This document shows positions 1 to 64,000 of a DNA stretch of 64,000 nucleotides, piece by piece. Each line of letters starts with the position of its first letter. The stretch's first letter is position 1. This stretch comes from Sedimentibacter sp. MB31-C6 (GTDB lineage Bacteria > Bacillota > Clostridia > Tissierellales > Sedimentibacteraceae): NCBI RefSeq assembly GCF_035934735.1, contig NZ_CP142396.1, positions 496,001-560,000 of the forward strand. The letters are read 5' to 3'. Below the pieces are notes generated by a model. That model worked only from the letters and a program-made list of their open reading frames with translations, was not told where the DNA came from and made no database searches. A program made the position numbers and the translations under genes.

Positions 1-35
1 AGAAACTAATAATCAGTAATAAACATGGTTTATCA

Positions 36-70
36 ATAAAAAGAACCTCAACTGCTAATGAGGTTCTTTT
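36..70 (-). terminator. Rho-independent terminator of the adenosyltransferase gene
   Basis: A 10-bp perfect stem (arms 41-50 and 59-68, AAGAACCTCA paired with TGAGGTTCTT) lies just past the stop codon of the minus-strand gene at 81. It is followed on that strand by a T run. The other side also has a short T run, so it could work in both directions. Confidence 0.8.
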
Positions 71-80
71 GTTTATTCAT

Positions 81-629
81 TTATATTTTTTCATTATACG
101 AACTTTCAAAGTCCATTATTGTTAAGTCAGTTTCTAAATATCTTGCGAAAGTATATAATACATCAGATAATCTATTTACAAATTTAATTAGAATATCACT
201 TACTTCTTCTTCTTTTTTAAGACTTAGAATTCTACGCTCTGCTCTCCTGCATATAGTTCTAGAAACATGAAGCGCTGCAGATGCCCTAGATGTCCCAGGA
301 ACAATAAACTTATCAAAACCACTTATTTTAGGTAAATATTCATCTATTATTCTTTCAAGTCCTTCAATATCTTCTTCTCTAACTTTAAATTTGAATTTTC
401 CTTCTTCAACAGTTGCCAACTCTCCTGCTACAAAGAATAAGCGCTTTTGTATTTTTAATAACTTACTACTAATGTCATCATCTTCTACAAACTTAGATGC
501 AAACCCTATAACTGAATTCAATTCATCAACTGTACCATAAGATTCTACTCTAAGAGAATCTTTATCAATTTTAGTACCATCATATAGAGATGTTTTACCT
601 TTATCACCTGTTTTAGTATATATTTTCAT
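81..629 (-). CDS. PduO-type cob(I)alamin adenosyltransferase
   Basis: This 182-residue protein transfers the adenosyl group of ATP to cob(I)alamin, giving adenosylcobalamin for B12-dependent mutases and dehydratases in the cytosol. The PduO-family ATP-binding N terminus is visible (YTKTGDKGKTSLYDG, about residues 4-18), as is the conserved VPGTSRASAALH...RTICRRAERR segment near residues 110-135. Length is normal for the family. The ATG follows a strong AGGGAGGA site. It is the last gene before a terminator and about 30 bp downstream of rsmA, so it may be co-transcribed with that group. I see no cobalamin riboswitch upstream. Confidence 0.93.
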   Translation of the reverse strand: MKIYTKTGDKGKTSLYDGTKIDKDSLRVESYGTVDELNSVIGFASKFVEDDDISSKLLKIQKRLFFVAGELATVEEGKFKFKVREEDIEGLERIIDEYLPKISGFDKFIVPGTSRASAALHVSRTICRRAERRILSLKKEEEVSDILIKFVNRLSDVLYTFARYLETDLTIMDFESSYNEKI

Positions 630-659
630 AGAAATCCTCCCTAATCATTATATATATAA

Positions 660-1541
660 TTATACCATGTTTTCATCATCTAAAACATTTATCATTTCAT
701 TTGATATATTTCCAAACTCTTTTAATGTTAATGTTTCTCCTCTTATACTTGGACTAATATTTACTTTATCTAACACTTCTTTAACTAACTCTTTAGGTAA
801 ATGTAAATTATTACTTAAGCCGTTCAGTAATGTTTTTCTTCTTTGCCCAAATGATCCTTTTATTACTTTAAAGAGTACTTTTTCATCTTCAACCACTATC
901 CTTGGCTCTTTTAAAACATCTAAAGAAATTACTGCTGAATCAACCTTTGGCCTAGGCATAAAAACAGTATTAGGAACAATCATAGATACATTTGTATCAG
1001 CCCTATATTGTACAGCAAGAGTAATTGCACCATATTCTTTAGTGCCAGGTTGAGCATTTAACCTTTGAGCAACTTCCTTTTGAACCATAACAACTATTTT
1101 TGATATTTTATATTTTTCCTCTAATATTTTCATTATAATTGGTGTTGTTATATAATAAGGAAGATTTGCAACTATTTTTACATCTAACCCCTCAAATTCC
1201 TCTTCGATAAGCTTATCTACATCTATTTTCATAAAGTCTTCATATATTATTTTAATATTATCATAATTAAGAGTTTCCTTATGAACTTGTTTCAAGCTTT
1301 TATCAATTTCTATTGCAACAACTTTTTTTGCTTTTTTACAAAGACCCTGAGTCAGTGTACCAAAACCAGGTCCTATTTCTATTACTCCAGACTTTTCATC
1401 TACACCTGCTGCTTCCACTATTTTACTAATTATATTTCCATCAATAAGAAAATTTTGTCCAAGTCTTTTGCTGAATTTAAAACCATTCTTTTCAAGAATA
1501 TCCTTCATTACTTTAGGTGAATATAGTTTTTTTTCATCCAT
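660..1541 (-). CDS. rsmA: 16S rRNA (adenine1518/1519-N6)-dimethyltransferase RsmA (KsgA)
   Basis: This enzyme dimethylates two adjacent adenosines in the 3'-terminal helix of 16S rRNA, using SAM, during small-subunit maturation. The hallmarks are RLGQNFLID near the N terminus, the SAM motif VIEIGPGFGTLT (about residues 53-64) and the NLPYYIT catalytic motif. An in-frame TTG at 1547 is possible, but the ATG at 1541 has the better spacing from AAGGAA. It begins a few bases after rnmV, reproducing the rnmV-rsmA pairing of Bacillus subtilis. Confidence 0.95.
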   Translation of the reverse strand: MDEKKLYSPKVMKDILEKNGFKFSKRLGQNFLIDGNIISKIVEAAGVDEKSGVIEIGPGFGTLTQGLCKKAKKVVAIEIDKSLKQVHKETLNYDNIKIIYEDFMKIDVDKLIEEEFEGLDVKIVANLPYYITTPIIMKILEEKYKISKIVVMVQKEVAQRLNAQPGTKEYGAITLAVQYRADTNVSMIVPNTVFMPRPKVDSAVISLDVLKEPRIVVEDEKVLFKVIKGSFGQRRKTLLNGLSNNLHLPKELVKEVLDKVNISPSIRGETLTLKEFGNISNEMINVLDDENMV

Positions 1542-1548
1542 TATCAAT

Positions 1549-2094
1549 CTATTCCTTTATTTCATATATGCTATTAATTGCTTTTTCTAATTCTTCTCTG
1601 GTTATTCCAAAAGAATTTAATCTTTTCAAAAATTGTTTTGCACTACAATATCCTATTCCCAATTCGTCTCCAAGTTTCCCCCTTAATTTAGAAGCATTGT
1701 CATTTCCAATAATATTATAATATACCAAGTCTTTAATAGTAAATTCCTGTCTGTTATCTGAAAATTCTGCTTTTGCATTTTTTAAAGCTATTCTAATTTC
1801 TTCTGGAGAAGCATTTTCTACACCTATATTACCATTTTTATTAGCTTTATCTCTCGGAATAAATGCATGCTTGCAATTCTCTATCTCTGAAGATAATATA
1901 TTTCTAATTTTTTTCCCTGGGTAATCTGGATCAGTTAATATTATAATACCTCTGTTTTTAGATGCTTTTTTAATTAAGTTAATTATATTATCATTTATTC
2001 CTAAACCACTAGTTGAAATTACTTCAGCTTCAACAGCTCTTTTAACTGCTGATATATCAGATTTACCTTCAACTACTATTATTTCCTTAATCAA
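1549..2094 (-). CDS. rnmV: Ribonuclease M5
   Basis: This 181-residue TOPRIM-fold endonuclease matures 5S rRNA precursors. The acidic TOPRIM motifs are visible: IVVEGKSD at residues 6-13 and LTDPDYPGKKIR near residue 55. Length matches the family. Its start abuts the stop of udk (2095), and rsmA follows at once, so the three genes are probably translated from one transcript. No 5S rRNA gene is in the window. Confidence 0.93.
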   Translation of the reverse strand: MIKEIIVVEGKSDISAVKRAVEAEVISTSGLGINDNIINLIKKASKNRGIIILTDPDYPGKKIRNILSSEIENCKHAFIPRDKANKNGNIGVENASPEEIRIALKNAKAEFSDNRQEFTIKDLVYYNIIGNDNASKLRGKLGDELGIGYCSAKQFLKRLNSFGITREELEKAINSIYEIKE

Positions 2095-2754
2095 TTAAAT
2101 ATTCTCCTTTTTATTTATTAAAGAGTTTTGTTGATTCATCTTCAACAGTGATTTTATTTTTGTTACCATTAAATCTACGGCAACTAAATTATTTCCACCT
2201 TCAGTTACAATAATATCTGCATATTTTTTACTAGGTTCAATAAACTGTTCATGAGCAGGTCTAACTGTATTCATATATTGAGTTATTATAGAATCCAAAC
2301 TCCTCGCTCTATCATTCATATCCCTAATTATCCTTCTTAAAATACGTATATCTGAATCTGTATCAACATAAATTTTTATATCAAGCAATTCTCTAATTTT
2401 TTCTTCATAAAAAACTAGCAATCCTTCTACTATTATAATCTCTTTTGGCTCTACAGTAATAGTATCTATTTTTCGGTTATGTACCTCATAATCATAGATA
2501 GGTTTATAAATAGGCTCTCCCTTTTTCAATTTATTTATATGTTCTACAAATAAATCAGTATCAAATGCAAAGGGATGATCATAATTAGTTTTGCACCTTT
2601 CTTCATATGTTAAATCACTTTGATCTTTATAGTAAGCATCATGTTCAATTATGGCTACACTTTTTTCAGGAACTTCTGAAAATATTCTATTAACTATTGT
2701 TGTTTTGCCCGAACCGCTTCCTCCAGATATTCCAATGAATATTGGTTTCTTCAT
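2095..2754 (-). CDS. udk: Uridine kinase
   Basis: This enzyme phosphorylates uridine and cytidine to UMP and CMP in pyrimidine salvage. The P-loop [12 protein letters not shown] (about residues 8-19), HDAYYKDQ, the [10 protein letters not shown] segment and the RRIIRD motif are all characteristic of Udk. The 219-residue length is a little longer than usual, with an unconserved polar C-terminal tail of about 15 residues. The ATG follows ACGGAGG. It is the first gene of the udk-rnmV-rsmA group; in B. subtilis this position beside rnmV is taken by the yabE-type gene, which here lies one gene further upstream. Confidence 0.93.
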
Positions 2755-2861
2755 AATAACCTCCGTTAATAATTCACATTAGCTTTTAATTCCTATTACA
2801 ATATACACCATTTTTTGCATTTTGCATATAATTATTAAAATTATTTAATTAAATTAAAAAT

Positions 2862-2887
2862 AAAAATTGCCTCAAAAGGCAATTTTT
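2862..2887 (-). terminator. Rho-independent terminator after the 3D-domain gene
   Basis: A perfect 10-bp stem (arms 2862-2871 and 2878-2887, AAAAATTGCC and its complement) has a 6-nt loop and T-rich flanks on both sides. It lies 20 bp past the stop of the minus-strand gene at 2908. Confidence 0.85.
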
Positions 2888-2907
2888 ATTTTTGACTTAT
2901 GGATATT

Positions 2908-3645
2908 TTATTCTAAAATATAGACTTTAACTTGTCTAATTCCAAAATTTAAAGCATCTGTTCCACTTTCCATAAACAGGTCTATCCTGTTACCCTTTAT
3001 TGCTCCTCCTGTATCAAGAGCTGTTGCATAACCGTAGTCAGGACTGCCATCTATTGAAGCTATGTATAGCTTCGTTCCAAGAGGTATTACACTTGGATCT
3101 ACTGCAACTGTACCTGGCTGAGCTTTTGTGCCAGATGCTGTAATCCCATAATAGGGATCTCCAGGATATTTATTTGTACTTTCATAGGATAAATCATAAG
3201 CTGTAGCAACCATATCTAATTCATTAGTAAATCTAAATCCACCACGAGATGTTGCAACTTCAAATTCTTTTGTTCCTATCTCAATTACTTCATCTACTGG
3301 TTCCTTAAAAACAAATTCTTCTTCTAAAGATTTAGATATTAATTCACCATCTTCATAAAGTTCTTGATAAACAGATTTTTTCATACCATCAGAACCCTTT
3401 TGAACTACTTCTTCATAGTCAGTAAATTGATTCTCATTGTATACTATCTTTGTATCATGTTCTACACCACTATGTTGAATTTCATATTTCACTTCTTTTA
3501 TTGGGGATTCAACAGAATCAACTTTTTTTATAGTGCTACCATATGTGTAATTTTTATAACTATTTTCATTAATATCATAAGTTACAATAAAGCTCATTAT
3601 CAATATTGAAACAATTAAAAATGGGTATATTTTATTTATTTTCAT
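2908..3645 (-). CDS. Exported G5/3D-domain protein (YabE-like)
   Basis: This is probably a cell-wall-active protein of the resuscitation-promoting-factor/YabE group. An N-terminal hydrophobic segment (about residues 8-24) acts as signal or anchor. A G5-like region follows (about 75-140), and then a C-terminal 3D domain with its three aspartates in VAVDPSVIPLGTKLY, ALDTGGAIKGNRIDLF (about 185-235). The ATG at 3645 is preferred because GGTGG lies just upstream; a TTG at 3663 would add six residues without a good site. Synteny with rnmV/rsmA supports a yabE-like identity. The exact enzymatic activity (lytic transglycosylase or other) cannot be read from sequence. Confidence 0.85.
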   Translation of the reverse strand: MKINKIYPFLIVSILIMSFIVTYDINENSYKNYTYGSTIKKVDSVESPIKEVKYEIQHSGVEHDTKIVYNENQFTDYEEVVQKGSDGMKKSVYQELYEDGELISKSLEEEFVFKEPVDEVIEIGTKEFEVATSRGGFRFTNELDMVATAYDLSYESTNKYPGDPYYGITASGTKAQPGTVAVDPSVIPLGTKLYIASIDGSPDYGYATALDTGGAIKGNRIDLFMESGTDALNFGIRQVKVYILE

Positions 3646-3682
3646 TCTACCACCAACCTTCAATAATATATCTAAAATAGAT

Positions 3683-3706
3683 TACCTTTAAAGTTATTTA
3701 AAGGTA
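3683..3706. repeat. Perfect inverted repeat upstream of the 3D-domain gene
   Basis: Two perfect 10-bp arms (TACCTTTAAA and its complement) are separated by GTTA, about 38 bp upstream of the ATG. There is no T tract on the minus side, so it looks more like an operator or a 5'-leader hairpin than a terminator. The rest of the 3646-4001 gap is very AT-rich and shows nothing else that I can identify. Confidence 0.5.
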
Positions 3707-4001
3707 TAAATTTTTTACTGGAAAAATTTACTTTTTGCATAGTTATGAAAAACTATACATTATTGGCAATCCTTAAGCAAACACATAAAATTTGCACAAA
3801 GCGTATTATATATCATATTTACAAAATTTGCAAGTTTTTTTCTAAATATTTAATATTTAATAAGCTTTTACACATTTTATTACTATTTCCAATCCTTTTA
3901 AAGTAAATATTTCTAGTAAATATTCATATTATTTACAATTATTAAAAAAATATACCACTTTTTCTATAATATACTCATCAGTCCTTATAATGGAACTTTT
4001 T

Positions 4002-4868
4002 TTATATTTTTGTATATTTATAATTTTCTACTTCTTCGTATAGATTTTTTATTACTTTTTCAAATAATACTCCCTCTGAACTAGAAGTTTGAGCTTTATG
4101 TGTAACTAATACAGCGTTAGATACAAATCTTGAAGACTTTTCTAAAGCTTCTGGTAATTTTTTATCATTAAACAAGTACCCAACAAATAGTGCTGTAAAC
4201 AAGTCTCCTGTTCCTGGATATCTGGTTTCAACATAATCAAATGGAATTTTCCAAAATTCATTACTTTTTTTATCAAAACAAACGTTAATATGCTCGCCTT
4301 CTTCTGTAGTTACACCAGTTATAACAATTATTCTAGGCCCCATATCACCTAGTTTTTTTAAATATAATTTGAGATTTTCAATGCTCATATGTTCATTACA
4401 GTATCTCTTTTTAAGCAAAATACTTGCTTCTGTTAAATTTGGTGTTATTATATCTGCTTTACGTACAAGTTGATTCATTTTATTTATCATATTTTCTGTA
4501 TAGGTTTTATAAGTTAAACCATGGTCTCCCATTACAGGGTCAACAACTATAAGAGCATCATTTTTTAATTTAACATTTTCAATTATATCCATCATTATAT
4601 TGATTTGTTTCTCTGAACCTATGAATCCACTATAAACGCAATCAAATGTTTCATTGTTTTTTTCCCAGGCATTATAATATTTTTTCATATGCTCAGTAAA
4701 ATCATAGAAATAAAATTCTTTATATTCTGAATGATTACTAAGAATCGCAGTAGGCAAAGGACATACTTGACACCCTAACGCTGACATAATTGGTAGTATC
4801 ACTGTCATGGAGCATCTGCCAACGCCTGACATATCATGAATTGCAGCAACTTTCGGTATAATCCTCAT
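4002..4868 (-). CDS. pdxY: Pyridoxamine/pyridoxal kinase (PdxY-like)
   Basis: This ribokinase-family enzyme phosphorylates pyridoxal or pyridoxamine in vitamin B6 salvage. The N-terminal IHDMSGVGRCSMTVILP segment binds substrate, LIVVDPVMGDHG is the Mg/ATP-region motif, and PGTGDLFTALFVGYL near residue 220 carries the GTGD catalytic aspartate. The 288-residue length is typical. It stands alone between two gaps, with the guaB terminator upstream. Activity on pyridoxine or on hydroxymethylpyrimidine cannot be excluded. Confidence 0.88.
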   Translation of the reverse strand: MRIIPKVAAIHDMSGVGRCSMTVILPIMSALGCQVCPLPTAILSNHSEYKEFYFYDFTEHMKKYYNAWEKNNETFDCVYSGFIGSEKQINIMMDIIENVKLKNDALIVVDPVMGDHGLTYKTYTENMINKMNQLVRKADIITPNLTEASILLKKRYCNEHMSIENLKLYLKKLGDMGPRIIVITGVTTEEGEHINVCFDKKSNEFWKIPFDYVETRYPGTGDLFTALFVGYLFNDKKLPEALEKSSRFVSNAVLVTHKAQTSSSEGVLFEKVIKNLYEEVENYKYTKI

Positions 4869-4956
4869 TTATTTTTCTCCTCATATAATTATGATATTAA
4901 TATACCCTCTTTCAAGCATAAAAAAAAGGGACAGTTTTTTAAAACTATAAAGCTAC

Positions 4957-4994
4957 AGCAAAAAACCACAGTTCTTTAAGTACAACTGTGGTTT
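4957..4994 (-). terminator. Terminator of guaB
   Basis: An 11-bp perfect stem (arms 4963-4973 and 4984-4994, AAACCACAGTT with AACTGTGGTTT) is followed on the minus strand by TTTTTTG. It lies 17 bp past the guaB stop. Confidence 0.85.
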
Positions 4995-5011
4995 AAATAT
5001 ACTTTCTTAAC

Positions 5012-6502
5012 TTATTGATTTTTCAAAATTACATCATGTGCTGAACCTTCTGATATACTAGTTGAAGAAACTAAAACTAGTCTACCTTTTTCCTGAAGAT
5101 CTTTAATTGATATTGCTCCACAATTACACATAGTTGACTTAATTTTATGAAGAGTTGTTCCTAAACCATCATCAAGTTTACCAGCATAAGGTACATACGA
5201 ATCTACACCTTCTTCAAATTGGAGTCCTGCTTTACCACCTAAATCATATCTAGTCCAATTTCTTGCTCTGTTAGATCCTTCTCCCCAATATTCCTTAACG
5301 AATCCATTGCCATATCTAATTTTCGCAGTTGGACTTTCATCAAAACCAGCAAAATATCTACCAAGCATAACAAAATCTGCTCCCATAGCTAATGCTAAAG
5401 TCACATGATAATCTTGTACAATGCCTCCATCAGAACAAATTGGTACATATATGCCTGTTTCCTCAAAATATTCATTTCGTGCAGCTGAAACATCTAATAC
5501 AGATGAAGCTTGACCTCTACCTATACCTTTTTGTTCCCTGGTAATACAAATAGAACCACCACCAATTCCTATTTTCACAAAATCAGCACCAGCATCTGCC
5601 AAATATCTAAATCCTTCTCTTTCTACTACATTTCCAGCTCCTACTTTAACCTTCCCATTATATTCTTGTTTAATCCATTTGATTGTTTCAGCCTGCCATT
5701 CACTAAATCCTTCAGATGAATCAATACACAAAATATCTGCTCCTGCTTCAACTAATGCTGGGACCCTTTCCTTATAATCTCTTGAATTAATTCCTGCTCC
5801 TACTACGTAACTTTTTTGTTTATCTAATAATGATCTTGGATTTTCCTTATCTTCAGAATAATCTTTTCTAAAAACCATATAAACTAAATTAAATTCATCA
5901 TCTACAATCGGTACAGAATTCAATTTATGTTCCCAAATAATATTATTTGCTTCAGTTAATGTAATTCCTTCTTTTCCAACTTTAAGAGAATCTGCCTTTG
6001 TCATGAAATCCTTGACCTTCTTATCAAGAGGGTCTCTAGTAGTTCTATAGTCCCTTCCTGTTACAACGCCTAAGAGTTTACCTGTAGCAGTACCATCCTC
6101 AGTAATAGCCATTGTGGAATGGCCAGTTTTCTCCTTTATCTCAAGTACATCCTTAAGAGTATGCTCTGGAGTTAAATTCGAATCACTGATTACAAATCCA
6201 GCTTTATATTTTTTAACCTTTCTAACCATATCTGCTTCACTTTCAATTGACTGAGAACCATATATAAATGAAATTCCACCGTTCTTTGCTAATGCAATGG
6301 CTAAATTATTATCTGAAACTGATTGCATTATAGCTGATGAGAATGGAATGTTAAGTTTCAAATCAGGTGTTTCACCTTTTTTGAATCTTGTTATTGGTGT
6401 GCTTAAATCTACATTTTCAACTACACATTCTTTAGTAGTTAGATTTGGTAATAGTAAATACTCTCCAAAAGTTCTGGAAGGCTCATGTATTATTTTTGCC
6501 AT
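5012..6502 (-). CDS. guaB: IMP dehydrogenase
   Basis: This enzyme oxidises IMP to XMP with NAD, the committed step of GMP synthesis. The TIM barrel is interrupted by a CBS pair (about residues 95-215). The catalytic loop [18 protein letters not shown] places the nucleophile at Cys319. The flap region [14 protein letters not shown] (about 408-422) and the C-terminal STMCNCGA differ from the usual bacterial YRGMGS flap. They resemble, from memory, the enzyme of the protozoan Tritrichomonas foetus and its bacterial relatives. The ATG follows AAGGAG. It is monocistronic, with its own promoter and terminator. Confidence 0.95.
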
Positions 6503-6562
6503 TTAGAAATCTCCTTTTCCTTTGTATTATCAGTTCTACGAACGATTTAAATTATTCTTGAT

Positions 6563-6591
6563 AGATTATCATAATATCCATACAATGTCAA
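6563..6591 (-). promoter_or_regulatory. Candidate sigma-A promoter of guaB
   Basis: A perfect -35 (TTGACA, complement of 6586-6591) is followed 17 bp later by TAATCT, or 15 bp later by GATAAT. The -10 is weak, so the exact start is uncertain. I do not see a purine riboswitch in the short leader. Confidence 0.45.
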
Positions 6592-6654
6592 CTATTTTAA
6601 ATAATTGTATATAATTAAAATACAAACATATAAACATATATTAGCTTTATATTA

Positions 6655-6682
6655 AATAAAAAAGACAGTTACAAACTGTCCT
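6655..6682 (-). terminator. Terminator of the DUF1292 gene
   Basis: A 7-bp stem (GACAGTT at 6664-6670, AACTGTC at 6674-6680), extendable by A/T pairs, is followed on the minus strand by TTTTTTATTT just past the stop at 6690. Confidence 0.8.
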
Positions 6683-6689
6683 CTTTATA

Positions 6690-7043
6690 TTACCCTTCGT
6701 CTTCATCAAATAATTCGTCAAGCTCTGCTTCATCCAGAATTACATCAAATGCTTTTGTTACTGCATCATATTCCTCATCAGATTCTATGCTTATTAAATC
6801 AATACTACCATCATCATATTCCTTAAATCCATAAAGGAATACTTCTCCCTCTTCTATATTATCTAAAGGTAGTAAAGCTATATAATCCTTTTCTTCTACT
6901 TGAAATACAGAAATAACTGCGCATTCAATATCAGTTCCGTCTTCTAAAGTCAGAGTAATGATTTCTTCTCCATCATGATCATGACCACAATCACATCCGT
7001 CGTCTCCACATTCACAACCACATAAATCTTTATCTTCACTCAT
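6690..7043 (-). CDS. DUF1292 family acidic protein with Cys/His-rich N terminus
   Basis: This is a 117-residue cytosolic protein. Residues 28-115 fit DUF1292 (EEIITLTLEDGTDIECAV..., YIALLPLD, VFLYGFKEYDDGSI), a small acidic family common in Bacillota and without known function. Residues 7-24 add a CGCECGDDGCDCGHDHDG segment with five cysteines and two histidines, which looks able to bind metal; this is inference. The start follows AAGGAAG. It has its own terminator and lies between guaB and tRNA-Pro. Confidence 0.82.
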   Translation of the reverse strand: MSEDKDLCGCECGDDGCDCGHDHDGEEIITLTLEDGTDIECAVISVFQVEEKDYIALLPLDNIEEGEVFLYGFKEYDDGSIDLISIESDEEYDAVTKAFDVILDEAELDELFDEDEG

Positions 7044-7189
7044 ATTTTATACTTCCTTATTCTTATTTTATCCAAATTATAGGATATTTCAACTTTATCA
7101 GAATAGTATATAAAATGCAAGGTGAAATTTATATTTTTAAAAATTTTTACTCTTTACAGAACTTTATTTATCATTTATAATTTCTATAT

Positions 7190-7264
7190 CGGGATGTAGC
7201 GCAGCTTGGTTAGCGTACAAGTCTGGGGGACTTGGGGTCGCTGGTTCGAATCCAGTCATCCCGA
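7190..7264 (+). tRNA. tRNA-Pro (anticodon GGG)
   Basis: The 75-nt cloverleaf folds fully. The 7-bp acceptor pairs 7190-7196 with 7257-7263. The D arm starts at 7199. The anticodon stem is 7218-7222 with 7230-7234, around loop CTGGGGG, so the anticodon is GGG at 7225-7227. The T arm has loop TTCGAAT. The discriminator is A, and CCA is not encoded. It is a lone plus-strand tRNA; the convergent flavoprotein gene ends 16 bp downstream with no visible terminator between. Confidence 0.95.
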
Positions 7265-7280
7265 CTATTTTTATTCAAAA

Positions 7281-8330
7281 TTATTCTTCAATACATTTTC
7301 TTATGTTTTTTGCGAACTCTGCTGCTTTTTCTTTTATATTGTCGACTCCCTTTATTTCACCAATATCATTTGCAGTTTCCATTAAAGCAAATTTAGGTGG
7401 TAACATGAAAGTTTTATTAATATTTAAGGCACTTATTAATTGTTGTGCCAATATATCACTTCCACTATGACCTGATACTATAATAGAAAATATATACTTG
7501 TCATAAAATTTAACCTTTCTAAATAAGGCAGTCAATCTATTTATAGCAGCTGACATATTTGCACTTATTGCGTCATTATAGTTAGGACACAACATAATAA
7601 GTATGTCACAGTCAATTATAGCAGGATATATTTCTTCTACCATAATCCCACCATAAAAACAATTTGTACTTTCTGAATAATGCTTACATGCCTTATATGA
7701 ACATGCTTTACAATCATGAATAGAACCATTTTCTATATGTATTTCATTTATATTATAATCCTTCAAATTATCTTTAACCATTTTCCACAAAAGTAAAGTA
7801 TTAGATGTTGTATAATTGCTTGAATGTAATGTAAGTATATTAGGATTTCTAATTTTTTTAACATTATAATTCATAAGGGCATTAACAGTTTTTTTGCAAT
7901 CTTGCAAACAAATTTCATATAAGCTCATATCATGTATTTTTTTATATGTATTGTAATTTTTCAGAGAGCCTGTTGCTTCAGACAATGGTCTGCCAGGAAA
8001 AATGCATCCAGCATTATTTGCATGAAAAATTATTTTTCGTCCAATATCTCTAGAATATAATTCATTTTTGACATTAACGATTACTGAACCTACAGAGTTT
8101 TCCATAAAGTTATCCCCTGACTTTATTATTTTTTCTAAAAATCTGTATAGTTCAATATTTATTCCCGATTCACCTAATTCCACTACAAATAAAATTTTCT
8201 TGTTTTTTAAATTTACTATTTCATTACTAGTTTTAATTAAATCATATTCATATCCTTCTAGCGCAAACAGTAGCATATTATGAAGTCGTTCTGACACTTC
8301 CCCTGGCATCAATACAGTTAAATTTTCCAT
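7281..8330 (-). CDS. Flavodoxin-like / NADPH-dependent FMN reductase-type protein with cysteine cluster
   Basis: The protein has about 349 residues. Residues 1-155 match nothing I recognise. Residues 163-345 look like the flavodoxin-like NAD(P)H-dependent FMN reductase or iron-sulfur flavoprotein fold: a beta strand and phosphate-binding-type loop (ILTLHSSNYTTSNT), a C-x2-C-x4-C-x7-C cluster (CKACSYKACKHYSESTNC), and the CPNYNDAISANMSAAINR helix typical of these families. It is the last gene of the operon headed by the 1623-residue fusion, 40 bp after the dehydrogenase-like gene. A redox role in that system is inferred. The ATG at 8330 follows GAAGGGG; a TTG at 8333 would add one residue. Confidence 0.65.
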   Translation of the reverse strand: MENLTVLMPGEVSERLHNMLLFALEGYEYDLIKTSNEIVNLKNKKILFVVELGESGINIELYRFLEKIIKSGDNFMENSVGSVIVNVKNELYSRDIGRKIIFHANNAGCIFPGRPLSEATGSLKNYNTYKKIHDMSLYEICLQDCKKTVNALMNYNVKKIRNPNILTLHSSNYTTSNTLLLWKMVKDNLKDYNINEIHIENGSIHDCKACSYKACKHYSESTNCFYGGIMVEEIYPAIIDCDILIMLCPNYNDAISANMSAAINRLTALFRKVKFYDKYIFSIIVSGHSGSDILAQQLISALNINKTFMLPPKFALMETANDIGEIKGVDNIKEKAAEFAKNIRKCIEE

Positions 8331-8370
8331 CAAAAGCCCCTTCTTTTAAAATTATAAAAACTAAGTAGAA

Positions 8371-9597
8371 CTAATAACAATTATTCTGCATTTTCAATTG
8401 ACTATTATATGTCTTTTCAATCCTGTTATACAATTCTTCAGGCATATTAATTTTTTCAATTTCTAGCCCAATTGGCAAATTTCTATTTTTAGATCCCATA
8501 TAAACACCACCTATATAATTAGAACTGTAGTGCCACTTTCCCTCCAATGTAGATATAATTGATATAGCCCCTGATGATAAAGCTGGAGCTACAAATGGTT
8601 TAAAACCTGTTTTTCTGACTTTAAGATTTGCCTCAACTGTGAGTTTTGTCAGCTCTTTAGATATTATATCATTATAATTAGTTATACTATCAGCTATTAC
8701 TAATTCATTACCATGAGGTCCATATGCCCTCCCCTCTAACAAATATTGAGAATATTTATTATTACTTCTAGCATAATAAGCTGCCCTAGCATTCATAACC
8801 CCTAATCCATATCCTTTAATTTGTTCAGGTGCCAATTTACCTTTACTTGCCATTAATACTGAATTACATAACAAATCAACTGGATCTGATACAACAGAAA
8901 ATATACCCTTAAAGTTACTCTCAGCAGCCATGACGGCATATTCTTTAATAAGCTTGGAATTTTCTTCGAATTGAACCATCCTAACATCTGAAATTTCCGA
9001 GCCAACTGGTGGAACACCTTTTGAAGCACAAAAAACGAACATATCACAATCAAACAATTCATCTTTTTTAATTCCATGTACAAGTGGTAATACTTCATAG
9101 TCTATAGGTAGACATGTTTGATTCATTTCGTATTCCCATCTTTTAATTTTATCTGAACTTCTGTCAAATATGCCTATTGATTCAATGCAATTTCCTCCTA
9201 ATAATTTAAGTCCAATAAGTAAAGTGCTTCCTACATCACCTAAAGCTAATATGTTAATCCTTTTTTTTCTCTTTTCTCCTACAAAAAACGACTTCTCAAA
9301 ATCATCGAATTCAGTGTTAACTGCTTTAATTTTCTTCTCTTTTATAAGTATTTTTATATCTTTAGGTATATCTAAATTTATATCTTTCAACTTAAGAACT
9401 TCTAAATTTTCTTCATCTATTAATAAATCTGACTCATGAGTAACAGCAAATGTTCTTTTCGATTTATTTTTTCCTAACTTAGTCAAGAAATAAATCTCAT
9501 TACAGTTGCTAAATACTTCACTTTCATTTGCTTTTTCCATGGAATATTTATCTTTTAGTGATAATAAATATTTATCTTTATATTTATAATAAAACAT
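8371..9597 (-). CDS. Lactate/malate dehydrogenase-like protein with long N-terminal extension
   Basis: The 408-residue protein has about 110 extra residues before an LDH/MDH-type core. The Rossmann motif is ALGDVGST (118-125), the NPVD equivalent is SDPVD (237-241), the substrate-arginine region is NAR (269-271), and the catalytic histidine is in GPHGNE (His295). Two positions differ from true LDH/MDH: the asparagine of NPVD is Asp, and the aspartate that pairs with the catalytic histidine appears as Asn269. Its ATG overlaps the stop of the upstream fusion gene (TAATG), implying coupled translation. A substrate other than lactate or malate, or a non-catalytic NAD-binding role, is likely. Confidence 0.7.
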   Translation of the reverse strand: MFYYKYKDKYLLSLKDKYSMEKANESEVFSNCNEIYFLTKLGKNKSKRTFAVTHESDLLIDEENLEVLKLKDINLDIPKDIKILIKEKKIKAVNTEFDDFEKSFFVGEKRKKRINILALGDVGSTLLIGLKLLGGNCIESIGIFDRSSDKIKRWEYEMNQTCLPIDYEVLPLVHGIKKDELFDCDMFVFCASKGVPPVGSEISDVRMVQFEENSKLIKEYAVMAAESNFKGIFSVVSDPVDLLCNSVLMASKGKLAPEQIKGYGLGVMNARAAYYARSNNKYSQYLLEGRAYGPHGNELVIADSITNYNDIISKELTKLTVEANLKVRKTGFKPFVAPALSSGAISIISTLEGKWHYSSNYIGGVYMGSKNRNLPIGLEIEKINMPEELYNRIEKTYNSQLKMQNNCY

Positions 9598-12500
9598 TAT
9601 TTTATTATCCTTTCAAGTTTACTTAAATTTTCTATACTTACATTCATATAACTAGAGGCTTCTGTATTAAAATCATAATATATATTTTTACCTAAATACG
9701 GTAACCTTGGTGATACTAGAACTTCGCCAAGTCTTTTTACAGTGAGATTTTTTTCATAAATATTCTGATATTCTGATTCCAAAGCAAGTAATATATTTTT
9801 AGCATTTTCAAGGCATACCATTGATAAATTATAAATAGCTTCCTTTGAAGTCCCTCTAATGAACATTGGGGCGTAATATGGTAATATGAGGTTTAATGAT
9901 GGTATTAAATTAAGAGTATTCTCCAAATCTGAATCAATGCCATCTCCTCCTAAAAATGGATACATGAGATTCTCGTTGAACCATAACCTTAAATTAGGTA
10001 TAAAATAAGCACTGTCTATATCTCTTTCTTGTATATCCATTAGATCCTTACCTCTGCCGGACATTATTCCAACAATAATTTTTTCAACTTTTATATCATG
10101 TTTTTTTAGAATAGGATCAATTTCCTTAATTCTATAACCTTTATGAAGTATATCATCTACTAATATAACAGGTCTATTGAAAGATTTGATAGTTTTAACT
10201 TGATTATCTATAGGAGAATAAAAAGGGTATTCATTTATTTTAAATTTTTTCGTGTCAGTACTATATACCTTTTCTGTATGTAGTGATTTAGTTACTGTAT
10301 TAGGTATTACTGTCCCCTTTAATATATTACCAAATGGAACACACATATATTCCCCTAATATTTTCGGATTTTCCAACATATCATCATTAATATTATTCAT
10401 ACTTGAAATTTTATCTATTAATGTTTGATTTATCATATCATTATCAAAGGTTAGTACTAAACTTCCAGGATATAGCTCAGTTAATGACATCTGTAAATCT
10501 TTTCTAGCTTTAATAATAGCTTCATGAATATTATCATTAGTATTAAAAGGCTCCTTAATAAAGCTTTTAAGATCTAAAGTAAGGCATATTGGGAACTTCA
10601 TATCTACTGCATAGACTGTTTTTTTGGAATCATTTTCAATAATTTTTTGAAAACCTTGAAGTTCTAAAGTTTCTATTACTTCATCTGAACTTAAATTAGA
10701 CATATTATTATAGTATAAGGCGTATGTAAAATCATTTTGTAAACAATAAGCTAAAGTTTCAGTAAGTAAAACTTGCTCCATATAATCATAAATCTTACTT
10801 GGATTTACAAAAATACCATCTAAAACTATAATTCGTCCAGCTGTTTTTTCTCTTACATAGTCAGCAATATATTGACTTTTAAACTCTGAATAAACTTTTG
10901 ATGAACTTATCTTATGGAATGCCGTAAAACCTAATAATTTATTAGAATTTCTACTATCCCTAATTACTAAGAGTTTTATATTTTTAGAAATAAGTTCCTC
11001 TCCTATATTTTCATAAAGATTTGTATGCATAAAAATATAATGTCCTATTTCATCTACAATACTTTTACTTAGGTCATCTATTATTTCTATATTAAATGGT
11101 CTTGACTTTAACACGCTTTTATACTGAGGTTCTCTAATATATAAGTTTCTTTCATAAATGAAACTTTGCGCTAAAGGATCAATCAAATTGGTAATATCTC
11201 TATTATTATCAATATGATCTCTAATTTGTGTTGAACTTATATCCTCTAAATAAACTGGTAGCTGTAACTCAACAACATTACCTTTAATTTTATTTTTAGT
11301 TTCTTCTGCTTTCTTAATATAGTTTACTGATAAATCATCTAATGCCCTTTTGAATACTATATGATTAAAGCTGTGAATGGAATTTTTAGTAGGTCTTGCT
11401 TTATAGGCAGATGCATTTAATATTACATCACTACCAGCAACCATAAAAATATTATTATTAGGGAATAAAGCTTTCAGCTTTTTTAAATCTTCTGAACTTG
11501 ATAAGTTAACAGGTATATTGTCTGGAAACAAATAAACATCAAGTTCATCTGCAATTGACATATTAATAATTTGTCTTCTAATCATTCTTGGCTGAACTCT
11601 TTTAGACCATGAAAATTCATCTACTGCCAAGTATACTATAAATCCTAAATTTCTGATTTCAGTAACAATACCCTTATGACTTAAGGAAAAAGGGTCAAAT
11701 GTTCCAGGGAAATATGCTATATTTTTATGTTCCATAATTTCAAATTCTCCATAAAAAAATGCATAATCACTAATAAATCTATAAATATGATTAAAGGAAG
11801 CTGAATTGTTAAAGAAAAACAAATCACTTAATTCTTTTTCATTAATTAATGTCAAGAGTTTCTTGGAAATACCCATGAAAATTTTATTTTTTTGTTTTAA
11901 ATCCAATTTCTTTGAGTTAAAAATATATTGCCCTATGACCAAAAATGTCTCTAATTTAACTTGAATATTATAATTAGCTAGTCCGCTTAATATTATCCCT
12001 AACACCTTTACTAATCTCTTATTATAATCTTTTTCAGTTTCTTCAAATTTACCTTCATACTCTGGATAATACTGAATCATAATACCAAAAGTATCAATAG
12101 CTAAAGCACTTGCTCTTTCATTCGAGCCCTTGTAAATATTTTTTAAATCAATAATAAACTCATTTAACTCTTTCGGATGTAAAAGCATTACAAAGCGACC
12201 TAAATATTCAGGAATATATTTTGCATACTGCAGCTCATCAATTTCTAAACCTTTAAGCAATTCTAAAGATATTTCATTTCTTTGGTCATTTGTTAATAAA
12301 GACCCTATTTCTACAAGTGCATTTCCTGCTTTATTCCTTACAGACTCCTTTGCACTTACTTTTACTAAATTAGTTAAATGTGTCGCAGTTTGAAGTAAAG
12401 TAACTTTATTTTTATCAGTTATATTATCTATAATAAAATCAATGCTTATTGTCTTAAAATTCCAAGGCGTAGCAGCTTTTAAATTGTTTAAAAACAATTC

Positions 12501-14468
12501 TGATGTCTTATTTATATTTCCATTAATTAAATTGTTATATTTAAGTTTAATTTCTTCTGACATATTTAATTTTTGTCCTATTTTCCCCTTTAAAAAATTT
12601 ATACATAAATCATCTGATTCAGAAACATTATTTATAAATTCTCTAATTGGGTTAAAGGAAATAGCTACATCATCTTTTTGTTTAACTAAACAATACAAAA
12701 ACTGTACTGACATAAGTCTTACATCTTCAGCAGGATTATCTATTTCCTTTAAAGCGAAATTCATTAGTTTGCCAACTTGAACAGACTCGCAATCTTTCAT
12801 AGGTACACTAAGCAAACTATTTAATAAATTAAGAGTAGCTATATAATCATTTTCTTTGTTGTTAAAATAATTAAACAAAATATCTAAATAACATTTTTTA
12901 TCTTTACCAATACAATTAGTTAATAGCGAATCAACAAAGATTCTCAATGAGTAACCAATCCATTCTTTATGTTGATCCGTTACCTTATGGTCAGGTTTTA
13001 AAAATAATCCCAAGTATTTATCCCATAAATCTAAGCTATTTATTTCCTCATTAAATGACAACTTTACATCTTCAGGTAATTCCTTTTTAAAATCAACATC
13101 AAAAGATATTATAATTTTACCCATTATACTTGCAGCTTGGCGACGAATATCCCCTTCCCTGTTTATCAACAATTCATATAAAAAGTTTAATGTAAATAAT
13201 TTTTGTTTTTGAGATAAGTAAGTAGAGTATTCTTCGATAATGTTAAGATATGACCTTACATTCTTCCAATTCTTTTCACTTCTTGCAGCTTCAATAATAT
13301 TGGCAAAGGAAACATCATTATTTAATTTACTCATTAAAGATGTATTATGTTCAATTGCCATATATCTAAAACTATCAATAACCTCATATCCATCAACAAG
13401 AGCATAATCAGATTTGCCATTAGGATTAGGTTCATTTGAACTAAAATCTATGTTTATCCCTTTAAAAATAAGGTAATTTTCAAAGTCTTTAAGTTTAGAA
13501 TAAACTCTAATATATCTTTTTTCTTTAGCTTCATCAACATTATCTAATTTATCAAGAATAATTTGAAATGAGTCATTTAAATCATATATATTCATTTCTA
13601 TTCCATGCTTTGTAGTTTTATTTTTAACTCTAAAATCTGCATATATTAAAATCAAAGTTTCTAATGGCAAATTTTCCAGTTCTAAATCCCATGTTGAATG
13701 ATTAGCTGCTATCAATGCAAGACTTGGCATGTTATTTTTCATTAGCCACTGGTCTGTATAATAATAATGTAAGTATGCTACTCTTGTTTTTTCCAAACCT
13801 TTGCACCCATATTTTCCTATATCATGTCCAGCAGCTGCTCCAGATACTAACCCTAAATTAACATGACTTCCCACCTTATGAAGTTGTCTACCAATATGCA
13901 TTGCTACATAATGAACTGCAGCAACATGATTTAAAGTGTTGTAACCATTTACTTCAGCATCTATCATCATAAGTTCATATATATACTTTTTATTATAGGT
14001 TTCAATAAAAGTTAAATATTCCTCTGGATTTGTAAGTTCTTTTATCTCATCTTCAGATAAAAATTGGAATTGTGAAAATTTATCAAAATTTCGGCTTTTT
14101 TTCTCGTGTATAACTATAGTTCTCAATATTTCTAAATAAATTTGAACTGCATTTTCATATTTAGGATTTAATCTTATTGTAACGGCATCTGGAAAAGATA
14201 AGTGTAATGTATGTTGAAATATGTAAAATAACCAATCTTTTGGTTGTTCGGCACATAAACTGTTAAAAATATCTGAGGTTAGATTTAACACATCCTTACA
14301 GATAGATTCCTTGCTATTTATAAATATACGCAAGTTATTTACAAATTTCTTATTAATAATAAATGATTGTATTTTTTCTTCAGAAATCTTTATACGTTTT
14401 AAAAAATCTTTATGTGTTAATCTTTGGAGTATATCTTTATGTAATTCATTTAGTAATAATCTACTCAT
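9597..14468 (-). CDS. Giant fusion: HD hydrolase + helical repeats + NadD-like nucleotidyltransferase + GNAT-like + PRTase-like domain
   Basis: This 1623-residue soluble protein combines several nucleotide-related modules. An HD phosphohydrolase domain has GHDIGK with His215/Asp216 and a later NHS near 258. Residues about 400-890 form an alpha-helical, HEAT/ARM-like array. A cytidylyl/adenylyltransferase domain of the NadD type starts at PGTFDPFSLSHKG (Gly922) and ends with SSTQIRD (1078-1084). An acetyltransferase-like region follows (about 1110-1270). The C-terminal part has a type I phosphoribosyltransferase-like motif, VDDILHKGYR (1437-1446). The ATG follows GAGGTG. It heads a three-gene operon and is divergent from an FAH-family gene. 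I do not know a characterised homologue; NAD or nucleotide metabolism is the natural guess. Confidence 0.72.
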   Translation of the reverse strand: MSRLLLNELHKDILQRLTHKDFLKRIKISEEKIQSFIINKKFVNNLRIFINSKESICKDVLNLTSDIFNSLCAEQPKDWLFYIFQHTLHLSFPDAVTIRLNPKYENAVQIYLEILRTIVIHEKKSRNFDKFSQFQFLSEDEIKELTNPEEYLTFIETYNKKYIYELMMIDAEVNGYNTLNHVAAVHYVAMHIGRQLHKVGSHVNLGLVSGAAAGHDIGKYGCKGLEKTRVAYLHYYYTDQWLMKNNMPSLALIAANHSTWDLELENLPLETLILIYADFRVKNKTTKHGIEMNIYDLNDSFQIILDKLDNVDEAKEKRYIRVYSKLKDFENYLIFKGINIDFSSNEPNPNGKSDYALVDGYEVIDSFRYMAIEHNTSLMSKLNNDVSFANIIEAARSEKNWKNVRSYLNIIEEYSTYLSQKQKLFTLNFLYELLINREGDIRRQAASIMGKIIISFDVDFKKELPEDVKLSFNEEINSLDLWDKYLGLFLKPDHKVTDQHKEWIGYSLRIFVDSLLTNCIGKDKKCYLDILFNYFNNKENDYIATLNLLNSLLSVPMKDCESVQVGKLMNFALKEIDNPAEDVRLMSVQFLYCLVKQKDDVAISFNPIREFINNVSESDDLCINFLKGKIGQKLNMSEEIKLKYNNLINGNINKTSELFLNNLKAATPWNFKTISIDFIIDNITDKNKVTLLQTATHLTNLVKVSAKESVRNKAGNALVEIGSLLTNDQRNEISLELLKGLEIDELQYAKYIPEYLGRFVMLLHPKELNEFIIDLKNIYKGSNERASALAIDTFGIMIQYYPEYEGKFEETEKDYNKRLVKVLGIILSGLANYNIQVKLETFLVIGQYIFNSKKLDLKQKNKIFMGISKKLLTLINEKELSDLFFFNNSASFNHIYRFISDYAFFYGEFEIMEHKNIAYFPGTFDPFSLSHKGIVTEIRNLGFIVYLAVDEFSWSKRVQPRMIRRQIINMSIADELDVYLFPDNIPVNLSSSEDLKKLKALFPNNNIFMVAGSDVILNASAYKARPTKNSIHSFNHIVFKRALDDLSVNYIKKAEETKNKIKGNVVELQLPVYLEDISSTQIRDHIDNNRDITNLIDPLAQSFIYERNLYIREPQYKSVLKSRPFNIEIIDDLSKSIVDEIGHYIFMHTNLYENIGEELISKNIKLLVIRDSRNSNKLLGFTAFHKISSSKVYSEFKSQYIADYVREKTAGRIIVLDGIFVNPSKIYDYMEQVLLTETLAYCLQNDFTYALYYNNMSNLSSDEVIETLELQGFQKIIENDSKKTVYAVDMKFPICLTLDLKSFIKEPFNTNDNIHEAIIKARKDLQMSLTELYPGSLVLTFDNDMINQTLIDKISSMNNINDDMLENPKILGEYMCVPFGNILKGTVIPNTVTKSLHTEKVYSTDTKKFKINEYPFYSPIDNQVKTIKSFNRPVILVDDILHKGYRIKEIDPILKKHDIKVEKIIVGIMSGRGKDLMDIQERDIDSAYFIPNLRLWFNENLMYPFLGGDGIDSDLENTLNLIPSLNLILPYYAPMFIRGTSKEAIYNLSMVCLENAKNILLALESEYQNIYEKNLTVKRLGEVLVSPRLPYLGKNIYYDFNTEASSYMNVSIENLSKLERIIK

Positions 14469-14613
14469 TTTACACCTCTACTCTATTAAATTAATTCCAG
14501 TAACTGCCTATATTATAGCATAATAGCCATTGCACCGCAATATAACTGGAATTAAGTATTGCAAAAAAATAGAAATTATACTATATTAAAAGAAACATAC
14601 GAAGGAGGATTTT

Positions 14614-15507
14614 ATGTATTTTTTAACTTATATCTATAAAGGTACTGAATCAATTGGATTATTAAACAAAGACCATACTTGTGTTATACCTGTTCAATCA
14701 GTTTTTTCAAATTTAAAATGTGAAATTCCTACCAATATGATACATTTAATCGAAACTTTTAATCAATTAAACATTAAAGATTTCGAAAATACTGTTCATC
14801 AATGTAAAGATTTAATAGATTTAAATAAAATTAAAATAATGGCTCCTATACCTTTCCCTAAAAGAAATATAATATGTCTAGGTAAAAATTATTTGGATCA
14901 TATTAATGAGGTTAAAAGCTTAAAAAATGTATCATCTGATATTCCAAGTAAACCAATATATTTTAGTAAAATCGCCTATCCGGCAGTAGGTCATATGGAC
15001 TATATCGATTCTCATTCTGATATAGTAAAAGAACTAGACTATGAAGTTGAACTTGCAGTAATAATCAGTAAAAAGTGCAAAAATGTATCTAAGGAAAATG
15101 CAGAAAAGTATATTTTTGGATATACAATAGGTAATGATGTATCTGCAAGAAATATACAAACTGAACATGTTCAATGGCATAAAGGAAAATCTTTTGATAC
15201 ATTTAGCTCATTAGGACCATATATTGTACATAAAAATAAAATATCCTTTCCTCCAAAACTAGAAATAAAGAGCTATATAAATGGAGAACTGAGACAAAAT
15301 AGCAATACTGATTCCTTAATTTTTGACATACCTACTATTATAAATGATATAACGTCCGGTATTACGTTATACCCTGGAGACATAATCCTCACTGGTACAC
15401 CAGCTGGAGTTGGTGCAGGATTCAATCCTCCAAAGTACCTTAAGCAAGGTGATAAAATAGATTGTATTATTGAAAATATTGGAACATTAACTAATATAGT
15501 TAAGTAG
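14614..15507 (+). CDS. Fumarylacetoacetate hydrolase (FAH) family protein
   Basis: This 297-residue protein is probably an acylpyruvate hydrolase, decarboxylase or isomerase of the FAH superfamily. It has the typical N-terminal lid and linker followed by NIICLGKNYLDHINE (about residues 86-100). The core has metal-binding acidic residues in DYEVELAVII (about 147-156), then GYTIGNDVSARNIQ and the C-terminal ILTGTPAGVGAG. It has an excellent GAAGGAGG site. It is divergent from the giant fusion and convergent with DUF4363, whose stop codon is 1 bp away. The substrate cannot be told; bacterial members often act on oxaloacetate-like or homoprotocatechuate-pathway acids. Confidence 0.85.
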   Translation: MYFLTYIYKGTESIGLLNKDHTCVIPVQSVFSNLKCEIPTNMIHLIETFNQLNIKDFENTVHQCKDLIDLNKIKIMAPIPFPKRNIICLGKNYLDHINEVKSLKNVSSDIPSKPIYFSKIAYPAVGHMDYIDSHSDIVKELDYEVELAVIISKKCKNVSKENAEKYIFGYTIGNDVSARNIQTEHVQWHKGKSFDTFSSLGPYIVHKNKISFPPKLEIKSYINGELRQNSNTDSLIFDIPTIINDITSGITLYPGDIILTGTPAGVGAGFNPPKYLKQGDKIDCIIENIGTLTNIVK

Positions 15508-15508
15508 A

Positions 15509-15892
15509 TTAAAAAATATTATCTAAAGTTAAACATTCATTATCTTTTATAATATTAAATAGAATTCTTAGGTGCTCAAGCTCTGCTTGAGCCATTGTTT
15601 TATCATAATTCTTTATATATATATCTAGTTTCTTCATTGAGATATCTACATTATCAATATCATCTTGATTTAAAAAATAAATCCAAATCCCTCTCATTTC
15701 CTCCCACTTTTTATTATACAATTCAATATCTGATTTTGCTTTATCCCAATCTCCCTTTTTTATAGTTTCAGATAAATAATTAAATTCTTCAAAATAGTAA
15801 TCTGTTGTGGGTTCTATATAAGCAAAGTGAAACCATGCCCAAATACCTATCATTATTAATAAAAATATTAATGAAATAACAACCATTCTCAT
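15509..15892 (-). CDS. DUF4363 family membrane-anchored protein
   Basis: This 127-residue protein has one N-terminal transmembrane segment (about residues 4-24) and an outward helical domain with several conserved tryptophans (KKWEEMRGIWIYF). It matches DUF4363, whose genes are regularly found beside DUF421 genes, as here (8 bp gap). The function is unknown. The pair may act together at the membrane. Confidence 0.78.
   Translation of the reverse strand: MRMVVISLIFLLIMIGIWAWFHFAYIEPTTDYYFEEFNYLSETIKKGDWDKAKSDIELYNKKWEEMRGIWIYFLNQDDIDNVDISMKKLDIYIKNYDKTMAQAELEHLRILFNIIKDNECLTLDNIF
15574..15592 (+). terminator. Possible terminator of the FAH gene, inside DUF4363
   Basis: A perfect 8-bp inverted repeat (GCTCAAGC / GCTTGAGC, loop TCT) lies 66 bp past the FAH stop and is followed by CATTGTTTT. 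It lies within the oppositely oriented DUF4363 coding region, so the role is tentative. Confidence 0.35.
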
Positions 15893-15900
15893 TACAAAGC

Positions 15901-16539
15901 CTACCTTTTATAAAAAATGTATTTATCATCTTCATCTACAAAACCATAAATAACCTGTTTTAATTTCAATCCTTTTTGTTTTAACTTTTTTCTAACATCT
16001 TCTTCTTTAATATTAAATTGATTTAAATTATCATACATTATTTTACCATCTATTATTACTGCAATTGGTATTCTATTACATCTTATATCTGGCTTTTCAA
16101 CAGGTCCTATTATACTTACTTCCCCATTAGTTTCCATAATCAAATAATCAATATCTTCTACATTATAAAAACCTTTTAAACGCATTTGACCTAATATATC
16201 ATTAGTATTAACTCTTAATTTATTCATTTCTTTAATATTAAACTTGCCATGATCTATTAATATAGAAGGCCTTCCACATATTATTTTTCGGGCAGTATTA
16301 TTTTTTAATGAAATATAGGAAATTAAACATTGTAAAAACATAATAGCTGCAATTGCCGTTAAACCATGGGATAAGGGCGCTCCTAAATCCTCAACAGGCA
16401 TTACAGCCAATTCTGCAAGCATCAAAGAAACAACTAGATCAAAGGGCTGTAATTCTCCAAGATCCCCCTTCCCCATTATTCTCATTGAAATCAAAAGCAT
16501 CCCATACAGTATTGTAGCTCTTAAAAGTACAATAATCAT
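15901..16539 (-). CDS. DUF421 (YetF-type) membrane protein
   Basis: The 212-residue protein has three N-terminal transmembrane segments (about residues 4-80) with the RIMGKGDLGELQPFDLVVSLMLAE signature region. A cytosolic YetF-like domain follows, containing GRPSILIDHGK, LRVNTNDILGQMRLKG and VIIDGKIMYDNL. DUF421 proteins are common in spore-forming Bacillota; function is unknown. The start follows AGAGGT. It forms a two-gene operon with DUF4363. Confidence 0.87.
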   Translation of the reverse strand: MIIVLLRATILYGMLLISMRIMGKGDLGELQPFDLVVSLMLAELAVMPVEDLGAPLSHGLTAIAAIMFLQCLISYISLKNNTARKIICGRPSILIDHGKFNIKEMNKLRVNTNDILGQMRLKGFYNVEDIDYLIMETNGEVSIIGPVEKPDIRCNRIPIAVIIDGKIMYDNLNQFNIKEEDVRKKLKQKGLKLKQVIYGFVDEDDKYIFYKR

Positions 16540-16604
16540 ATTTTACCTCTTATAATTTTCATTTAAATCTTATTTTATCCTTTACATATAAAATTATCCT
16601 AAAT

Positions 16605-16661
16605 AAAAAGAGTTGCTTCGCAACACCCGCTAGGGGGACCTATGTCCCCCTTCGGCGTAAA
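16605..16661. repeat. GC-rich dispersed repeat, copy 1
   Basis: This segment is about 57 bp and nearly matches 47588-47643; it differs only at a few positions in the first half. It contains two hairpins: GTTGC-TTC-GCAAC (16612-16624) and GGGGGAC-CTAT-GTCCCCC (16633-16650). It ends in TTCGGCGTAAA. The base composition contrasts sharply with the AT-rich surroundings. Both copies are intergenic and sit just past a stop codon or terminator. Confidence 0.75.
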
Positions 16662-16771
16662 AATGCTTTATTAAAGCATTTTTACTGAGCACCCTCCTTA
16701 ACGGCAAGGACGTTCCGTCCTTTGCAATCCTCGTTTTTTATTATATAGGAAAGGAGAACTTTCCTATATAA
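16662..16771. repeat. Chain of further hairpins next to repeat copy 1
   Basis: Continuing from the dispersed repeat there are three more inverted repeats: AAAAATGCTT with AAGCATTTTT (around 16659-16684), AAGGACG-TTC-CGTCCTT (16706-16722), and a 14-bp perfect stem (arms 16740-16753 and 16759-16772). No coding potential is seen. The whole 16540-16820 gap consists mainly of these structures. Confidence 0.6.
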
Positions 16772-16794
16772 TAAAAAAGTGCTCATTGAGCACT
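16772..16794 (-). terminator. Terminator of the PIN-TRAM gene
   Basis: The stem AGTGCTC-ATT-GAGCACT (16778-16794) is followed on the minus strand by TTTTTTATTATA. It lies 27 bp past the stop at 16821. Confidence 0.8.
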
Positions 16795-16820
16795 ATTTAT
16801 TATTGCATTATTTATTATTT

Positions 16821-17918
16821 TTAAACTGCTTTATTTATTATGTTTTTTAATTTAGCAAAAATCATTCTACCTGCTGCTGTTTGAAGTACGCTTGTAACGG
16901 TTACTGAAACAGAATCTCCAATACATTTTTTACCACCTTCAATAACTATCATAGTACCGTCATCTAAGTATGCCAAACCTTGACCAGATTCCTTACCATC
17001 TTTAACTATAGTTACTGTCATTTCTTCACCTGGTAACACAACAGGTTTAACTGCATTAGCCAATTCATTGATATTTAAAACTTCAACTCCTTGAAATTCT
17101 GCTACTTTGTTTAAGTTAAAATCATTAGTTAATACTTTGCCTCCAAGGTCTTGTGCTAACTTTAATAGCTTAATATCAACCTCTATGTTATCTCCATAAT
17201 CTCTAGACTCAATAAAAACATTTATACTATCATCTTTTTGAAGAATATTTAATATATCAAGTCCTCTTCTTCCTCTATTTCTTTTCAAACTGTCAGAAGA
17301 ATCTGCTATATGTCTTAATTCCTTAAGTACAAATTCTGGTATTACTAAAGTTCCTTCGACAAATCCAGTTTTACAAATATCAGAAATTCTACCATCAATT
17401 ATTACGCTTGTATCTAGAATTTTAGGTGAAACAATTTCTTTTCTTGAACTTTTATCTTGTTTGCTCTTGGTTGTTTGTGACTTTCTAAGGTTTATATTTG
17501 GCCATATTACATCGTCTTTTTTTCTTGTTGCTATTTTAATTCCCAAATATCCAAAAATTAAATATAACAATATAGAAACAATTGTTCCAACATATCTAAT
17601 TGAAGATAATGGCTGACTTATAAGAAATGCAATTATGAAACCAACTATTAATCCAACTGCGCCCCACATTATGTCTGTTGTAGAAAACTTCAATAATTCA
17701 TTTTCAAAAGCACCAACAATATTAAGACCAAACCTTTTTATTTTTGTAGAAAGAAAATAAAATATTATTCCAAAAACTAAACTTATTCCAACGATGATTA
17801 ATGTATTCTGAAAAGTAGAAAATTGCAAAAATTCATTTTGATTTAAAATTAAACCAACAACTGCGCCTAAGGAAACCCCAATAATTGTAATTACAGCTTT
17901 TATTAGCTTGTCAATCAT
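16821..17918 (-). CDS. PIN/TRAM-domain membrane protein (YacL-like)
   Basis: The 365-residue protein has four N-terminal transmembrane segments (about residues 5-130). A PIN nuclease-like domain begins at ILDTSVIIDGRI (about 165), with further acidic residues in VLTNDFNLNKVA. A C-terminal TRAM domain follows, including MTVTIVKDGKESGQGLAYLDDGTMIVIEGG. This is the YacL family of Bacillota, thought to be an integral-membrane RNase-like protein. The start follows AAAGGAGGTGA. The upstream CarD gene is also next to yacL in many related genomes. Confidence 0.9.
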   Translation of the reverse strand: MIDKLIKAVITIIGVSLGAVVGLILNQNEFLQFSTFQNTLIIVGISLVFGIIFYFLSTKIKRFGLNIVGAFENELLKFSTTDIMWGAVGLIVGFIIAFLISQPLSSIRYVGTIVSILLYLIFGYLGIKIATRKKDDVIWPNINLRKSQTTKSKQDKSSRKEIVSPKILDTSVIIDGRISDICKTGFVEGTLVIPEFVLKELRHIADSSDSLKRNRGRRGLDILNILQKDDSINVFIESRDYGDNIEVDIKLLKLAQDLGGKVLTNDFNLNKVAEFQGVEVLNINELANAVKPVVLPGEEMTVTIVKDGKESGQGLAYLDDGTMIVIEGGKKCIGDSVSVTVTSVLQTAAGRMIFAKLKNIINKAV

Positions 17919-18013
17919 ATACTCACCTCCTTTACATTATACCCAATTAATGCTATTTTATTTAGTTTTTTATATAATTTATTCCATTATAAATAATAAT
18001 CATTAAATGAACC

Positions 18014-18508
18014 TTAACTCTCAAGGGCTTCTTCATTAATAATTTCATCTATAAAATCTTGAATTCCATCCCCATCTTTATTAGTAGAAAGGGCTACTTC
18101 ACTAATTAACATTTGTCTTGCGCTTATAAGCATTTTCTTTTCGCCTGTTGATAAACCCTTTTCTTTATCTCTATAAGTTAAATCCCTTACAACCTGGGCA
18201 ACAGCAAATATATCACCAGTTTTCATTTTTTCCATATTATCACGATATCTTTTATTCCAGTTTGAATCATTTATAACTGCTCTTTGTTTTAAAATATCAA
18301 ATACTTCTTCAACTGATTTTTCATCAATAATATTTCTCAAACCAATATTATCTACATTATCTACTGGTATCATAAGTTTCATTTCACCAATAGGCATTTT
18401 CAAAACATAATATTTTTTTGTTTCTCCTAAAATTTCTTTTACTTCCATGGATTCAATAATACCCGCTCCATGCATCGGGTATACTACTTTATCTCCTAAA
18501 TTAAACAT
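18014..18508 (-). CDS. CarD-family transcription factor (CdnL/TRCF RNAP-interacting domain)
   Basis: This 164-residue protein binds RNA polymerase beta through its N-terminal Tudor-like domain (FNLGDKVVYPMHGAGIIE..., residues 2-60). It contacts promoter DNA through a C-terminal helical domain and stabilises open complexes, mainly at rRNA and housekeeping promoters. An in-frame upstream start exists at 18541, but the ATG at 18508 is chosen because GGAGG lies 8 bp before it and it matches the family start. A strong sigma-A promoter lies 58 bp upstream. Confidence 0.9.
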   Translation of the reverse strand: MFNLGDKVVYPMHGAGIIESMEVKEILGETKKYYVLKMPIGEMKLMIPVDNVDNIGLRNIIDEKSVEEVFDILKQRAVINDSNWNKRYRDNMEKMKTGDIFAVAQVVRDLTYRDKEKGLSTGEKKMLISARQMLISEVALSTNKDGDGIQDFIDEIINEEALES

Positions 18509-18565
18509 ACTAATACCTCCTATAGGTATAGTATACAACAATCATAAGCAGATGTCAAATCCGTT

Positions 18566-18594
18566 ATTATACCTTGATGTAGTATTTTTGTCAA
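18566..18594 (-). promoter_or_regulatory. Strong sigma-A promoter of the CarD gene
   Basis: A perfect TTGACA (complement of 18589-18594) and a perfect TATAAT (complement of 18566-18571) are separated by 17 bp. Transcription should start near 18559 and run into the CarD gene. Confidence 0.85.
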
Positions 18595-18682
18595 CACATT
18601 TTATTATAAAATATTTTAATTTTTTATAATATTTATAAAATAAATAGTTGAAATATTAAGAATTATAGCATTATACTTATTA

Positions 18683-18710
18683 TGTGTCGAAAAATTAATT
18701 TTTCGACACA
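18683..18710. repeat. 28-bp perfect palindrome downstream of the transketolase genes
   Basis: The two 14-bp arms (TGTGTCGAAAAATT and its complement) have no spacer. It lies 5 bp beyond the stop of the minus-strand transketolase gene, so it probably forms a 3'-end hairpin. The following minus-strand sequence is only weakly T-rich. Confidence 0.6.
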
Positions 18711-18715
18711 TTTTG

Positions 18716-19654
18716 CTATAATCTATTCTTTAACTTCATTACTTTTCTGCATCCTTCAATAATATTCTCTTCTGTTAAACCATACTTCTCTAAAAGTTCA
18801 TTAGGTTTTCCAGACTCACCAAATTCATCCATAATGCCAATTCTTTTTAATGGAACTGGATATTCATCAGACAAAACTTCAAGAACAGCACTTCCAAGAC
18901 CACCAATTATGCTATGTTCCTCAGCAGTAACTATAGCACTTGTTTCCTTAGCTGCTTTTATTATAATATCTCTATCTATAGGTTTAATAGTATGAATATT
19001 GATAACTCTAGCAAATATATTTTCTTCTTTCAATTTTTTTGCTGCTTCTAAAGATTTCTGAACCATTAAACCAGTTGCAATGATTGTGACATCTTTCCCT
19101 TTTCTTAGTTCTACGCCTTTACCTAATTCAAATTGGTAAGTTTCATCATATATATCTTCAACTGCTGCTCTGCCTAATCTAATATATACAGGACCATAAA
19201 TTTCTGCTGCTTTCAAAACAGCCTGTTCAGCTTCTGTAGAATCAGCTGGATTAATAACAGTCATATTTGGTATTCCCCTCATTAAACTTATATCTTCTAT
19301 TGATTGATGGGATCCTCCATCTTCTCCTACTGTTAACCCAGCATGAGTAGCAGCAATTTTTACATTAAGCTTTGGATAAGCGACAGTGTTTCGAATTATT
19401 TCAAAAGCTCTGCCAGTCGCAAACATAGCAAATGAACTAGCAAATGGTACTTTACCTGCTATAGCCATACCTGCTGCTGTGCCAATTAAGTCTTGCTCTG
19501 CAATTCCAACATTGAAAAATCTTTCAGGGCAAACTTTTTTAAATTCTACTGTTTTAGTTGATCCTGATAAATCTGCATCTAATACAACTATATTTTGATT
19601 ACTTGCTAACTTTTTCAATGCATTTCCATAAGCTTCTCTAGTTGCCTTAGCCAT
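18716..19654 (-). CDS. Transketolase, C-terminal subunit
   Basis: This 312-residue subunit carries the pyrimidine-binding and C-terminal domains of transketolase. It has the DADLSGST start, the FNVGIAEQDLIGTAAGMA cofactor-contacting glutamate, and THAGLTVGEDGGSHQSIEDISLMR. It works with the N-terminal subunit to move two-carbon units in the non-oxidative pentose phosphate pathway. Its ATG overlaps the stop of the upstream subunit (TAATG). The GGAGGTGG that encodes the last residues of that subunit doubles as its ribosome binding site. Confidence 0.94.
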   Translation of the reverse strand: MAKATREAYGNALKKLASNQNIVVLDADLSGSTKTVEFKKVCPERFFNVGIAEQDLIGTAAGMAIAGKVPFASSFAMFATGRAFEIIRNTVAYPKLNVKIAATHAGLTVGEDGGSHQSIEDISLMRGIPNMTVINPADSTEAEQAVLKAAEIYGPVYIRLGRAAVEDIYDETYQFELGKGVELRKGKDVTIIATGLMVQKSLEAAKKLKEENIFARVINIHTIKPIDRDIIIKAAKETSAIVTAEEHSIIGGLGSAVLEVLSDEYPVPLKRIGIMDEFGESGKPNELLEKYGLTEENIIEGCRKVMKLKNRL

Positions 19655-20469
19655 TATTTGCCACCTCCAACTTCATTTAATGCTTTCTCTAATTCTTCAT
19701 CATTTGGAGCCTTTCCATGCCATGATGCCATATTTTCCATAAAAGAAACGCCTTTACCTTTTATTGTTTCTGCTATAATTATAGCAGGTTTTCCCTTTAT
19801 AGTTTTTCTTTCTTCGAAAGCTTTTTCTAATGAAACAAAATCATGTCCATCAGCTTTTATTACATGCCATCCAAAAGCTGTCCATTTATCTGCAATTGGT
19901 TCTACCTTCATTACATCATCATTCTTTCCGTCAATTTGCAATCCATTATGATCCATAATAACTGTCAAATTATCTAATTTATAATGACTTGAAAGCATTG
20001 ATGCTTCCCAAATCATACCTTCCTGAATTTCTCCATCACCTAAAAGTGCAAAAACTCTATTATCCTTTTTATCTAGTTTAAACGCAAGAGCTATACCATT
20101 TGCTATAGCTAATCCTTGCCCTAAAGAACCAGTAGAAGCTTCAACTCCCGGTAACTTATTCATGTCTGGATGACCTTGAAGTTTACTATTAATCTTTCGA
20201 AGAGTTCCAATTAAACTATCTTTATCAATAAATTCTTTTTCCATAAGAACTGAATAAAGAGCTGGTGCCCCATGTCCTTTAGATAGTATGAATCTATCCC
20301 TTTTGTCATCAGTTGGACTTTCTATATTCATTTCTTTAAAATATAAATATGTTAAGATTTCAACTGCAGATAAAGAACCACCTGGATGTCCTGACTTTGC
20401 AGTATGAATCATCGTTAAAATGTTTTTTCTCATATTTTGAGCAATAAGATTTAAATCATCAAATTTCAT
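19654..20469 (-). CDS. Transketolase, N-terminal subunit
   Basis: This 271-residue subunit carries the thiamine-diphosphate diphosphate-binding domain. It shows SGHPGGSLSAVEIL near residue 27, the KGHGAPALY active-site segment, and GDGEIQEGMIWEA...VIMDHNGLQIDG, the ThDP motif. It starts after AAAGGAGG. It is split from its partner as is common in Clostridia and archaea. Transaldolase is encoded 80 bp upstream on the same strand, so the three genes supply the non-oxidative pentose phosphate interconversions. Confidence 0.94.
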   Translation of the reverse strand: MKFDDLNLIAQNMRKNILTMIHTAKSGHPGGSLSAVEILTYLYFKEMNIESPTDDKRDRFILSKGHGAPALYSVLMEKEFIDKDSLIGTLRKINSKLQGHPDMNKLPGVEASTGSLGQGLAIANGIALAFKLDKKDNRVFALLGDGEIQEGMIWEASMLSSHYKLDNLTVIMDHNGLQIDGKNDDVMKVEPIADKWTAFGWHVIKADGHDFVSLEKAFEERKTIKGKPAIIIAETIKGKGVSFMENMASWHGKAPNDEELEKALNEVGGGK

Positions 20470-20549
20470 ATTTCCTCCTTTGTGTTTGCCATTGTTTTCA
20501 GAGAACGCATGTATTCAAAGTGTATCTCAAACGTTCACACATTATTATA

Positions 20550-21194
20550 TTATCTAGGAACAGTTTCCCAATCTTTTAAAAATTTTTCGATACCACTGTC
20601 TGTTAAAGGATGCTTTGTTAATTGTGTTATAACCTTATATGGAATCGTAGCTATATGACAACCAAGTCTTGCTGCTTGTGTTACATGCATTGGATGTCTT
20701 ATACTTGCAGCTATTATTTCAGTTTCAATATCATAATTATCGAATATTTCTACTATTTCTTCAATTAACGCCATTCCATCGTTGCTTATATCATCAAGTC
20801 TACCTACAAATGGACTTACATATGTAGCTCCTGCTCTAGATGCTAAAAGTGCCTGCCCAGAAGAAAATATCAATGTTACATTTGTTTTAATTTTTTCCTT
20901 ATGTAAAATTTTTACAGCCTTTAAACCTTCAACAGTCATAGGTACTTTTATTACTATATTTTTATGAATTTTGCTAAGTTCTACAGCTTCTCTAACCATT
21001 CCTTCTGCCTCTAAACTAATAACCTCCGCACTAATTGGTCCATCTACTATAGAAGTTATCTCTCTTACTACTTCTTCAAACTTTTTACCTTCTTTAGCAA
21101 TTAAGGATGGATTTGTTGTAACTCCACATATAACACCCATATCATTGGCTTTTCTAATTTCCTCAACATTGGCTGTATCAATAAAAAACTTCAA
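20550..21194 (-). CDS. Transaldolase (short TalC/MipB type)
   Basis: This 214-residue decameric-type transaldolase transfers dihydroxyacetone units between sugar phosphates. The Schiff-base lysine is Lys83 in NIVIKVPMT. The N-terminal [14 protein letters not shown] and GVTTNPSL motifs are typical. The start is TTG, supported by GGAGGA 7 bp upstream. The related fructose-6-phosphate aldolases share this fold, but proximity to transketolase favours transaldolase. Confidence 0.92.
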
Positions 21195-21208
21195 TTTCAG
21201 TTCCTCCT

Positions 21209-21976
21209 CTATTTTATTTCTTTGACAATATTTTTATTGCCAAATAATATTTTAATCATAAAAATAGGTAACACTATTTGTCTTGATATTCGTTTTGGTT
21301 CTTTTAACAATCTGTACAACCATTCTAGTCCAAGATTAATAAATATTTCTGGGGCTCTTTTGACATTTCCTGCAAGACCATCCAATGTGCCTCCATTTCC
21401 AATTATTATTTTAGCATTTATTTTATCTTTATTATATCCTATCCATTGTTCTTGTTTTTTAGCACCAAATCCAATAAATAAAATATCAGGTTCTTGTTTG
21501 TTTATTTCTTCTATTATTTTTAACTCTTCTGCACTTCCTCCTTGCCCTAAGTGAGCACCTTTAAAGTATCCATGATGACAACCAGATATGTTTATATTAG
21601 GATACTTTTTACTTACATTTTTCATAGCAGTATCTGCTACACCTGGTTTTCCTCCTAATACATATAGCTTTAGTTTCTTTTTATTTGCCATTTCTAATAA
21701 ATTCATTGATAAATCATAACCTGCTACTTTTTCCTTTAAAGGTAATTTTCTTATTTTAGATGCATGAAGAAGTCCAATACCATCTGGAATATTAACGTCA
21801 GAAGAATTAATATAATTTAGAAACTCTTCATCGTCTTGACACATCATAATAATTTCTGTATTAGGTGTAAAAATTATATATTGTTCATTTTTACTTAGTT
21901 TATCTTCAACTATATTTAATACTTCATCCATAGTTTTATTATCTATTCTTACATCCATTATACTTATTTTATCCAT
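21209..21976 (-). CDS. WecG/TagA/CpsF family glycosyltransferase
   Basis: This 255-residue GT26 enzyme probably adds N-acetylmannosamine (or a related aminosugar) to lipid-linked GlcNAc while a wall teichoic acid or secondary cell-wall polymer is built. The motifs ADVNIPDG-like ([16 protein letters not shown]), YVLGGKPG and [15 protein letters not shown] are family hallmarks. A basic C-terminal segment ([19 protein letters not shown]) can hold it at the membrane. It lies 11 bp downstream of csaB in the same operon. Confidence 0.9.
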
Positions 21977-21987
21977 TGTTTACTCCG

Positions 21988-23040
21988 TTAGATTTTCTTT
22001 AGTATTTCATAATTAACATTGATAGATTCCCTAAGGTTAATAACTTCATTATACAATAATTTCTTCTCTTCACTTTCATTCTCAAGTTTTTCCATTATCT
22101 CTTTAAATAATAAATCACTATCAATATCATCAATATTGCATGATACGTTCATATTTAAACTATTTGCAAATTGATCAACTTTTTGATCATATGACACAGC
22201 TACAAAAGGCACGTTAGCTGTAGCAGCAAATATCAAAGAATGAAGCCTTACACCAACTAAAAGGTTCATTTCTTTAATTATATCGTATGCTTCATTTGTT
22301 GAAAGCTTTTCCTTGTAATAGATTGCTCTATTCCCAATTTTCTTTTCTATATTAAAAATCAATTCTAAATCTTCGTCATAATAAAATGGTATAAAGTAAC
22401 ATTCAATGCCATTATTTATCAGCATTTCTGTAATACTGCTTATCTTTTCTCCAACATCAGATCCCTTCCAATTTCGAAGAGAAAAACAAACCCTCTTTAT
22501 ATTATCATTATTGTTTTCATAATTTTCATTATCTCTTAGACAAATAACAGGGTCTGCTGATAAATAAACTTTATTAATATCAACACCAATACTACCTAAA
22601 AACACCTTGGAATATTTATCTCTAACAGTAATATAATCTACCATATTCAAAGTTTTTGCCACAGACTTCTTGCTATTTTCACTGACTAAAGGACCAATTC
22701 CCTGGCTCAACATGACAACTTTATTACCCATTAACTTTGCAAGCCTTATAAGAAAAAGATAATAGTAAATACTTCTTTTGCTCGTTACATCTTGCAATAA
22801 ACTGCCGCCTCCAAATACTAAAATATATGAAGCTTTTAATTTCCTAATAATAGAGATAACATCATAGCGATGTATCGTACCAATATTGTATTTCCTGTTT
22901 GTTGTAGCTTTATTTCCTGATAAAACCGTAATATTATCTTTATTTGTTATCTCTAACACTTGTTTTAAAACCATTTCTAATATAGCTTCATCACCTAAAT
23001 TACCAAAGCCATAATAACCAGCCAACAATATTTTTTTCAC
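21988..23040 (-). CDS. csaB: Polysaccharide pyruvyl transferase CsaB
   Basis: This 350-residue protein adds pyruvate ketals to the peptidoglycan-linked secondary cell-wall polymer, the ligand of SLH-domain S-layer proteins. It starts LLAGYYGFGNLGDEAIL (residues 4-20) and carries LSQGIGPL and the late VGVRLHSLIFAA motif of the family. The start is GTG after AGGAGAGG and overlaps the end of the upstream DUF5693 gene by 4 bp. No SLH-protein gene is present in the window. Confidence 0.92.
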   Translation of the reverse strand: MKKILLAGYYGFGNLGDEAILEMVLKQVLEITNKDNITVLSGNKATTNRKYNIGTIHRYDVISIIRKLKASYILVFGGGSLLQDVTSKRSIYYYLFLIRLAKLMGNKVVMLSQGIGPLVSENSKKSVAKTLNMVDYITVRDKYSKVFLGSIGVDINKVYLSADPVICLRDNENYENNNDNIKRVCFSLRNWKGSDVGEKISSITEMLINNGIECYFIPFYYDEDLELIFNIEKKIGNRAIYYKEKLSTNEAYDIIKEMNLLVGVRLHSLIFAATANVPFVAVSYDQKVDQFANSLNMNVSCNIDDIDSDLLFKEIMEKLENESEEKKLLYNEVINLRESINVNYEILKKI

Positions 23041-25187
23041 TGTAACCTCTCCTGTACCTTGATAAATATTCTGTAAATCCAGTTAAATAGTAAAATGATA
23101 ATACAGCCAATAATAATTCCAAATCCCAAGGCAATTATTGTTCTTGCTAAAGATAAATAAATAGGCGTTCTTATATGAGAAAATGTATTTATAACCGATG
23201 ATGTTCCTATCGCAGCAGCTAACATAAATAACCCAGCAAAAAATTCTGACTTTTTATTAGCTGCAAAAACTGCTGCAAATATTGCTGGAAAAGCTATTAA
23301 AAACTCCTTTGTCCTAGGTCTAGCTAGCAATATATATTCCATAAAGTTTCTAGAAATCATTTCGATATTTGTAGGCTGAATTTCTGTTTCATGTCCAGTT
23401 CTAGATATATAAATAAAACCAACTAGTCCAATAATACCCACAATTATTGCATAATATATTTTTATTTCCTTGTTTAATATTCTTATGGTTGTATTAACAA
23501 CACTTTTTAATGAATCGTCTTCATTATTATTCATAAAGTATATTAAATACATCATGGCAAAAATCCCAAAAGGAAGTAGTTGAGCAATTTTAACTCCCCT
23601 AAAAATATCCATCTCAAGTAAATACTTTACATCACTGAGTATTGCATCTAAAAAAACAGCACCAACAAGTGATATTGCTATACTTATTGTTAAAATTATT
23701 ATTGAATGAACCATCATTTGTAAATTAGTTAAAGTTTTTGAAGAATGCATTATCTTCTTAATTTGCATTATTAAAAAGTATATCGACAGCCCTGAAAAAG
23801 CAACAGCTGCTGCTAATGCAAATCCTTTTTCTGCAATATTGTGCATTACAAATGGCACTAATGCTCCAGGCAAGGCAAGTAAATACAAGAAATTGCTATA
23901 TCTATGCTTAATGTTAAACATTTTTATAAACAATAAAACTGATGCTAATGTAACACCAATAGACAGTATAGCTAGTCTTTTTGAACCAATATGAAATTCT
24001 TCAATTGAACGAGCTTTACCTAATTCAATATTATGTTCATTTAGCCTGTTACTTAAGCTCAAAAACGTTCTTTCATATTCATCTACATCTGTCATATATT
24101 TAGTACTGCCTTTTTCTTCAAAAAATGGCTTAAAGTAAATTACCCTTATGTTTCTTTCTGTTATAGCTCTGAACATAGTATTTTCAATTTCTTCAGCACC
24201 TTCGTAATTATAATATTTATTTCTTTCTCTAATGAAATCCCACATTGTGAAGACCCTAACACCATTATAATTTGAATCTTCAACAAGTTTATTTAATCCA
24301 TCTTGCTCTAGATGCTCTCTTTGAGTAGAACTTTCAATTAACCCTATAGCCATATTATTTTCCTTTATGTAATTTAAAAGAAACTCTTCATTTTCAGGGT
24401 AACCTAATACATCTTTACCATGAGCAAGGTATAATCTTGGCTCTAAGTCATATTTCTCATTTGAAGCTTTATAAACATCTGCTAATTTTTCATTAAATGT
24501 TGGAAAATTTATAGGTCTTAATATTACATCAAGGTTAGCATTTTTTACTAAATTTATTTTTTCTTCGTCATACCCAATACCTATATTAAAAAGTCTTGAA
24601 TCGACTACCTTTTTTTCTTCATAAACACCGTCACCTTTTTGATTAATAACTCTCTCTAAATTTCCATAATAAACATCATCAAATGTACCATTTAATACTA
24701 TGTAATATGTATTTTCAAAATTATATGTATAATAAAAATCATTAGAATATCTTTCTCTTATACCTGATAAAATATAATTATATAAGCTTTCACTTTCCGT
24801 TGAAATTATAGCATCAGTCGAGTCAATACTTCCATCTTTAATATTAGTGATTATTTCATTACTATAATTATCTTCCCAATTATAATCTTTAATAAGCTCT
24901 GATACTATTTCTGCCTTAAGTGAATACCCTTGCTTAATAAGAAGGTTTATAGTTTCTTCCTGAATTGAAACTGATTGCACTCCAAATTCTTTAAACTTTT
25001 CAAACCACCAACTTAATTCTTTGTCAGAACTATCAGAAAATTTATTTATTTCTGCAAAATCAAGAACAACTTCAGCAGTTTTGTATTGCTTTTCAATATT
25101 AATACGTTGATATATGGTAACCAATCCTACAATTAAGGATAGGCAAATTAGCACAAGTACTATTCTCTCAATTTTTATTTTACTCAT
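23037..25187 (-). CDS. DUF5693 family polytopic membrane protein
   Basis: This 716-residue protein has an N-terminal transmembrane segment (about residues 8-25) and a large extracytoplasmic region of about 370 residues. About ten transmembrane helices then follow (about 400-710). The family is uncharacterised but repeatedly lies directly upstream of csaB and a TagA-type transferase, as here. A role in assembling or exporting the pyruvylated cell-wall polymer is therefore likely but inferred. The extracytoplasmic part has a barrel-like, polysaccharide-hydrolase-like flavour, but I cannot point to catalytic residues. Confidence 0.8.
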   Translation of the reverse strand: MSKIKIERIVLVLICLSLIVGLVTIYQRINIEKQYKTAEVVLDFAEINKFSDSSDKELSWWFEKFKEFGVQSVSIQEETINLLIKQGYSLKAEIVSELIKDYNWEDNYSNEIITNIKDGSIDSTDAIISTESESLYNYILSGIRERYSNDFYYTYNFENTYYIVLNGTFDDVYYGNLERVINQKGDGVYEEKKVVDSRLFNIGIGYDEEKINLVKNANLDVILRPINFPTFNEKLADVYKASNEKYDLEPRLYLAHGKDVLGYPENEEFLLNYIKENNMAIGLIESSTQREHLEQDGLNKLVEDSNYNGVRVFTMWDFIRERNKYYNYEGAEEIENTMFRAITERNIRVIYFKPFFEEKGSTKYMTDVDEYERTFLSLSNRLNEHNIELGKARSIEEFHIGSKRLAILSIGVTLASVLLFIKMFNIKHRYSNFLYLLALPGALVPFVMHNIAEKGFALAAAVAFSGLSIYFLIMQIKKIMHSSKTLTNLQMMVHSIIILTISIAISLVGAVFLDAILSDVKYLLEMDIFRGVKIAQLLPFGIFAMMYLIYFMNNNEDDSLKSVVNTTIRILNKEIKIYYAIIVGIIGLVGFIYISRTGHETEIQPTNIEMISRNFMEYILLARPRTKEFLIAFPAIFAAVFAANKKSEFFAGLFMLAAAIGTSSVINTFSHIRTPIYLSLARTIIALGFGIIIGCIIILLFNWIYRIFIKVQERLQ

Positions 25188-25391
25188 ATTATCTCCTCTT
25201 CCTATGTATATTGCTACTATGCTGATAAATACAAATTAACAATAGCATATTAATTATATAAAATCAATAATTTTAATTATACAATCCATAACATTCATTC
25301 TTAGTAAAACAAGGAATTTGCAGACTTTGCCTCTTTTTATATCGGATAAAAGTCTCCTTTTATAACTATCAAAGTCAACAAGCATTATAAT

Positions 25392-26228
25392 CTACTTTAC
25401 AAGAACACAAACTACCATTTTAACAAGAAATTCCTTTAGCAAAGGTAATTTAGCCGGATGTTTAAAAATATTTCTCAATGGTTCTTCTTTATAGTATTCT
25501 ATATTGAAATTACTATTTCCCATTATTTTATTAAATCTTTTTATAGTCATTTTATTAATATACGAAAAATAATCTGTACCATCAGGTCTTGTTGCAATTC
25601 TAAATTCAATTCTATCTTTTCCATCAGGCAAATCCTTTACTAATTCTTTATATGTATTAATAAGAGTTTTTTCACTAAAAAATACATGTACCCAAGGCAT
25701 TCCTATAGCATCACTTAAGTGTGCTCCGTAGGGATGATTGTATGGAGGAAAATTCAAATAAAGTTTTCCATTTTTCTTTAAAATCCTGTAACATTCCTTC
25801 AACACTTTTTCCGGTTCATCTACATGTTCCATTGCATCATTCATTATAATAGTATCAAAAGTTTCATCTTCAAAAGGTGTATCAGAAGCATCAGAGCAAA
25901 CGAATTCAAACTTATTTTCCATTTTATACTTAATAGCTAAATCTTCTGCTTCCTTTTTATATTTTCCTAAAATTTCTACACCAATAATTTTTTTAACTCC
26001 TTGTGAAGCATAAAAAACAGTCTTACCACCTGCTCCACAACCTATATCTAAAACAACTTTATCTTTGAACATATCATCTAAGTTAGTATGTTTTAAATAG
26101 AATTTTATTGTATCAATTCCCTTTTCATACTGCCATTCTGCATATGTTTTTTTTCCTTCGTTATTTAAATTAAAAGGATGTATAGGAAGTTTAAACAGCT
26201 TGTTAGCTGTCTTACATAATTTAACCAT
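25392..26228 (-). CDS. Class I SAM-dependent methyltransferase
   Basis: The 278-residue protein has motif I VVLDIGCGAGGKT (about residues 59-71), the post-I acidic residue in GVEIL, and the motif IV region DTIIMNDAMEHVDEPEKVLKE typical of methyltransferase family 11/25. The substrate is unknown; C-terminal residues resemble those of glycan or lipid methyltransferases. It stands alone. The 204-bp gap to DUF5693 shows nothing that I recognise. Confidence 0.82.
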   Translation of the reverse strand: MVKLCKTANKLFKLPIHPFNLNNEGKKTYAEWQYEKGIDTIKFYLKHTNLDDMFKDKVVLDIGCGAGGKTVFYASQGVKKIIGVEILGKYKKEAEDLAIKYKMENKFEFVCSDASDTPFEDETFDTIIMNDAMEHVDEPEKVLKECYRILKKNGKLYLNFPPYNHPYGAHLSDAIGMPWVHVFFSEKTLINTYKELVKDLPDGKDRIEFRIATRPDGTDYFSYINKMTIKRFNKIMGNSNFNIEYYKEEPLRNIFKHPAKLPLLKEFLVKMVVCVLVK

Positions 26229-26412
26229 ATCAAGTCTCTACTTTCTATAAAATTAGTTTTTCTTTGCAATTATAACATTAGACAAAACTAAATTCAATAA
26301 TTTATTGTAGTAATATGGAAATGCAACAATATATATTACACTATGTAAAAAATATCTTAAAATTTTACTAATAACTTATTGTCATATAAATAAATTTTCT
26401 TGTCAATTTTTG

Positions 26413-26441
26413 TTGAAATTAATGATAATATAATATAAAAT
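26413..26441 (+). promoter_or_regulatory. Candidate promoter of the small exported protein
   Basis: TTGAAA (26413-26418) and TAAAAT (26436-26441) are spaced by 17 bp, 34 bp before the TTG start. The surrounding sequence is AT-rich, so chance similarity is possible. Confidence 0.45.
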
Positions 26442-26474
26442 AGGATATCGATATTATTAAGGGAGTTGTTAAAT

Positions 26475-26972
26475 TTGAAAAAAGTCCTAATTTTTACAAT
26501 GATAATTGCACTTACTGCTACAACAGTTATTTTTGCATCACCAGGAGATACTTCTGACCCAATAGTAGTTCTAAGTTATCTTAATCAAAGAATTGAAAGT
26601 TTAATTGATGATTATAAGTTAGAAGAAATTGAAGACATGAAAACTCAAATTGATGAGTTGGAAAACAAAACAAGCTCGTCAGAAAAAGGTACTACGGCTA
26701 GTTTATCATTAGATATTGTTGAAATTCATGAAGGTGAAAAAATAATAGCTAAAGAAGGAACTGAACTTATTTTAAGAGGTGGAGAAGCATTTATAATAGG
26801 AAGTGAGCTAGGTGGTATAACTAATATAACTCTTGGCAAAGATTTTGTTTCTGACATGATGGTTCCAGCTAATCATCTTTTAATAGTACCTAGAGATGAT
26901 GGAAGAGGTGTCTATACTAACGATTACGCCATATTTATGGTCCGTGGAGAATACGAAGTAATTGATAATTAA
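26475..26972 (+). CDS. Small exported protein of unknown function
   Basis: The protein has about 165 residues. Its Sec signal peptide, KKVLIFTMIIALTATTVIFASPG, ends near residue 22. A predicted coiled-coil segment follows (about 35-60), then a compact beta-rich domain with IVEIHEGEKIIAKEGTELILRGG and a repeated pattern of short strands. The start is TTG at 26475, placed 9 bp after AAGGGAG; a TTG at 26466 would have no room for a site. A clear terminator follows. I recall similar proteins in Clostridia but know no function for them. Confidence 0.7.
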   Translation: MKKVLIFTMIIALTATTVIFASPGDTSDPIVVLSYLNQRIESLIDDYKLEEIEDMKTQIDELENKTSSSEKGTTASLSLDIVEIHEGEKIIAKEGTELILRGGEAFIIGSELGGITNITLGKDFVSDMMVPANHLLIVPRDDGRGVYTNDYAIFMVRGEYEVIDN

Positions 26973-26998
26973 GAAGTAAAAATGTAGCATACATAAAT

Positions 26999-27040
26999 AA
27001 GGATTTGAGCAAATAACATCAACTCAAATCCTTATTTTTT
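26999..27040 (+). terminator. Terminator of the small exported protein gene
   Basis: An 11-bp perfect stem (AAGGATTTGAG, 26999-27009, with its complement at 27023-27033) has a 13-nt loop and is followed by ATTTTTT. Confidence 0.85.
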
Positions 27041-27098
27041 ACATTGAACATTGTCATCCTGAGTCTACAAGACGAACAATTTAAATATTCATACTAAA

Positions 27099-27890
27099 TT
27101 ATCTATCCTCTATTGTTCGTATAGAAATTTCCCCGGAAATGATTGAATCAATTTTTCCATTTTCATATTGAACAACCAATTCTCCATCACTTCCTAAATC
27201 AATTGCCTTTGCTTTTTTTACTGTTTTATTATTAATTAAATTTATAGGTTTACCTATTACATCTGATTTTTTTTTGCAAATATCTAAACTCACATTAAAA
27301 TTACCATTAATGAATTCCTCGTACAAATATTCGAAATTATTCATTATTCTAGCAGCTAAACTACTTCTATTAAGTTTTTTACCTGTTTCAACAAATATCG
27401 AAGTTGCAACTTTTTTTATATCTTCAGGCGACTCTTCAAATACATTATAAACATTTAATCCAATTCCTATAGCTACAAAAAGAAGATTATTATTTTCAGT
27501 TTTCATTTCTGTTAATATACCGCAAATCTTTTTATTTCCTAACTTTAAATCATTTGGCCATTTTATTTGTACTTCTATCCCATATTCGTTTAAGGCTTCA
27601 GAAACAGCAGCAGCACAAACCTGGGTTATTTTCGAGACATGGGATATATTTATATTAGGTCTTAGAACTATAGTCATACATAAACTGCCCTTTTGTGATT
27701 CCCACTGTCTTCCCAATCTACCCCTTCCCATTTCTTGTTTTTCACAGGTTATTACAGTTCCTTCTTCACATGTTTCACCAATTCTCTTAGCATACGCATT
27801 AGTAGAATCAATTGTATCAAAGTAAATGATTTTTCTACCTATATACTTTGTTTGTAAATCATCATCTATATTTTCTGCTGTTAAGTACAT
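27099..27890 (-). CDS. birA: Biotin-[acetyl-CoA-carboxylase] ligase without DNA-binding domain
   Basis: This enzyme activates biotin with ATP and attaches it to biotin carboxyl-carrier proteins. The 263-residue protein carries the class I catalytic core: DSTNAYAKR, GRGRLGRQW (the biotinyl-AMP loop), KWPNDLKLGNKKICGIL and GIGLNV. A C-terminal SH3-like domain follows. It lacks the N-terminal winged-helix of bifunctional BirA, so it should not itself repress biotin genes. Its start codon overlaps the stop of the upstream membrane-protein gene by 1 bp. Confidence 0.93.
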   Translation of the reverse strand: MYLTAENIDDDLQTKYIGRKIIYFDTIDSTNAYAKRIGETCEEGTVITCEKQEMGRGRLGRQWESQKGSLCMTIVLRPNINISHVSKITQVCAAAVSEALNEYGIEVQIKWPNDLKLGNKKICGILTEMKTENNNLLFVAIGIGLNVYNVFEESPEDIKKVATSIFVETGKKLNRSSLAARIMNNFEYLYEEFINGNFNVSLDICKKKSDVIGKPINLINNKTVKKAKAIDLGSDGELVVQYENGKIDSIISGEISIRTIEDR

Positions 27891-28516
27891 TATTGTCTCC
27901 CTGCTAAATCTTCAATCAAATTTACAAATTCTTCATTAGCTTTATACCCTTGAAGTTGAAGCTTATTATTCTTCATATTAAATTCATCATAATATTTTTC
28001 CTTAACATAAATATTTCTCTCAGCTATATCATAGTATAAATCTAAATTAAATTCTTCTTCATCTTTAAAAATTAAAAATTTATCATCAACTATTATATTA
28101 ATATCCAACCAGTAATATCCATCTTTCTTTTCAGGTAATTCCGACACTAACATATATTCTTCAGATTTCACTACATTCTCTAGTAAAAGTTTAGTAGTAC
28201 CAACCTTGTCTAAATCTTCTGATAATGAACCGTCAAAACTATTTATTTCATTTAAGTCGTTGTGCTGATTGGTGTATCTGATTCCTTCTTTTTCATAAAT
28301 TATTGTATCAATGTTAGAAGCACTACTTAATATGCCTGATATCATCGTTATATCAGAATTCAGTATATCGTCTATTTGAGTTAAGTAGTTATCTTTTTGA
28401 AATATTTTCATAACTAAAGATAAAAGTAGGATAAATAATACTACTATAACAATTAGTGGTATGATATTTAATTTTCTTTTCTTACTATAAACTCTTCTTT
28501 TTCTTCTTCTAGCCAT
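27890..28516 (-). CDS. Single-pass membrane protein of unknown function
   Basis: The 208-residue protein has a very basic cytosolic N terminus (MARRRKRRVYSKKRK) and one transmembrane helix (about residues 18-40). An extracytoplasmic domain of about 165 residues follows and is acidic, without cysteines. I recognise no family. It sits between coaE (8-bp overlap) and birA (1-bp overlap), so it is expressed with them. The linked coenzyme genes do not reveal its role. Confidence 0.7.
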   Translation of the reverse strand: MARRRKRRVYSKKRKLNIIPLIVIVVLFILLLSLVMKIFQKDNYLTQIDDILNSDITMISGILSSASNIDTIIYEKEGIRYTNQHNDLNEINSFDGSLSEDLDKVGTTKLLLENVVKSEEYMLVSELPEKKDGYYWLDINIIVDDKFLIFKDEEEFNLDLYYDIAERNIYVKEKYYDEFNMKNNKLQLQGYKANEEFVNLIEDLAGRQ

Positions 28517-29153
28517 GACGCACCTTCCTATGTACTCCTTTTCTTTTTAGAAGATTTATTAGTTGAAAATTCAGGTCCTCTATTGTGCCTTCATTATTAA
28601 TAACTTCATTAACCATAGAAACTTTTTTTTCTATAGGTATTTGTTTATTAATTATTGTCAATACATCCTCTGGATTCTTATTTTCTATTAAAGCTCTATT
28701 AATTAACCTTTTTCTTTGTAATTCTGAGTTAACATAAACTAGCCATATTTCATCGTAAATTATACCATTTTTCTTTAAATGCTCAGCTTCTTCTAATGCC
28801 AAAGGTATATCTAAAAATAATACATCATCTGTTGAAGTTTTAACACCTTTCATTAATTCCTTAACTACAGTTTTGTGAACTATTTCGTTTAATTTTTTAA
28901 GGTTTTTTTCATCATTAAATACTATTTTGCCTAAAACCTGCCTGTTTATTGTATTATCAAAATTCAAAATATCTTTTCCAAAATAATTAACTACATCATT
29001 GTACATATCTTTCCCAACATTATAACCTTCATGTACTATTTCATCTGAATCCAGTACAGTATATCCCATTTTCCTTAAAATATTAGTTACAGTTGATTTG
29101 CCTGTTCCTATACTGCCTGTAATTATAATTACTTTAGACTTATTTTGCTTCAT
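28509..29153 (-). CDS. coaE: Dephospho-CoA kinase
   Basis: This enzyme performs the last step of coenzyme A synthesis, phosphorylating the 3'-hydroxyl of dephospho-CoA. The P-loop GSIGTGKST (about residues 12-20), DSDEIVHE and FLDIPLALE are visible. The ATG at 29153 is preferred because AGGTGG precedes it; a GTG at 29165 would add four residues. It overlaps the 3' end of polA, in the polA-coaE order common in Bacillota. Confidence 0.94.
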   Translation of the reverse strand: MKQNKSKVIIITGSIGTGKSTVTNILRKMGYTVLDSDEIVHEGYNVGKDMYNDVVNYFGKDILNFDNTINRQVLGKIVFNDEKNLKKLNEIVHKTVVKELMKGVKTSTDDVLFLDIPLALEEAEHLKKNGIIYDEIWLVYVNSELQRKRLINRALIENKNPEDVLTIINKQIPIEKKVSMVNEVINNEGTIEDLNFQLINLLKRKGVHRKVRHG

Positions 29154-31863
29154 ACCAACTACCACCTACATTTACATCAGCTTCAAGGCGTACCTTGAAA
29201 TTATCAATAACATTTTCCATTTCATCTTTGATAATTCTTTTCACAAACTCTAACTCTGGCTCAAAAGCTTCCACTATAAGTTCATCATGCACCTGAAGTA
29301 TAAGCCTTGATTTCATTTTATTAGTTTTTAACTTCTTATATACATTAACCATTGCGGCTTTAATAATATCTGCTGCTGTACCTTGAACAGGTGTGTTAAG
29401 AGCTATCCTTTCTCCAAAGGAGCGTATATTATAATTCCTTGAAGATAACTCTGGTATATATCTTCTACGACCAAAATAAGTATCAACATATCCATCTCTT
29501 TTGCCTTGTTCAACAATGTCTTTCATATACTTATCAATATTACTATAAAAAGTCAAATAATTTTCAATATATACTTTTGCTTCTTTACGAGGAATATCTA
29601 AATCCCTACTTAATCCATAATCACTGATACCATAAACTATACCAAAATTAACTGCCTTAGCTCTACTTCGCATTGTAGATGTTACTTCATCTAACTTTAC
29701 ATGAAATACCTCTGATGCTGTTTTTGTATGAATATCTATATGATTTTCAAAGGATTCAATAAGATTTTCTTCATTTGCAAGATGAGCTAATACTCTCAAC
29801 TCTATTTGCGAATAATCTGCATCACATAAAACAAAACCTTCTTCGGGTACAAAAGCCTTTCTAAGTTCCCTTCCTTCATCAGTTCTAGTAGGAATATTTT
29901 GCAAGTTTGGTTCTGTACTACTTATTCTTCCAGTAGAAGCTATAGTTTGATTAAACACTGAATGAATTCTTTCAGTTTGCTTATCAGCCACATTTCTCAA
30001 TCCTTCAACATATGTTGAATTAAGTTTTACCATTTGCCTATACTCTACAATAAGGCTAACAATTTTATGTTCAGATTTAAGTTTATCTAATACTTCTGCG
30101 TCTGTAGAAATTCCAGTTTTTGTTTTTTTAATAACAGGAAGTTCTAATTTCTCAAATAGTATAACTGATAGCTGCTTTGGAGAATTAATATTAAACGTTT
30201 CACCAGCAAGTTCATAAATTTCCTTTTCCAAACCTGAAATTTTCTCTTCAAAATGCTTTCCAAGATTGTTAAGCATGTTAATATCTACTTTAAATCCTAT
30301 ATATTCCATATATGCTAAGACTTCAATCAATGGTAATTCTATGTTTTCATATAAGTCTTTCATATTTAATTCTTTTATTTCTGAACATATTTTTTCCTCG
30401 GACTTTATTATCGTATTTAGATAATTAAATAAATATTCTTTTCTTTTTTCCAAGTTAATTTCTTTAAATGACACTCTTTTTTTTCCTGTTCCTAAATAAT
30501 CATTTTCTGAAGGATATTCTGCATCTAAATATTCATATGCCAATTTATCTATGGAATAAGTACTTTCCGAAGGATTTAATAGGTATTTCCCAATCTCAGA
30601 ATCAAAATATATGTTAGTCAACTCAATATTTTTTTTCATAAGCATAATTATTTCATTTTTTAAATTATGCCCAACTTTCATAATACTAGATGATTCAAAA
30701 ATATTCCTTAATGAACTTAATATTATCTCTTCATCAATCTTTTCAAAATCTATATAGTAAATATTTTCACTACAATCAGATATTCCTAATGATATTATAT
30801 CGCTATATAGAGCTCTTTCTCCGTCTAATAAAAACTTTATTGCAACTTTTTTAGTTTTATTAATATTATCAATAATTTCTTTTATTAAATTTTCATTATC
30901 AACATAAATTATATTATTGAAATTAAACTTATCATCAGCATTATTTTTTGTATCTTTATCAAATAAAGAAATTTGAGAGTCAGTAGTTTCTGTTATATCC
31001 ATAGTGTCCATAAGTTTTTTCTTTAAAGATCTAAATTCCAACTCATCATATAATTCTATCAAATTTTTCTTATTTGGTTCTTGAACTTTATATTCCTCAA
31101 TTTCAAATTCCACAGGAATATCTTTTATAATAGCAGCAAGAGTTTGACTCATATATGCTTGCATTTTATCTGTTTCAAGCTTATCCTTAAGTTTTCCCTT
31201 AATATTCTCTATATTTTCATATATATTATCTAAACTTCCATATTCTTTTATAAGTTTAATAGCTGTTTTTTCTCCAACACCAGCTACTCCCGGTATATTG
31301 TCAGATTGGTCACCCATTAAAGCTTTTAAGTCAACAAATTGCGTTGGACTTATACCATAATCTTCTTCAATAGATTTAATATCCATTTCATTAATATTTG
31401 TAACTCCTTTTTTTGTTAAAAGGACTTTAATATTGTCATCAATTAATTGCAAATAGTCTCTATCACTTGTAACAAGATATACTAAAGCTCCTTGTTTTTC
31501 AGCCATGTTTGATAAAGTACCAGCTACGTCATCCGCTTCGAAACCTTCTATTTCTACGCACTTAATATTATGTAAACTCAATACATCTCTTATAAGTTTA
31601 AATTGTTCTACAAGCTCATTTGGTGCCTTTGCTCTATTAGCCTTGTAATCCTTGTACTTCTCATGGCGAAAAGTCGGCTTTTCAGGATCAAAAGCAACGC
31701 ATATATAATCAGGAGAATATGTATCCATAAGCTTATACAACATGCTTAAAAAACCATAAACAGCATTTGTATATTGACCTTTTTTTGTTTTTAAAGGTGG
31801 CATAGCATAAAACGCTCTAAAAAGCAAACTATTGCCATCCAATATCATTAATTTATTCTTCAT
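29140..31863 (-). CDS. polA: DNA polymerase I
   Basis: This 907-residue repair and Okazaki-fragment polymerase has three parts. The 5'-3' exonuclease (residues 1-290) shows LILDGNSLLFRAFYA-like start, FEADDVAGT and MGDQSDNIPGVAGVGEKTA. A 3'-5' exonuclease-like domain follows (about 310-490). The palm has DYSQIELRVLAH (motif A) and QVHDEL (motif C, near 857). The middle domain lacks the catalytic acidic residues: the expected D-x-E strand reads VAIKFLLDGE, so proofreading is probably absent, as in several Bacillota PolA proteins. Confidence 0.96.
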   Translation of the reverse strand: MKNKLMILDGNSLLFRAFYAMPPLKTKKGQYTNAVYGFLSMLYKLMDTYSPDYICVAFDPEKPTFRHEKYKDYKANRAKAPNELVEQFKLIRDVLSLHNIKCVEIEGFEADDVAGTLSNMAEKQGALVYLVTSDRDYLQLIDDNIKVLLTKKGVTNINEMDIKSIEEDYGISPTQFVDLKALMGDQSDNIPGVAGVGEKTAIKLIKEYGSLDNIYENIENIKGKLKDKLETDKMQAYMSQTLAAIIKDIPVEFEIEEYKVQEPNKKNLIELYDELEFRSLKKKLMDTMDITETTDSQISLFDKDTKNNADDKFNFNNIIYVDNENLIKEIIDNINKTKKVAIKFLLDGERALYSDIISLGISDCSENIYYIDFEKIDEEIILSSLRNIFESSSIMKVGHNLKNEIIMLMKKNIELTNIYFDSEIGKYLLNPSESTYSIDKLAYEYLDAEYPSENDYLGTGKKRVSFKEINLEKRKEYLFNYLNTIIKSEEKICSEIKELNMKDLYENIELPLIEVLAYMEYIGFKVDINMLNNLGKHFEEKISGLEKEIYELAGETFNINSPKQLSVILFEKLELPVIKKTKTGISTDAEVLDKLKSEHKIVSLIVEYRQMVKLNSTYVEGLRNVADKQTERIHSVFNQTIASTGRISSTEPNLQNIPTRTDEGRELRKAFVPEEGFVLCDADYSQIELRVLAHLANEENLIESFENHIDIHTKTASEVFHVKLDEVTSTMRSRAKAVNFGIVYGISDYGLSRDLDIPRKEAKVYIENYLTFYSNIDKYMKDIVEQGKRDGYVDTYFGRRRYIPELSSRNYNIRSFGERIALNTPVQGTAADIIKAAMVNVYKKLKTNKMKSRLILQVHDELIVEAFEPELEFVKRIIKDEMENVIDNFKVRLEADVNVGGSWYEAK

Positions 31864-31983
31864 TTTTTCTCCTTTTAGATTTATTAATTTAATTATAACA
31901 ATTAATATTATTAGGGTAAAGGTATTTTTTCATTTAATCTATTTATGATACATATAATTAAATAAATAGATTAGGAGGTAGTT

Positions 31984-32562
31984 ATGAAACAAATGGAACC
32001 AAAAAATTATGATTTCTCTAATGTTAAATTTTTTACACCAGCTCAACTTAGTCAACACTACGGTCTTTATACTAATTATATAGACTGCTACAATAATGTA
32101 AGCACCAATTTGCAATCAAGCACTATTTATAATTATTGCAACTCAAATTACAGTGAAATACGTTCAGCTGAAAAATCTAAGACATTTTGCCTTGATTCAA
32201 TTAAACTTCATGAGTTATATTTTGAAAATTTAACTGGAAATAACACAAGAATTTATGGAAAAATAGAAAATATAATTACAAATAAATTTGGAACATACTC
32301 AAGCTTCCTTGATAAATTTAAATGCATAGCTAGATCTATGAGAGGTTGGGTAATTTTTTGTCATGATAAGTATAGCGATGATTATTACATTTATGGCCAA
32401 GACTCCCATGATGATGGGGTTATGTTATGTGCAGAACCATTGATAGTTCTTGATGTTTATGAACATGCTTATATGATTGATTACGGAACAAATAGAAGCC
32501 TTTATATAAATGTATTTTTCGAGAATTTAGATTATAGTATAGTTAATCAAAGACTTGAATAG
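31984..32562 (+). CDS. Divergent Fe/Mn superoxide dismutase-like protein
   Basis: The 192-residue protein resembles the Fe/Mn-SOD fold. All four metal ligands can be placed: His25 in LSQHYGLYTNYID, His76 in KLHELYFENL, and Asp157/His161 in DVYEHAYMIDYGTNRSLYI. The usual NHxxFW motif is replaced by LHELYF, and there are several cysteines, so the active-site environment differs. It would detoxify superoxide in this anaerobe if active. The ATG follows TTAGGAGG. It is divergent from polA. Confidence 0.75.
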   Translation: MKQMEPKNYDFSNVKFFTPAQLSQHYGLYTNYIDCYNNVSTNLQSSTIYNYCNSNYSEIRSAEKSKTFCLDSIKLHELYFENLTGNNTRIYGKIENIITNKFGTYSSFLDKFKCIARSMRGWVIFCHDKYSDDYYIYGQDSHDDGVMLCAEPLIVLDVYEHAYMIDYGTNRSLYINVFFENLDYSIVNQRLE

Positions 32563-32650
32563 TCAGACCAAAAGTTTTTCAAAATCCCTGTAACAGTAAA
32601 AGACCCAATACATATAATATGATAAACAACACTTTAAGGAGGTTTATTTC

Positions 32651-32767
32651 ATGGGATTTTTTCATAGAGGTAATGATGTAGGGGGAGCAGGCGGTACAAA
32701 TTTATTATTCTTCTTCTTGTTGTTAGTAGCACTGTTTTCCTGCTGTGATGACCTAGATTGTAATTAA
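32651..32767 (+). CDS. 38-residue membrane peptide
   Basis: The peptide starts MGFFHRGNDVGGAGGTN, continues with a 13-residue hydrophobic helix (LLFFFLLLVALFS) and ends with CCDDLDCN. It has an excellent AAGGAGG site 9-10 bp before the ATG and a strong terminator directly after, so it is very probably a real gene. The glycine-rich head plus one helix recalls the tiny YjcZ-type peptides of spore formers, but that resemblance is weak. The three cysteines at the C terminus are notable. Confidence 0.65.
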   Translation: MGFFHRGNDVGGAGGTNLLFFFLLLVALFSCCDDLDCN

Positions 32768-32778
32768 GATATATTATT

Positions 32779-32808
32779 AAAGTCCGAAGAGGAATCTTCG
32801 GACTTTTT
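32779..32808. terminator. Bidirectional terminator between the small peptide and LysR genes
   Basis: A 12-bp perfect stem (AAAGTCCGAAGA, 32779-32790, with its complement at 32795-32806, loop GGAA) is followed by a T run on the plus strand. It overlaps the end of the convergent LysR gene, and A residues before it make it usable on the minus strand too. Confidence 0.85.
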
Positions 32809-33712
32809 ACTCTGCGCCTTTGCTGAACTTATTTGTTATATAATCTTTAAATTTATTTTCTGTTTTAGAAAAATATCTATCTTTATTAAATACATAATAC
32901 AATCTTCTTTTTAATTTGAGTTCTTTTACATTAACAAGTATTAAAGTTCCATCTTGTATTTCTTTTTCTACTGCTTTTTTAGGTAATATCGCTAATCCCA
33001 TATTGCATTTAACAAATTTTTTAATTAGTTCATTGTCTTCTGCTTGAATTTTTATATTCAAATCTTCAAGTTTTAGTTGATTTTCTTTTAAATATTCTTC
33101 AAATATTTGTAAGGTTGCAGAACCTTTTTCTCTAATAATAAAGTCTTGTGACATTAACATTTTAATATCTATACTTTTATCCTTAAATTCTTTTTCTCTT
33201 TTCTTTGAAGTTACAATTACTACTTCATCTGTTGCTATACAAATAGTTTGTATTTTATTATTTTTATACTTATTACCTGTGAATCCAAAACTTGTTAAAC
33301 CATTTTCAATAGTACTATATACTTTTTTTGAATCAACTTTTTTAATACAAAATGTTACATCTGGATAAATTGTACTAAATTCTGAAACTAAATCATGTAT
33401 ATAATAGTCAGCTGGCAAAGAACTTGAATATATTGTCAATTTACCTGTAATTTTATTTTCATTTTTAAACAATGAATATATTTCTTCTTCTTCATTTAAA
33501 ATGCTTTTAGCATATTTGTATAAAATTAATCCTTCTTCAGTAGGCATAATTTCTCTGCCATTTTTTTTAATAAGTGTAGTTCCAAAGTCCTTCTCTAATA
33601 ATTGTAATTGCTTTGATACTGCAGGTTGAGTAATAAATAACTTCTCAGCTGTTTTAGATATGTTTCTCATATTAATAACTTCAATAAAAGTTTTAAGATA
33701 AGATGTATTCAT
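32807..33712 (-). CDS. LysR-family transcriptional regulator
   Basis: The 301-residue protein has an N-terminal winged helix-turn-helix (residues 1-60; SKTAEKLFITQPAVSKQLQLLE). A periplasmic-binding-like effector domain follows (about 90-295), with LTIYSSSLPADYYIHDLVSEF and CNMGLAILPKKAVE. It lies 57 bp downstream of hutP on the same strand, so it may be part of the hut transcript and could respond to a histidine-pathway intermediate. The effector is unknown; family members of this subtype include CysL and YeiE-like regulators. Confidence 0.88.
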   Translation of the reverse strand: MNTSYLKTFIEVINMRNISKTAEKLFITQPAVSKQLQLLEKDFGTTLIKKNGREIMPTEEGLILYKYAKSILNEEEEIYSLFKNENKITGKLTIYSSSLPADYYIHDLVSEFSTIYPDVTFCIKKVDSKKVYSTIENGLTSFGFTGNKYKNNKIQTICIATDEVVIVTSKKREKEFKDKSIDIKMLMSQDFIIREKGSATLQIFEEYLKENQLKLEDLNIKIQAEDNELIKKFVKCNMGLAILPKKAVEKEIQDGTLILVNVKELKLKRRLYYVFNKDRYFSKTENKFKDYITNKFSKGAE

Positions 33713-33769
33713 TAGAAGACTCTCCTTAATATATATTAGCGTCTATATTCAATCAATAATATGATTAAT

Positions 33770-34210
33770 TTATCCTATAGGTTGTATGCCCATGCCTATG
33801 GCTTCATGTTCAAAGCCTCTCCTTGGAGAACCTATTTGACCATATAATACAACAGCTATCCATTTTCCACTAGAAAGGTCATCTTCTATTAGTGTACCTC
33901 TCACTATAGTAAAGGTTAACCCTGCACTTCTTAATACTTCGCCTAAAGTAACCTGTCCCCTGCAATAACCACTTAAAGCTTCTATTATTGCATGATATAA
34001 AGCATGCTCTTCATGATAATTTTCTTTGATAATATCTTCTCTTGATGCTGCCGTTTCAATTGCTGCTACAATTTTTTTCGCATCCATAGAACCAGCTTGA
34101 CCTTTATAAATTATATAATTTTTACTTTCGTAATAATTCTTTAAGTTGTCAATATCTCCAGAAGTTAGCGCAAGCATAAGTGCAATTTTACCAATTCCTC
34201 TTTTTTCCAT
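33770..34210 (-). CDS. hutP: HutP, histidine-responsive antiterminator
   Basis: In B. subtilis HutP is an RNA-binding hexamer that, with L-histidine and Mg2+, prevents termination in the hut leader. This 146-residue protein matches that family over its whole length: IGKIALMLALTSG near the start, EEHALYHAIIEALSGYCRG containing the HxxxH histidines, and a C-terminal GQIGSPRRGFEHEAIGMGIQPIG. In Bacillus hutP is the first gene; here it is the last hut gene, after fchA. Confidence 0.92.
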   Translation of the reverse strand: MEKRGIGKIALMLALTSGDIDNLKNYYESKNYIIYKGQAGSMDAKKIVAAIETAASREDIIKENYHEEHALYHAIIEALSGYCRGQVTLGEVLRSAGLTFTIVRGTLIEDDLSSGKWIAVVLYGQIGSPRRGFEHEAIGMGIQPIG

Positions 34211-34244
34211 TGAGTACTCCTTTACATAATTTTAAAATAAATAA

Positions 34245-34274
34245 ATATAGGGAACGCTTCTGCGTCCCCTATAT
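34245..34274 (-). repeat. Intercistronic hairpin between fchA and hutP (GGGGACGC repeat)
   Basis: On the transcript AAUAUAGGGGACGC pairs with GCGUUCCCUAUAUU (one G-U pair) around a 4-nt loop, followed by UAUUUAUUUU. It may reduce or process read-through into hutP. The GGGGACGC core is shared with repeats at 48680 and 61845. Confidence 0.6.
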
Positions 34275-34280
34275 TATACA

Positions 34281-34895
34281 TTATAATTGAGATAAACCCA
34301 ATATTTTTTTCTCATATTCTATAGTTTTTGTTTCAATTTCTTTTACTTTTCTCCACAAATCATTTCTAAAATTTTCATCTTTTATTGAGTCAAGGTTAAT
34401 CTTTACATTATATAATGCTGCTAAAACTGCAGTCCTTGCTAACATACCAGCGATTAGTCCATCTGTAACAGCATTTGCATTACCCCTTGCAACAACTGAT
34501 TCTGCTAATGGTAAGATTTCAAAAGCAGTTTTAGCTATCTCAAATGGAACTGATGCAGCTATTTTTAAACTTTCCTGTATTACATTTTTTCTTTTTTCTT
34601 TTTCATCTTCAGTTTCTTTAGGTAACTTGTATGCTTCCATTACCTTGTTATAAGAAAAACTGTCTCTTTCTATATCATCCAATAGCTTTTTTCTTAAAAC
34701 CATAGCTTTTGAACAAACTTCTTTCATTTCAGGTTCTGCTTCAATATATTTTTTCTTACCCTTTGTGAGGTTAGCTACCATTTCTGCTAATGCTGCACTA
34801 AAGGCACCACAAACAGCAGCCATACTTCCACCACCAGGAACTGGGGAATCAGAAGCAACTTGTTCTGCGAAACTAGTTAATGTTAAATCTTTCAT
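34281..34895 (-). CDS. fchA: Formimidoyltetrahydrofolate cyclodeaminase
   Basis: This 204-residue enzyme converts 5-formimino-THF to 5,10-methenyl-THF with release of ammonia, completing transfer of the histidine ring carbon to folate. It has the family start LTLTSFAEQVASDSPVPGGGSMAAVCGAFSAALAEMVANLT region (residues 3-43) and an all-helical remainder with VARGNANAVTD. It is encoded 4 bp downstream of hutI. It is separate from the transferase, unlike the fused mammalian protein. Confidence 0.94.
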   Translation of the reverse strand: MKDLTLTSFAEQVASDSPVPGGGSMAAVCGAFSAALAEMVANLTKGKKKYIEAEPEMKEVCSKAMVLRKKLLDDIERDSFSYNKVMEAYKLPKETEDEKEKRKNVIQESLKIAASVPFEIAKTAFEILPLAESVVARGNANAVTDGLIAGMLARTAVLAALYNVKINLDSIKDENFRNDLWRKVKEIETKTIEYEKKILGLSQL

Positions 34896-34899
34896 TTCT

Positions 34900-36147
34900 T
34901 TATTCTCCTCTTATTATTTTTCCATTTTTTATTACTGTTTCAACAATATTCACTGCGATATGATACGGTAAAAAATGTATTGATGGATACTCCAAAATTA
35001 TTATATCTGCCTTTTTACCCTTTTCAATACTACCAATTTTATCATTCATTCCTACAGCTGCTGCAGCATTAATTGTCAAAGCAGTTATAATTTCTTCTAT
35101 AGACATATTCATATGTAAAGCTGCTAAAGCAATGATTAATGGTATAGAATTTGTAAAACAGCTTCCAGGGTTGAAATCTGTGGCTAAAGCTACTGCACAC
35201 CCAGAATCAATCATATATCTGCCCCTTGCATATTCTTCTTTTAAACTAAAAGCAGTACCAGGAAGTAAAGTTGCTATTGTATTTGACTTTGCAAGTTTTT
35301 TTATACCTTCGTCTGATGCTTGTAAAAGATGATCAGCTGAAGTACAAGATAGTTCTACTGCAAGCTCAGTTCCACCTAATTGAACCATTTCATCAGCATG
35401 AATTTTTAAATCTAATCCAGCTTCTTTAGCTGATTTTAAAAACTTTCTAGACTGTTCTACTGAAAAAACATTCTTTTCACAAAATATATCTGCAAATTTG
35501 GCAAGTTTTTTTTCTGAAACACGAGATAATACATCATTAATCATAAAATCGATAAACTCATCTTCTTTACCTTTATATTCAGGTAATACGCTATGAGGTC
35601 CAAGAAATGTAGGTACTATATCTACTGAATGTACTTCATCTAATTTCTTCATTGCTTCTAATTGCCTTATTTCAGTTTCATAATCTAAACCATAACCACT
35701 TTTACCTTCTATAGTAGTTACTCCCATAGCAATGACTTTGTCTAACCTTTTTTTTCCAACTTCAATAAGTTCCTCTAGGGATGTATCTCTAGTAGCTCGA
35801 ACAGTACTTGTTATGCCACCGCCTCTTTCCATAATAGACATATAACTGTCCCCCCTAAGTCTCCAGGAAAACTCATCTGCTCTATATCCTCCAAAGATTA
35901 AGTGAGTATGAGAATCGATAAAGCCTGGTAAAACAGCTTTATTTGAAGCGTCTATAACTTTATAATCCTTTAAATTGTAATTTTTTAAAATATCATCAGT
36001 TTTGCCAACATCAACTATAATATCATCTTCTATAACAACACATCCATTATTAATTAACTCTATATTTGACATGTCTTTTCCATGTTTTGGACCATTTCCC
36101 TTACATGTCACCAATTCTGATGCATTTTTAATTATCAATTTACTCAT
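34900..36147 (-). CDS. hutI: Imidazolonepropionase
   Basis: This enzyme hydrolyses imidazolone-5-propionate to N-formimino-L-glutamate, step three of histidine degradation. The 415-residue amidohydrolase shows the metal site HTHLIFGGYRADEF (about residues 80-93), KSGYGLD (about 147), the HADEM motif, and ALATDFNPGSCFTNS with the late metal aspartate. Length is normal. It lies after a 26-bp palindrome that separates it from ftcD. Confidence 0.96.
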   Translation of the reverse strand: MSKLIIKNASELVTCKGNGPKHGKDMSNIELINNGCVVIEDDIIVDVGKTDDILKNYNLKDYKVIDASNKAVLPGFIDSHTHLIFGGYRADEFSWRLRGDSYMSIMERGGGITSTVRATRDTSLEELIEVGKKRLDKVIAMGVTTIEGKSGYGLDYETEIRQLEAMKKLDEVHSVDIVPTFLGPHSVLPEYKGKEDEFIDFMINDVLSRVSEKKLAKFADIFCEKNVFSVEQSRKFLKSAKEAGLDLKIHADEMVQLGGTELAVELSCTSADHLLQASDEGIKKLAKSNTIATLLPGTAFSLKEEYARGRYMIDSGCAVALATDFNPGSCFTNSIPLIIALAALHMNMSIEEIITALTINAAAAVGMNDKIGSIEKGKKADIIILEYPSIHFLPYHIAVNIVETVIKNGKIIRGE

Positions 36148-36176
36148 GTACCTTCTTCCCCTTTCTTTATCCAGTT

Positions 36177-36202
36177 TAACCCCTACTTATAAGTAGGGGT
36201 TA
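36177..36202. repeat. Perfect 26-bp palindrome between ftcD and hutI
   Basis: Two 13-bp arms (TAACCCCTACTTA and its complement) have no spacer. On the coding (minus) strand no T tract follows, whereas the plus side has TTTTTT. It therefore looks like a processing or stabilising hairpin within the hut mRNA, or a terminator for antisense transcripts. Confidence 0.65.
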
Positions 36203-36227
36203 TTTTTTCATATTTGACATGTATATT

Positions 36228-37121
36228 TTACTGAAGTCTAGTTTCTAAAACCTGATCTATATTAAAATTCTCAATTCGTAAATAATAGTCTGCGGCATCA
36301 ACTAAAGCTTGCATAGGCACTAGTCCTATTACTTCACTACCTACTACATTAACACCATATCTTGATGCTTCCATTTTAATTGTTTCAAATACTCTGTATA
36401 AAGAAGTTTTTGTATAATCAGTCATATTCATAGATACTTGAACTATTCCTCTATCTTCCAGTTCAATACCAATAGCCTTTACATATCTAAATCCACCACT
36501 TAAATGTCTTACTTGTTTAGCAATTTTATTAGCAATTTCAAGATTGTTAGTAGAAAGATTTACATTAAATGCAACTAGCGGCATCCTTGCACCAATAGCA
36601 GTTACACCAGCAGTAGGATGAATAGTATTTGGACCAAAATCAGGTTTCCACATATCATCTTTCATTTTTTCAGCCATACCTTCAAACTGACCTTTTCTTA
36701 TTTTAGCTAAATTTTCTCTATGTAAAGCAGTTGCTGATTTTTCATAAAGAAAAAAAGGTAAATCAAATTTTTCTGAAGCTTCTTTAGCAACTTCTTTTGC
36801 TAACTTGTCTGCTTCTTCAACTGTTACATTTTTTATTGGAATAAATGGAACTACATCAACTGCACCCATACGAGGATGTTGACCTTCATGTTGATTCAAG
36901 TCGATTAATTCAACTGCTTTTCCTATTGCTTCAATTATGGTCATTTTTAACTGCTCAGGTTCACCTACAACAGTTACAACTGTTCTGTTATGATCTTCGT
37001 CACTTGAATAATCTAAGAGTTTAACATTTTTCTTTCCTCTAAATACGTCAAGTATCTTTTCTACCTTATTTAAATCTCTACCTTCACTAAAATTAGGTAC
37101 ACACTCTACAATGCTGTTCAT
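36228..37121 (-). CDS. ftcD: Glutamate formimidoyltransferase
   Basis: This enzyme moves the formimino group of formiminoglutamate to THF, releasing glutamate. The 297-residue protein contains the family start IVECVPNFSEGRDLNKVE, the catalytic-region DHNRTVVTVVG near residue 43, NQHEGQHPRMGAVDVVPF (with the active-site histidine) and the C-terminal-domain motif VQVSMNMTDYTKT. It is the stand-alone transferase form; the cyclodeaminase is encoded separately two genes downstream. It follows hutU by 10 bp. Confidence 0.95.
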   Translation of the reverse strand: MNSIVECVPNFSEGRDLNKVEKILDVFRGKKNVKLLDYSSDEDHNRTVVTVVGEPEQLKMTIIEAIGKAVELIDLNQHEGQHPRMGAVDVVPFIPIKNVTVEEADKLAKEVAKEASEKFDLPFFLYEKSATALHRENLAKIRKGQFEGMAEKMKDDMWKPDFGPNTIHPTAGVTAIGARMPLVAFNVNLSTNNLEIANKIAKQVRHLSGGFRYVKAIGIELEDRGIVQVSMNMTDYTKTSLYRVFETIKMEASRYGVNVVGSEVIGLVPMQALVDAADYYLRIENFNIDQVLETRLQ

Positions 37122-37131
37122 TTTTACTCTC

Positions 37132-39156
37132 CTATTGATTATAATTATTTAATGTTTTTTCGATTAAGTCATCATTTGCTACAAATGGAATAGTTATATG
37201 ATCTTGTCCATCGAATTTCTTGTTGTATTCAATTGTAGTTTCTATTGAATGTTCATTTCTTGCCCAACTTCTTCTCGATACACCAACCATTGTATCCCAA
37301 GGAATAGATTTTTTAAGAATATCATCAACTCTTTCACTACCATCTAGAACCATTCCGAAACCACCGTTAATAGACTTGCTTATTCCAACTCCACCGCCGT
37401 TATGAAGTGCAACAAGACTCATTCCTCTTGCTGCATTTCCTGCATAACAATGAATTGCCATATCGGCTGTTACATTACTTCCATCATATATATTTGATGT
37501 TTCTCTAAAAGGAGAATCAGTACCGCCAGTATCATGATGGTCACGGCCTAACATAATAGGGCCTACTACCCCTTCTCTAACCATTTCATTAAATTTCAAA
37601 GCAATGTCTCTTCTTCCTAAAGCATCTTGATACAATATCCTTGCTTGTGTTCCAACAACTAATTGATTTTTTTCTGCATCTCTAATCCATATATAGTTGT
37701 CTCTATCTTGACCTCTTCTATTTGGGTCTATTACAGACATAGCTGCCTGATCAGTCTTCCTTAAATCCTCAGTCTTTCCACTTAAACATACCCATCTGAA
37801 AGGTCCATATCCGTAATCAAATAACATTGGCCCCATAATGTCCTCTACGTATGACGGAAATATAAAGCCTTCACTTGTATCAACACCATTTTTAGCTATT
37901 TCCTTTACACCAGAATCAAAAACAGCCTTCATAAATGCATTTCCATAGTCAAAGAAATATGTTCCTCTTTCTACTAAAGTTTTAACTGCTCTAAAATGCT
38001 CACCTAATGATTTATTAACATATTCAGCAAATTTTTCTCTATCATTATTTAATAATTCAGTTCTTTCATCAAAAGTAAGTCCCTTTGGACAATAACCACC
38101 ATCATACGGTACATGACATGAAGTCTGATCTGATAGTAAATCTACCTGTATGTTATTATTTACCGCATATTCTAATAAATCAACAATATTACCGTGATAA
38201 GCAATAGATATAGTTTGTTTCTTATCCATATATTTTTTAGCTATTTCAAATGCTTCCTCTAAATCATCAGTTATTTTAGATACCCAGCCTTGATTAAATC
38301 TAGTTTCGATTCTAGAATAATCAACTTCTGCAATTATACCAACTCCATTAGCAATTTCAACAGCCTTTGGTTGGGCACCACTCATACCACCAAGTCCTGA
38401 TGTGATAAATAAATGTCCTGCTAAATCCTTATCTCCTGGTATTCCAAGTTCTTTTCTTCCAGCATTAATCAAAGTATTAAAAGTCCCATGTACAATACCT
38501 TGAGGTCCTATATACATCCAGCCTCCTGCAGTCATCTGCCCATAACTAGAAACTCCCATGGCAGTAGCTTTTGCCCAATCATGTGGATTATCAAACATAC
38601 CAATCATTAAACCATTTGACAAAATTACTCTTGGACTTGTTTTATGAGATTTAAATAATCCTAAAGGATGTCCTGACATAACTGCAAGGGTTTGTTCATC
38701 AGTTAATTCTTCTAAATACTTCTTAAGCAACTGATATTGCATCCAGTTTTGACACACTTGACCAGTTTCACCATATGTAACAAGTTCATATGGATACAGA
38801 GCTACTTCATGATCCAAGTTATTATCAATCATAACTTGAAAAGCTTTGCCTTCAACACATTTTCCCTTATATTCATCAATAGGTTTACCATAAATTCTTT
38901 CTTTAGGCATAAACCTATATCCGTAAATTCGTCCGTGTTCCATTAATTCATCTAAAAATTCAGGTGCCAATATCTCATGTAGGTTTTCAGGTACGTATCT
39001 TAAAGCATTTTTAAGCGCAAGTTTAATTTCTCTATCATTTAATGTAAGATCTCTTTTAGGAGCTCTTCTTACTTTTTCCTTAAATTTTGGATATTCAGGA
39101 AGTTTGTCATCTAATTTTATTGTCATAGCACTAGATATGTCTAAATTATTAACCAT
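37132..39156 (-). CDS. hutU: Urocanate hydratase
   Basis: This NAD-dependent enzyme hydrates urocanate to imidazolone propionate. The 674-residue protein is longer than the roughly 555-residue Bacillus form and fits the long clade of anaerobes. It has GGWMYIGPQGIVHGT, the NAD-site FITSGLGGMSGAQPKA, DQTSCHVPYDGGYCPKG with the conserved active-site cysteine, and GRDHHDTGGTDSPFRET. The start follows TTGGAGG. It is the first gene of hutU-ftcD-hutI-fchA-hutP. No histidine ammonia-lyase gene is in the window. Confidence 0.95.
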   Translation of the reverse strand: MVNNLDISSAMTIKLDDKLPEYPKFKEKVRRAPKRDLTLNDREIKLALKNALRYVPENLHEILAPEFLDELMEHGRIYGYRFMPKERIYGKPIDEYKGKCVEGKAFQVMIDNNLDHEVALYPYELVTYGETGQVCQNWMQYQLLKKYLEELTDEQTLAVMSGHPLGLFKSHKTSPRVILSNGLMIGMFDNPHDWAKATAMGVSSYGQMTAGGWMYIGPQGIVHGTFNTLINAGRKELGIPGDKDLAGHLFITSGLGGMSGAQPKAVEIANGVGIIAEVDYSRIETRFNQGWVSKITDDLEEAFEIAKKYMDKKQTISIAYHGNIVDLLEYAVNNNIQVDLLSDQTSCHVPYDGGYCPKGLTFDERTELLNNDREKFAEYVNKSLGEHFRAVKTLVERGTYFFDYGNAFMKAVFDSGVKEIAKNGVDTSEGFIFPSYVEDIMGPMLFDYGYGPFRWVCLSGKTEDLRKTDQAAMSVIDPNRRGQDRDNYIWIRDAEKNQLVVGTQARILYQDALGRRDIALKFNEMVREGVVGPIMLGRDHHDTGGTDSPFRETSNIYDGSNVTADMAIHCYAGNAARGMSLVALHNGGGVGISKSINGGFGMVLDGSERVDDILKKSIPWDTMVGVSRRSWARNEHSIETTIEYNKKFDGQDHITIPFVANDDLIEKTLNNYNQ

Positions 39157-39396
39157 AATATACCTCCAATTTTTTATTTATATTATATATTATTATCGTC
39201 GAAAAATCGTCTAAGTACTTAAGATAACTTAAAGCTTGCTGTTTTATAATTCTATTATAAGCTAAATAATTTAGCTTATGAAATACCCTCTCCCCCTTGT
39301 TTTTTATAAATATTTTAATTATGCCGCAAGGCATAATTTTTTTGTTTAAGAGGCAAGGTGCACTGGAAACTTTCCAGTGCATTTTTTTAATCTATA
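39157..39396. other. 240-bp fhs-hutU gap: leader, operator motif and hairpins
   Basis: Reading on the minus strand, the fhs end is followed by a near-perfect hairpin (TGCACTGGAAA with TTTCCAGTGCA, 39360-39382), whose T run is on the plus side. A second hairpin, ATTATGCC with GGCATAAT (39319-39338), comes next. A third, AAGCTAAAT with ATTTAGCTT (39258-39277), follows. Then come AAG/TAG triplets and the CGTC motif at 39197. A 77-codon reading frame across this region looks spurious. Confidence 0.55.
39197..39212 (-). promoter_or_regulatory. CGTC-N7-CGTC motif upstream of hutU
   Basis: Plus-strand CGTC-GAAAAAT-CGTCT begins 41 bp upstream of the hutU ATG and is followed toward the gene by a TATATAAT region. 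The same arrangement precedes fhs at 41126-41141. It may be a direct-repeat operator (GACG half-sites 11 bp apart) or include a shared -35 region (TAGACG). Confidence 0.5.
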
Positions 39397-41082
39397 TTAG
39401 AATAATCCTGTTATTTTTCCATCAACATCTACATCAATTTTTTCTGCAGCAGGTACTTTAGGCAAACCAGGCATTTTCATTACATCTCCTGTTAAAGCTA
39501 CAATAAATCCTGCGCCAGCAGAAATTGTTAAATCTCTAATTGTTATATTAAATCCTGTAGGTCTTCCCAAAACTTTTGCATCATCTGTTAATGAATATTG
39601 ATTTTTAGCCATACATATAGGTAATTTATCAAAACCTAATTTTTCAAAATTAGCAATTTCTTTATTAGCTTTCGATGTAAATTCTACATCATCTGCACCA
39701 TAAAGTTTATTAGCAATTGATTTAATTTTATCTTTAATAGATAATTTTAAATCATATGCATATTCCATGTTGCTTTTATTTTCAGTAAGTTTCAATATTT
39801 CATTTGCAAGGTCGATTCCACCTTCTCCACCTTTTGCCCAAACTTCAGAAATAGATACATTAACGCCTAATTCTTCACATTTACTTTTTATTAAATTTAA
39901 CTCAGCATCTGTATCTGTTGGAAATTTGTTTATAGCTACAACTGCAGGTAATTTAAATACCTGAGTTATGTTTTCAACATGTTTCAAAAGATTTGGTAAT
40001 CCTTTATCAAGTGCATTAATATTTTCTTCTCCTAAGTCTGATTTAGAAACACCACCATTATACTTTAATGCTTTTACAGTTGCTACAATAACTACAGCAT
40101 CTGGCTTTAAACCTGTCATACGGCATTTTATATCAATAAACTTTTCAGCTCCTAAATCTGCTCCAAAACCTGCTTCAGTAATAGTGTAATCTGCTATTTT
40201 ACTAGCCATCTTAGTTGCTATAACACTATTACATCCATGGGCGATATTTGCAAAAGGTCCACCATGAATGAATGCTGGCGTTCCTTCTAAAGTCTGTACA
40301 ATATTTGGTTTAATAGCTTCCTTCAACAAAGCAGCCATTGCGCCATGAGCATTTAACTGTCCAGCAGTTACAGGTTCACCATCTCTGTTATATGCAACAA
40401 CAATCTTTGATAATCTGTCCTTTAAATCTAATATATCGTTTGAAAGACAGAATATGGCCATTACTTCTGAAGCAACAGTTATGTCAAAACCATCTTCTCT
40501 AGGTACTCCATTAGCTTTTCCACCAAGACCATCAATAACATTTCTTAACTGTCTATCATTCATATCAACTGCTCTTCGCCATACTATTTTTCTAGTATCA
40601 ATATTTAGCTTGTTACCTTGATGAATATGATTATCTAGCATTGCTGCTAATAAATTGTTTGCTGCACCTATAGCATGGAAGTCTCCAGTAAAGTGAAGAT
40701 TTATATCTTCCATTGGTATAACTTGGGCATAACCACCTCCTGCAGCTCCACCCTTAACCCCAAATACAGGTCCTAAAGACGGTTCTCTCAAAGCTATTGC
40801 TGCTTTTTTACCCAATTTTGATAATGCATCTCCTAATCCTATTGTAGTTGTTGTCTTGCCTTCACCAGCAGGAGTAGGATTAATTGCAGTAACAAGAATT
40901 AATTTAGAGTCTTCTTCATTTTTTAATTCATTCTGTAAATATTTAAAGTCGATTTTTGCCTTGTACTTACCGTAATTCTCTACATATTGACTAGGCACAC
41001 CAAATTTATCGCATACATTATTAATTACTTCCATACGTGCTTGTTGAGCGATTTCGATGTCGCTTAAGAATTTTTTTGACAT
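39397..41082 (-). CDS. fhs: Formate-tetrahydrofolate ligase
   Basis: This ATP-dependent enzyme interconverts formate plus THF with 10-formyl-THF. In histidine fermenters it runs backwards to make ATP and formate. The 561-residue protein carries [18 protein letters not shown] (P-loop-like ATP site, about residues 69-86), the [22 protein letters not shown] region, and the C-terminal [11 protein letters not shown]-type end ([16 protein letters not shown]). It lies upstream of hutU on the same strand but is separated by 240 bp. It shares the CGTC motif with hutU, so the two are probably co-regulated. Confidence 0.97.
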
Positions 41083-41125
41083 AAAAGCCTCCTAAAGTAT
41101 ATTTTTTTCTATGATATATAATAGC

Positions 41126-41141
41126 CGTCTAAAAAACGTCT
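41126..41141 (-). promoter_or_regulatory. CGTC-N7-CGTC motif upstream of fhs
   Basis: Plus-strand CGTC-TAAAAAA-CGTCT begins 44 bp upstream of the fhs ATG, matching the hutU motif in sequence, spacing and position. It also lies in the intergenic region shared with the divergent formate/nitrite-transporter gene. Confidence 0.5.
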
Positions 41142-41268
41142 ACAGATATCATTTTCATATTGTACATAAATTGCTTAATACCATTTGATTTTGTCTTAAT
41201 AATAATATATCATTATATAGTATTGATTGTACATAGAAAAATATTAATTCTTTAAAGGAGGTTAAGAA

Positions 41269-42009
41269 ATGAGTAATATTTGTTTAACACCTAAAGAAAC
41301 TACTGAAGCTCTTATCAATTCTTCATTAAATAAAACTTCCATGTCTATAAGAAAAAAACTATTATTGAGTATTATGGCAGGAGTTTTTATATCTCTTGGC
41401 GCTCAAGGTTTTATGACTGCATATGATAACACCTTCCTCAGAGCAGCGATTTTCCCAATAGGTTTAATGCTTATTGTAATCGTAGGTGGAGAATTATTTA
41501 CTGGAGATTGTTTAATGACATTTGGTCTTGTACATAAACAAATTAAAGTTAAAGATTATTTGCAAACTATGGTACTTGTTTATTTAGGTAACTTCATAGG
41601 TTCATTAATTATAGTTTATCTTATCTATAATGGAGGGGTTTATAGTAATCAATCATTAATAAATGCTATTATTGCTTTATCAAAAGCCAAAATTTCTATG
41701 CCATTTGTTGAAGCATTAACTAAAGGAATACTATGTAACATACTTGTTACATTAGGAGTTTGGTTTGCAACATCAGCAAAAGATACCTCTGGTAAAATTT
41801 TAGGTTGCTGGTTTCCAATATTACTATTTGTTTTATGTGGTTATGAACATTGTATTGCAAATATGTTTTTTCTACCAATGGGCGCAATTTTTGATTCTTC
41901 TATATCTTGGGTAAATATTTTAATAAATAATTTATTACCCGTTACTATAGGAAATTTCATTGGAGGCGGAATAATTATACCCCTAATTTACTATAAAGTA
42001 TATTATTAA
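41269..42009 (+). CDS. Formate/nitrite transporter (FNT) family channel
   Basis: The 246-residue protein has six transmembrane segments. FNT motifs are visible: LGAQGFMTAYDN, GGELFTGDCLM (omega-loop region), GYEHCIANMFFLPMG with the conserved pore histidine, and NFIGGGIIIPLIYY at the end. The family includes FocA (formate), NirC (nitrite) and hydrosulfide channels. The divergent neighbour fhs and the hut genes favour formate export, but this is inference. The ATG follows AAAGGAGG. It is followed 24 bp later by the BTAD regulator. Confidence 0.88.
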   Translation: MSNICLTPKETTEALINSSLNKTSMSIRKKLLLSIMAGVFISLGAQGFMTAYDNTFLRAAIFPIGLMLIVIVGGELFTGDCLMTFGLVHKQIKVKDYLQTMVLVYLGNFIGSLIIVYLIYNGGVYSNQSLINAIIALSKAKISMPFVEALTKGILCNILVTLGVWFATSAKDTSGKILGCWFPILLFVLCGYEHCIANMFFLPMGAIFDSSISWVNILINNLLPVTIGNFIGGGIIIPLIYYKVYY

Positions 42010-42033
42010 TTAAAAATATAAAAGTAGGTGCAC

Positions 42034-44904
42034 ATGAATACTATAATTGTTAATTTACTTGGTTCTCCGATAGTAAAATTAAATGATGAAGAAGTATATT
42101 TCCCTTACAAAAAAGCAGAGGGCTTATTTTATTATGTTTGCATTAATAAAAAAATCACTAGAGAAGAAGCTATAAATATTTTTTGGGCAGATAATGATGA
42201 AAAAACTGCTAGGAAAAATTTAAGAGATGCTATTTATAAAATTAAAAAAACACTTTGCGACAATTTATTTTCATCTATATCAAAATCTATTATAGAATTT
42301 AATAATAAAGTTAATATAATTATTGACACTGATGATATAACACTTTCTAACATTCTTAATAAATATAACGGCGATTTCTTAGATAATTTTACTATTAAAA
42401 ATTGCTATGAATTTGAAAGTTGGATGTTGGAAAAGAAAAATGATTTCAAAAACATCTATATTAAAGCTATATCTGAAAAGGTCAATGAACTCGTAAATAT
42501 GGGAGATTTTAAAAGTATCCAAAAGTATAGCAATATATTAATAAGTAATGACCCTTTCAACGAGAAAACATATAGATATTTAATGAAAATTTACGCATTA
42601 TCCGGAGATTACAATAAAGCTGTAAAACTATATTATGATTTAACTGATACCTTGAAAAATGAATTAGATATAGAACCAGAAATACATACAAAAAAAATGT
42701 TTGAAGAAATATTAAAATTAAAAGACTCATCTGTATTTTCAAAAAATTCACAATCTTATTTTTATGGTAGATATAATGAACTTTATAGAATAAACAATAA
42801 CTTAAATAATTTTTACAATAATTACGGCTCTTCCATGTTAATATCAGGCGAAGCTGGCATTGGTAAAACGGCATTATTAAACAAAATAATATTTTCAATT
42901 GATAAAACTAAAAATATTATATTAAAATCTACTTGTTATAACGCTGAAGAAGACTTTTTCCTTAAACCTTGGCATAATATATTTAAAATTCTTGGAAACT
43001 ATGTAAAAGATAATAAAATTTATATTAATCCCGCTCAAGAGCAAGTTATAAGTTATGTATTTCCTTCGTTTAATAAAAAACTAAGCAGTAAAAGCGTTGA
43101 TAATATTGAACAAATTGACACTACAAGATACGAATTAGCTGTTGAAGCAATTTTTCAGTTATTTGAAAAACTATTGGAAAAGAAAAAAATTATAATCTTT
43201 TTTGATGATATACAATGGATGGATAAAATGAGTAAAATTCTGTTACTAAATATAATTACTCATTTTAAAAATAACAATATTATTTTAATTGGTGCATATA
43301 GAGATGATTATGAAAACAATTTATCTAAATTTATTACACCCTTACTTAATCGAGATTTGATTATAAAAATAATGTTGAAAAGATTCTCTTTTGATGATGT
43401 TAAAAATATTGTTTCTGATTACCTCCCTCATATGGAATCTAACAGCGATTTTTTAAGTAATATATATAATGATACTGAAGGTAATGCATTATTTTTAATT
43501 GAACTTTTAAAAGTTATACAAGAAAAGGGTTATACTAAAGAGTTATCATCTAAAGCTACTAATATTATTAAAAGCAGAATTGTAGATTTAACAAAAAATG
43601 AAAAATTAGTTTTAAATAATATATCTTTATTTTTTGATAAGGTCAGTATTGACTTTCTTAAAATGCTACTTCCTTATGATGAATTGCAAATTTTCGATAT
43701 TATCGAATCCTTACAAGAAAAAAATTTAGTAAGAGAAATAATCACAGAAAAAGAGATTTTTTATAGCTTTACTCATCAAAAAATAAGAGAATATATTTAT
43801 GATAATCAATCTGTAGGTAAAAAACAAATATTACATGAAAAAATAGCACTTTATTTTGAAGAACGTTTCAAATCTTCAGGTAATAAACATTTATATACTA
43901 ATTTAATATACCATTTTAATAAATGTGGTAATAAATTTAAATACCTAAAATACAAAGTAGAAAACTTAACAAATTTTTATACAATATATCATGAAACATA
44001 CCCTGTCTTTACTTCAGATTCAAGTAACGCTACTGAGTTCAATAGTATATTTAATGTAGAAAAAAATCTTTTAGAAATATCAAATGAACTAAATACTCTG
44101 AATCAAAATGATACAGAATATTTCAAAATTAAAATGGAAATTACTTATTTATCTGGTAGGTATTATATAACAAAAGGAGAGTATGAAAAAGGACTTAAAA
44201 ATATTGATAGCAGTATGCGAATAGCTGAAAAACTTGATAATAATATTTATTTGTTAAGCAATTATAAACAAATGATTTTTTATAGTATACAGATAAACAA
44301 TATTCCAGTAATGTTTAAATATATTAACAAAAGTCTTAATTTGTTAGAAAAAAATGATAATATCGAAGAAAGAGGTATAATTCTAAGATTAAAAGGCCTA
44401 TATTATATTAAAATCAAAAAATATGATGAAGCAACTAATCTTTTACATGAGTCAATAAATATATTCTCAAGTTTAAATAACATAAATAATAAATATAATT
44501 TAAGTATTTCTGCATGCTATAATTATCTTGGTCAAATGAATAAGGACTTAAAAAGATATGATTCTGCATTAGATTACTTTAAGAAATCTATAGATTTGTG
44601 TACTGAAAATGGAATTTTAAAAGGAATGGAAATCTTCTATTCTAATGCAGGACAAATTTTATATGAAAAGGGAAAATATGATGAAGCAGAGATATATATA
44701 AATAAATCAATTGAATTATTTAATAAATTTGGAGCCATTTGGGGTAGAGATATGGCAGAGTGTTACTCTGCATTAATTAATATTAAGAAAAATAATTTAA
44801 TAGAGGCAAAAAAACACTTTGACATTGCTTACGAGCTATCTCAAAAACTAAATAATCCTAAATCAATGCGCTTAGTAAACAACGTAAAAAAGAAATTGAA
44901 CTAA
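42034..44904 (+). CDS. BTAD/ATPase/TPR transcriptional regulator
   Basis: The protein has about 956 residues. Residues 1-95 form an OmpR-like winged helix (LGSPIVKLNDEEVYFPYKKAEGLFYY, ARKNLRDAIYKIKK). Residues about 100-225 form a bacterial transcriptional activation domain of helical repeats. An AAA/STAND ATPase follows, with Walker A GEAGIGKT (272-279) and Walker B IIIFFDDIQWMD (near 390). The C-terminal third is TPR repeats (YDEATNLLHESINIF, YDSALDYFKKSIDLC). A GTG at 42028 overlaps the AGGTG site, so the ATG at 42034 is preferred. Its place after the FNT gene suggests control of formate or one-carbon metabolism. Confidence 0.85.
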   Translation: MNTIIVNLLGSPIVKLNDEEVYFPYKKAEGLFYYVCINKKITREEAINIFWADNDEKTARKNLRDAIYKIKKTLCDNLFSSISKSIIEFNNKVNIIIDTDDITLSNILNKYNGDFLDNFTIKNCYEFESWMLEKKNDFKNIYIKAISEKVNELVNMGDFKSIQKYSNILISNDPFNEKTYRYLMKIYALSGDYNKAVKLYYDLTDTLKNELDIEPEIHTKKMFEEILKLKDSSVFSKNSQSYFYGRYNELYRINNNLNNFYNNYGSSMLISGEAGIGKTALLNKIIFSIDKTKNIILKSTCYNAEEDFFLKPWHNIFKILGNYVKDNKIYINPAQEQVISYVFPSFNKKLSSKSVDNIEQIDTTRYELAVEAIFQLFEKLLEKKKIIIFFDDIQWMDKMSKILLLNIITHFKNNNIILIGAYRDDYENNLSKFITPLLNRDLIIKIMLKRFSFDDVKNIVSDYLPHMESNSDFLSNIYNDTEGNALFLIELLKVIQEKGYTKELSSKATNIIKSRIVDLTKNEKLVLNNISLFFDKVSIDFLKMLLPYDELQIFDIIESLQEKNLVREIITEKEIFYSFTHQKIREYIYDNQSVGKKQILHEKIALYFEERFKSSGNKHLYTNLIYHFNKCGNKFKYLKYKVENLTNFYTIYHETYPVFTSDSSNATEFNSIFNVEKNLLEISNELNTLNQNDTEYFKIKMEITYLSGRYYITKGEYEKGLKNIDSSMRIAEKLDNNIYLLSNYKQMIFYSIQINNIPVMFKYINKSLNLLEKNDNIEERGIILRLKGLYYIKIKKYDEATNLLHESINIFSSLNNINNKYNLSISACYNYLGQMNKDLKRYDSALDYFKKSIDLCTENGILKGMEIFYSNAGQILYEKGKYDEAEIYINKSIELFNKFGAIWGRDMAECYSALINIKKNNLIEAKKHFDIAYELSQKLNNPKSMRLVNNVKKKLN

Positions 44905-45488
44905 CTATTTCTATGATATTTTTCATATTTTTCAAGAACAAATTTACTAATCACATTTATAATAATTATAATTATTATAAATGTGATTGACTTTATTGGG
45001 TTATAAAAAAATGATCTTACATTTTGTCCAATAAATGCTAGGGACAACAACATAACAAACTTTCCAGGTAATAATGTTATTAAAAACAATCTAGTACTCA
45101 TATTAGTCAATGCAGCCGCTCCACTTATTAAAAAAGAAGGAGTAAAAGGAAAACAATAAAAGAAAAAAAGCACAGTAAAATTTTTTCTTTTTATTTTTTC
45201 TAAAGTACCTTTATATTTACTTTTATTAATTCTTTTCTCAATTCTTTTTCCTCCTACTTTTCTAAGAAATAAAAATAAGAAAAATGAGCCTAAACAATTA
45301 CCAATCCAAGAGTAAATATATCCTGCAAAAAATCCAAAAACACTAACATTAATTATAACAAATGCTACTAATGGCAAAAATGGTAAAAATGCTTCTATTA
45401 TAGGAAAGGCAATCCCTAATAAAGGACCACCTTGCTCAACATATTTTAAAATTAAATTTGTAAAATCCGTAAAATCCATATAGTCCAT
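44901..45488 (-). CDS. VTT-domain (TVP38/TMEM64, DedA-like) membrane protein
   Basis: The 195-residue protein has about five hydrophobic segments and the VTT/SNARE-associated core: PFLPLVAFVIINVSVFGF, then GNCLGSFFLFLFLRKVGG and FYCFPFTPSFLISGAAALT. Members act in membrane lipid homeostasis or lipid scrambling; no specific role can be assigned. Its last 4 bp overlap the end of the convergent regulator gene. A 40-bp perfect palindrome inside its 3' part encodes a run of isoleucines. Confidence 0.82.
   Translation of the reverse strand: MDYMDFTDFTNLILKYVEQGGPLLGIAFPIIEAFLPFLPLVAFVIINVSVFGFFAGYIYSWIGNCLGSFFLFLFLRKVGGKRIEKRINKSKYKGTLEKIKRKNFTVLFFFYCFPFTPSFLISGAAALTNMSTRLFLITLLPGKFVMLLSLAFIGQNVRSFFYNPIKSITFIIIIIIINVISKFVLEKYEKYHRNS
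44949..44988. repeat. 40-bp perfect palindrome inside the 3' end of the VTT gene
   Basis: The 20-bp arms at 44949-44968 and 44969-44988 are exact reverse complements with no spacer. It lies 45 bp past the stop of the plus-strand regulator gene. It could therefore terminate or stabilise that transcript while also coding on the other strand. Confidence 0.75.
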
Positions 45489-45596
45489 AATAATTCACCG
45501 TAAAAAAATAAATTTTCTTGATTAAAATATAATTTTATATCTTGACTTTTTTTATAACTTATACTATATTAGTATATCACAGAAAGGATTATTTAT

Positions 45597-46097
45597 ATGA
45601 AATATTTCATCGGTATTCAAATTCCGCTAAAATACAAAACTAAAATTGAAATGTTACGTGCAGAATGTAGATTTTTTACGACTGAACCTCATATAACATT
45701 AATTCCACCACCTGCATTGCCAGATGATGACATATTTATTAATAAGGTTATCGATATCTGTAATAAAACTAAACCCTTCCAAATTGAACTAAATAAACTA
45801 GGACAATTTGGAAATAGGGTTTTATTTGTTAACGTTAATTCTCCTAATCTCATAGACTTACATGAAAGCATTTATAAAGGATTGAATATTCAAAAAGAAA
45901 ATAGAGAATTTATACCGCATTTAACTATTGCAAAACAACGTCCGAAAAAACATATAGATATTAATGCAATTAATGAAAGGGCAGGAAAAGTATTATCTCC
46001 CTATCTTAATTTTAAATTGAAATCAATAGTTGTCTATTATCAGCCAAAAGAAAGATCCATCTACATACCATATATGCAAATACCTTTTAATTTTTAA
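45597..46097 (+). CDS. 2'-5' RNA ligase / 2H phosphoesterase family protein
   Basis: The 166-residue protein has the two HxT motifs of the 2H superfamily, PHITL (His32) and PHLTI (His108), on either side of the symmetric fold. Relatives act on 2',3'-cyclic or 2',5'-linked RNA ends. YjcG-type proteins of Bacillus are a likely comparison. The substrate is unknown. The ATG follows AGAAAGGA. Confidence 0.85.
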   Translation: MKYFIGIQIPLKYKTKIEMLRAECRFFTTEPHITLIPPPALPDDDIFINKVIDICNKTKPFQIELNKLGQFGNRVLFVNVNSPNLIDLHESIYKGLNIQKENREFIPHLTIAKQRPKKHIDINAINERAGKVLSPYLNFKLKSIVVYYQPKERSIYIPYMQIPFNF

Positions 46098-46137
46098 AAA
46101 ACAAGCTCAACTACTACTTATATATTCTAATCTATTA

Positions 46138-47484
46138 CTATTTTAATCTTTCTTCTAATAATTCTGCCAGTTCATTTGCATAACGTTCTATTTCTTCTTG
46201 ATTTTGACCTTCTATCATTACCCGAACTAGGGGTTCTGTTCCTGATGGTCTTATTAAAACCCTACCAGTTCCATGAAAATGATTTTCTATATTTTCAATT
46301 TTATTCTTAATAACTTCATCATATAAATATTCATTTTTCTTTTCCTCAACTACTGAAGCGTTAACAAGAATTTGTGGCATATCCTTCATAACTGATGAAA
46401 GTTTTGAAAGTTTTGTATTTTTTTCCTTAACAATACTTAATATCTGAATTGCTGTTAATAATCCATCTCCAGTAGTATTATGATCTAAAAAAATTATATG
46501 ACCAGATTGTTCTCCACCTAAGGGATGCTGGTTTTTTAACATTTCTTCAAGAACATATCTATCTCCAACTTTCGTTTTAACTATATCAATATTTTTCTCT
46601 TTCAAACATAAGTCAAGTCCCATATTAGTCATAACTGTACCAACAATAGCGTTATTTTTCAATTGTCCTTTTTCTTTTAAATGAATACCGCAAATGGCAA
46701 GAATATGATCCCCATCTACAATATTTCCGTTTTCATCAGCTGCTATTAATCTATCAGCATCGCCATCAAAAGATAATCCTACATCTGCTCCTGTTTCCAG
46801 TACTAGTTTCTGTATTTCCTTAGTGTTTGTTGACCCACAATTTACATTAATATTAATACCATTTGGATCATTATGCATTACATATACTTGAGCACCTAGT
46901 TCATATAAAAGTTCTGGAGCAGCCTTATAAACAGCACCATTCCCACAATCAACAGCTACTTTAAGTCCTTTAAAATCTACATCAATAGTTTCTTTTAAAT
47001 AATCCATATATTTTCTAACAGGATTTTCAATTTTTATTTTTCTGCCTACTTCTCCAGCAGTTGGTATATAATCTATATCTAAATCATTTAATATATATTC
47101 TTCTATTGAATTTTCAGTTTCATCTGTTAATTTAAATCCATCTTCATTAAAAAACTTAATACCATTATATTCTACAGGATTATGAGATGCAGATATCATA
47201 ACCCCGCCATCAGCATCTAATATCCTTATCATACACGCTACAGCAGGAGTTGGTAAAATCCCAAGATACAATACATCAATTCCAGCTGCATTTAAACCAG
47301 CTGACAATGCCCCTTCAAGCATATCTCCAGATATTCGTGTATCCATTCCTACCACCATTTTGGGTCTTCTTTTTCCTTTTGTAAGAAAATATCCTCCAAT
47401 CCGACCTAATTTATATGCTAAATCTGCTGATAAATCCTTGTTCGCAATACCTCTAACTCCATCTGTACCAAATAATTTTCCCAT
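46138..47484 (-). CDS. glmM: Phosphoglucosamine mutase
   Basis: This enzyme interconverts glucosamine-6-phosphate and glucosamine-1-phosphate for UDP-GlcNAc and peptidoglycan synthesis. The 448-residue protein starts GKLFGTDGVRG. It has the phosphoserine loop ISASHNP (Ser100), the Mg-binding DGDADR and the sugar-binding GGEQSGH. The C-terminal phosphate-binding loop RPSGTEPLVRVM is intact. It stands alone; the 163-bp gap to metA contains the second GC-rich repeat. Confidence 0.96.
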   Translation of the reverse strand: MGKLFGTDGVRGIANKDLSADLAYKLGRIGGYFLTKGKRRPKMVVGMDTRISGDMLEGALSAGLNAAGIDVLYLGILPTPAVACMIRILDADGGVMISASHNPVEYNGIKFFNEDGFKLTDETENSIEEYILNDLDIDYIPTAGEVGRKIKIENPVRKYMDYLKETIDVDFKGLKVAVDCGNGAVYKAAPELLYELGAQVYVMHNDPNGININVNCGSTNTKEIQKLVLETGADVGLSFDGDADRLIAADENGNIVDGDHILAICGIHLKEKGQLKNNAIVGTVMTNMGLDLCLKEKNIDIVKTKVGDRYVLEEMLKNQHPLGGEQSGHIIFLDHNTTGDGLLTAIQILSIVKEKNTKLSKLSSVMKDMPQILVNASVVEEKKNEYLYDEVIKNKIENIENHFHGTGRVLIRPSGTEPLVRVMIEGQNQEEIERYANELAELLEERLK

Positions 47485-47587
47485 AAATTCCTCCTAAAAA
47501 ATTCATTCTATACTATTTTATACAATAGTTTAGTAGTTAACAAGTCTTTTTTTTAAATACATAGTCTTTAACTCAATTATAACATAT

Positions 47588-47643
47588 AAAAAGAGTCACT
47601 TCGCAACGACGCTAGGGTGACCTATGTCCCCCTTCGGCGTAAA
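47588..47643. repeat. GC-rich dispersed repeat, copy 2
   Basis: This copy nearly matches 16605-16661 (same ends AAAAAGAGT...TTCGGCGTAAA, few substitutions and one deletion). It lies 4 bp past the metA stop. The perfect hairpins of copy 1 are partly broken here (GGGTGAC against GTCCCCC), so it looks older. Confidence 0.75.
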
Positions 47644-47647
47644 CAAA

Positions 47648-48571
47648 TTATCGATGTCCTCCAATTTCGTTTATATCAAATGGTGTTTCTTGGTAAATAA
47701 TGTTAATCCAATTTTTAAAAAGCAAATTAGCATGGCTCCTCCATTTTACATAAGGAGATTTTGTTGGATCATTTCCAGGGTAATAATTAATAGGTATATT
47801 AATTGATTTACCTTGACTAACATCCCTATCATATTCATTTTTCAAAGTTAATGAATCATATTCAGAATGGCCCATAACAAAAATTTTACTGTAGTCATCC
47901 GTAGTAGCAATATGAACTCCAGCATCTTTAGATTCTGCTAATATAGCAAGTTCACTAACTGATTTTATATCTTCTTTAGTTACCTCTGTATGCCTAGAAT
48001 GAGGTACATAAAAAATATCATCAAAACCATTTAAAAGCATGCAAGTTTCATGCTTTTTTTCATGTTCAAATACACCAAATATTTTAGCATTAAGCATCTT
48101 TTTTTGTAGTTTATAAAAGTGATAAAGAGCTGCTTGTGCACCCCAACATATATACATTGTTGAAGTTACATTTGTTAAAGAAAAATCCAATATTTCCTTT
48201 ATTTCTTCCCAATAATCTACTTCTTCATATTCCATTAACTCAACAGGCGCTCCAGTAATTATCATAGCATCATATTTGTTATATTTTATTTCCTTAATAT
48301 TCTTATAAAAATTATTCATATGGCTCTCAGAAATGTTCCTTGCTTTATGAGTTACGGTATGAACAAATTCAACATTTATTTGTATTGGGGAATTTGATAA
48401 AAGTCTTACAAATTGAGTTTCTGTCTCAATTTTCGTTGGCATAAGATTTACAAGAGCAATTTCTAAGGGTCTAATATCCTGACCTTCAGCTCTATTTTTA
48501 TTCATGACAAAAATATTCTCATTTTTCATTATATCGTAAGCAGGTAGTTCTGTTGGTATTATAACTGGCAT
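47648..48571 (-). CDS. metA: Homoserine O-acetyltransferase (MetA family)
   Basis: This enzyme acylates homoserine to start methionine synthesis. The 307-residue protein has the catalytic Cys142 in MYICWGAQAALYHFY and the PHSRHTEV histidine segment. Glu111 (GAPVE) is, as I recall from work on the Bacillus enzyme, the residue that selects acetyl-CoA, with Gly giving succinyl-CoA. I therefore predict O-acetylhomoserine as product, which fits the sulfhydrylase encoded next to it. The ATG follows AAAGGAG. Confidence 0.93.
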   Translation of the reverse strand: MPVIIPTELPAYDIMKNENIFVMNKNRAEGQDIRPLEIALVNLMPTKIETETQFVRLLSNSPIQINVEFVHTVTHKARNISESHMNNFYKNIKEIKYNKYDAMIITGAPVELMEYEEVDYWEEIKEILDFSLTNVTSTMYICWGAQAALYHFYKLQKKMLNAKIFGVFEHEKKHETCMLLNGFDDIFYVPHSRHTEVTKEDIKSVSELAILAESKDAGVHIATTDDYSKIFVMGHSEYDSLTLKNEYDRDVSQGKSINIPINYYPGNDPTKSPYVKWRSHANLLFKNWINIIYQETPFDINEIGGHR

Positions 48572-48611
48572 ATATGCTCCTTTCTATTTGTCGCGGGTGC
48601 GGACGTGTCGC

Positions 48612-48677
48612 GGTATGCATGCAATGCATACCCTACGTTGGGGTCGTAACGTTCTGCGGTATGCATGCAATGCATAC
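48612..48677. repeat. Two copies of a GGTATGCAT hairpin
   Basis: GGTATGCAT-GCA-ATGCATACC occurs at 48612-48632, and the same unit lacking the last C at 48658-48677. They are separated by a GC-rich spacer. They lie between metY and metA and could form hairpins in the mRNA. Confidence 0.75.
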
Positions 48678-48679
48678 AT

Positions 48680-48708
48680 ATTGTAGGGGACGCATTGTAT
48701 GCGTCCCG
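48680..48708. repeat. GGGACGCAT hairpin repeat, copy 1
   Basis: A 29-bp unit (ATTGTAGGGGACGCATTG... ending in GCGTCCCG) has 9-bp arms GGGACGCAT/ATGCGTCCC. It is identical except at one loop base to 61845-61873. It lies just beyond the metY stop codon (48715), so it could also act in 3'-end formation. Confidence 0.8.
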
Positions 48709-48714
48709 TGACAC

Positions 48715-49989
48715 TTATTTAAGCGCTTGTTCTAAATCCGCTATAATGTCATCTATATTTTCAATTCCTACATTTAATCTTATTGCTTCAGGCATAACTC
48801 CTGCTGCTATTTGTTCTTCTTCAGACAGCTGTCTATGTGTTGTACTACCAGGATGAAGTACACATGTTCTAACATCCCCTAAATGAACTACACTATTTAT
48901 CCATTTCAACTTTTTAGTAAACTGTCTTCCACCTTCAGCTCCACCTTTGACTCCAAACAAGATTATTCCACTTCCACCCTTTGGAAGATATTTATTTCCT
49001 AATTCAAAATAAGAACTACTTTTTAACTTTGGATAATTAACCCATAGAACATTTTCATGATTTTCTAAAAACTCAGCTATCTTTAATGCATTTTCACTAT
49101 GTCTATCCATTCTGATATGAAGAGTTTCAAGTCCTCTCAAATATATAAAAGCATTAAACGCACTCATAGTAGAACCAAAATCTCTTAATATATGGGTTCT
49201 AGCCTTAGTTATATAAGCAGTTTCCTTAAATTTCTCAAAATAACTTAGTCCATGATAGCTTTGATCAGGTTCAACCATATTTGGAAACTTTCCATTATTC
49301 CAATCGAAATTTCCTCCATCAACTACTACTCCACCAACTGCTGTAGCTTGACCATCAATATATTTTGTAGTCGAATGTACAACTATATTAGCACCATATT
49401 CAAACGGCCTACATAAATATGGTGTAGCTATTGTATTATCAACTATTAAAGGAACACCTACTTTTATAGCTATTTTAGAAAATTTAGAAAAATCTAATAT
49501 GTTCAACCCTGGATTTCCTATTGTTTCTGCAAAAATTGCCTTTGTATTCTCCTTACATGCAGCTATTATTTCATCCTCTGTATTATCTGGATTTATAAAA
49601 GTTGTTTCAATACCTAAATTCTTCAAACTTGAAGCTAGTAATGTAAAAGTTCCTCCATATATTGTAGAAGCAGCAACTATATGATCACCGGAGTTACAAA
49701 TAGTTAATATAGCCATCGTTGTAGCAGCCTGCCCAGAAGAAACAGCTACAGCTCCAACACCCCCTTCCAATTGAGCTATTTTATTCTCAAAAGCAGCTAC
49801 AGTTGGGTTGCTAATTCTTGAATACATATGTCCAGTTTCAGTTAAATCAAATAAACCAGCAACATAATCTGGATCTTTATAATTATAAGTAGTACTTTGG
49901 ATTAATGGATATACTCTAGATTCCCCTTCTTCAAATTCTTCTAAAGATTGCACTAATTTAGATTCAATGTTTTTAAAATTACTTTTCAT
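48715..49989 (-). CDS. metY: O-acetylhomoserine sulfhydrylase (PLP, Cys/Met metabolism family)
   Basis: This enzyme makes homocysteine directly from O-acetylhomoserine and sulfide. The 424-residue length is typical of MetY and longer than MetB/MetC. The PLP lysine is in VVHSTTKYIDGQATAVGG (near residue 208), and SRISNPTVAAFE, SSGQAATTMAIL and CVLHPGSTTHRQLS are family motifs. It is preceded by a SAM-I riboswitch. metA follows after 143 bp of hairpin repeats. Confidence 0.94.
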   Translation of the reverse strand: MKSNFKNIESKLVQSLEEFEEGESRVYPLIQSTTYNYKDPDYVAGLFDLTETGHMYSRISNPTVAAFENKIAQLEGGVGAVAVSSGQAATTMAILTICNSGDHIVAASTIYGGTFTLLASSLKNLGIETTFINPDNTEDEIIAACKENTKAIFAETIGNPGLNILDFSKFSKIAIKVGVPLIVDNTIATPYLCRPFEYGANIVVHSTTKYIDGQATAVGGVVVDGGNFDWNNGKFPNMVEPDQSYHGLSYFEKFKETAYITKARTHILRDFGSTMSAFNAFIYLRGLETLHIRMDRHSENALKIAEFLENHENVLWVNYPKLKSSSYFELGNKYLPKGGSGIILFGVKGGAEGGRQFTKKLKWINSVVHLGDVRTCVLHPGSTTHRQLSEEEQIAAGVMPEAIRLNVGIENIDDIIADLEQALK

Positions 49990-50040
49990 ATTTCCTCCCT
50001 GAATAAATTATATTTAAAGGAATATCGCTTCTTGCACAGC

Positions 50041-50190
50041 AAAATAAAAAATCCCCTTGAAGAGAGGATTAATATAATCATCTCCTCATCTCTCAAAGTT
50101 ATACTTTGTCGGAATTAGCACCTTTCAGTAAACTGTAGGTTGCCGAGACTTCAAAGGGCCGCTCCCTCCATCTCTCTTGATAAGAAGTAA
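50041..50190 (-). promoter_or_regulatory. SAM-I (S-box) riboswitch controlling metY
   Basis: On the minus strand the leader starts CTTATCAAGAGAGATGGAGG. It continues with the conserved GGCCC, TCTCGGCAACC and AAGGTGCTAATTCC elements of the S-box aptamer (about 50085-50187). It ends in a terminator, AAUCCUC paired with GGGGAUU followed by six U (50041-50071). GAGAG/GAGGAG stretches before it can pair with the CUCUC arm as antiterminator. High SAM should stop transcription of metY, and of metA if co-transcribed. Confidence 0.95.
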
Positions 50191-50212
50191 ATATTCATTT
50201 ATTAGAAAGTAC

Positions 50213-50239
50213 TTTATACTAATTTTTTACTTATGTCAA
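50213..50239 (-). promoter_or_regulatory. Candidate promoter of the SAM-I leader
   Basis: TTGACA (complement of 50234-50239) is followed by TATAAA at 15 bp or TAAAGT at 17 bp. Either places the transcription start just upstream of the aptamer. Confidence 0.55.
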
Positions 50240-50249
50240 TACCTTTTAA

Positions 50250-50747
50250 TTAATTTCTGCAAAATTTATCAATTAAATCATTTAACAATAATTGATATTT
50301 ATTTAAATTATCATTATCCTTAATATTCCCTGCCTTTTTAATATCTTCTTTTATAGCATATAACAATATTTGAAAGTTTTCTTTTAAATAGTCCTTATGA
50401 TACTTATCATAAAGAAAATCTGAATTCTCATTATGTCCATGCCATAAGTCAAAATATTTAATTATAAAATCATTTAAATCACTATTAACTTTTATATTAT
50501 TATAAATACTGGACAAAATGTAATTATCACAATCTATTTTATCTTTACCATCAATATTATATCCATTGAAATACATATGGAATGAATTATTTTGCAACTC
50601 CAATTGTATATTTCCTTCGATACATCCAATTATAGTAATTAATAGATGCTTATTATAAATTTCATCTTGTGTTGTGTTTTCATGAATATAATTCAATAAT
50701 AACTCAAAATTAGATATACTAAGATAATTATCAACGATGAATTCCAA
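50250..50747 (-). CDS. Uncharacterised protein
   Basis: I do not recognise a family. The predicted 165-residue protein is acidic, asparagine- and tyrosine-rich, without signal peptide or membrane segment; it begins MEFIVDNYLSISNFELLLNY. I prefer the TTG start at 50747 because GGGGGG lies 7 bp upstream; the reading frame runs open to 50849 but that part has no site. It is divergent from an XRE-type regulator with about 225 bp between starts. The two may form a regulator-target pair. Confidence 0.5.
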   Translation of the reverse strand: MEFIVDNYLSISNFELLLNYIHENTTQDEIYNKHLLITIIGCIEGNIQLELQNNSFHMYFNGYNIDGKDKIDCDNYILSSIYNNIKVNSDLNDFIIKYFDLWHGHNENSDFLYDKYHKDYLKENFQILLYAIKEDIKKAGNIKDNDNLNKYQLLLNDLIDKFCRN

Positions 50748-50875
50748 TTTAATACCCCCCGTATTAATATTCAATTCTTCTATATAAAAAAACTTATATT
50801 GTATTATTAAATAATAAAACATACTTTGCATTTTGTCAATAATTATCAAATATATTTACTTTTTGCAATTTTTTG

Positions 50876-50904
50876 TTGTTTTTTATCAAAGTCTACATTA
50901 TAAT
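50876..50904 (+). promoter_or_regulatory. Promoter of the XRE regulator gene
   Basis: TTGTTT (50876-50881) and a perfect TATAAT (50899-50904) are spaced by 17 bp. Downstream, an inverted repeat AAAAAGT/ACTTTTT (50918-50940) encloses GAGGTG. It might be an operator or a leader hairpin. Confidence 0.6.
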
Positions 50905-50973
50905 TAGATTAACACTCAAAAAGTTATGAGGTGACTTTTTGTAATCAATTTGCAAAAGGAAGTTGGCGATATT

Positions 50974-51366
50974 ATGAATTATAATGAGAGGATTCGTCAA
51001 ATACGTATTAAAAACAAACTCACCGCAAAAGAATTTAGTAAAATCTTTGGCATTTCAGAATCAACAGTTTCACTATATGAAAGTGGCAAAAGAAAACCAG
51101 GAATTGAATTAATAATTAAAATATCCAAATATTTTGATGTTTCAACGGATTTTATTTTAGGTGTAACTGACCTCCCGAAAAGCTTATCCCAAGAATTTGA
51201 ATTAGATTATAAAAAGTATTTAGAATACGTTATTTTTGAGTTAGATAATAATAACATTATTTACTTTGGAAAAGAAGAAATGAATGAACATACAAGGAGA
51301 ATTTTAATAAATTCTCTTTTAAACATTTATGATACTTTACTTTTATTATGTAAGAGCAATTATTAA
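50974..51366 (+). CDS. XRE-family helix-turn-helix regulator
   Basis: The 130-residue protein has an N-terminal Cro/CI-type helix-turn-helix (NERIRQIRIKNKLTAKEFSKIFGISESTVSLYESGKRKP region, residues 3-40, extending to DFILGVTD near 62). A short helical C-terminal domain of unknown function follows. The ATG at 50974 is chosen because it gives the usual family start; GGAAG lies 11 bp upstream. An in-frame TTG at 50950 is an alternative. Targets are unknown; autoregulation and the divergent gene at 50250 are the obvious candidates. Confidence 0.8.
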   Translation: MNYNERIRQIRIKNKLTAKEFSKIFGISESTVSLYESGKRKPGIELIIKISKYFDVSTDFILGVTDLPKSLSQEFELDYKKYLEYVIFELDNNNIIYFGKEEMNEHTRRILINSLLNIYDTLLLLCKSNY

Positions 51367-51535
51367 TTAACTACGATTATATTTTGTAAGTAGTTTCATA
51401 CAAAATCGCTTATCTTTATACATCGTTATAATGCAATTGATAAGTATCAATAAAATTGATATAATCAAATAGTCAAATTTAAAATATAAAATTATATACA
51501 ATAAACTTATTCAAAATATAGAAAGGACTGTTTAA

Positions 51536-53452
51536 ATGATAGTTTTATCTTGTAATGATGTTACGAAAGCTTATACAGTTGAAAATATAATAGAAAATAT
51601 TTCTTTTACTATAAATGATAATGAAAATGTAGGATTAATCGGACTGAACGGTTCAGGCAAAACTACATTATTTAATATATTAACAGAAAATTTAGAACCA
51701 GATTCTGGTACCATTTTTAAAGCAAAAGGTAAAAAACTTGGGTATTTAAAGCAAAATACTACAATAGAAAGTAACAAAAGCATAATAGATGAAATGCTCA
51801 CTATTTTTAGTGAACTTATAAAACTAGAACAAGATATGCGTAATTTAGAAAATAAAATTAGTACTTTTACAGAAGAAGATGATTCTAATGAGCTTGAAAC
51901 TTTAATGAATACTTATGCTAAATTGAATGAACGGTTTGAAGAAGCTGATGGTTATAGTTATAAAAGCATAATTAAAGGTGTACTAAAAGGACTTGGTTTT
52001 TCAGAAGTTGAGTTTAATCAGCCTATTAATTTATTAAGCGGAGGACAAAAAAGCAGGGTTATGCTTGCAAAGCTTTTATTAGAAAGAGCTGATATAATAT
52101 TATTAGATGAACCCACAAACCATTTAGATATTAATGCCATATCATGGTTAGAAAAATATATAAAAGACTTTAAAGGAACAGTTATTATAATATCTCATGA
52201 TAGATATTTTCTTGATAATACTGTTAATAAAATATTTTTAATGGAAAACAAAACATTAAAATCATATAATGGAAATTACTCAGAATTTATGAATAAACGC
52301 AAAATAGAAATTGAATTAGAAACAAAAAAATATGATGAATATGAAAAAGAGATAGCAAAACAAGAAGAAATGATTAAACGCCTCCACTCCTATGGAAGCA
52401 AAAGGAATATTAGACAAGCATTTAGTAGGCAAAAAACTTTAGATAAAATAAAAAGGATGGACAAACCTAATATTGAATCTAAGAAGGTTAAATTAAGGTT
52501 TACACCAAAGCTTAAAAGCGGTCAAGATGTTTTAAAGGTGAACAATTTGGGAAAAAGTTTTGGTGAACATATTATTTTCAAAAATATAAATATGAGTATA
52601 TTTAAAAAAGACCGAGTAGGAATAATAGGTCCAAATGGTATCGGTAAATCTACATTATTAAAGATAATTGCTAAAAAAATAGATGAATATTCTGGTGAAT
52701 TGACATTGGGTCATTATGTAAACATTGGATATTATGATCAGGAACAAACTAATTTAAACAATGATAAAACAGTTATTGATGAAATATGGGACGACAATCC
52801 TATGCTTAATTATTATGACATACGAACAATGTTGGCACAATTTCTATTTACTGGAGATGATTTATATAAAATTATTGGTGACTTAAGCGGAGGCGAAAAA
52901 AGCCGATTATCACTTTTGAAGCTCATGACTTCAAAAGCTAACTTTTTATTGATGGATGAACCAACAAACCATTTAGATATAGATTCAAAGGAAGTACTAG
53001 AGGATTCATTAGTGAATTATGAAGGTACACTTCTTGTCGTATCACATGACAGATATTTTCTAAATAAAGTTGCAAATAAAATATATGATATGTCTAATGA
53101 TGGAATTTTCGAATACTTAGGTAACTATAATTATTATCTTGAAAAAAAGGCTGAGCTTGATGAAGTTGAAGAAGATTTAGAAGTGACAAAAACTAAAACT
53201 CAAATCAACGCAGAGAAAAAAAAAGAAAGAGAATTGATTAGAGAAAGACAGCAACAAGAAAAAAATTTGAAAGTCCTAGAAGAACAAATTGAAATGCATG
53301 AATATAAAATTTCTGAATTAGAACTTGCATTATGTCAACCTTCGACATATGACGACAAAAATTTATTTATAGAAATAAATGAAAAATTAAACATAATAAA
53401 AATGGAATTAGATGAATTATATAAAAAGTGGACCGAAATTCAAGAAATTTAA
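51536..53452 (+). CDS. ABC-F family ATPase (YdiF/Uup-like)
   Basis: This 638-residue cytosolic protein has two ABC domains and no membrane part. It shows Walker A GLNGSGKT (about residue 37) and GPNGIGKST (about 365), signatures LSGGQKSR and LSGGEKSR, a charged linker between the domains, and a C-terminal coiled coil (about 545-638). ABC-F proteins act on the ribosome in translation or antibiotic protection. The coiled coil and location beside tsaD match B. subtilis YdiF, so a housekeeping role is more likely than resistance. The start follows AGAAAGGA. Confidence 0.9.
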   Translation: MIVLSCNDVTKAYTVENIIENISFTINDNENVGLIGLNGSGKTTLFNILTENLEPDSGTIFKAKGKKLGYLKQNTTIESNKSIIDEMLTIFSELIKLEQDMRNLENKISTFTEEDDSNELETLMNTYAKLNERFEEADGYSYKSIIKGVLKGLGFSEVEFNQPINLLSGGQKSRVMLAKLLLERADIILLDEPTNHLDINAISWLEKYIKDFKGTVIIISHDRYFLDNTVNKIFLMENKTLKSYNGNYSEFMNKRKIEIELETKKYDEYEKEIAKQEEMIKRLHSYGSKRNIRQAFSRQKTLDKIKRMDKPNIESKKVKLRFTPKLKSGQDVLKVNNLGKSFGEHIIFKNINMSIFKKDRVGIIGPNGIGKSTLLKIIAKKIDEYSGELTLGHYVNIGYYDQEQTNLNNDKTVIDEIWDDNPMLNYYDIRTMLAQFLFTGDDLYKIIGDLSGGEKSRLSLLKLMTSKANFLLMDEPTNHLDIDSKEVLEDSLVNYEGTLLVVSHDRYFLNKVANKIYDMSNDGIFEYLGNYNYYLEKKAELDEVEEDLEVTKTKTQINAEKKKERELIRERQQQEKNLKVLEEQIEMHEYKISELELALCQPSTYDDKNLFIEINEKLNIIKMELDELYKKWTEIQEI

Positions 53453-53458
53453 AAGAAG

Positions 53459-53540
53459 TTATCCACCTATTGTTAATAACTTGTGAATAACTTCTTTGCT
53501 ATATTACTGTATCAACAGCTTTATCCACAACTGTTGATAA
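53459..53540. promoter_or_regulatory. DnaA-box cluster between the ABC-F and tsaD genes
   Basis: Five 9-mers fit or nearly fit the DnaA box TTATNCACA within 82 bp: TTATCCACC (53459), TTATTAACA (complement, 53471), TTATTCACA (complement, 53482, exact), TTATCCACA (53521, exact) and TTATCAACA (complement, 53532). They are arranged in two inverted-repeat blocks, AAGAAGTTAT/ATAACTTCTT and ATCAACAG/CTGTTGAT. These may also serve as terminators between the convergent genes. Confidence 0.65.
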
Positions 53541-53562
53541 CTTTTTGTTATTTTTGTGTTTA

Positions 53563-54582
53563 CTATTTTGCAAGTTTTAAATTCGGAGTTGCATTTAATG
53601 ATGAATTAGCAAATTCACTTTTTAAATATTTATAATATCCTGCGCTCCCTATCATCGCTCCATTATCAGTACAAAAAATTGATGACGGCTTAGTAAATTC
53701 ATAATTATGCTTAGTAGATTCTTTTTGCATTAACTCTCTTAATCGACTATTAGATGCTACCCCTCCTGCTAATACTATAGTTTTACATTTTTTCAATTTA
53801 GCTGCTTTCATTGTTTTGTATACAAGTACTTCTACTACAGCTTCTTGAAAACTTGCAGCTATATCTTCCGGAATTACAGCAATATTTTTTTGTTCATTGT
53901 TATGAATATAATTTAAAACGGCTGATTTTAAACCACTAAAACTAAAATCCAACGTATCGTCATCAATTACAACTCTTGGGAACTTAATTGCCTCTTTATT
54001 CCCCATTTTAGCTGCTTTATCAATTAGTGGACCTCCTGGATAACCAAAACCTATTGCTCTTGCTATTTTATCATAGGCTTCTCCAGCAGCATCATCTCTT
54101 GTCTTACCCATTATTTCATATTCACCATAATCTTTAACATAAACTAAATCTGTATGGCCTCCAGATACAACAAGACATATATATGGAGGTCTTAATGTCT
54201 TATTTTCAATATAATTGGCACATATATGACCTTCAATATGATTAACCCCAATTAAAGGTTTTTCCCAAGCATAAGATAATCCTTTCGCAAAATTAATTCC
54301 TACTAATAAAGCTCCAACTAAACCCGGTCCATATGTAACTGCAATTGCATCTATCTCATTATGAGTTATATTAGCTTCTATTAATGCCTCTTGTACTACT
54401 TGATTTATATTTTCTATATGTTTACGAGAAGCAACTTCTGGCACAACACCACCAAATTGCTTATGTATTTCTATTTGAGATGATATTATATTTGATAAAA
54501 CATTTCTGCCATTTTCAACTATAGCTGCAGCTGTTTCATCACAGGATGATTCTATTGCTAAAATCAATATGTTATCTTTCAT
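53563..54582 (-). CDS. tsaD: tRNA N6-adenosine threonylcarbamoyltransferase TsaD
   Basis: This enzyme transfers the threonylcarbamoyl group to A37 of ANN-decoding tRNAs, with TsaB and TsaE. The 339-residue ASKHA-fold protein has [12 protein letters not shown] near the start, the iron-binding HIEGH (near residue 111), the nucleotide-binding VVSGGHTDL and the [11 protein letters not shown] loop. It is convergent with the ABC-F gene. TsaB and TsaE genes are not in the window. Confidence 0.96.
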
Positions 54583-54676
54583 TTATTTCCTCCAAACTTT
54601 AAGTTTCTCTGATTATACTACTCAGTTAAAATTTATGCAAGTTATAGAATGATAATTGAAATGTTATTATAAATTT

Positions 54677-54715
54677 AAAAGATGGATTTGAGTTTGAAAC
54701 TCAAATCCATCTTTT
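54677..54715 (-). terminator. Terminator of the ABC importer operon
   Basis: A 19-bp perfect stem (arms 54677-54695 and 54697-54715) is preceded by a 23-bp gap after the permease stop. It is followed on the minus strand by TTTTAAATTT. It separates the operon from tsaD. Confidence 0.85.
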
Positions 54716-54738
54716 ATTCTACATTGATATATATTTTA

Positions 54739-56046
54739 TTATTCTTCTCCGTCTAATGTTATCTTACCTTTTTTATTCGATCTCCATACATGTAATCCTA
54801 ATGCAAGACCTATTACTCCGTAAACCATAAACGTTCTGAAATATTCACCTAACAATGCATTACCAAATAATGATTGACCTATTTCAGGCGACATTATAAA
54901 CATCGAATTAAATAGTATTGTACCTAACAGTGCATTGCTTACCTTTGCATTTTGCGTAGAAGCACCACCAACTAATATTGATGCAACTGAAAACATACCT
55001 ATTTGCGTATGGGCGTTATATGTATTTAAAGTCCCCATATTTTGTAAAAACATAATTTGTCCCCATGAGGCTAAAACTGTAGACATAATAGTAGCAATTA
55101 TTCTTGTTCTATCTACATTTATACCAGATACTTCAGCTATTTGCTGACTTTGCCCAACACTTCTAAAATCCTGACCTAACTTGGTCTTCAAAATCAATTC
55201 ATTAAATATACATAAAGCTACAATCAACAAACCAGTTACTACAGGTACATCTCTTACCATCATAAGACTTGATTCAGTAATGATAGCATGTATACTAATT
55301 ATCATTAATATAATACATATAACAAAATTTATTATTGTCATAAAATTATTTGATTTATTAACTAATTTATTTTTATTTCTAGTAACCCTTAAAATCTGCA
55401 ACCCTAGCACTACTACTGAAATCATTAACACTGCCCACATAAATGGTATTTCCATTATATTGTCTAATGCGTACTTAAGTCCACCATCTTCAACAGGAAC
55501 TAAGTCAACAGTCATTCTTACACCGACACCATCAGGTTTTATCATAGGATGACTTGATGGTACTTTAATAATTATACCTACTACAAATAGGAATAAAAAC
55601 TGATATATCCCATTAGCAAAGAATCCAACTATTAAGCTGGCTATCATTTCCTGCCCTCTTGTCTTATTGTATAAAAGACCTGTAAAATAACCAAATATAC
55701 CAGCTATAGGTAAGGCAAGTAAAAATGTCAGAATCAATCCTGAAAATCCGCCTAAACCAAAATATCTAACTATTGCTATAGAGATTTGACCTGCCATAGC
55801 TCCAACAACAATACCAAAGTTTAATCCTAAACCAGCAACAACTGGTATTATCAATGACAATACTAAAAATGCATTTCTAAAAAATCTACTAGATAGTTCA
55901 GTTAAAAAGTAATTAACTGATACTCCATCTGAAACGAAAAAACCAAATATTGTAAATACAATAAATATAATTGTTACAATATTATTTAACATCCATTCTG
56001 ATTTTTTTTGAACTCTCAATCTTTCACCAGTAACATTATTCATCAT
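54739..56046 (-). CDS. ABC transporter permease (second subunit)
   Basis: The 435-residue inner-membrane protein has about ten hydrophobic segments. It belongs to the branched-chain/ribose-type (RbsC-like) permease family: GLNFGIVVGAMAGQIS, the coupling-region EVSGINVDRTRIIATIMST, and ILVGGASTQNAKVSNALLG. It overlaps the first permease gene by 4 bp. Its last residues are polar and cytosolic. Two non-identical permeases with one ATPase imply a heterodimeric channel. The substrate is unknown. Confidence 0.88.
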   Translation of the reverse strand: MMNNVTGERLRVQKKSEWMLNNIVTIIFIVFTIFGFFVSDGVSVNYFLTELSSRFFRNAFLVLSLIIPVVAGLGLNFGIVVGAMAGQISIAIVRYFGLGGFSGLILTFLLALPIAGIFGYFTGLLYNKTRGQEMIASLIVGFFANGIYQFLFLFVVGIIIKVPSSHPMIKPDGVGVRMTVDLVPVEDGGLKYALDNIMEIPFMWAVLMISVVVLGLQILRVTRNKNKLVNKSNNFMTIINFVICIILMIISIHAIITESSLMMVRDVPVVTGLLIVALCIFNELILKTKLGQDFRSVGQSQQIAEVSGINVDRTRIIATIMSTVLASWGQIMFLQNMGTLNTYNAHTQIGMFSVASILVGGASTQNAKVSNALLGTILFNSMFIMSPEIGQSLFGNALLGEYFRTFMVYGVIGLALGLHVWRSNKKGKITLDGEE

Positions 56047-57110
56047 TTGTCGCCTCCTTTTACTTGTGTTAAAGCATAAAGGATTATACCATTTTGAATT
56101 ACCATACGCATTATTTCAGATAAATCTGTTCCGGCAAACACTTGATTTGCAACTGGTAAAGCTGTTGTTAACAATCCTTGAAATAATATTACACCTATTA
56201 TAACATGAGATACTTTTGCTTTAGAAGCTGTAGCGCCACCAATCAAAACTGCTGCAACAGCAGGAAATGCCATCATTAATGGTGCATTATATAACTGTGC
56301 ATATCCATAACTTTGAGAATATACTATTATACCTACTGCTCCAAATATCGTTGATATAACATTTGCTAAAATTCTATTTCTATTTATATTTATACCTGCA
56401 GCTTGTGAAAATCTCGGACCTGATCCACCAGCCGATATTGCAATACCTGATTTCGACTTAGAAAAAATCCAAAACAATAAACAGAAGAACAAGAAAGTCA
56501 GTAGTAACCCTGTAGGTATTATAACACCAGCTATTTCAAATCTAAGGAAGTTATTTAAGATCTGCGCTGCTCCTATAACGTCTAATTGTACTGTTTCTCT
56601 TAAACCTTTTCCCATAAACCAGCGCATATTAGGATGTTTAAATGGAAGCATAAGCCAAAACAAACACATAAAAGCAGCTATTGAGAATCCCGTATATGTT
56701 GCTATTGTCATTTCTGAACCCTTAACAGCATTTAAAAGTTTACCATACAAATATCCTACAACACTTGCAAGGAGTATTGCAAAGGAAATTGAAACTAATA
56801 ACCAAGATAGACCTGTAAATCCTAATTCAATAGAACAAACTATTGCAAACAAACCACATACTATTCCAACTGGTAAAGCAAAGTTTGGTCCTGTACCTGA
56901 TTGGATTGAAGGCACCATTGCAAGTACTAAAACACCATTCATTCCAGCCCTTTTCAATGTATCACTCAATAATGTAGCCATAGAAATTCCTAAAAATCCT
57001 CCGGAAATAAGAAGTCCTACCCAAAATACAGCAATTATAATTGTTGGTAACCCAATTTTACTAACTATATCTTTTAAAAATGAACTACTTTTTTTATCTA
57101 CTTGAGTCAT
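56043..57110 (-). CDS. ABC transporter permease (first subunit)
   Basis: The 355-residue inner-membrane protein is related to its neighbour. It has the same type of segments: GPNFALPVGIVCGL, QAAGININRNRILANVIS (the coupling region facing the ATPase) and VLIGGATASKAKVSHVIIG. About nine transmembrane helices are predicted. Its start overlaps the ATPase stop by 1 bp (TAATG). It works with the following permease, the ATPase and the DUF3798 binding protein. Confidence 0.88.
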   Translation of the reverse strand: MTQVDKKSSSFLKDIVSKIGLPTIIIAVFWVGLLISGGFLGISMATLLSDTLKRAGMNGVLVLAMVPSIQSGTGPNFALPVGIVCGLFAIVCSIELGFTGLSWLLVSISFAILLASVVGYLYGKLLNAVKGSEMTIATYTGFSIAAFMCLFWLMLPFKHPNMRWFMGKGLRETVQLDVIGAAQILNNFLRFEIAGVIIPTGLLLTFLFFCLLFWIFSKSKSGIAISAGGSGPRFSQAAGININRNRILANVISTIFGAVGIIVYSQSYGYAQLYNAPLMMAFPAVAAVLIGGATASKAKVSHVIIGVILFQGLLTTALPVANQVFAGTDLSEIMRMVIQNGIILYALTQVKGGDK

Positions 57111-58708
57111 TATGCTTCACTCCTTTCCGTATCATTTCTTTGGCTTCCAGACATCATCAAACCAAAATCAGCATCTGAAGCATTTGGTTGAAGAACGCCT
57201 TCAACTTTACCTTCACATATTATTACAATTCTATCACATATGCTTCTTAATTCAGCCAATTCAGAAGATGTCATAATAATTGTCATTCCATACTCTGTAT
57301 TAAGTCTCAATAATAAATCAAGAATAAGTTTTTTAGCACCTATATCTATGCCTCTTGTCGGTTCAGAAACCAATAAAAGCTTAGGATTCAATGCTAAAGC
57401 TCTTGCTACACAAACCTTTTGTTGATTACCTCCACTCAAGCTTCCTGTTCTTTGAAGTGAAGATGTGCATCTAATGTCTAAATCTTTAATTGATTTAAGA
57501 GCATGTTCCCTTATTTCTTTAGAATTTTTAAAACTGAAAGGACCATATTTATTTAAAAAATTATCATTTATCTGCATTGCATTAAAAACTATATTTAACT
57601 CTATAGATTCATCAAGTAATAAACCTATACCTTTTCTATCTTCGCTAACAAAACCTAATCCAGCCCTTGCAGAAGCTTTTGGACTGTTTAAATTCAATGG
57701 ACTACCATCGAAGACAACTTCACCCTTTGAAGGAAATACGCCCATTAAACCATTAGCTATACCAAGTTTACCTTGTCCAGCTAATCCACCTATGCCAAGT
57801 ATTTCTCCCTTTTTAACTTCTAAGTCAATACCCTTAACTCTTTCACCAGGCATCGCTACCTGTAAATCATTAATACTCAAAATAACTTCATCAGAAACAT
57901 TTCTTTCAATACTTTCATCTCTTTCGATTGTAACTTTTCTACCAATCATTAATTGAGCTATTTCGATTTTGTTTGTATCTTTAATTGCTTTCGTGGCAAC
58001 GTGTTCCCCATCTCTAAGTACAGTTACTGTATCTGCAACATTCACTATTTCATCAAGCCTATGACTAATAAAAATTATTCCAATTCCTTTTTGTGAAAGC
58101 TTTTTAATTGCAGCCAATAAATTTTTAGCTTCTGCTTCAGCTAAAACTGCTGTAGGTTCGTCAAAAACTAATATTTTAATTCCAGTTTTATCAATTTCCC
58201 TTGCAATTTCAATAAACTGCATATGTCCAACTGGCAACCCAGCCACAGGTAAAAACTCGTCAATATTCATGTCTAGAGTATCTAATGCTTTTCTTGCATC
58301 TTTGCTCATACTTTTAACATCTAGAGTTTCAAGTCTCTTACCTAAAACACTGCTTACAATATTTTGTTTTGTAATTTCTCGATTTAACTTTATGTTTTCT
58401 AAAATTGTAAATCCCGGGATTAACATAAATTCCTGGTGCACCATACCTATACCACAGGCCATAGCATCATGTGGTGATTTTATATGAGTAGCTTCCCCAT
58501 CTATTTCTATTGTACCTTCATAACCACCAGTAGTATGGATAACAGGCATGCCGAATAATATATTCATCAATGTTGATTTTCCAGCACCATTTTCCCCAAT
58601 TAGGGCATGTATTTCACCTTTTTTCAGCTCTATATTTATATTTTTTAGTACTTTGTTTCCCGAATATTCTTTAGAAACATTTTTTAAGCTTAGAAGGTTA
58701 TCACTCAA
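57110..58708 (-). CDS. Sugar-type ABC transporter ATP-binding protein (tandem ABC domains)
   Basis: The 532-residue protein has two fused nucleotide-binding domains as in RbsA. The first has Walker A GENGAGKST (about residues 38-46) and Walker B ILVFDEPTA, but a degenerate signature (LPVGHMQ). The second has a degenerate Walker A (GGLAGQGKLG) and an intact LSGGNQQK. This reciprocal pattern gives one composite active site. The start follows AAGGAGG. It lies between the binding protein and the two permeases. Confidence 0.92.
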   Translation of the reverse strand: MSDNLLSLKNVSKEYSGNKVLKNINIELKKGEIHALIGENGAGKSTLMNILFGMPVIHTTGGYEGTIEIDGEATHIKSPHDAMACGIGMVHQEFMLIPGFTILENIKLNREITKQNIVSSVLGKRLETLDVKSMSKDARKALDTLDMNIDEFLPVAGLPVGHMQFIEIAREIDKTGIKILVFDEPTAVLAEAEAKNLLAAIKKLSQKGIGIIFISHRLDEIVNVADTVTVLRDGEHVATKAIKDTNKIEIAQLMIGRKVTIERDESIERNVSDEVILSINDLQVAMPGERVKGIDLEVKKGEILGIGGLAGQGKLGIANGLMGVFPSKGEVVFDGSPLNLNSPKASARAGLGFVSEDRKGIGLLLDESIELNIVFNAMQINDNFLNKYGPFSFKNSKEIREHALKSIKDLDIRCTSSLQRTGSLSGGNQQKVCVARALALNPKLLLVSEPTRGIDIGAKKLILDLLLRLNTEYGMTIIMTSSELAELRSICDRIVIICEGKVEGVLQPNASDADFGLMMSGSQRNDTERSEA

Positions 58709-58796
58709 ATTATTACCTCCTTTGTAATAAGATTATTATTCTAAATTCAAGTTTCTTCAGAATCGTTAATCACTTCTAAAACTTGATGATAATCAG

Positions 58797-58849
58797 GTAA
58801 AAGGGAATGTGACAGAAGTTCCTGTACAAAGAAATTCTGAAGCATTCCC
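58797..58849 (-). terminator. Intercistronic hairpin after the binding-protein gene
   Basis: GGGAATG (58803-58809) pairs with CATTCCC (58843-58849), with further imperfect pairing inside. The minus strand continues with a short T5 run. It lies between the lipoprotein and ATPase genes and probably gives partial termination, so that the binding protein is made in excess. Confidence 0.6.
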
Positions 58850-58896
58850 AACTATAAATTTAATTACATTGTTTTTTTCATTAATTTAATTGCTTA

Positions 58897-60126
58897 TTAT
58901 TCACCATAAGTCAAGAAGTCCATAATAACCAATCTAAATGTTGGATATTCTACTGAAGTTCCATCAGCTGTTTCTTCTATGTAAGGACTTGTTTCAACTG
59001 CAACACCAGCATAATCAGTCATTAAATCAGCTAAAACGTCTGGTTCTAATTCTTCACCAACTTCACCATTAATCCATTTAATTGCATATTCAGTTGAAGA
59101 AACTGTATTCATCATAGCAACTGGTACTGGCCAAGTTGAAAATCTTCCTAAAACACCATTCTCATCAAGTATTCTAGTAGTTTCATCAATTACATGCTGC
59201 ATACTGTTTTCGTCAAATCCTGATGATTCTATTCCAAGAGCTGTTGGGAATCCATGATATGGAGAAGGACAACATGGTTGTGGATAAATTGCTCCGGCAT
59301 CAACACATGCTTTAATCAACGGAACTTGCATTGCGCAGTTAGTTGAGAAGAAAGCAGTATCCTTACCATACTTATCTACCATCTTTGGAACATCTTCTAA
59401 TATAAATTGTTGTGCACCAGGAACACCTGCATCACCAGTTGGATCCGGAGCTGTTGCATCAACAAATTCAAGACCTATTTCTTCACAAGTTTCAATCATA
59501 AGTTCTCTTCTTTGTGAAAGAAGAACAACTGACATATGTCTTGGGAATGAATAGTGAACTAATGTTTTAGCACCCATTTTTTGTGCCTGTTTAGGAATAT
59601 TTACACCCATTTTCAATTCATCTGGTTGTAAAATTAAGTCCGCTCTATCTGCAACATCAGGTGGATTTTCCTGAGGAGCACAATATGCAATAAACATATC
59701 ATCACGAGTTTCCAATAATTTATCAACAGCTGCATTAGTTCCAGGAACAGCTTGATTAATAATTAAAGCTTTTATTTCTGGATTAGATGCTACTTTTGTA
59801 ATAATACTTATCATTTGCTCTTGTTCAGTCATAAAGTTATCTGGCCATAATACATGCTCAATCTTATCTTCACCATATTTCTCAACCATTAATTGAGCTG
59901 AACGATACTCCTCTTCATTTTGAGATAGAGTATTGGTAACAATAGCAACCTTGCCTTCGAAAGCTTCAGCTTGTGTTTCCCCTGCTGGAGTTTCTTCACC
60001 TGGAGTTTCTTCAACTGGTGTTTCGTCAACTGGTGTTTCGTCAGTTGGAGCATCTGTTTCTTGACCACATGCTGCCAAACTTAAAACCATAGTTAGTACT
60101 AATAAAATACTAATAAATCTTTTCAT
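58897..60126 (-). CDS. DUF3798 substrate-binding lipoprotein
   Basis: The 409-residue protein has a lipoprotein signal peptide ending LSLAAC, with Cys20 as the lipidated residue. A linker made of repeated acidic units (DETPVDETPVEETPGEET) spans about residues 25-50. The remainder matches DUF3798, a periplasmic-binding-like fold (KVAIVTNTLSQNEEEYRSA, EIKALIINQAVPGT, FFSTNCAMQVPL). It should capture the ligand for the downstream importer. Related ribose-type systems carry sugars or nucleosides, but the ligand of this family is not known to me. The start follows TAGGAGGG. Confidence 0.87.
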   Translation of the reverse strand: MKRFISILLVLTMVLSLAACGQETDAPTDETPVDETPVEETPGEETPAGETQAEAFEGKVAIVTNTLSQNEEEYRSAQLMVEKYGEDKIEHVLWPDNFMTEQEQMISIITKVASNPEIKALIINQAVPGTNAAVDKLLETRDDMFIAYCAPQENPPDVADRADLILQPDELKMGVNIPKQAQKMGAKTLVHYSFPRHMSVVLLSQRRELMIETCEEIGLEFVDATAPDPTGDAGVPGAQQFILEDVPKMVDKYGKDTAFFSTNCAMQVPLIKACVDAGAIYPQPCCPSPYHGFPTALGIESSGFDENSMQHVIDETTRILDENGVLGRFSTWPVPVAMMNTVSSTEYAIKWINGEVGEELEPDVLADLMTDYAGVAVETSPYIEETADGTSVEYPTFRLVIMDFLTYGE

Positions 60127-60178
60127 TTTAATTGTCCCTCCTAATTAAATTGTAAATATTGGTATTACTTATTCATAT

Positions 60179-60207
60179 ATTATAGTTGAATATATATAAA
60201 TTGTCAA
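60179..60207 (-). promoter_or_regulatory. Strong sigma-A promoter of the ABC importer operon
   Basis: A perfect TTGACA (complement of 60202-60207) and perfect TATAAT (complement of 60179-60184) are spaced by 17 bp. Transcription should start near 60172, leaving a leader of about 46 nt before the lipoprotein gene. Confidence 0.88.
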
Positions 60208-60505
60208 ATATTATTTAATTATGCATGTTATGTTAATTTTATTATTGCATGTGTATTTATCGCCTAAATGCAAACGATTCACAATTGCCAATTATACAAC
60301 ATTTCTTATTTTTTGATTTAATTCAAACATTGCATTGGAATAGCTCGAAAGACGGATATCGTTTTCATGTACTGTTTATGCGTACAGTGCAAATTTATGC
60401 GAAAAAGCGACTGTAATGATAACCCAAAAACATATTATACTTATGCAGTATTTTGTTTTGATTGCATATTTATGTAAACCTTTATTTTTAGTTTTCCTAA
60501 ATCTG
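60208..60505. other. Non-coding stretch upstream of the ABC importer promoter
   Basis: About 300 bp have no convincing reading frame. I see only a weak inverted repeat, ACTGT...ACAGT (60372-60389), and scattered AT-rich tracts. It may hold operator sites for the strong promoter next to it, but I cannot identify a known riboswitch or RNA. Confidence 0.4.
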
Positions 60506-60530
60506 AAAAAAAGCGAGGTGTTTACCTCAC
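60506..60530 (-). terminator. Terminator of the small lysine-rich protein gene
   Basis: GTGAGGT-AAAC-ACCTCGC (one G-U pair) on the minus strand is followed by seven T. It lies 18 bp past the stop at 60548. Confidence 0.85.
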
Positions 60531-60547
60531 TCTTTTACTTATTTATA

Positions 60548-60865
60548 TCATTTTAAATTATCCAAAAATTTTTTCATTTTCTTTTTTTGTTCTGGATTTA
60601 AAAACATTTCAAAGTTCTTAAGATCTTGAAGTTTTTTGTTATATTCTTCTTCCCCATACTGTTCCTTTAATTTTTTACTAAATTTCTTAGCTTCTTCAAG
60701 AATTTCATCATCAGATTTACCCTTATATTTATCTTTAAATTCTTTAAACTGTTTGTTATTAACAAAATCTTTTACATTGCTATCATTTGCTGCCTTTTTA
60801 AATTCTTCACTTTCAGTAATTTTGTTTATATCTTTGTCATCAAAATTTTTAAAAATATTTGCCAT
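60548..60865 (-). CDS. Small charged helical protein of unknown function
   Basis: The 105-residue protein (MANIFKNFDDKDINKITES...) is rich in Lys, Glu, Asp and Phe, with no cysteine or membrane segment. It is predicted to be almost entirely helical. The ATG at 60865 follows TGGAGG at good spacing; a start at 60883 would add six residues without a site. I recall similar short proteins in Clostridia but no function. It is divergent from another uncharacterised gene and ends at a clear terminator. Confidence 0.7.
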   Translation of the reverse strand: MANIFKNFDDKDINKITESEEFKKAANDSNVKDFVNNKQFKEFKDKYKGKSDDEILEEAKKFSKKLKEQYGEEEYNKKLQDLKNFEMFLNPEQKKKMKKFLDNLK

Positions 60866-61013
60866 AATATACCTCCATTCCATAATACATAATATGCTCT
60901 CTTATAAAATAAATTACACTTAATTCGTACGTAGATAATAGGTATTAGTAACAATATTTGGGTTAAGGCATAAAATATAATAATCTAAATGTTTGTAATA
61001 AGAAGGTGATATT

Positions 61014-61844
61014 ATTCCAATTTCAATATTATTATACGCGATGGCTGCAAAATATCTTTTTAGTAATAACAAGGCTTCCGGAATGATTTCTAAACTATCC
61101 GGTGCAACTAGAGGTATAACATCTGGTCTGTTGACAGATCCACACAGTATAGAAAATCTTATAAGTTTTGTCAGAGTAACTGCACCTCTAGCATCAACAC
61201 AAACAGTATCAAAAGTAAATACATATTTACCAACTTTTGAAAAAATGAGCACTTTATTAGGAATGTACTCTTTTCTTAATAGAGCCCAAAATTACGCACC
61301 AATTGAACCAATATCCGGAAGCAGTGCCATGGATAAAGTTAGTGCATTAATAAAAAATGGTAATATTCCAATAGGAAAAATGGTAGCAAAACCACTTTTA
61401 TCAAACAATATGGAAAAAATGATGTCAGAAATGGCAATGGAAATGTTTAAAAACGGAAACTTTAATGACATTTTATCAACTATGGCTAATCAATTTAATT
61501 CAAATCAAAATTCAGAAAAAAGCAATGAATCATCCGAAAATAATAACATGGATTTTAGCAGTTTAATAGAAACTTTTATGCCTTTATTAAACAACATGAC
61601 ATCAAATAGCACTTCAGAAAATGAAAAAGAAATCAATGAAGAAAATGACGACTATGAAAATGACAATTATCAACAAAATGATAATGAAGATATGAATTTA
61701 CTTACAAAGGAAATAGAACCAGAAATAACCGAACTCGAAATAGAAAATCTAGAATATGATGAGTCTTCATATGATAAAAACCAATACCCTCAGCATGAAA
61801 ACAATAAACCAATTCGAATAAAACAAAGAAGAAGACGTTTATAA
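61014..61844 (+). CDS. Uncharacterised protein with acidic tail; possible ATT start
   Basis: The protein has about 276 residues. The first part (about 1-150) is helical and hydrophobic in places (ISILLYAMAAKYLFSNN, LISFVRVTAPLAS). The rest is a low-complexity, Asn/Glu/Asp/Ser-rich tail ending in a basic QRRRR cluster. The ATG at 61041 has no ribosome binding site. AGAAGGTGAT lies just before in-frame ATT codons at 61011 and 61014, which would extend the protein by nine or ten residues, so I choose ATT at 61014 tentatively. No family is recognised. Confidence 0.5.
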   Translation: MPISILLYAMAAKYLFSNNKASGMISKLSGATRGITSGLLTDPHSIENLISFVRVTAPLASTQTVSKVNTYLPTFEKMSTLLGMYSFLNRAQNYAPIEPISGSSAMDKVSALIKNGNIPIGKMVAKPLLSNNMEKMMSEMAMEMFKNGNFNDILSTMANQFNSNQNSEKSNESSENNNMDFSSLIETFMPLLNNMTSNSTSENEKEINEENDDYENDNYQQNDNEDMNLLTKEIEPEITELEIENLEYDESSYDKNQYPQHENNKPIRIKQRRRRL

Positions 61845-61873
61845 ATTGTAGGGGACGCATTGAATGCGTCCCG
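61845..61873. repeat. GGGACGCAT hairpin repeat, copy 2
   Basis: This 29-bp unit matches 48680-48708 at all but one loop base. It lies directly after the stop of the plus-strand gene and 20 bp before the end of addA, so it separates two convergent genes and may terminate either. Confidence 0.8.
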
Positions 61874-61892
61874 CTGTAATGTCGCTATATCG

Positions 61893-64000
61893 TCATTCTA
61901 TAATCTCCACTGCTTCACCTAAATCAAACAAATATAAATAACATGCTTTTACTTTTTTATTTGTAATTTTTTCTACTGCCTCTTTATAATATAGTATTTG
62001 TAACTTGTATTCATTCTTGACTTTTTCTACGCCAAATTGAGATATATCATCTGTTTTATAATCAACGATAACAACCTCTCCATCTTCATAAAAAAAGCAG
62101 TCAATTATTCCTTGAATTAAAATTATATCTTTTTCATCTAATGAACACAATATTTCTTTGGCTTTCTTTTTAATAACAAATGGAACTTCTCTCTTTACAT
62201 AATTAGAATGTAACATTCGTTTACCAATATCTGTATTGAAAAAATGTACAATCTTTTCTACTTCAACAATAGCAGCTTCTTTATCTGTAAGCATTTTTTT
62301 TGCTACCATATTATTTATTTGAAATGATATTTCTTCGAAAGATAATCCCTTATTTAATAATAAATGTTGCATTACAAAATGTACAATAGTACCAATTTCA
62401 GCCTTAGTAAAATCTTCTTCCTTAAATTGAGGAATATTTCTTAAGGTAGGTATTTTATAATTAATCCTATCTAACTTTTCTTCTTGTAATACTTTTATGT
62501 CAGTGACTGAAAGTTTAGTTGGTACATTAATAGATTTGTTAAAAAAATACTGGAAATTTAATCGATTGTTTATTTCTTCCGTCATCTTACTATTTTTATT
62601 AACTTTAAAGTCCATTATTTCTTTTAATCGCTGGTCTTTAACATTTATTGACCCATTATCTTTCTTCTTAATATTAAATAAATCAATTTTGTTTATCTTC
62701 CACTTAGAAAAGTTTTCATTTTCTCCAATTTTATAATTATTGTCATCCTTAATTATTTCCTCAACATCATCTAAAGTCTTTTCCTTAAACAAACAGGTAC
62801 AAATCCAATCTAAATATGAATCCTCAGAATAAATGTTGTATAGGGATGGACCTTTTTGCCATTTTTTTACCTTTGTCTCCAAATTATCAATAGTTCCTAT
62901 TAAAAGAAGTTTATCTACAGCTCTTGTCATAGCAACATAAAGCACCCTCATTTCTTCAGACAAATTTTCTAATTTTATTACATTTTTTATAGCAATCCTT
63001 GAAAAAGTCTCTTTATATATACGCTCTGTAGGATTTATATACTTTGGTGCTACACCATAAATTTTATGCTTTAAAATGTTTTTAGTAGTATCTGTTTTAT
63101 TAAATCGTTTATTAAGACCACACATTATTACAACTGGAAATTCTAAGCCTTTACTCTTATGTACAGACATAAGTCTTACTACATTATCATTTTCTCCCAA
63201 TGTTTTTGCTGTACCCATATCTCCTGATGAGATATTTAATTTTTCAATATATCTAAGAAAATTAAACAATCCACTCATTGATGTCTTTTCAAATTCATAA
63301 GCTTTATCAGTAAGTAATCTTAAATTTGCCTGCCTCATATTTCCTCTTGGCAGAACTCCAACAAAATAGTAATATCCAGTTTCCATTAGAATTTCCCATA
63401 TAAAATCACTTAAATGAGCATATCTACTTCTTTTTTTCCAGCCTTCCAGTTTTGAAATAAATTTATCTAACTTTTCAGCTAAAGAATCATTTACTTTATT
63501 TTTATAATCATACACTGCATCTATATAATTATATTTAGGATTTAAAACCCTTATTTTTACAAGATCCTCAGTTGTAAAATTACCTATTGGAGACCTCATA
63601 ACGCTTAACAAAGGTATGTCCTGCCTAATATTATCGATAATTTTCAATAAATTTAGCATCACCTGAATTTCGATTGTTTCTAAATAACCTGCACCACCAT
63701 CATAGTAAAAAGGAATTCCCTCATCACTGAAAATTTCTTCGAAAATTCCAGCCCAATTTGATACAGACCTCATGAGAATCACAATATCTTTAAGTTCAAT
63801 ATCTCTAGATTCCTTTTTAATTGGATTATATGTTTTTTGTTCAAGTAGTTCTTTAACTTTTTCAACTGTAAAGTATGCTTCTAACTCAGCAGTTTTTAAA
63901 GACTTAATTTCATCGTCTATTTCTTCATCAGATTTAGAATTTTTGTCAATCAAATAAATCTCTGTACTTTTATCATCATCTTCATTAAATACTGCACCTG
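61893..64000 (-). CDS. addA: ATP-dependent helicase/nuclease subunit A (AddA), 3' part
   Basis: The gene enters from beyond the window end: the frame stays open to base 64000 (reading ...GAVFNEDDDKSTEIYLID), so about 700 C-terminal residues are seen. These cover UvrD-type helicase motifs IV-VI (DIVILMRSVSNWAGIFEEI, NVVRLMSVHKSKGLEFPVVIMCGL, EEMRVLYVAMTRAVDKLLL) and the C-terminal RecB-like nuclease with IVDYKTD. AddA with AddB resects double-strand breaks for RecA. The TTG at 63953 is not a real start. Confidence 0.93.
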   Translation of the reverse strand, partial: GAVFNEDDDKSTEIYLIDKNSKSDEEIDDEIKSLKTAELEAYFTVEKVKELLEQKTYNPIKKESRDIELKDIVILMRSVSNWAGIFEEIFSDEGIPFYYDGGAGYLETIEIQVMLNLLKIIDNIRQDIPLLSVMRSPIGNFTTEDLVKIRVLNPKYNYIDAVYDYKNKVNDSLAEKLDKFISKLEGWKKRSRYAHLSDFIWEILMETGYYYFVGVLPRGNMRQANLRLLTDKAYEFEKTSMSGLFNFLRYIEKLNISSGDMGTAKTLGENDNVVRLMSVHKSKGLEFPVVIMCGLNKRFNKTDTTKNILKHKIYGVAPKYINPTERIYKETFSRIAIKNVIKLENLSEEMRVLYVAMTRAVDKLLLIGTIDNLETKVKKWQKGPSLYNIYSEDSYLDWICTCLFKEKTLDDVEEIIKDDNNYKIGENENFSKWKINKIDLFNIKKKDNGSINVKDQRLKEIMDFKVNKNSKMTEEINNRLNFQYFFNKSINVPTKLSVTDIKVLQEEKLDRINYKIPTLRNIPQFKEEDFTKAEIGTIVHFVMQHLLLNKGLSFEEISFQINNMVAKKMLTDKEAAIVEVEKIVHFFNTDIGKRMLHSNYVKREVPFVIKKKAKEILCSLDEKDIILIQGIIDCFFYEDGEVVIVDYKTDDISQFGVEKVKNEYKLQILYYKEAVEKITNKKVKACYLYLFDLGEAVEIIE

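Follow-up and report, generated by a model that had tools for sequence, protein, structure and literature searches.

A protein of 1623 residues encoded by Sedimentibacter sp. MB31-C6 heads a tight three-gene unit, together with an LDH/MDH-like dehydrogenase and a Cys-rich flavoprotein. The window analysed, a stretch of 64,000 nt (assembly GCF_035934735.1, contig NZ_CP142396.1, positions 496,001 to 560,000 of the forward strand), carries the three genes on its minus strand, and the coordinates below are positions of the window on that strand. A bacterial protein of ~1,620 residues that joins five apparent folds of nucleotide or cofactor type, stays whole across many families and is linked to two redox genes strongly suggests a metabolic role not yet characterised. 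The nearly constant pairing with the redox genes points to an undescribed making, editing or sensing of a nucleotide cofactor.

The open reading frame of the giant protein (9597..14468) begins with ATG and has exactly the extent given in a preliminary description of this DNA, whose positions for His215/Asp216, GTFDPF (922) and SSTQIRD (1078) were also correct; a VDD sequence lies at 1437, where a further motif had been placed. Mutually alignable frames of 1568-1640 aa were found at 48 loci, including that of the window, with identity to the window protein falling to 32% among the long relatives. Because of these relatives and the invariant HD and NMNAT motif residues described below, the frame is real and old, and a chance or artefactual origin is ruled out. 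The 48 sequences, all longer than 1500 aa, comprise 44 distinct ones, and 31 were taken into the main alignment (A1); this leaves aside one degenerate case (L033) and 16 others, mostly close relatives of a retained sequence or from the same genome, while a contig-cut sequence (L018) and one of 1433 aa (L019) fell below the length limit. Domain identities refer to the 25 loci common to alignments A1, A6 and A7. Searches of open-licence papers yielded no description of this architecture.

The architecture recurs in relatives, and a survey of their genomes and gene neighbourhoods revealed two linked downstream genes that had gone unmentioned. The order giant, LDH-like protein, flavoprotein on the same strand is found at 32 of 34 loci, which represent 33 distinct places (L002 and L057 are apparently one contig) and include one locus, L054, whose LDH-like gene was missed by the picking of reading frames and recovered in a later check. 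If start codons are picked mechanically, 24 of the 31 loci listed show an overlap between the LDH-like and flavoprotein genes (4 bases long at 21), and the giant and LDH-like genes overlap at 10 of 31 and otherwise lie no more than 91 bases apart, L033 being outside both counts. Among 199 genomes of the order, requested at ≥90% completeness, the giant was present in 65, the LDH-like protein in 63 and the flavoprotein in 62 (with 1e-30 as threshold for the giant and 1e-20 for each partner). These sets, compared through their listed positives, are nested, so that 63/63 dehydrogenase-positive and 62/62 flavoprotein-positive genomes also encode the giant. The LDH-like protein is missing beside the giant in G002, where the giant match reaches the contig end, and in G025; the flavoprotein is missing in these two and in G591, where the LDH-like match is itself shortened, probably by a contig end. 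In a sample of 398 genomes of the phylum, the giant occurred in eight, six of them outside the order, and the LDH-like protein occurred in the identical eight, again judged by the listed positives (thresholds 1e-30 and 1e-15). Sequence divergence of the giant and its two partners runs in parallel (r 0.90-0.93). Since the redox genes accompany the giant nearly always, the "self-contained" machine of the preliminary description is not supported. Other neighbours show no fixed link: pyridoxamine kinase is absent from every shared neighbour cluster, the IMP dehydrogenase cluster is near 5 of 34 loci only and in differing positions and strands, and serine dehydratase is directly upstream at 5 of 34 (one pair tested with Pfam).

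The first partner (8371..9597), whose start codon overlaps the stop codon of the giant (TAATG) in the window, is assigned to the LDH/MDH superfamily by profile matches and matches to LDH structures. Partner alignments cover 27 of the 34 loci (L033, L050, L054, L057, L060, L061 and L063 were left out). Like L-lactate and malate dehydrogenases, this protein keeps Arg and His residues, here Arg206, Arg271 and His295, in all 27 sequences; in LDH such Arg residues bind a carboxylate. It differs from both enzymes in an N-terminal extension of ~110 aa, and from L-lactate dehydrogenase in having Asp238 and Met268 (27/27) at the positions aligned with the LDH catalytic residues Asn140 and Asp168, the equivalence being our reading of the alignments. 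The second partner (7281..8333) is an FMN-reductase-type flavoprotein with an N-terminal extension of ~160 aa. Its FMN_red domain (E 4e-18) and four invariant Cys residues recall the iron-sulfur flavoproteins and NADPH-dependent FMN reductases, but the spacing CX2CX4CX8C, present in 26 of 27 sequences, is unlike the compact Cys motif that iron-sulfur flavoproteins carry. A profile search of the PDB gave no sequence match to this protein at E 0.01.

Within the giant, a weakly conserved N-terminal region (residues 1-149, 14022..14468; mean pairwise identity 24.5% across 25 loci) precedes an HD phosphohydrolase domain (residues 150-345, 13434..14021), which at 59.5% is, with the NMNAT-like domain (58.4%), the best conserved part. 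The HD domain contains the HDIGK motif (residues 215-219, 13812..13826), and H181, H215, D216, K219, H234, H257 and D278 are invariant in the 31 sequences of A1, so that the metal-binding motif H...HD...D of the HD superfamily is present in H181, H215, D216 and D278. Pfam HD matches 24 of 31 members at E up to 1 (best 9e-8), and the window protein alone scores 13.2 bits, below the cut-off of 22. An evident YqeK type was rejected, as comparison with the genome's own YqeK detected no kinship beyond the HD motif (hhalign 0.18%). Positions 197-314 of the 359-position profile of the DVU_1551 family of NTP transferases (NF045665) match the HD region (E 1.3e-5), but the match is limited to that region and, at 24 bits, stays far below the cut-off of 315. 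The following helical repeats (residues 346-905, 11754..13433) are of HEAT type; Pfam HEAT (residues 351-905) matches 22 of 31 members at E up to 0.1 (best 9e-7), with E 0.09 and 13.5 bits against a cut-off of 23.5 for the window protein. HEAT regions usually bind proteins. The HD motif and long helical-repeat region first reported thus have clear sequence support, and the HD, HEAT and NMNAT-like domains are established at the level of sequence.

The NadD/NMNAT-like nucleotidyltransferase domain (residues 912-1115, 11124..11735) scores 21.8 bits with Pfam PF01467, above the cut-off of 21, and aligns across 185 columns with a NadD encoded by the same genome (hhalign 96.6%). It carries the signatures GTFDPFSLSH (residues 922-931, 11676..11705) and SSTQIR (residues 1078-1083, 11220..11237), which in A1 take the forms GxFDPF[ST]xxH and SSxxIR and agree with the nucleotidylyltransferase superfamily (PF01467). 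The domain and the SSTQIRD motif originally proposed are supported, but the first signature is modified, with Ser or Thr in place of the initial His of bacterial HxGH in 44/44 distinct aligned sequences; the Thr form of the (H/T)xxH signature occurs in human NMNAT. The NadD equivalog cut-offs were missed (NF000840, 40.8 of 150 bits; TIGR00482, 38.8 of 112 bits), and the NadD substrate motif PPHK, present in both of the genome's own NadDs, was not found in the giant, most family members having DEFSWSK in this region. The source genome encodes two canonical NadDs elsewhere, which rules out the giant as its sole NadD. A NadD-YqeK fusion is encoded in that genome at L072:7769-8890 (minus strand).

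One relative provides a natural experiment in a single genome. G025 (L033, one contig) is the only relative apparently truly lacking both partners, and its giant lacks all of the HD ligands and has lost some of the NMNAT signature. Near-invariant columns are retained at 24 of 59 positions in the HD and 32 of 56 in the NMNAT domain, compared with 60/71 in the helical region, 6/6 in the GNAT, 40/46 in the PRTase and 9/10 in the C-terminal part, a selective decay with a Fisher p of 1e-10; the N-terminus has one such column, kept in both G025 and L053. L053, the most diverged relative with partners, retains 90% of these columns in HD and 89% in NMNAT, but 57-75% in other parts. The other 43 distinct sequences show no variation at the seven HD positions or at the checked NMNAT signature positions, except that position 928 is either Ser or Thr. 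Because the relative without partners lost its HD ligands and some of its NMNAT signature while its other domains were kept, the HD and NMNAT domains probably function as a unit with the redox enzymes. Three genes, invariant residues and a naturally decayed relative make the question directly testable.

The remaining folds are likely but not proven. The segment at residues 1121-1290 (10599..11108) probably has a GNAT fold, as had been proposed, mainly according to a low-confidence structure model, but the canonical acetyl-CoA loop [QR]xxGx[GA] is absent from the expected stretch in 31/31 members; 15 of 27 GNAT entries of the same genome have it somewhere in the frame. Residues 1291-1515 (9924..10598) likely form an HPRT-like type I PRTase fold, judging by weaker sequence matches (Pfam Pribosyltran, residues 1293-1623, in 19 of 31 members at E up to 1, best 7e-4) and a low-confidence model (pLDDT 47) whose top Foldseek matches are hypoxanthine-guanine PRTases (prob up to 0.98). 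The PRPP-loop-like sequence VDDILHKGYR (residues 1437-1446, 10131..10160) is in register with the loops of 10/10 PRTases of the same genome. The loop, where a type I motif had first been placed, is mostly VDDxLxKGYR and keeps the acidic pair in most members, but differs from that of hypoxanthine-guanine PRTase in mostly lacking the expected Thr/Ser; deep branches show variation at its positions. Since the catalytic loops of both parts are altered, neither phosphoribosyl nor acetyl transfer is claimed. The C-terminal region (residues 1516-1623, 9600..9923) has no assigned fold.

Our tentative best explanation is that the giant and its partners form a single module, not described before, for the adenylylation, editing and redox processing of a nucleotide cofactor. 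It builds on the invariance, across 31 sequences, of the HD ligands and the NMNAT signature, the conservation of both domains, the gene order, overlaps, nested co-occurrence and the decay in G025, as well as on a precedent for HD-NadD proofreading, described in PMC9426524, and the NadD-YqeK fusion of the source genome. We infer every reaction and every substrate of this scheme. The NMNAT-like domain would transfer AMP, or a comparable unit, from an NTP onto a mononucleotide-like substrate, and the HD domain would hydrolyse phosphoanhydride or phosphoester products that are wrong or spent, in the way reported for YqeK with NadD. The LDH-like enzyme and the flavoprotein would perform redox chemistry on the compound so handled, with the HPRT-like PRTase fold, GNAT fold and HEAT scaffold binding or positioning ligands, or regulating. 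Against this module stand the lack of detectable HD kinship to YqeK beyond the motif and the chance that the partners serve a different metabolite and owe their linkage to common regulation alone; moreover, the conservation of the PRTase and GNAT parts in G025 despite HD/NMNAT decay implies that those parts may do something else. A bolder version, which we regard as doubtful, holds that certain anaerobic Firmicutes alone possess an entire pathway, so far undescribed, that leads to an NAD-like dinucleotide or a different nucleotide cofactor and in which the giant (HPRT-like PRTase, NMNAT, HD) makes and proofreads the compound and the dehydrogenase and flavoprotein use or mature it. If the giant does make a new cofactor, a set of anaerobes runs redox chemistry that nobody has measured.

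The closest known system is the NadD-YqeK fusion, such as JCVISYN3A_0380 (373 aa), which likewise combines an HD phosphohydrolase and a NadD-type adenylyltransferase with a proofreading role on one chain (PMC9426524). The giant differs in its reversed domain order, its 1623 residues, its added HEAT, GNAT-like and PRTase-like parts, its redox partners and its HD domain. NadM (NMNAT-Nudix) and NadR (NMNAT-kinase) similarly fuse an NMNAT to a second nucleotide enzyme (PMC9503650), but a Pfam scan of the giant gave no Nudix or kinase domain, and the architecture is another one. Damage control of ordinary pyridine nucleotides, with the partners repairing wrongly reduced or damaged NAD(P)(H), the HD domain breaking down faulty dinucleotides and the NMNAT domain remaking them, is an unlikely alternative that draws on the co-occurrence of the NMNAT-like domain with redox partners and on the hydrolysis of wrong NaAD analogues by YqeK fused to NadD in Syn3A (PMC9426524); it would extend the NadD-YqeK proofreading idea to a far larger machine, as would sensing of NAD-type cofactors. 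The source genome, however, already has such a fusion. NAD damage is expected in all cells, whereas the giant is patchy (65/199 in the order), and the presumed carboxylate-binding Arg residues of the LDH-like enzyme would be odd for NADH repair. We would also give a low probability to a NadR-like sensor or regulator, whose NMNAT, PRTase and GNAT folds bind nucleotides while the HEAT scaffold controls the redox enzymes or transcription. The non-canonical PRPP and acetyl-CoA loops, the protein-binding habit of HEAT regions and the conservation of the PRTase, GNAT, HEAT and C-terminal parts in G025 would suit such a role, but the invariance of HD and NMNAT positions in the 43 other sequences is as expected for catalysis, and the Pfam scan showed no DNA-binding domain.

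The preliminary description had linked the protein to NAD and nucleotide salvage; PRTase-like and NMNAT-like folds sharing a chain would suit a single enzyme that leads from base to dinucleotide. The general class it named, a cofactor-making or cofactor-sensing machine, remains the best kind of explanation. Plain NAD salvage is unlikely, given two ordinary NadD genes in the genome and the type I, purine-like character of the PRTase matches found so far; NAD-salvage PRTases are type II. With the NadD cut-offs missed by a wide margin, the variable PRPP loop and the nearly constant partners, a self-contained salvage enzyme is quite improbable. A nucleotide-based anti-phage or conflict system seems highly improbable: such systems often contain nucleotidyltransferase and HD folds and the giant is patchy (8/398 in the phylum), but a PADLOC search, by which a known system was rejected, matched neither the giant nor the LDH-like protein at E 0.1 and gave only weak matches to the flavoprotein (E about 0.01). 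No relative was found in viral contigs, a plasmid collection gave one record that is probably a mislabelled chromosome, and the parallel divergence of the three proteins also speaks against such a system.

The preliminary description had proposed an unusually long protein, and the gene (window positions 9597-14468, minus strand) is indeed a single open frame of 1623 amino acids, with the HD, nucleotidyltransferase and PRTase-type motifs at the residues assigned to them there. Each fold in this giant protein is already known; Pfam and NCBIfam searches returned no full-length match, and a search of open-licence papers gave no description of the architecture or of the three-gene unit considered below. 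The only named relative from the genome scan, S. hydroxybenzoicus, encodes a giant that is 71% identical across residues 1-1620. At E 1e-3, matches occurred in 54 of 61 genomes (the 3.02-Mb, two-contig genome of this organism and 60 relatives), five of which contained an ordinary NadD-type match only, while the remaining 49 carried the giant or its pieces. Under a strict cut-off the giant was present in 65 of the 199 genomes sampled from the order (at least 90% completeness requested) and in 8 of 398 sampled across the phylum, two of the eight being this genome and another of the same order. Frames longer than 1500 amino acids were found at 48 loci (1568-1640 amino acids). A 2.63-Mb Acetoanaerobium noterae record (NZ_CP154629.1), which is filed as a plasmid and is probably a chromosome, encodes a relative whose match covers 99% of the giant.

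Downstream of the giant gene in the window are genes for an LDH/MDH-like protein (8371-9597, minus strand), whose ATG overlaps the giant stop codon as TAATG, and for a flavoprotein (7281-8333, minus strand). This order and strand are common to 32 of 34 loci (L054 included among the 32; the 34 loci represent 33 distinct places, as L002 and L057 appear to be one contig), and the genes flanking the unit differ between loci. In G384, one of the two exceptions, both partners lie together on a different contig. The partner genes overlap at 24 of 31 listed loci. Across the 199 genomes of the order, 65 have the giant gene, 63 the LDH-like gene and 62 the flavoprotein gene, in nested sets, the exceptions being G025, G002 (a contig end) and, for the flavoprotein, also G591; in the phylum sample, searched for the giant and LDH-like genes, the two are found in an identical set of 8 genomes out of 398. 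In eight genomes lacking the giant, searches at E 1e-3 detected neither partner as a true copy and gave a single weak match per partner. The three proteins diverge in parallel (pairwise distances, r 0.90-0.93, 25 loci).

At these 25 loci, HD (59.5%) and NMNAT (58.4%) are the best-conserved parts of the giant by mean pairwise identity, followed by PRTase (52.8%), the C-terminus (45.4%), the helical region (43.6%), GNAT (32.9%) and the N-terminus (24.5%). The G025 genome, in which no copy of either partner gene was found, carries an intact ortholog of 1597 amino acids (L033:7495-12288; same family, one contig) preceded by the four gene clusters that also lie upstream in the window, namely DUF421, DUF4363 and two that we take to be CarD-like and PIN/TRAM-like. 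All seven HD positions are replaced in this ortholog, its NMNAT signature is damaged and three PRPP-loop residues are changed, while most HEAT, GNAT, PRTase and C-terminal columns are retained (HD and NMNAT versus remaining domains, Fisher p 1e-10). The reverse is seen in L053, the most diverged relative that has the partners: it keeps 90% of the HD columns, 89% of the NMNAT columns and 57-75% in the remaining domains, the N-terminus (one such column) aside. G025 is a single case, but it divides the giant into HD and NMNAT, a probable catalytic pair accompanying the redox partners, and a remainder that seems to stay under selection even without them.

LDH structures are matched by the LDH-like protein at E 3e-8, and its Arg206, Arg271 and His295 are retained in all 27 sequences aligned; Asp238 and Met268 occupy positions that, by our own alignment, we take to be equivalent to LDH Asn140 and Asp168. 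Because the former residues are kept and the latter altered, the protein may handle an acid-bearing substrate via altered chemistry. The flavoprotein contains an FMN_red domain (E 4e-18) and four invariant cysteines, possibly an Fe-S site.

The known parallel for the pairing of HD and NadD-type domains is NadD-YqeK, in which NadD is joined to an HD phosphohydrolase reported to hydrolyse wrong NaAD analogues (PMC9426524) and, in Mesomycoplasma, c-di-AMP (PMC12879401). Our tentative preference is for a dedicated nucleotide-cofactor module, in which the giant would catalyze NMNAT-type transfer, the HD domain would edit, the partners would supply redox steps, and the PRTase and GNAT folds would have binding or regulatory roles. 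The unit is unlikely to serve in damage control of NAD(P), and it is equally unlikely that the giant is a sensor. The genome encodes the pairing in small form as a 373-amino-acid NadD-YqeK fusion (L072:7769-8890, minus strand), together with a second canonical NadD of 199 amino acids (L073:6328-6927, minus strand), and the giant is thus an additional system; NAD salvage is an improbable function for it, and a function in conflict highly improbable. Neighbors of the second NadD may include a protein of 425 amino acids resembling LarA-type racemases and another resembling MogA, perhaps marking another pyridine-nucleotide-linked cluster.

Following the unit on the same strand in the window are genes for an IMP dehydrogenase-type protein (5012-6502; NF005493, 915 bits) and a pyridoxamine kinase (4002-4868; NF005491, 322 bits); the former type occurs near the unit, in varying placement, at 5 of 34 loci. 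At 5 of 34 loci the giant gene is immediately preceded by L-serine dehydratase beta and alpha genes, overlapping it or at most 5 bases away (e.g., L045:5955-7498 and L049:12176-13730, with identity established by Pfam in L045 only). At 11 of 34 loci a RelA/SpoT-type gene, Pfam-tested in one copy, lies downstream on the opposite strand (e.g., L039:4362-5168).
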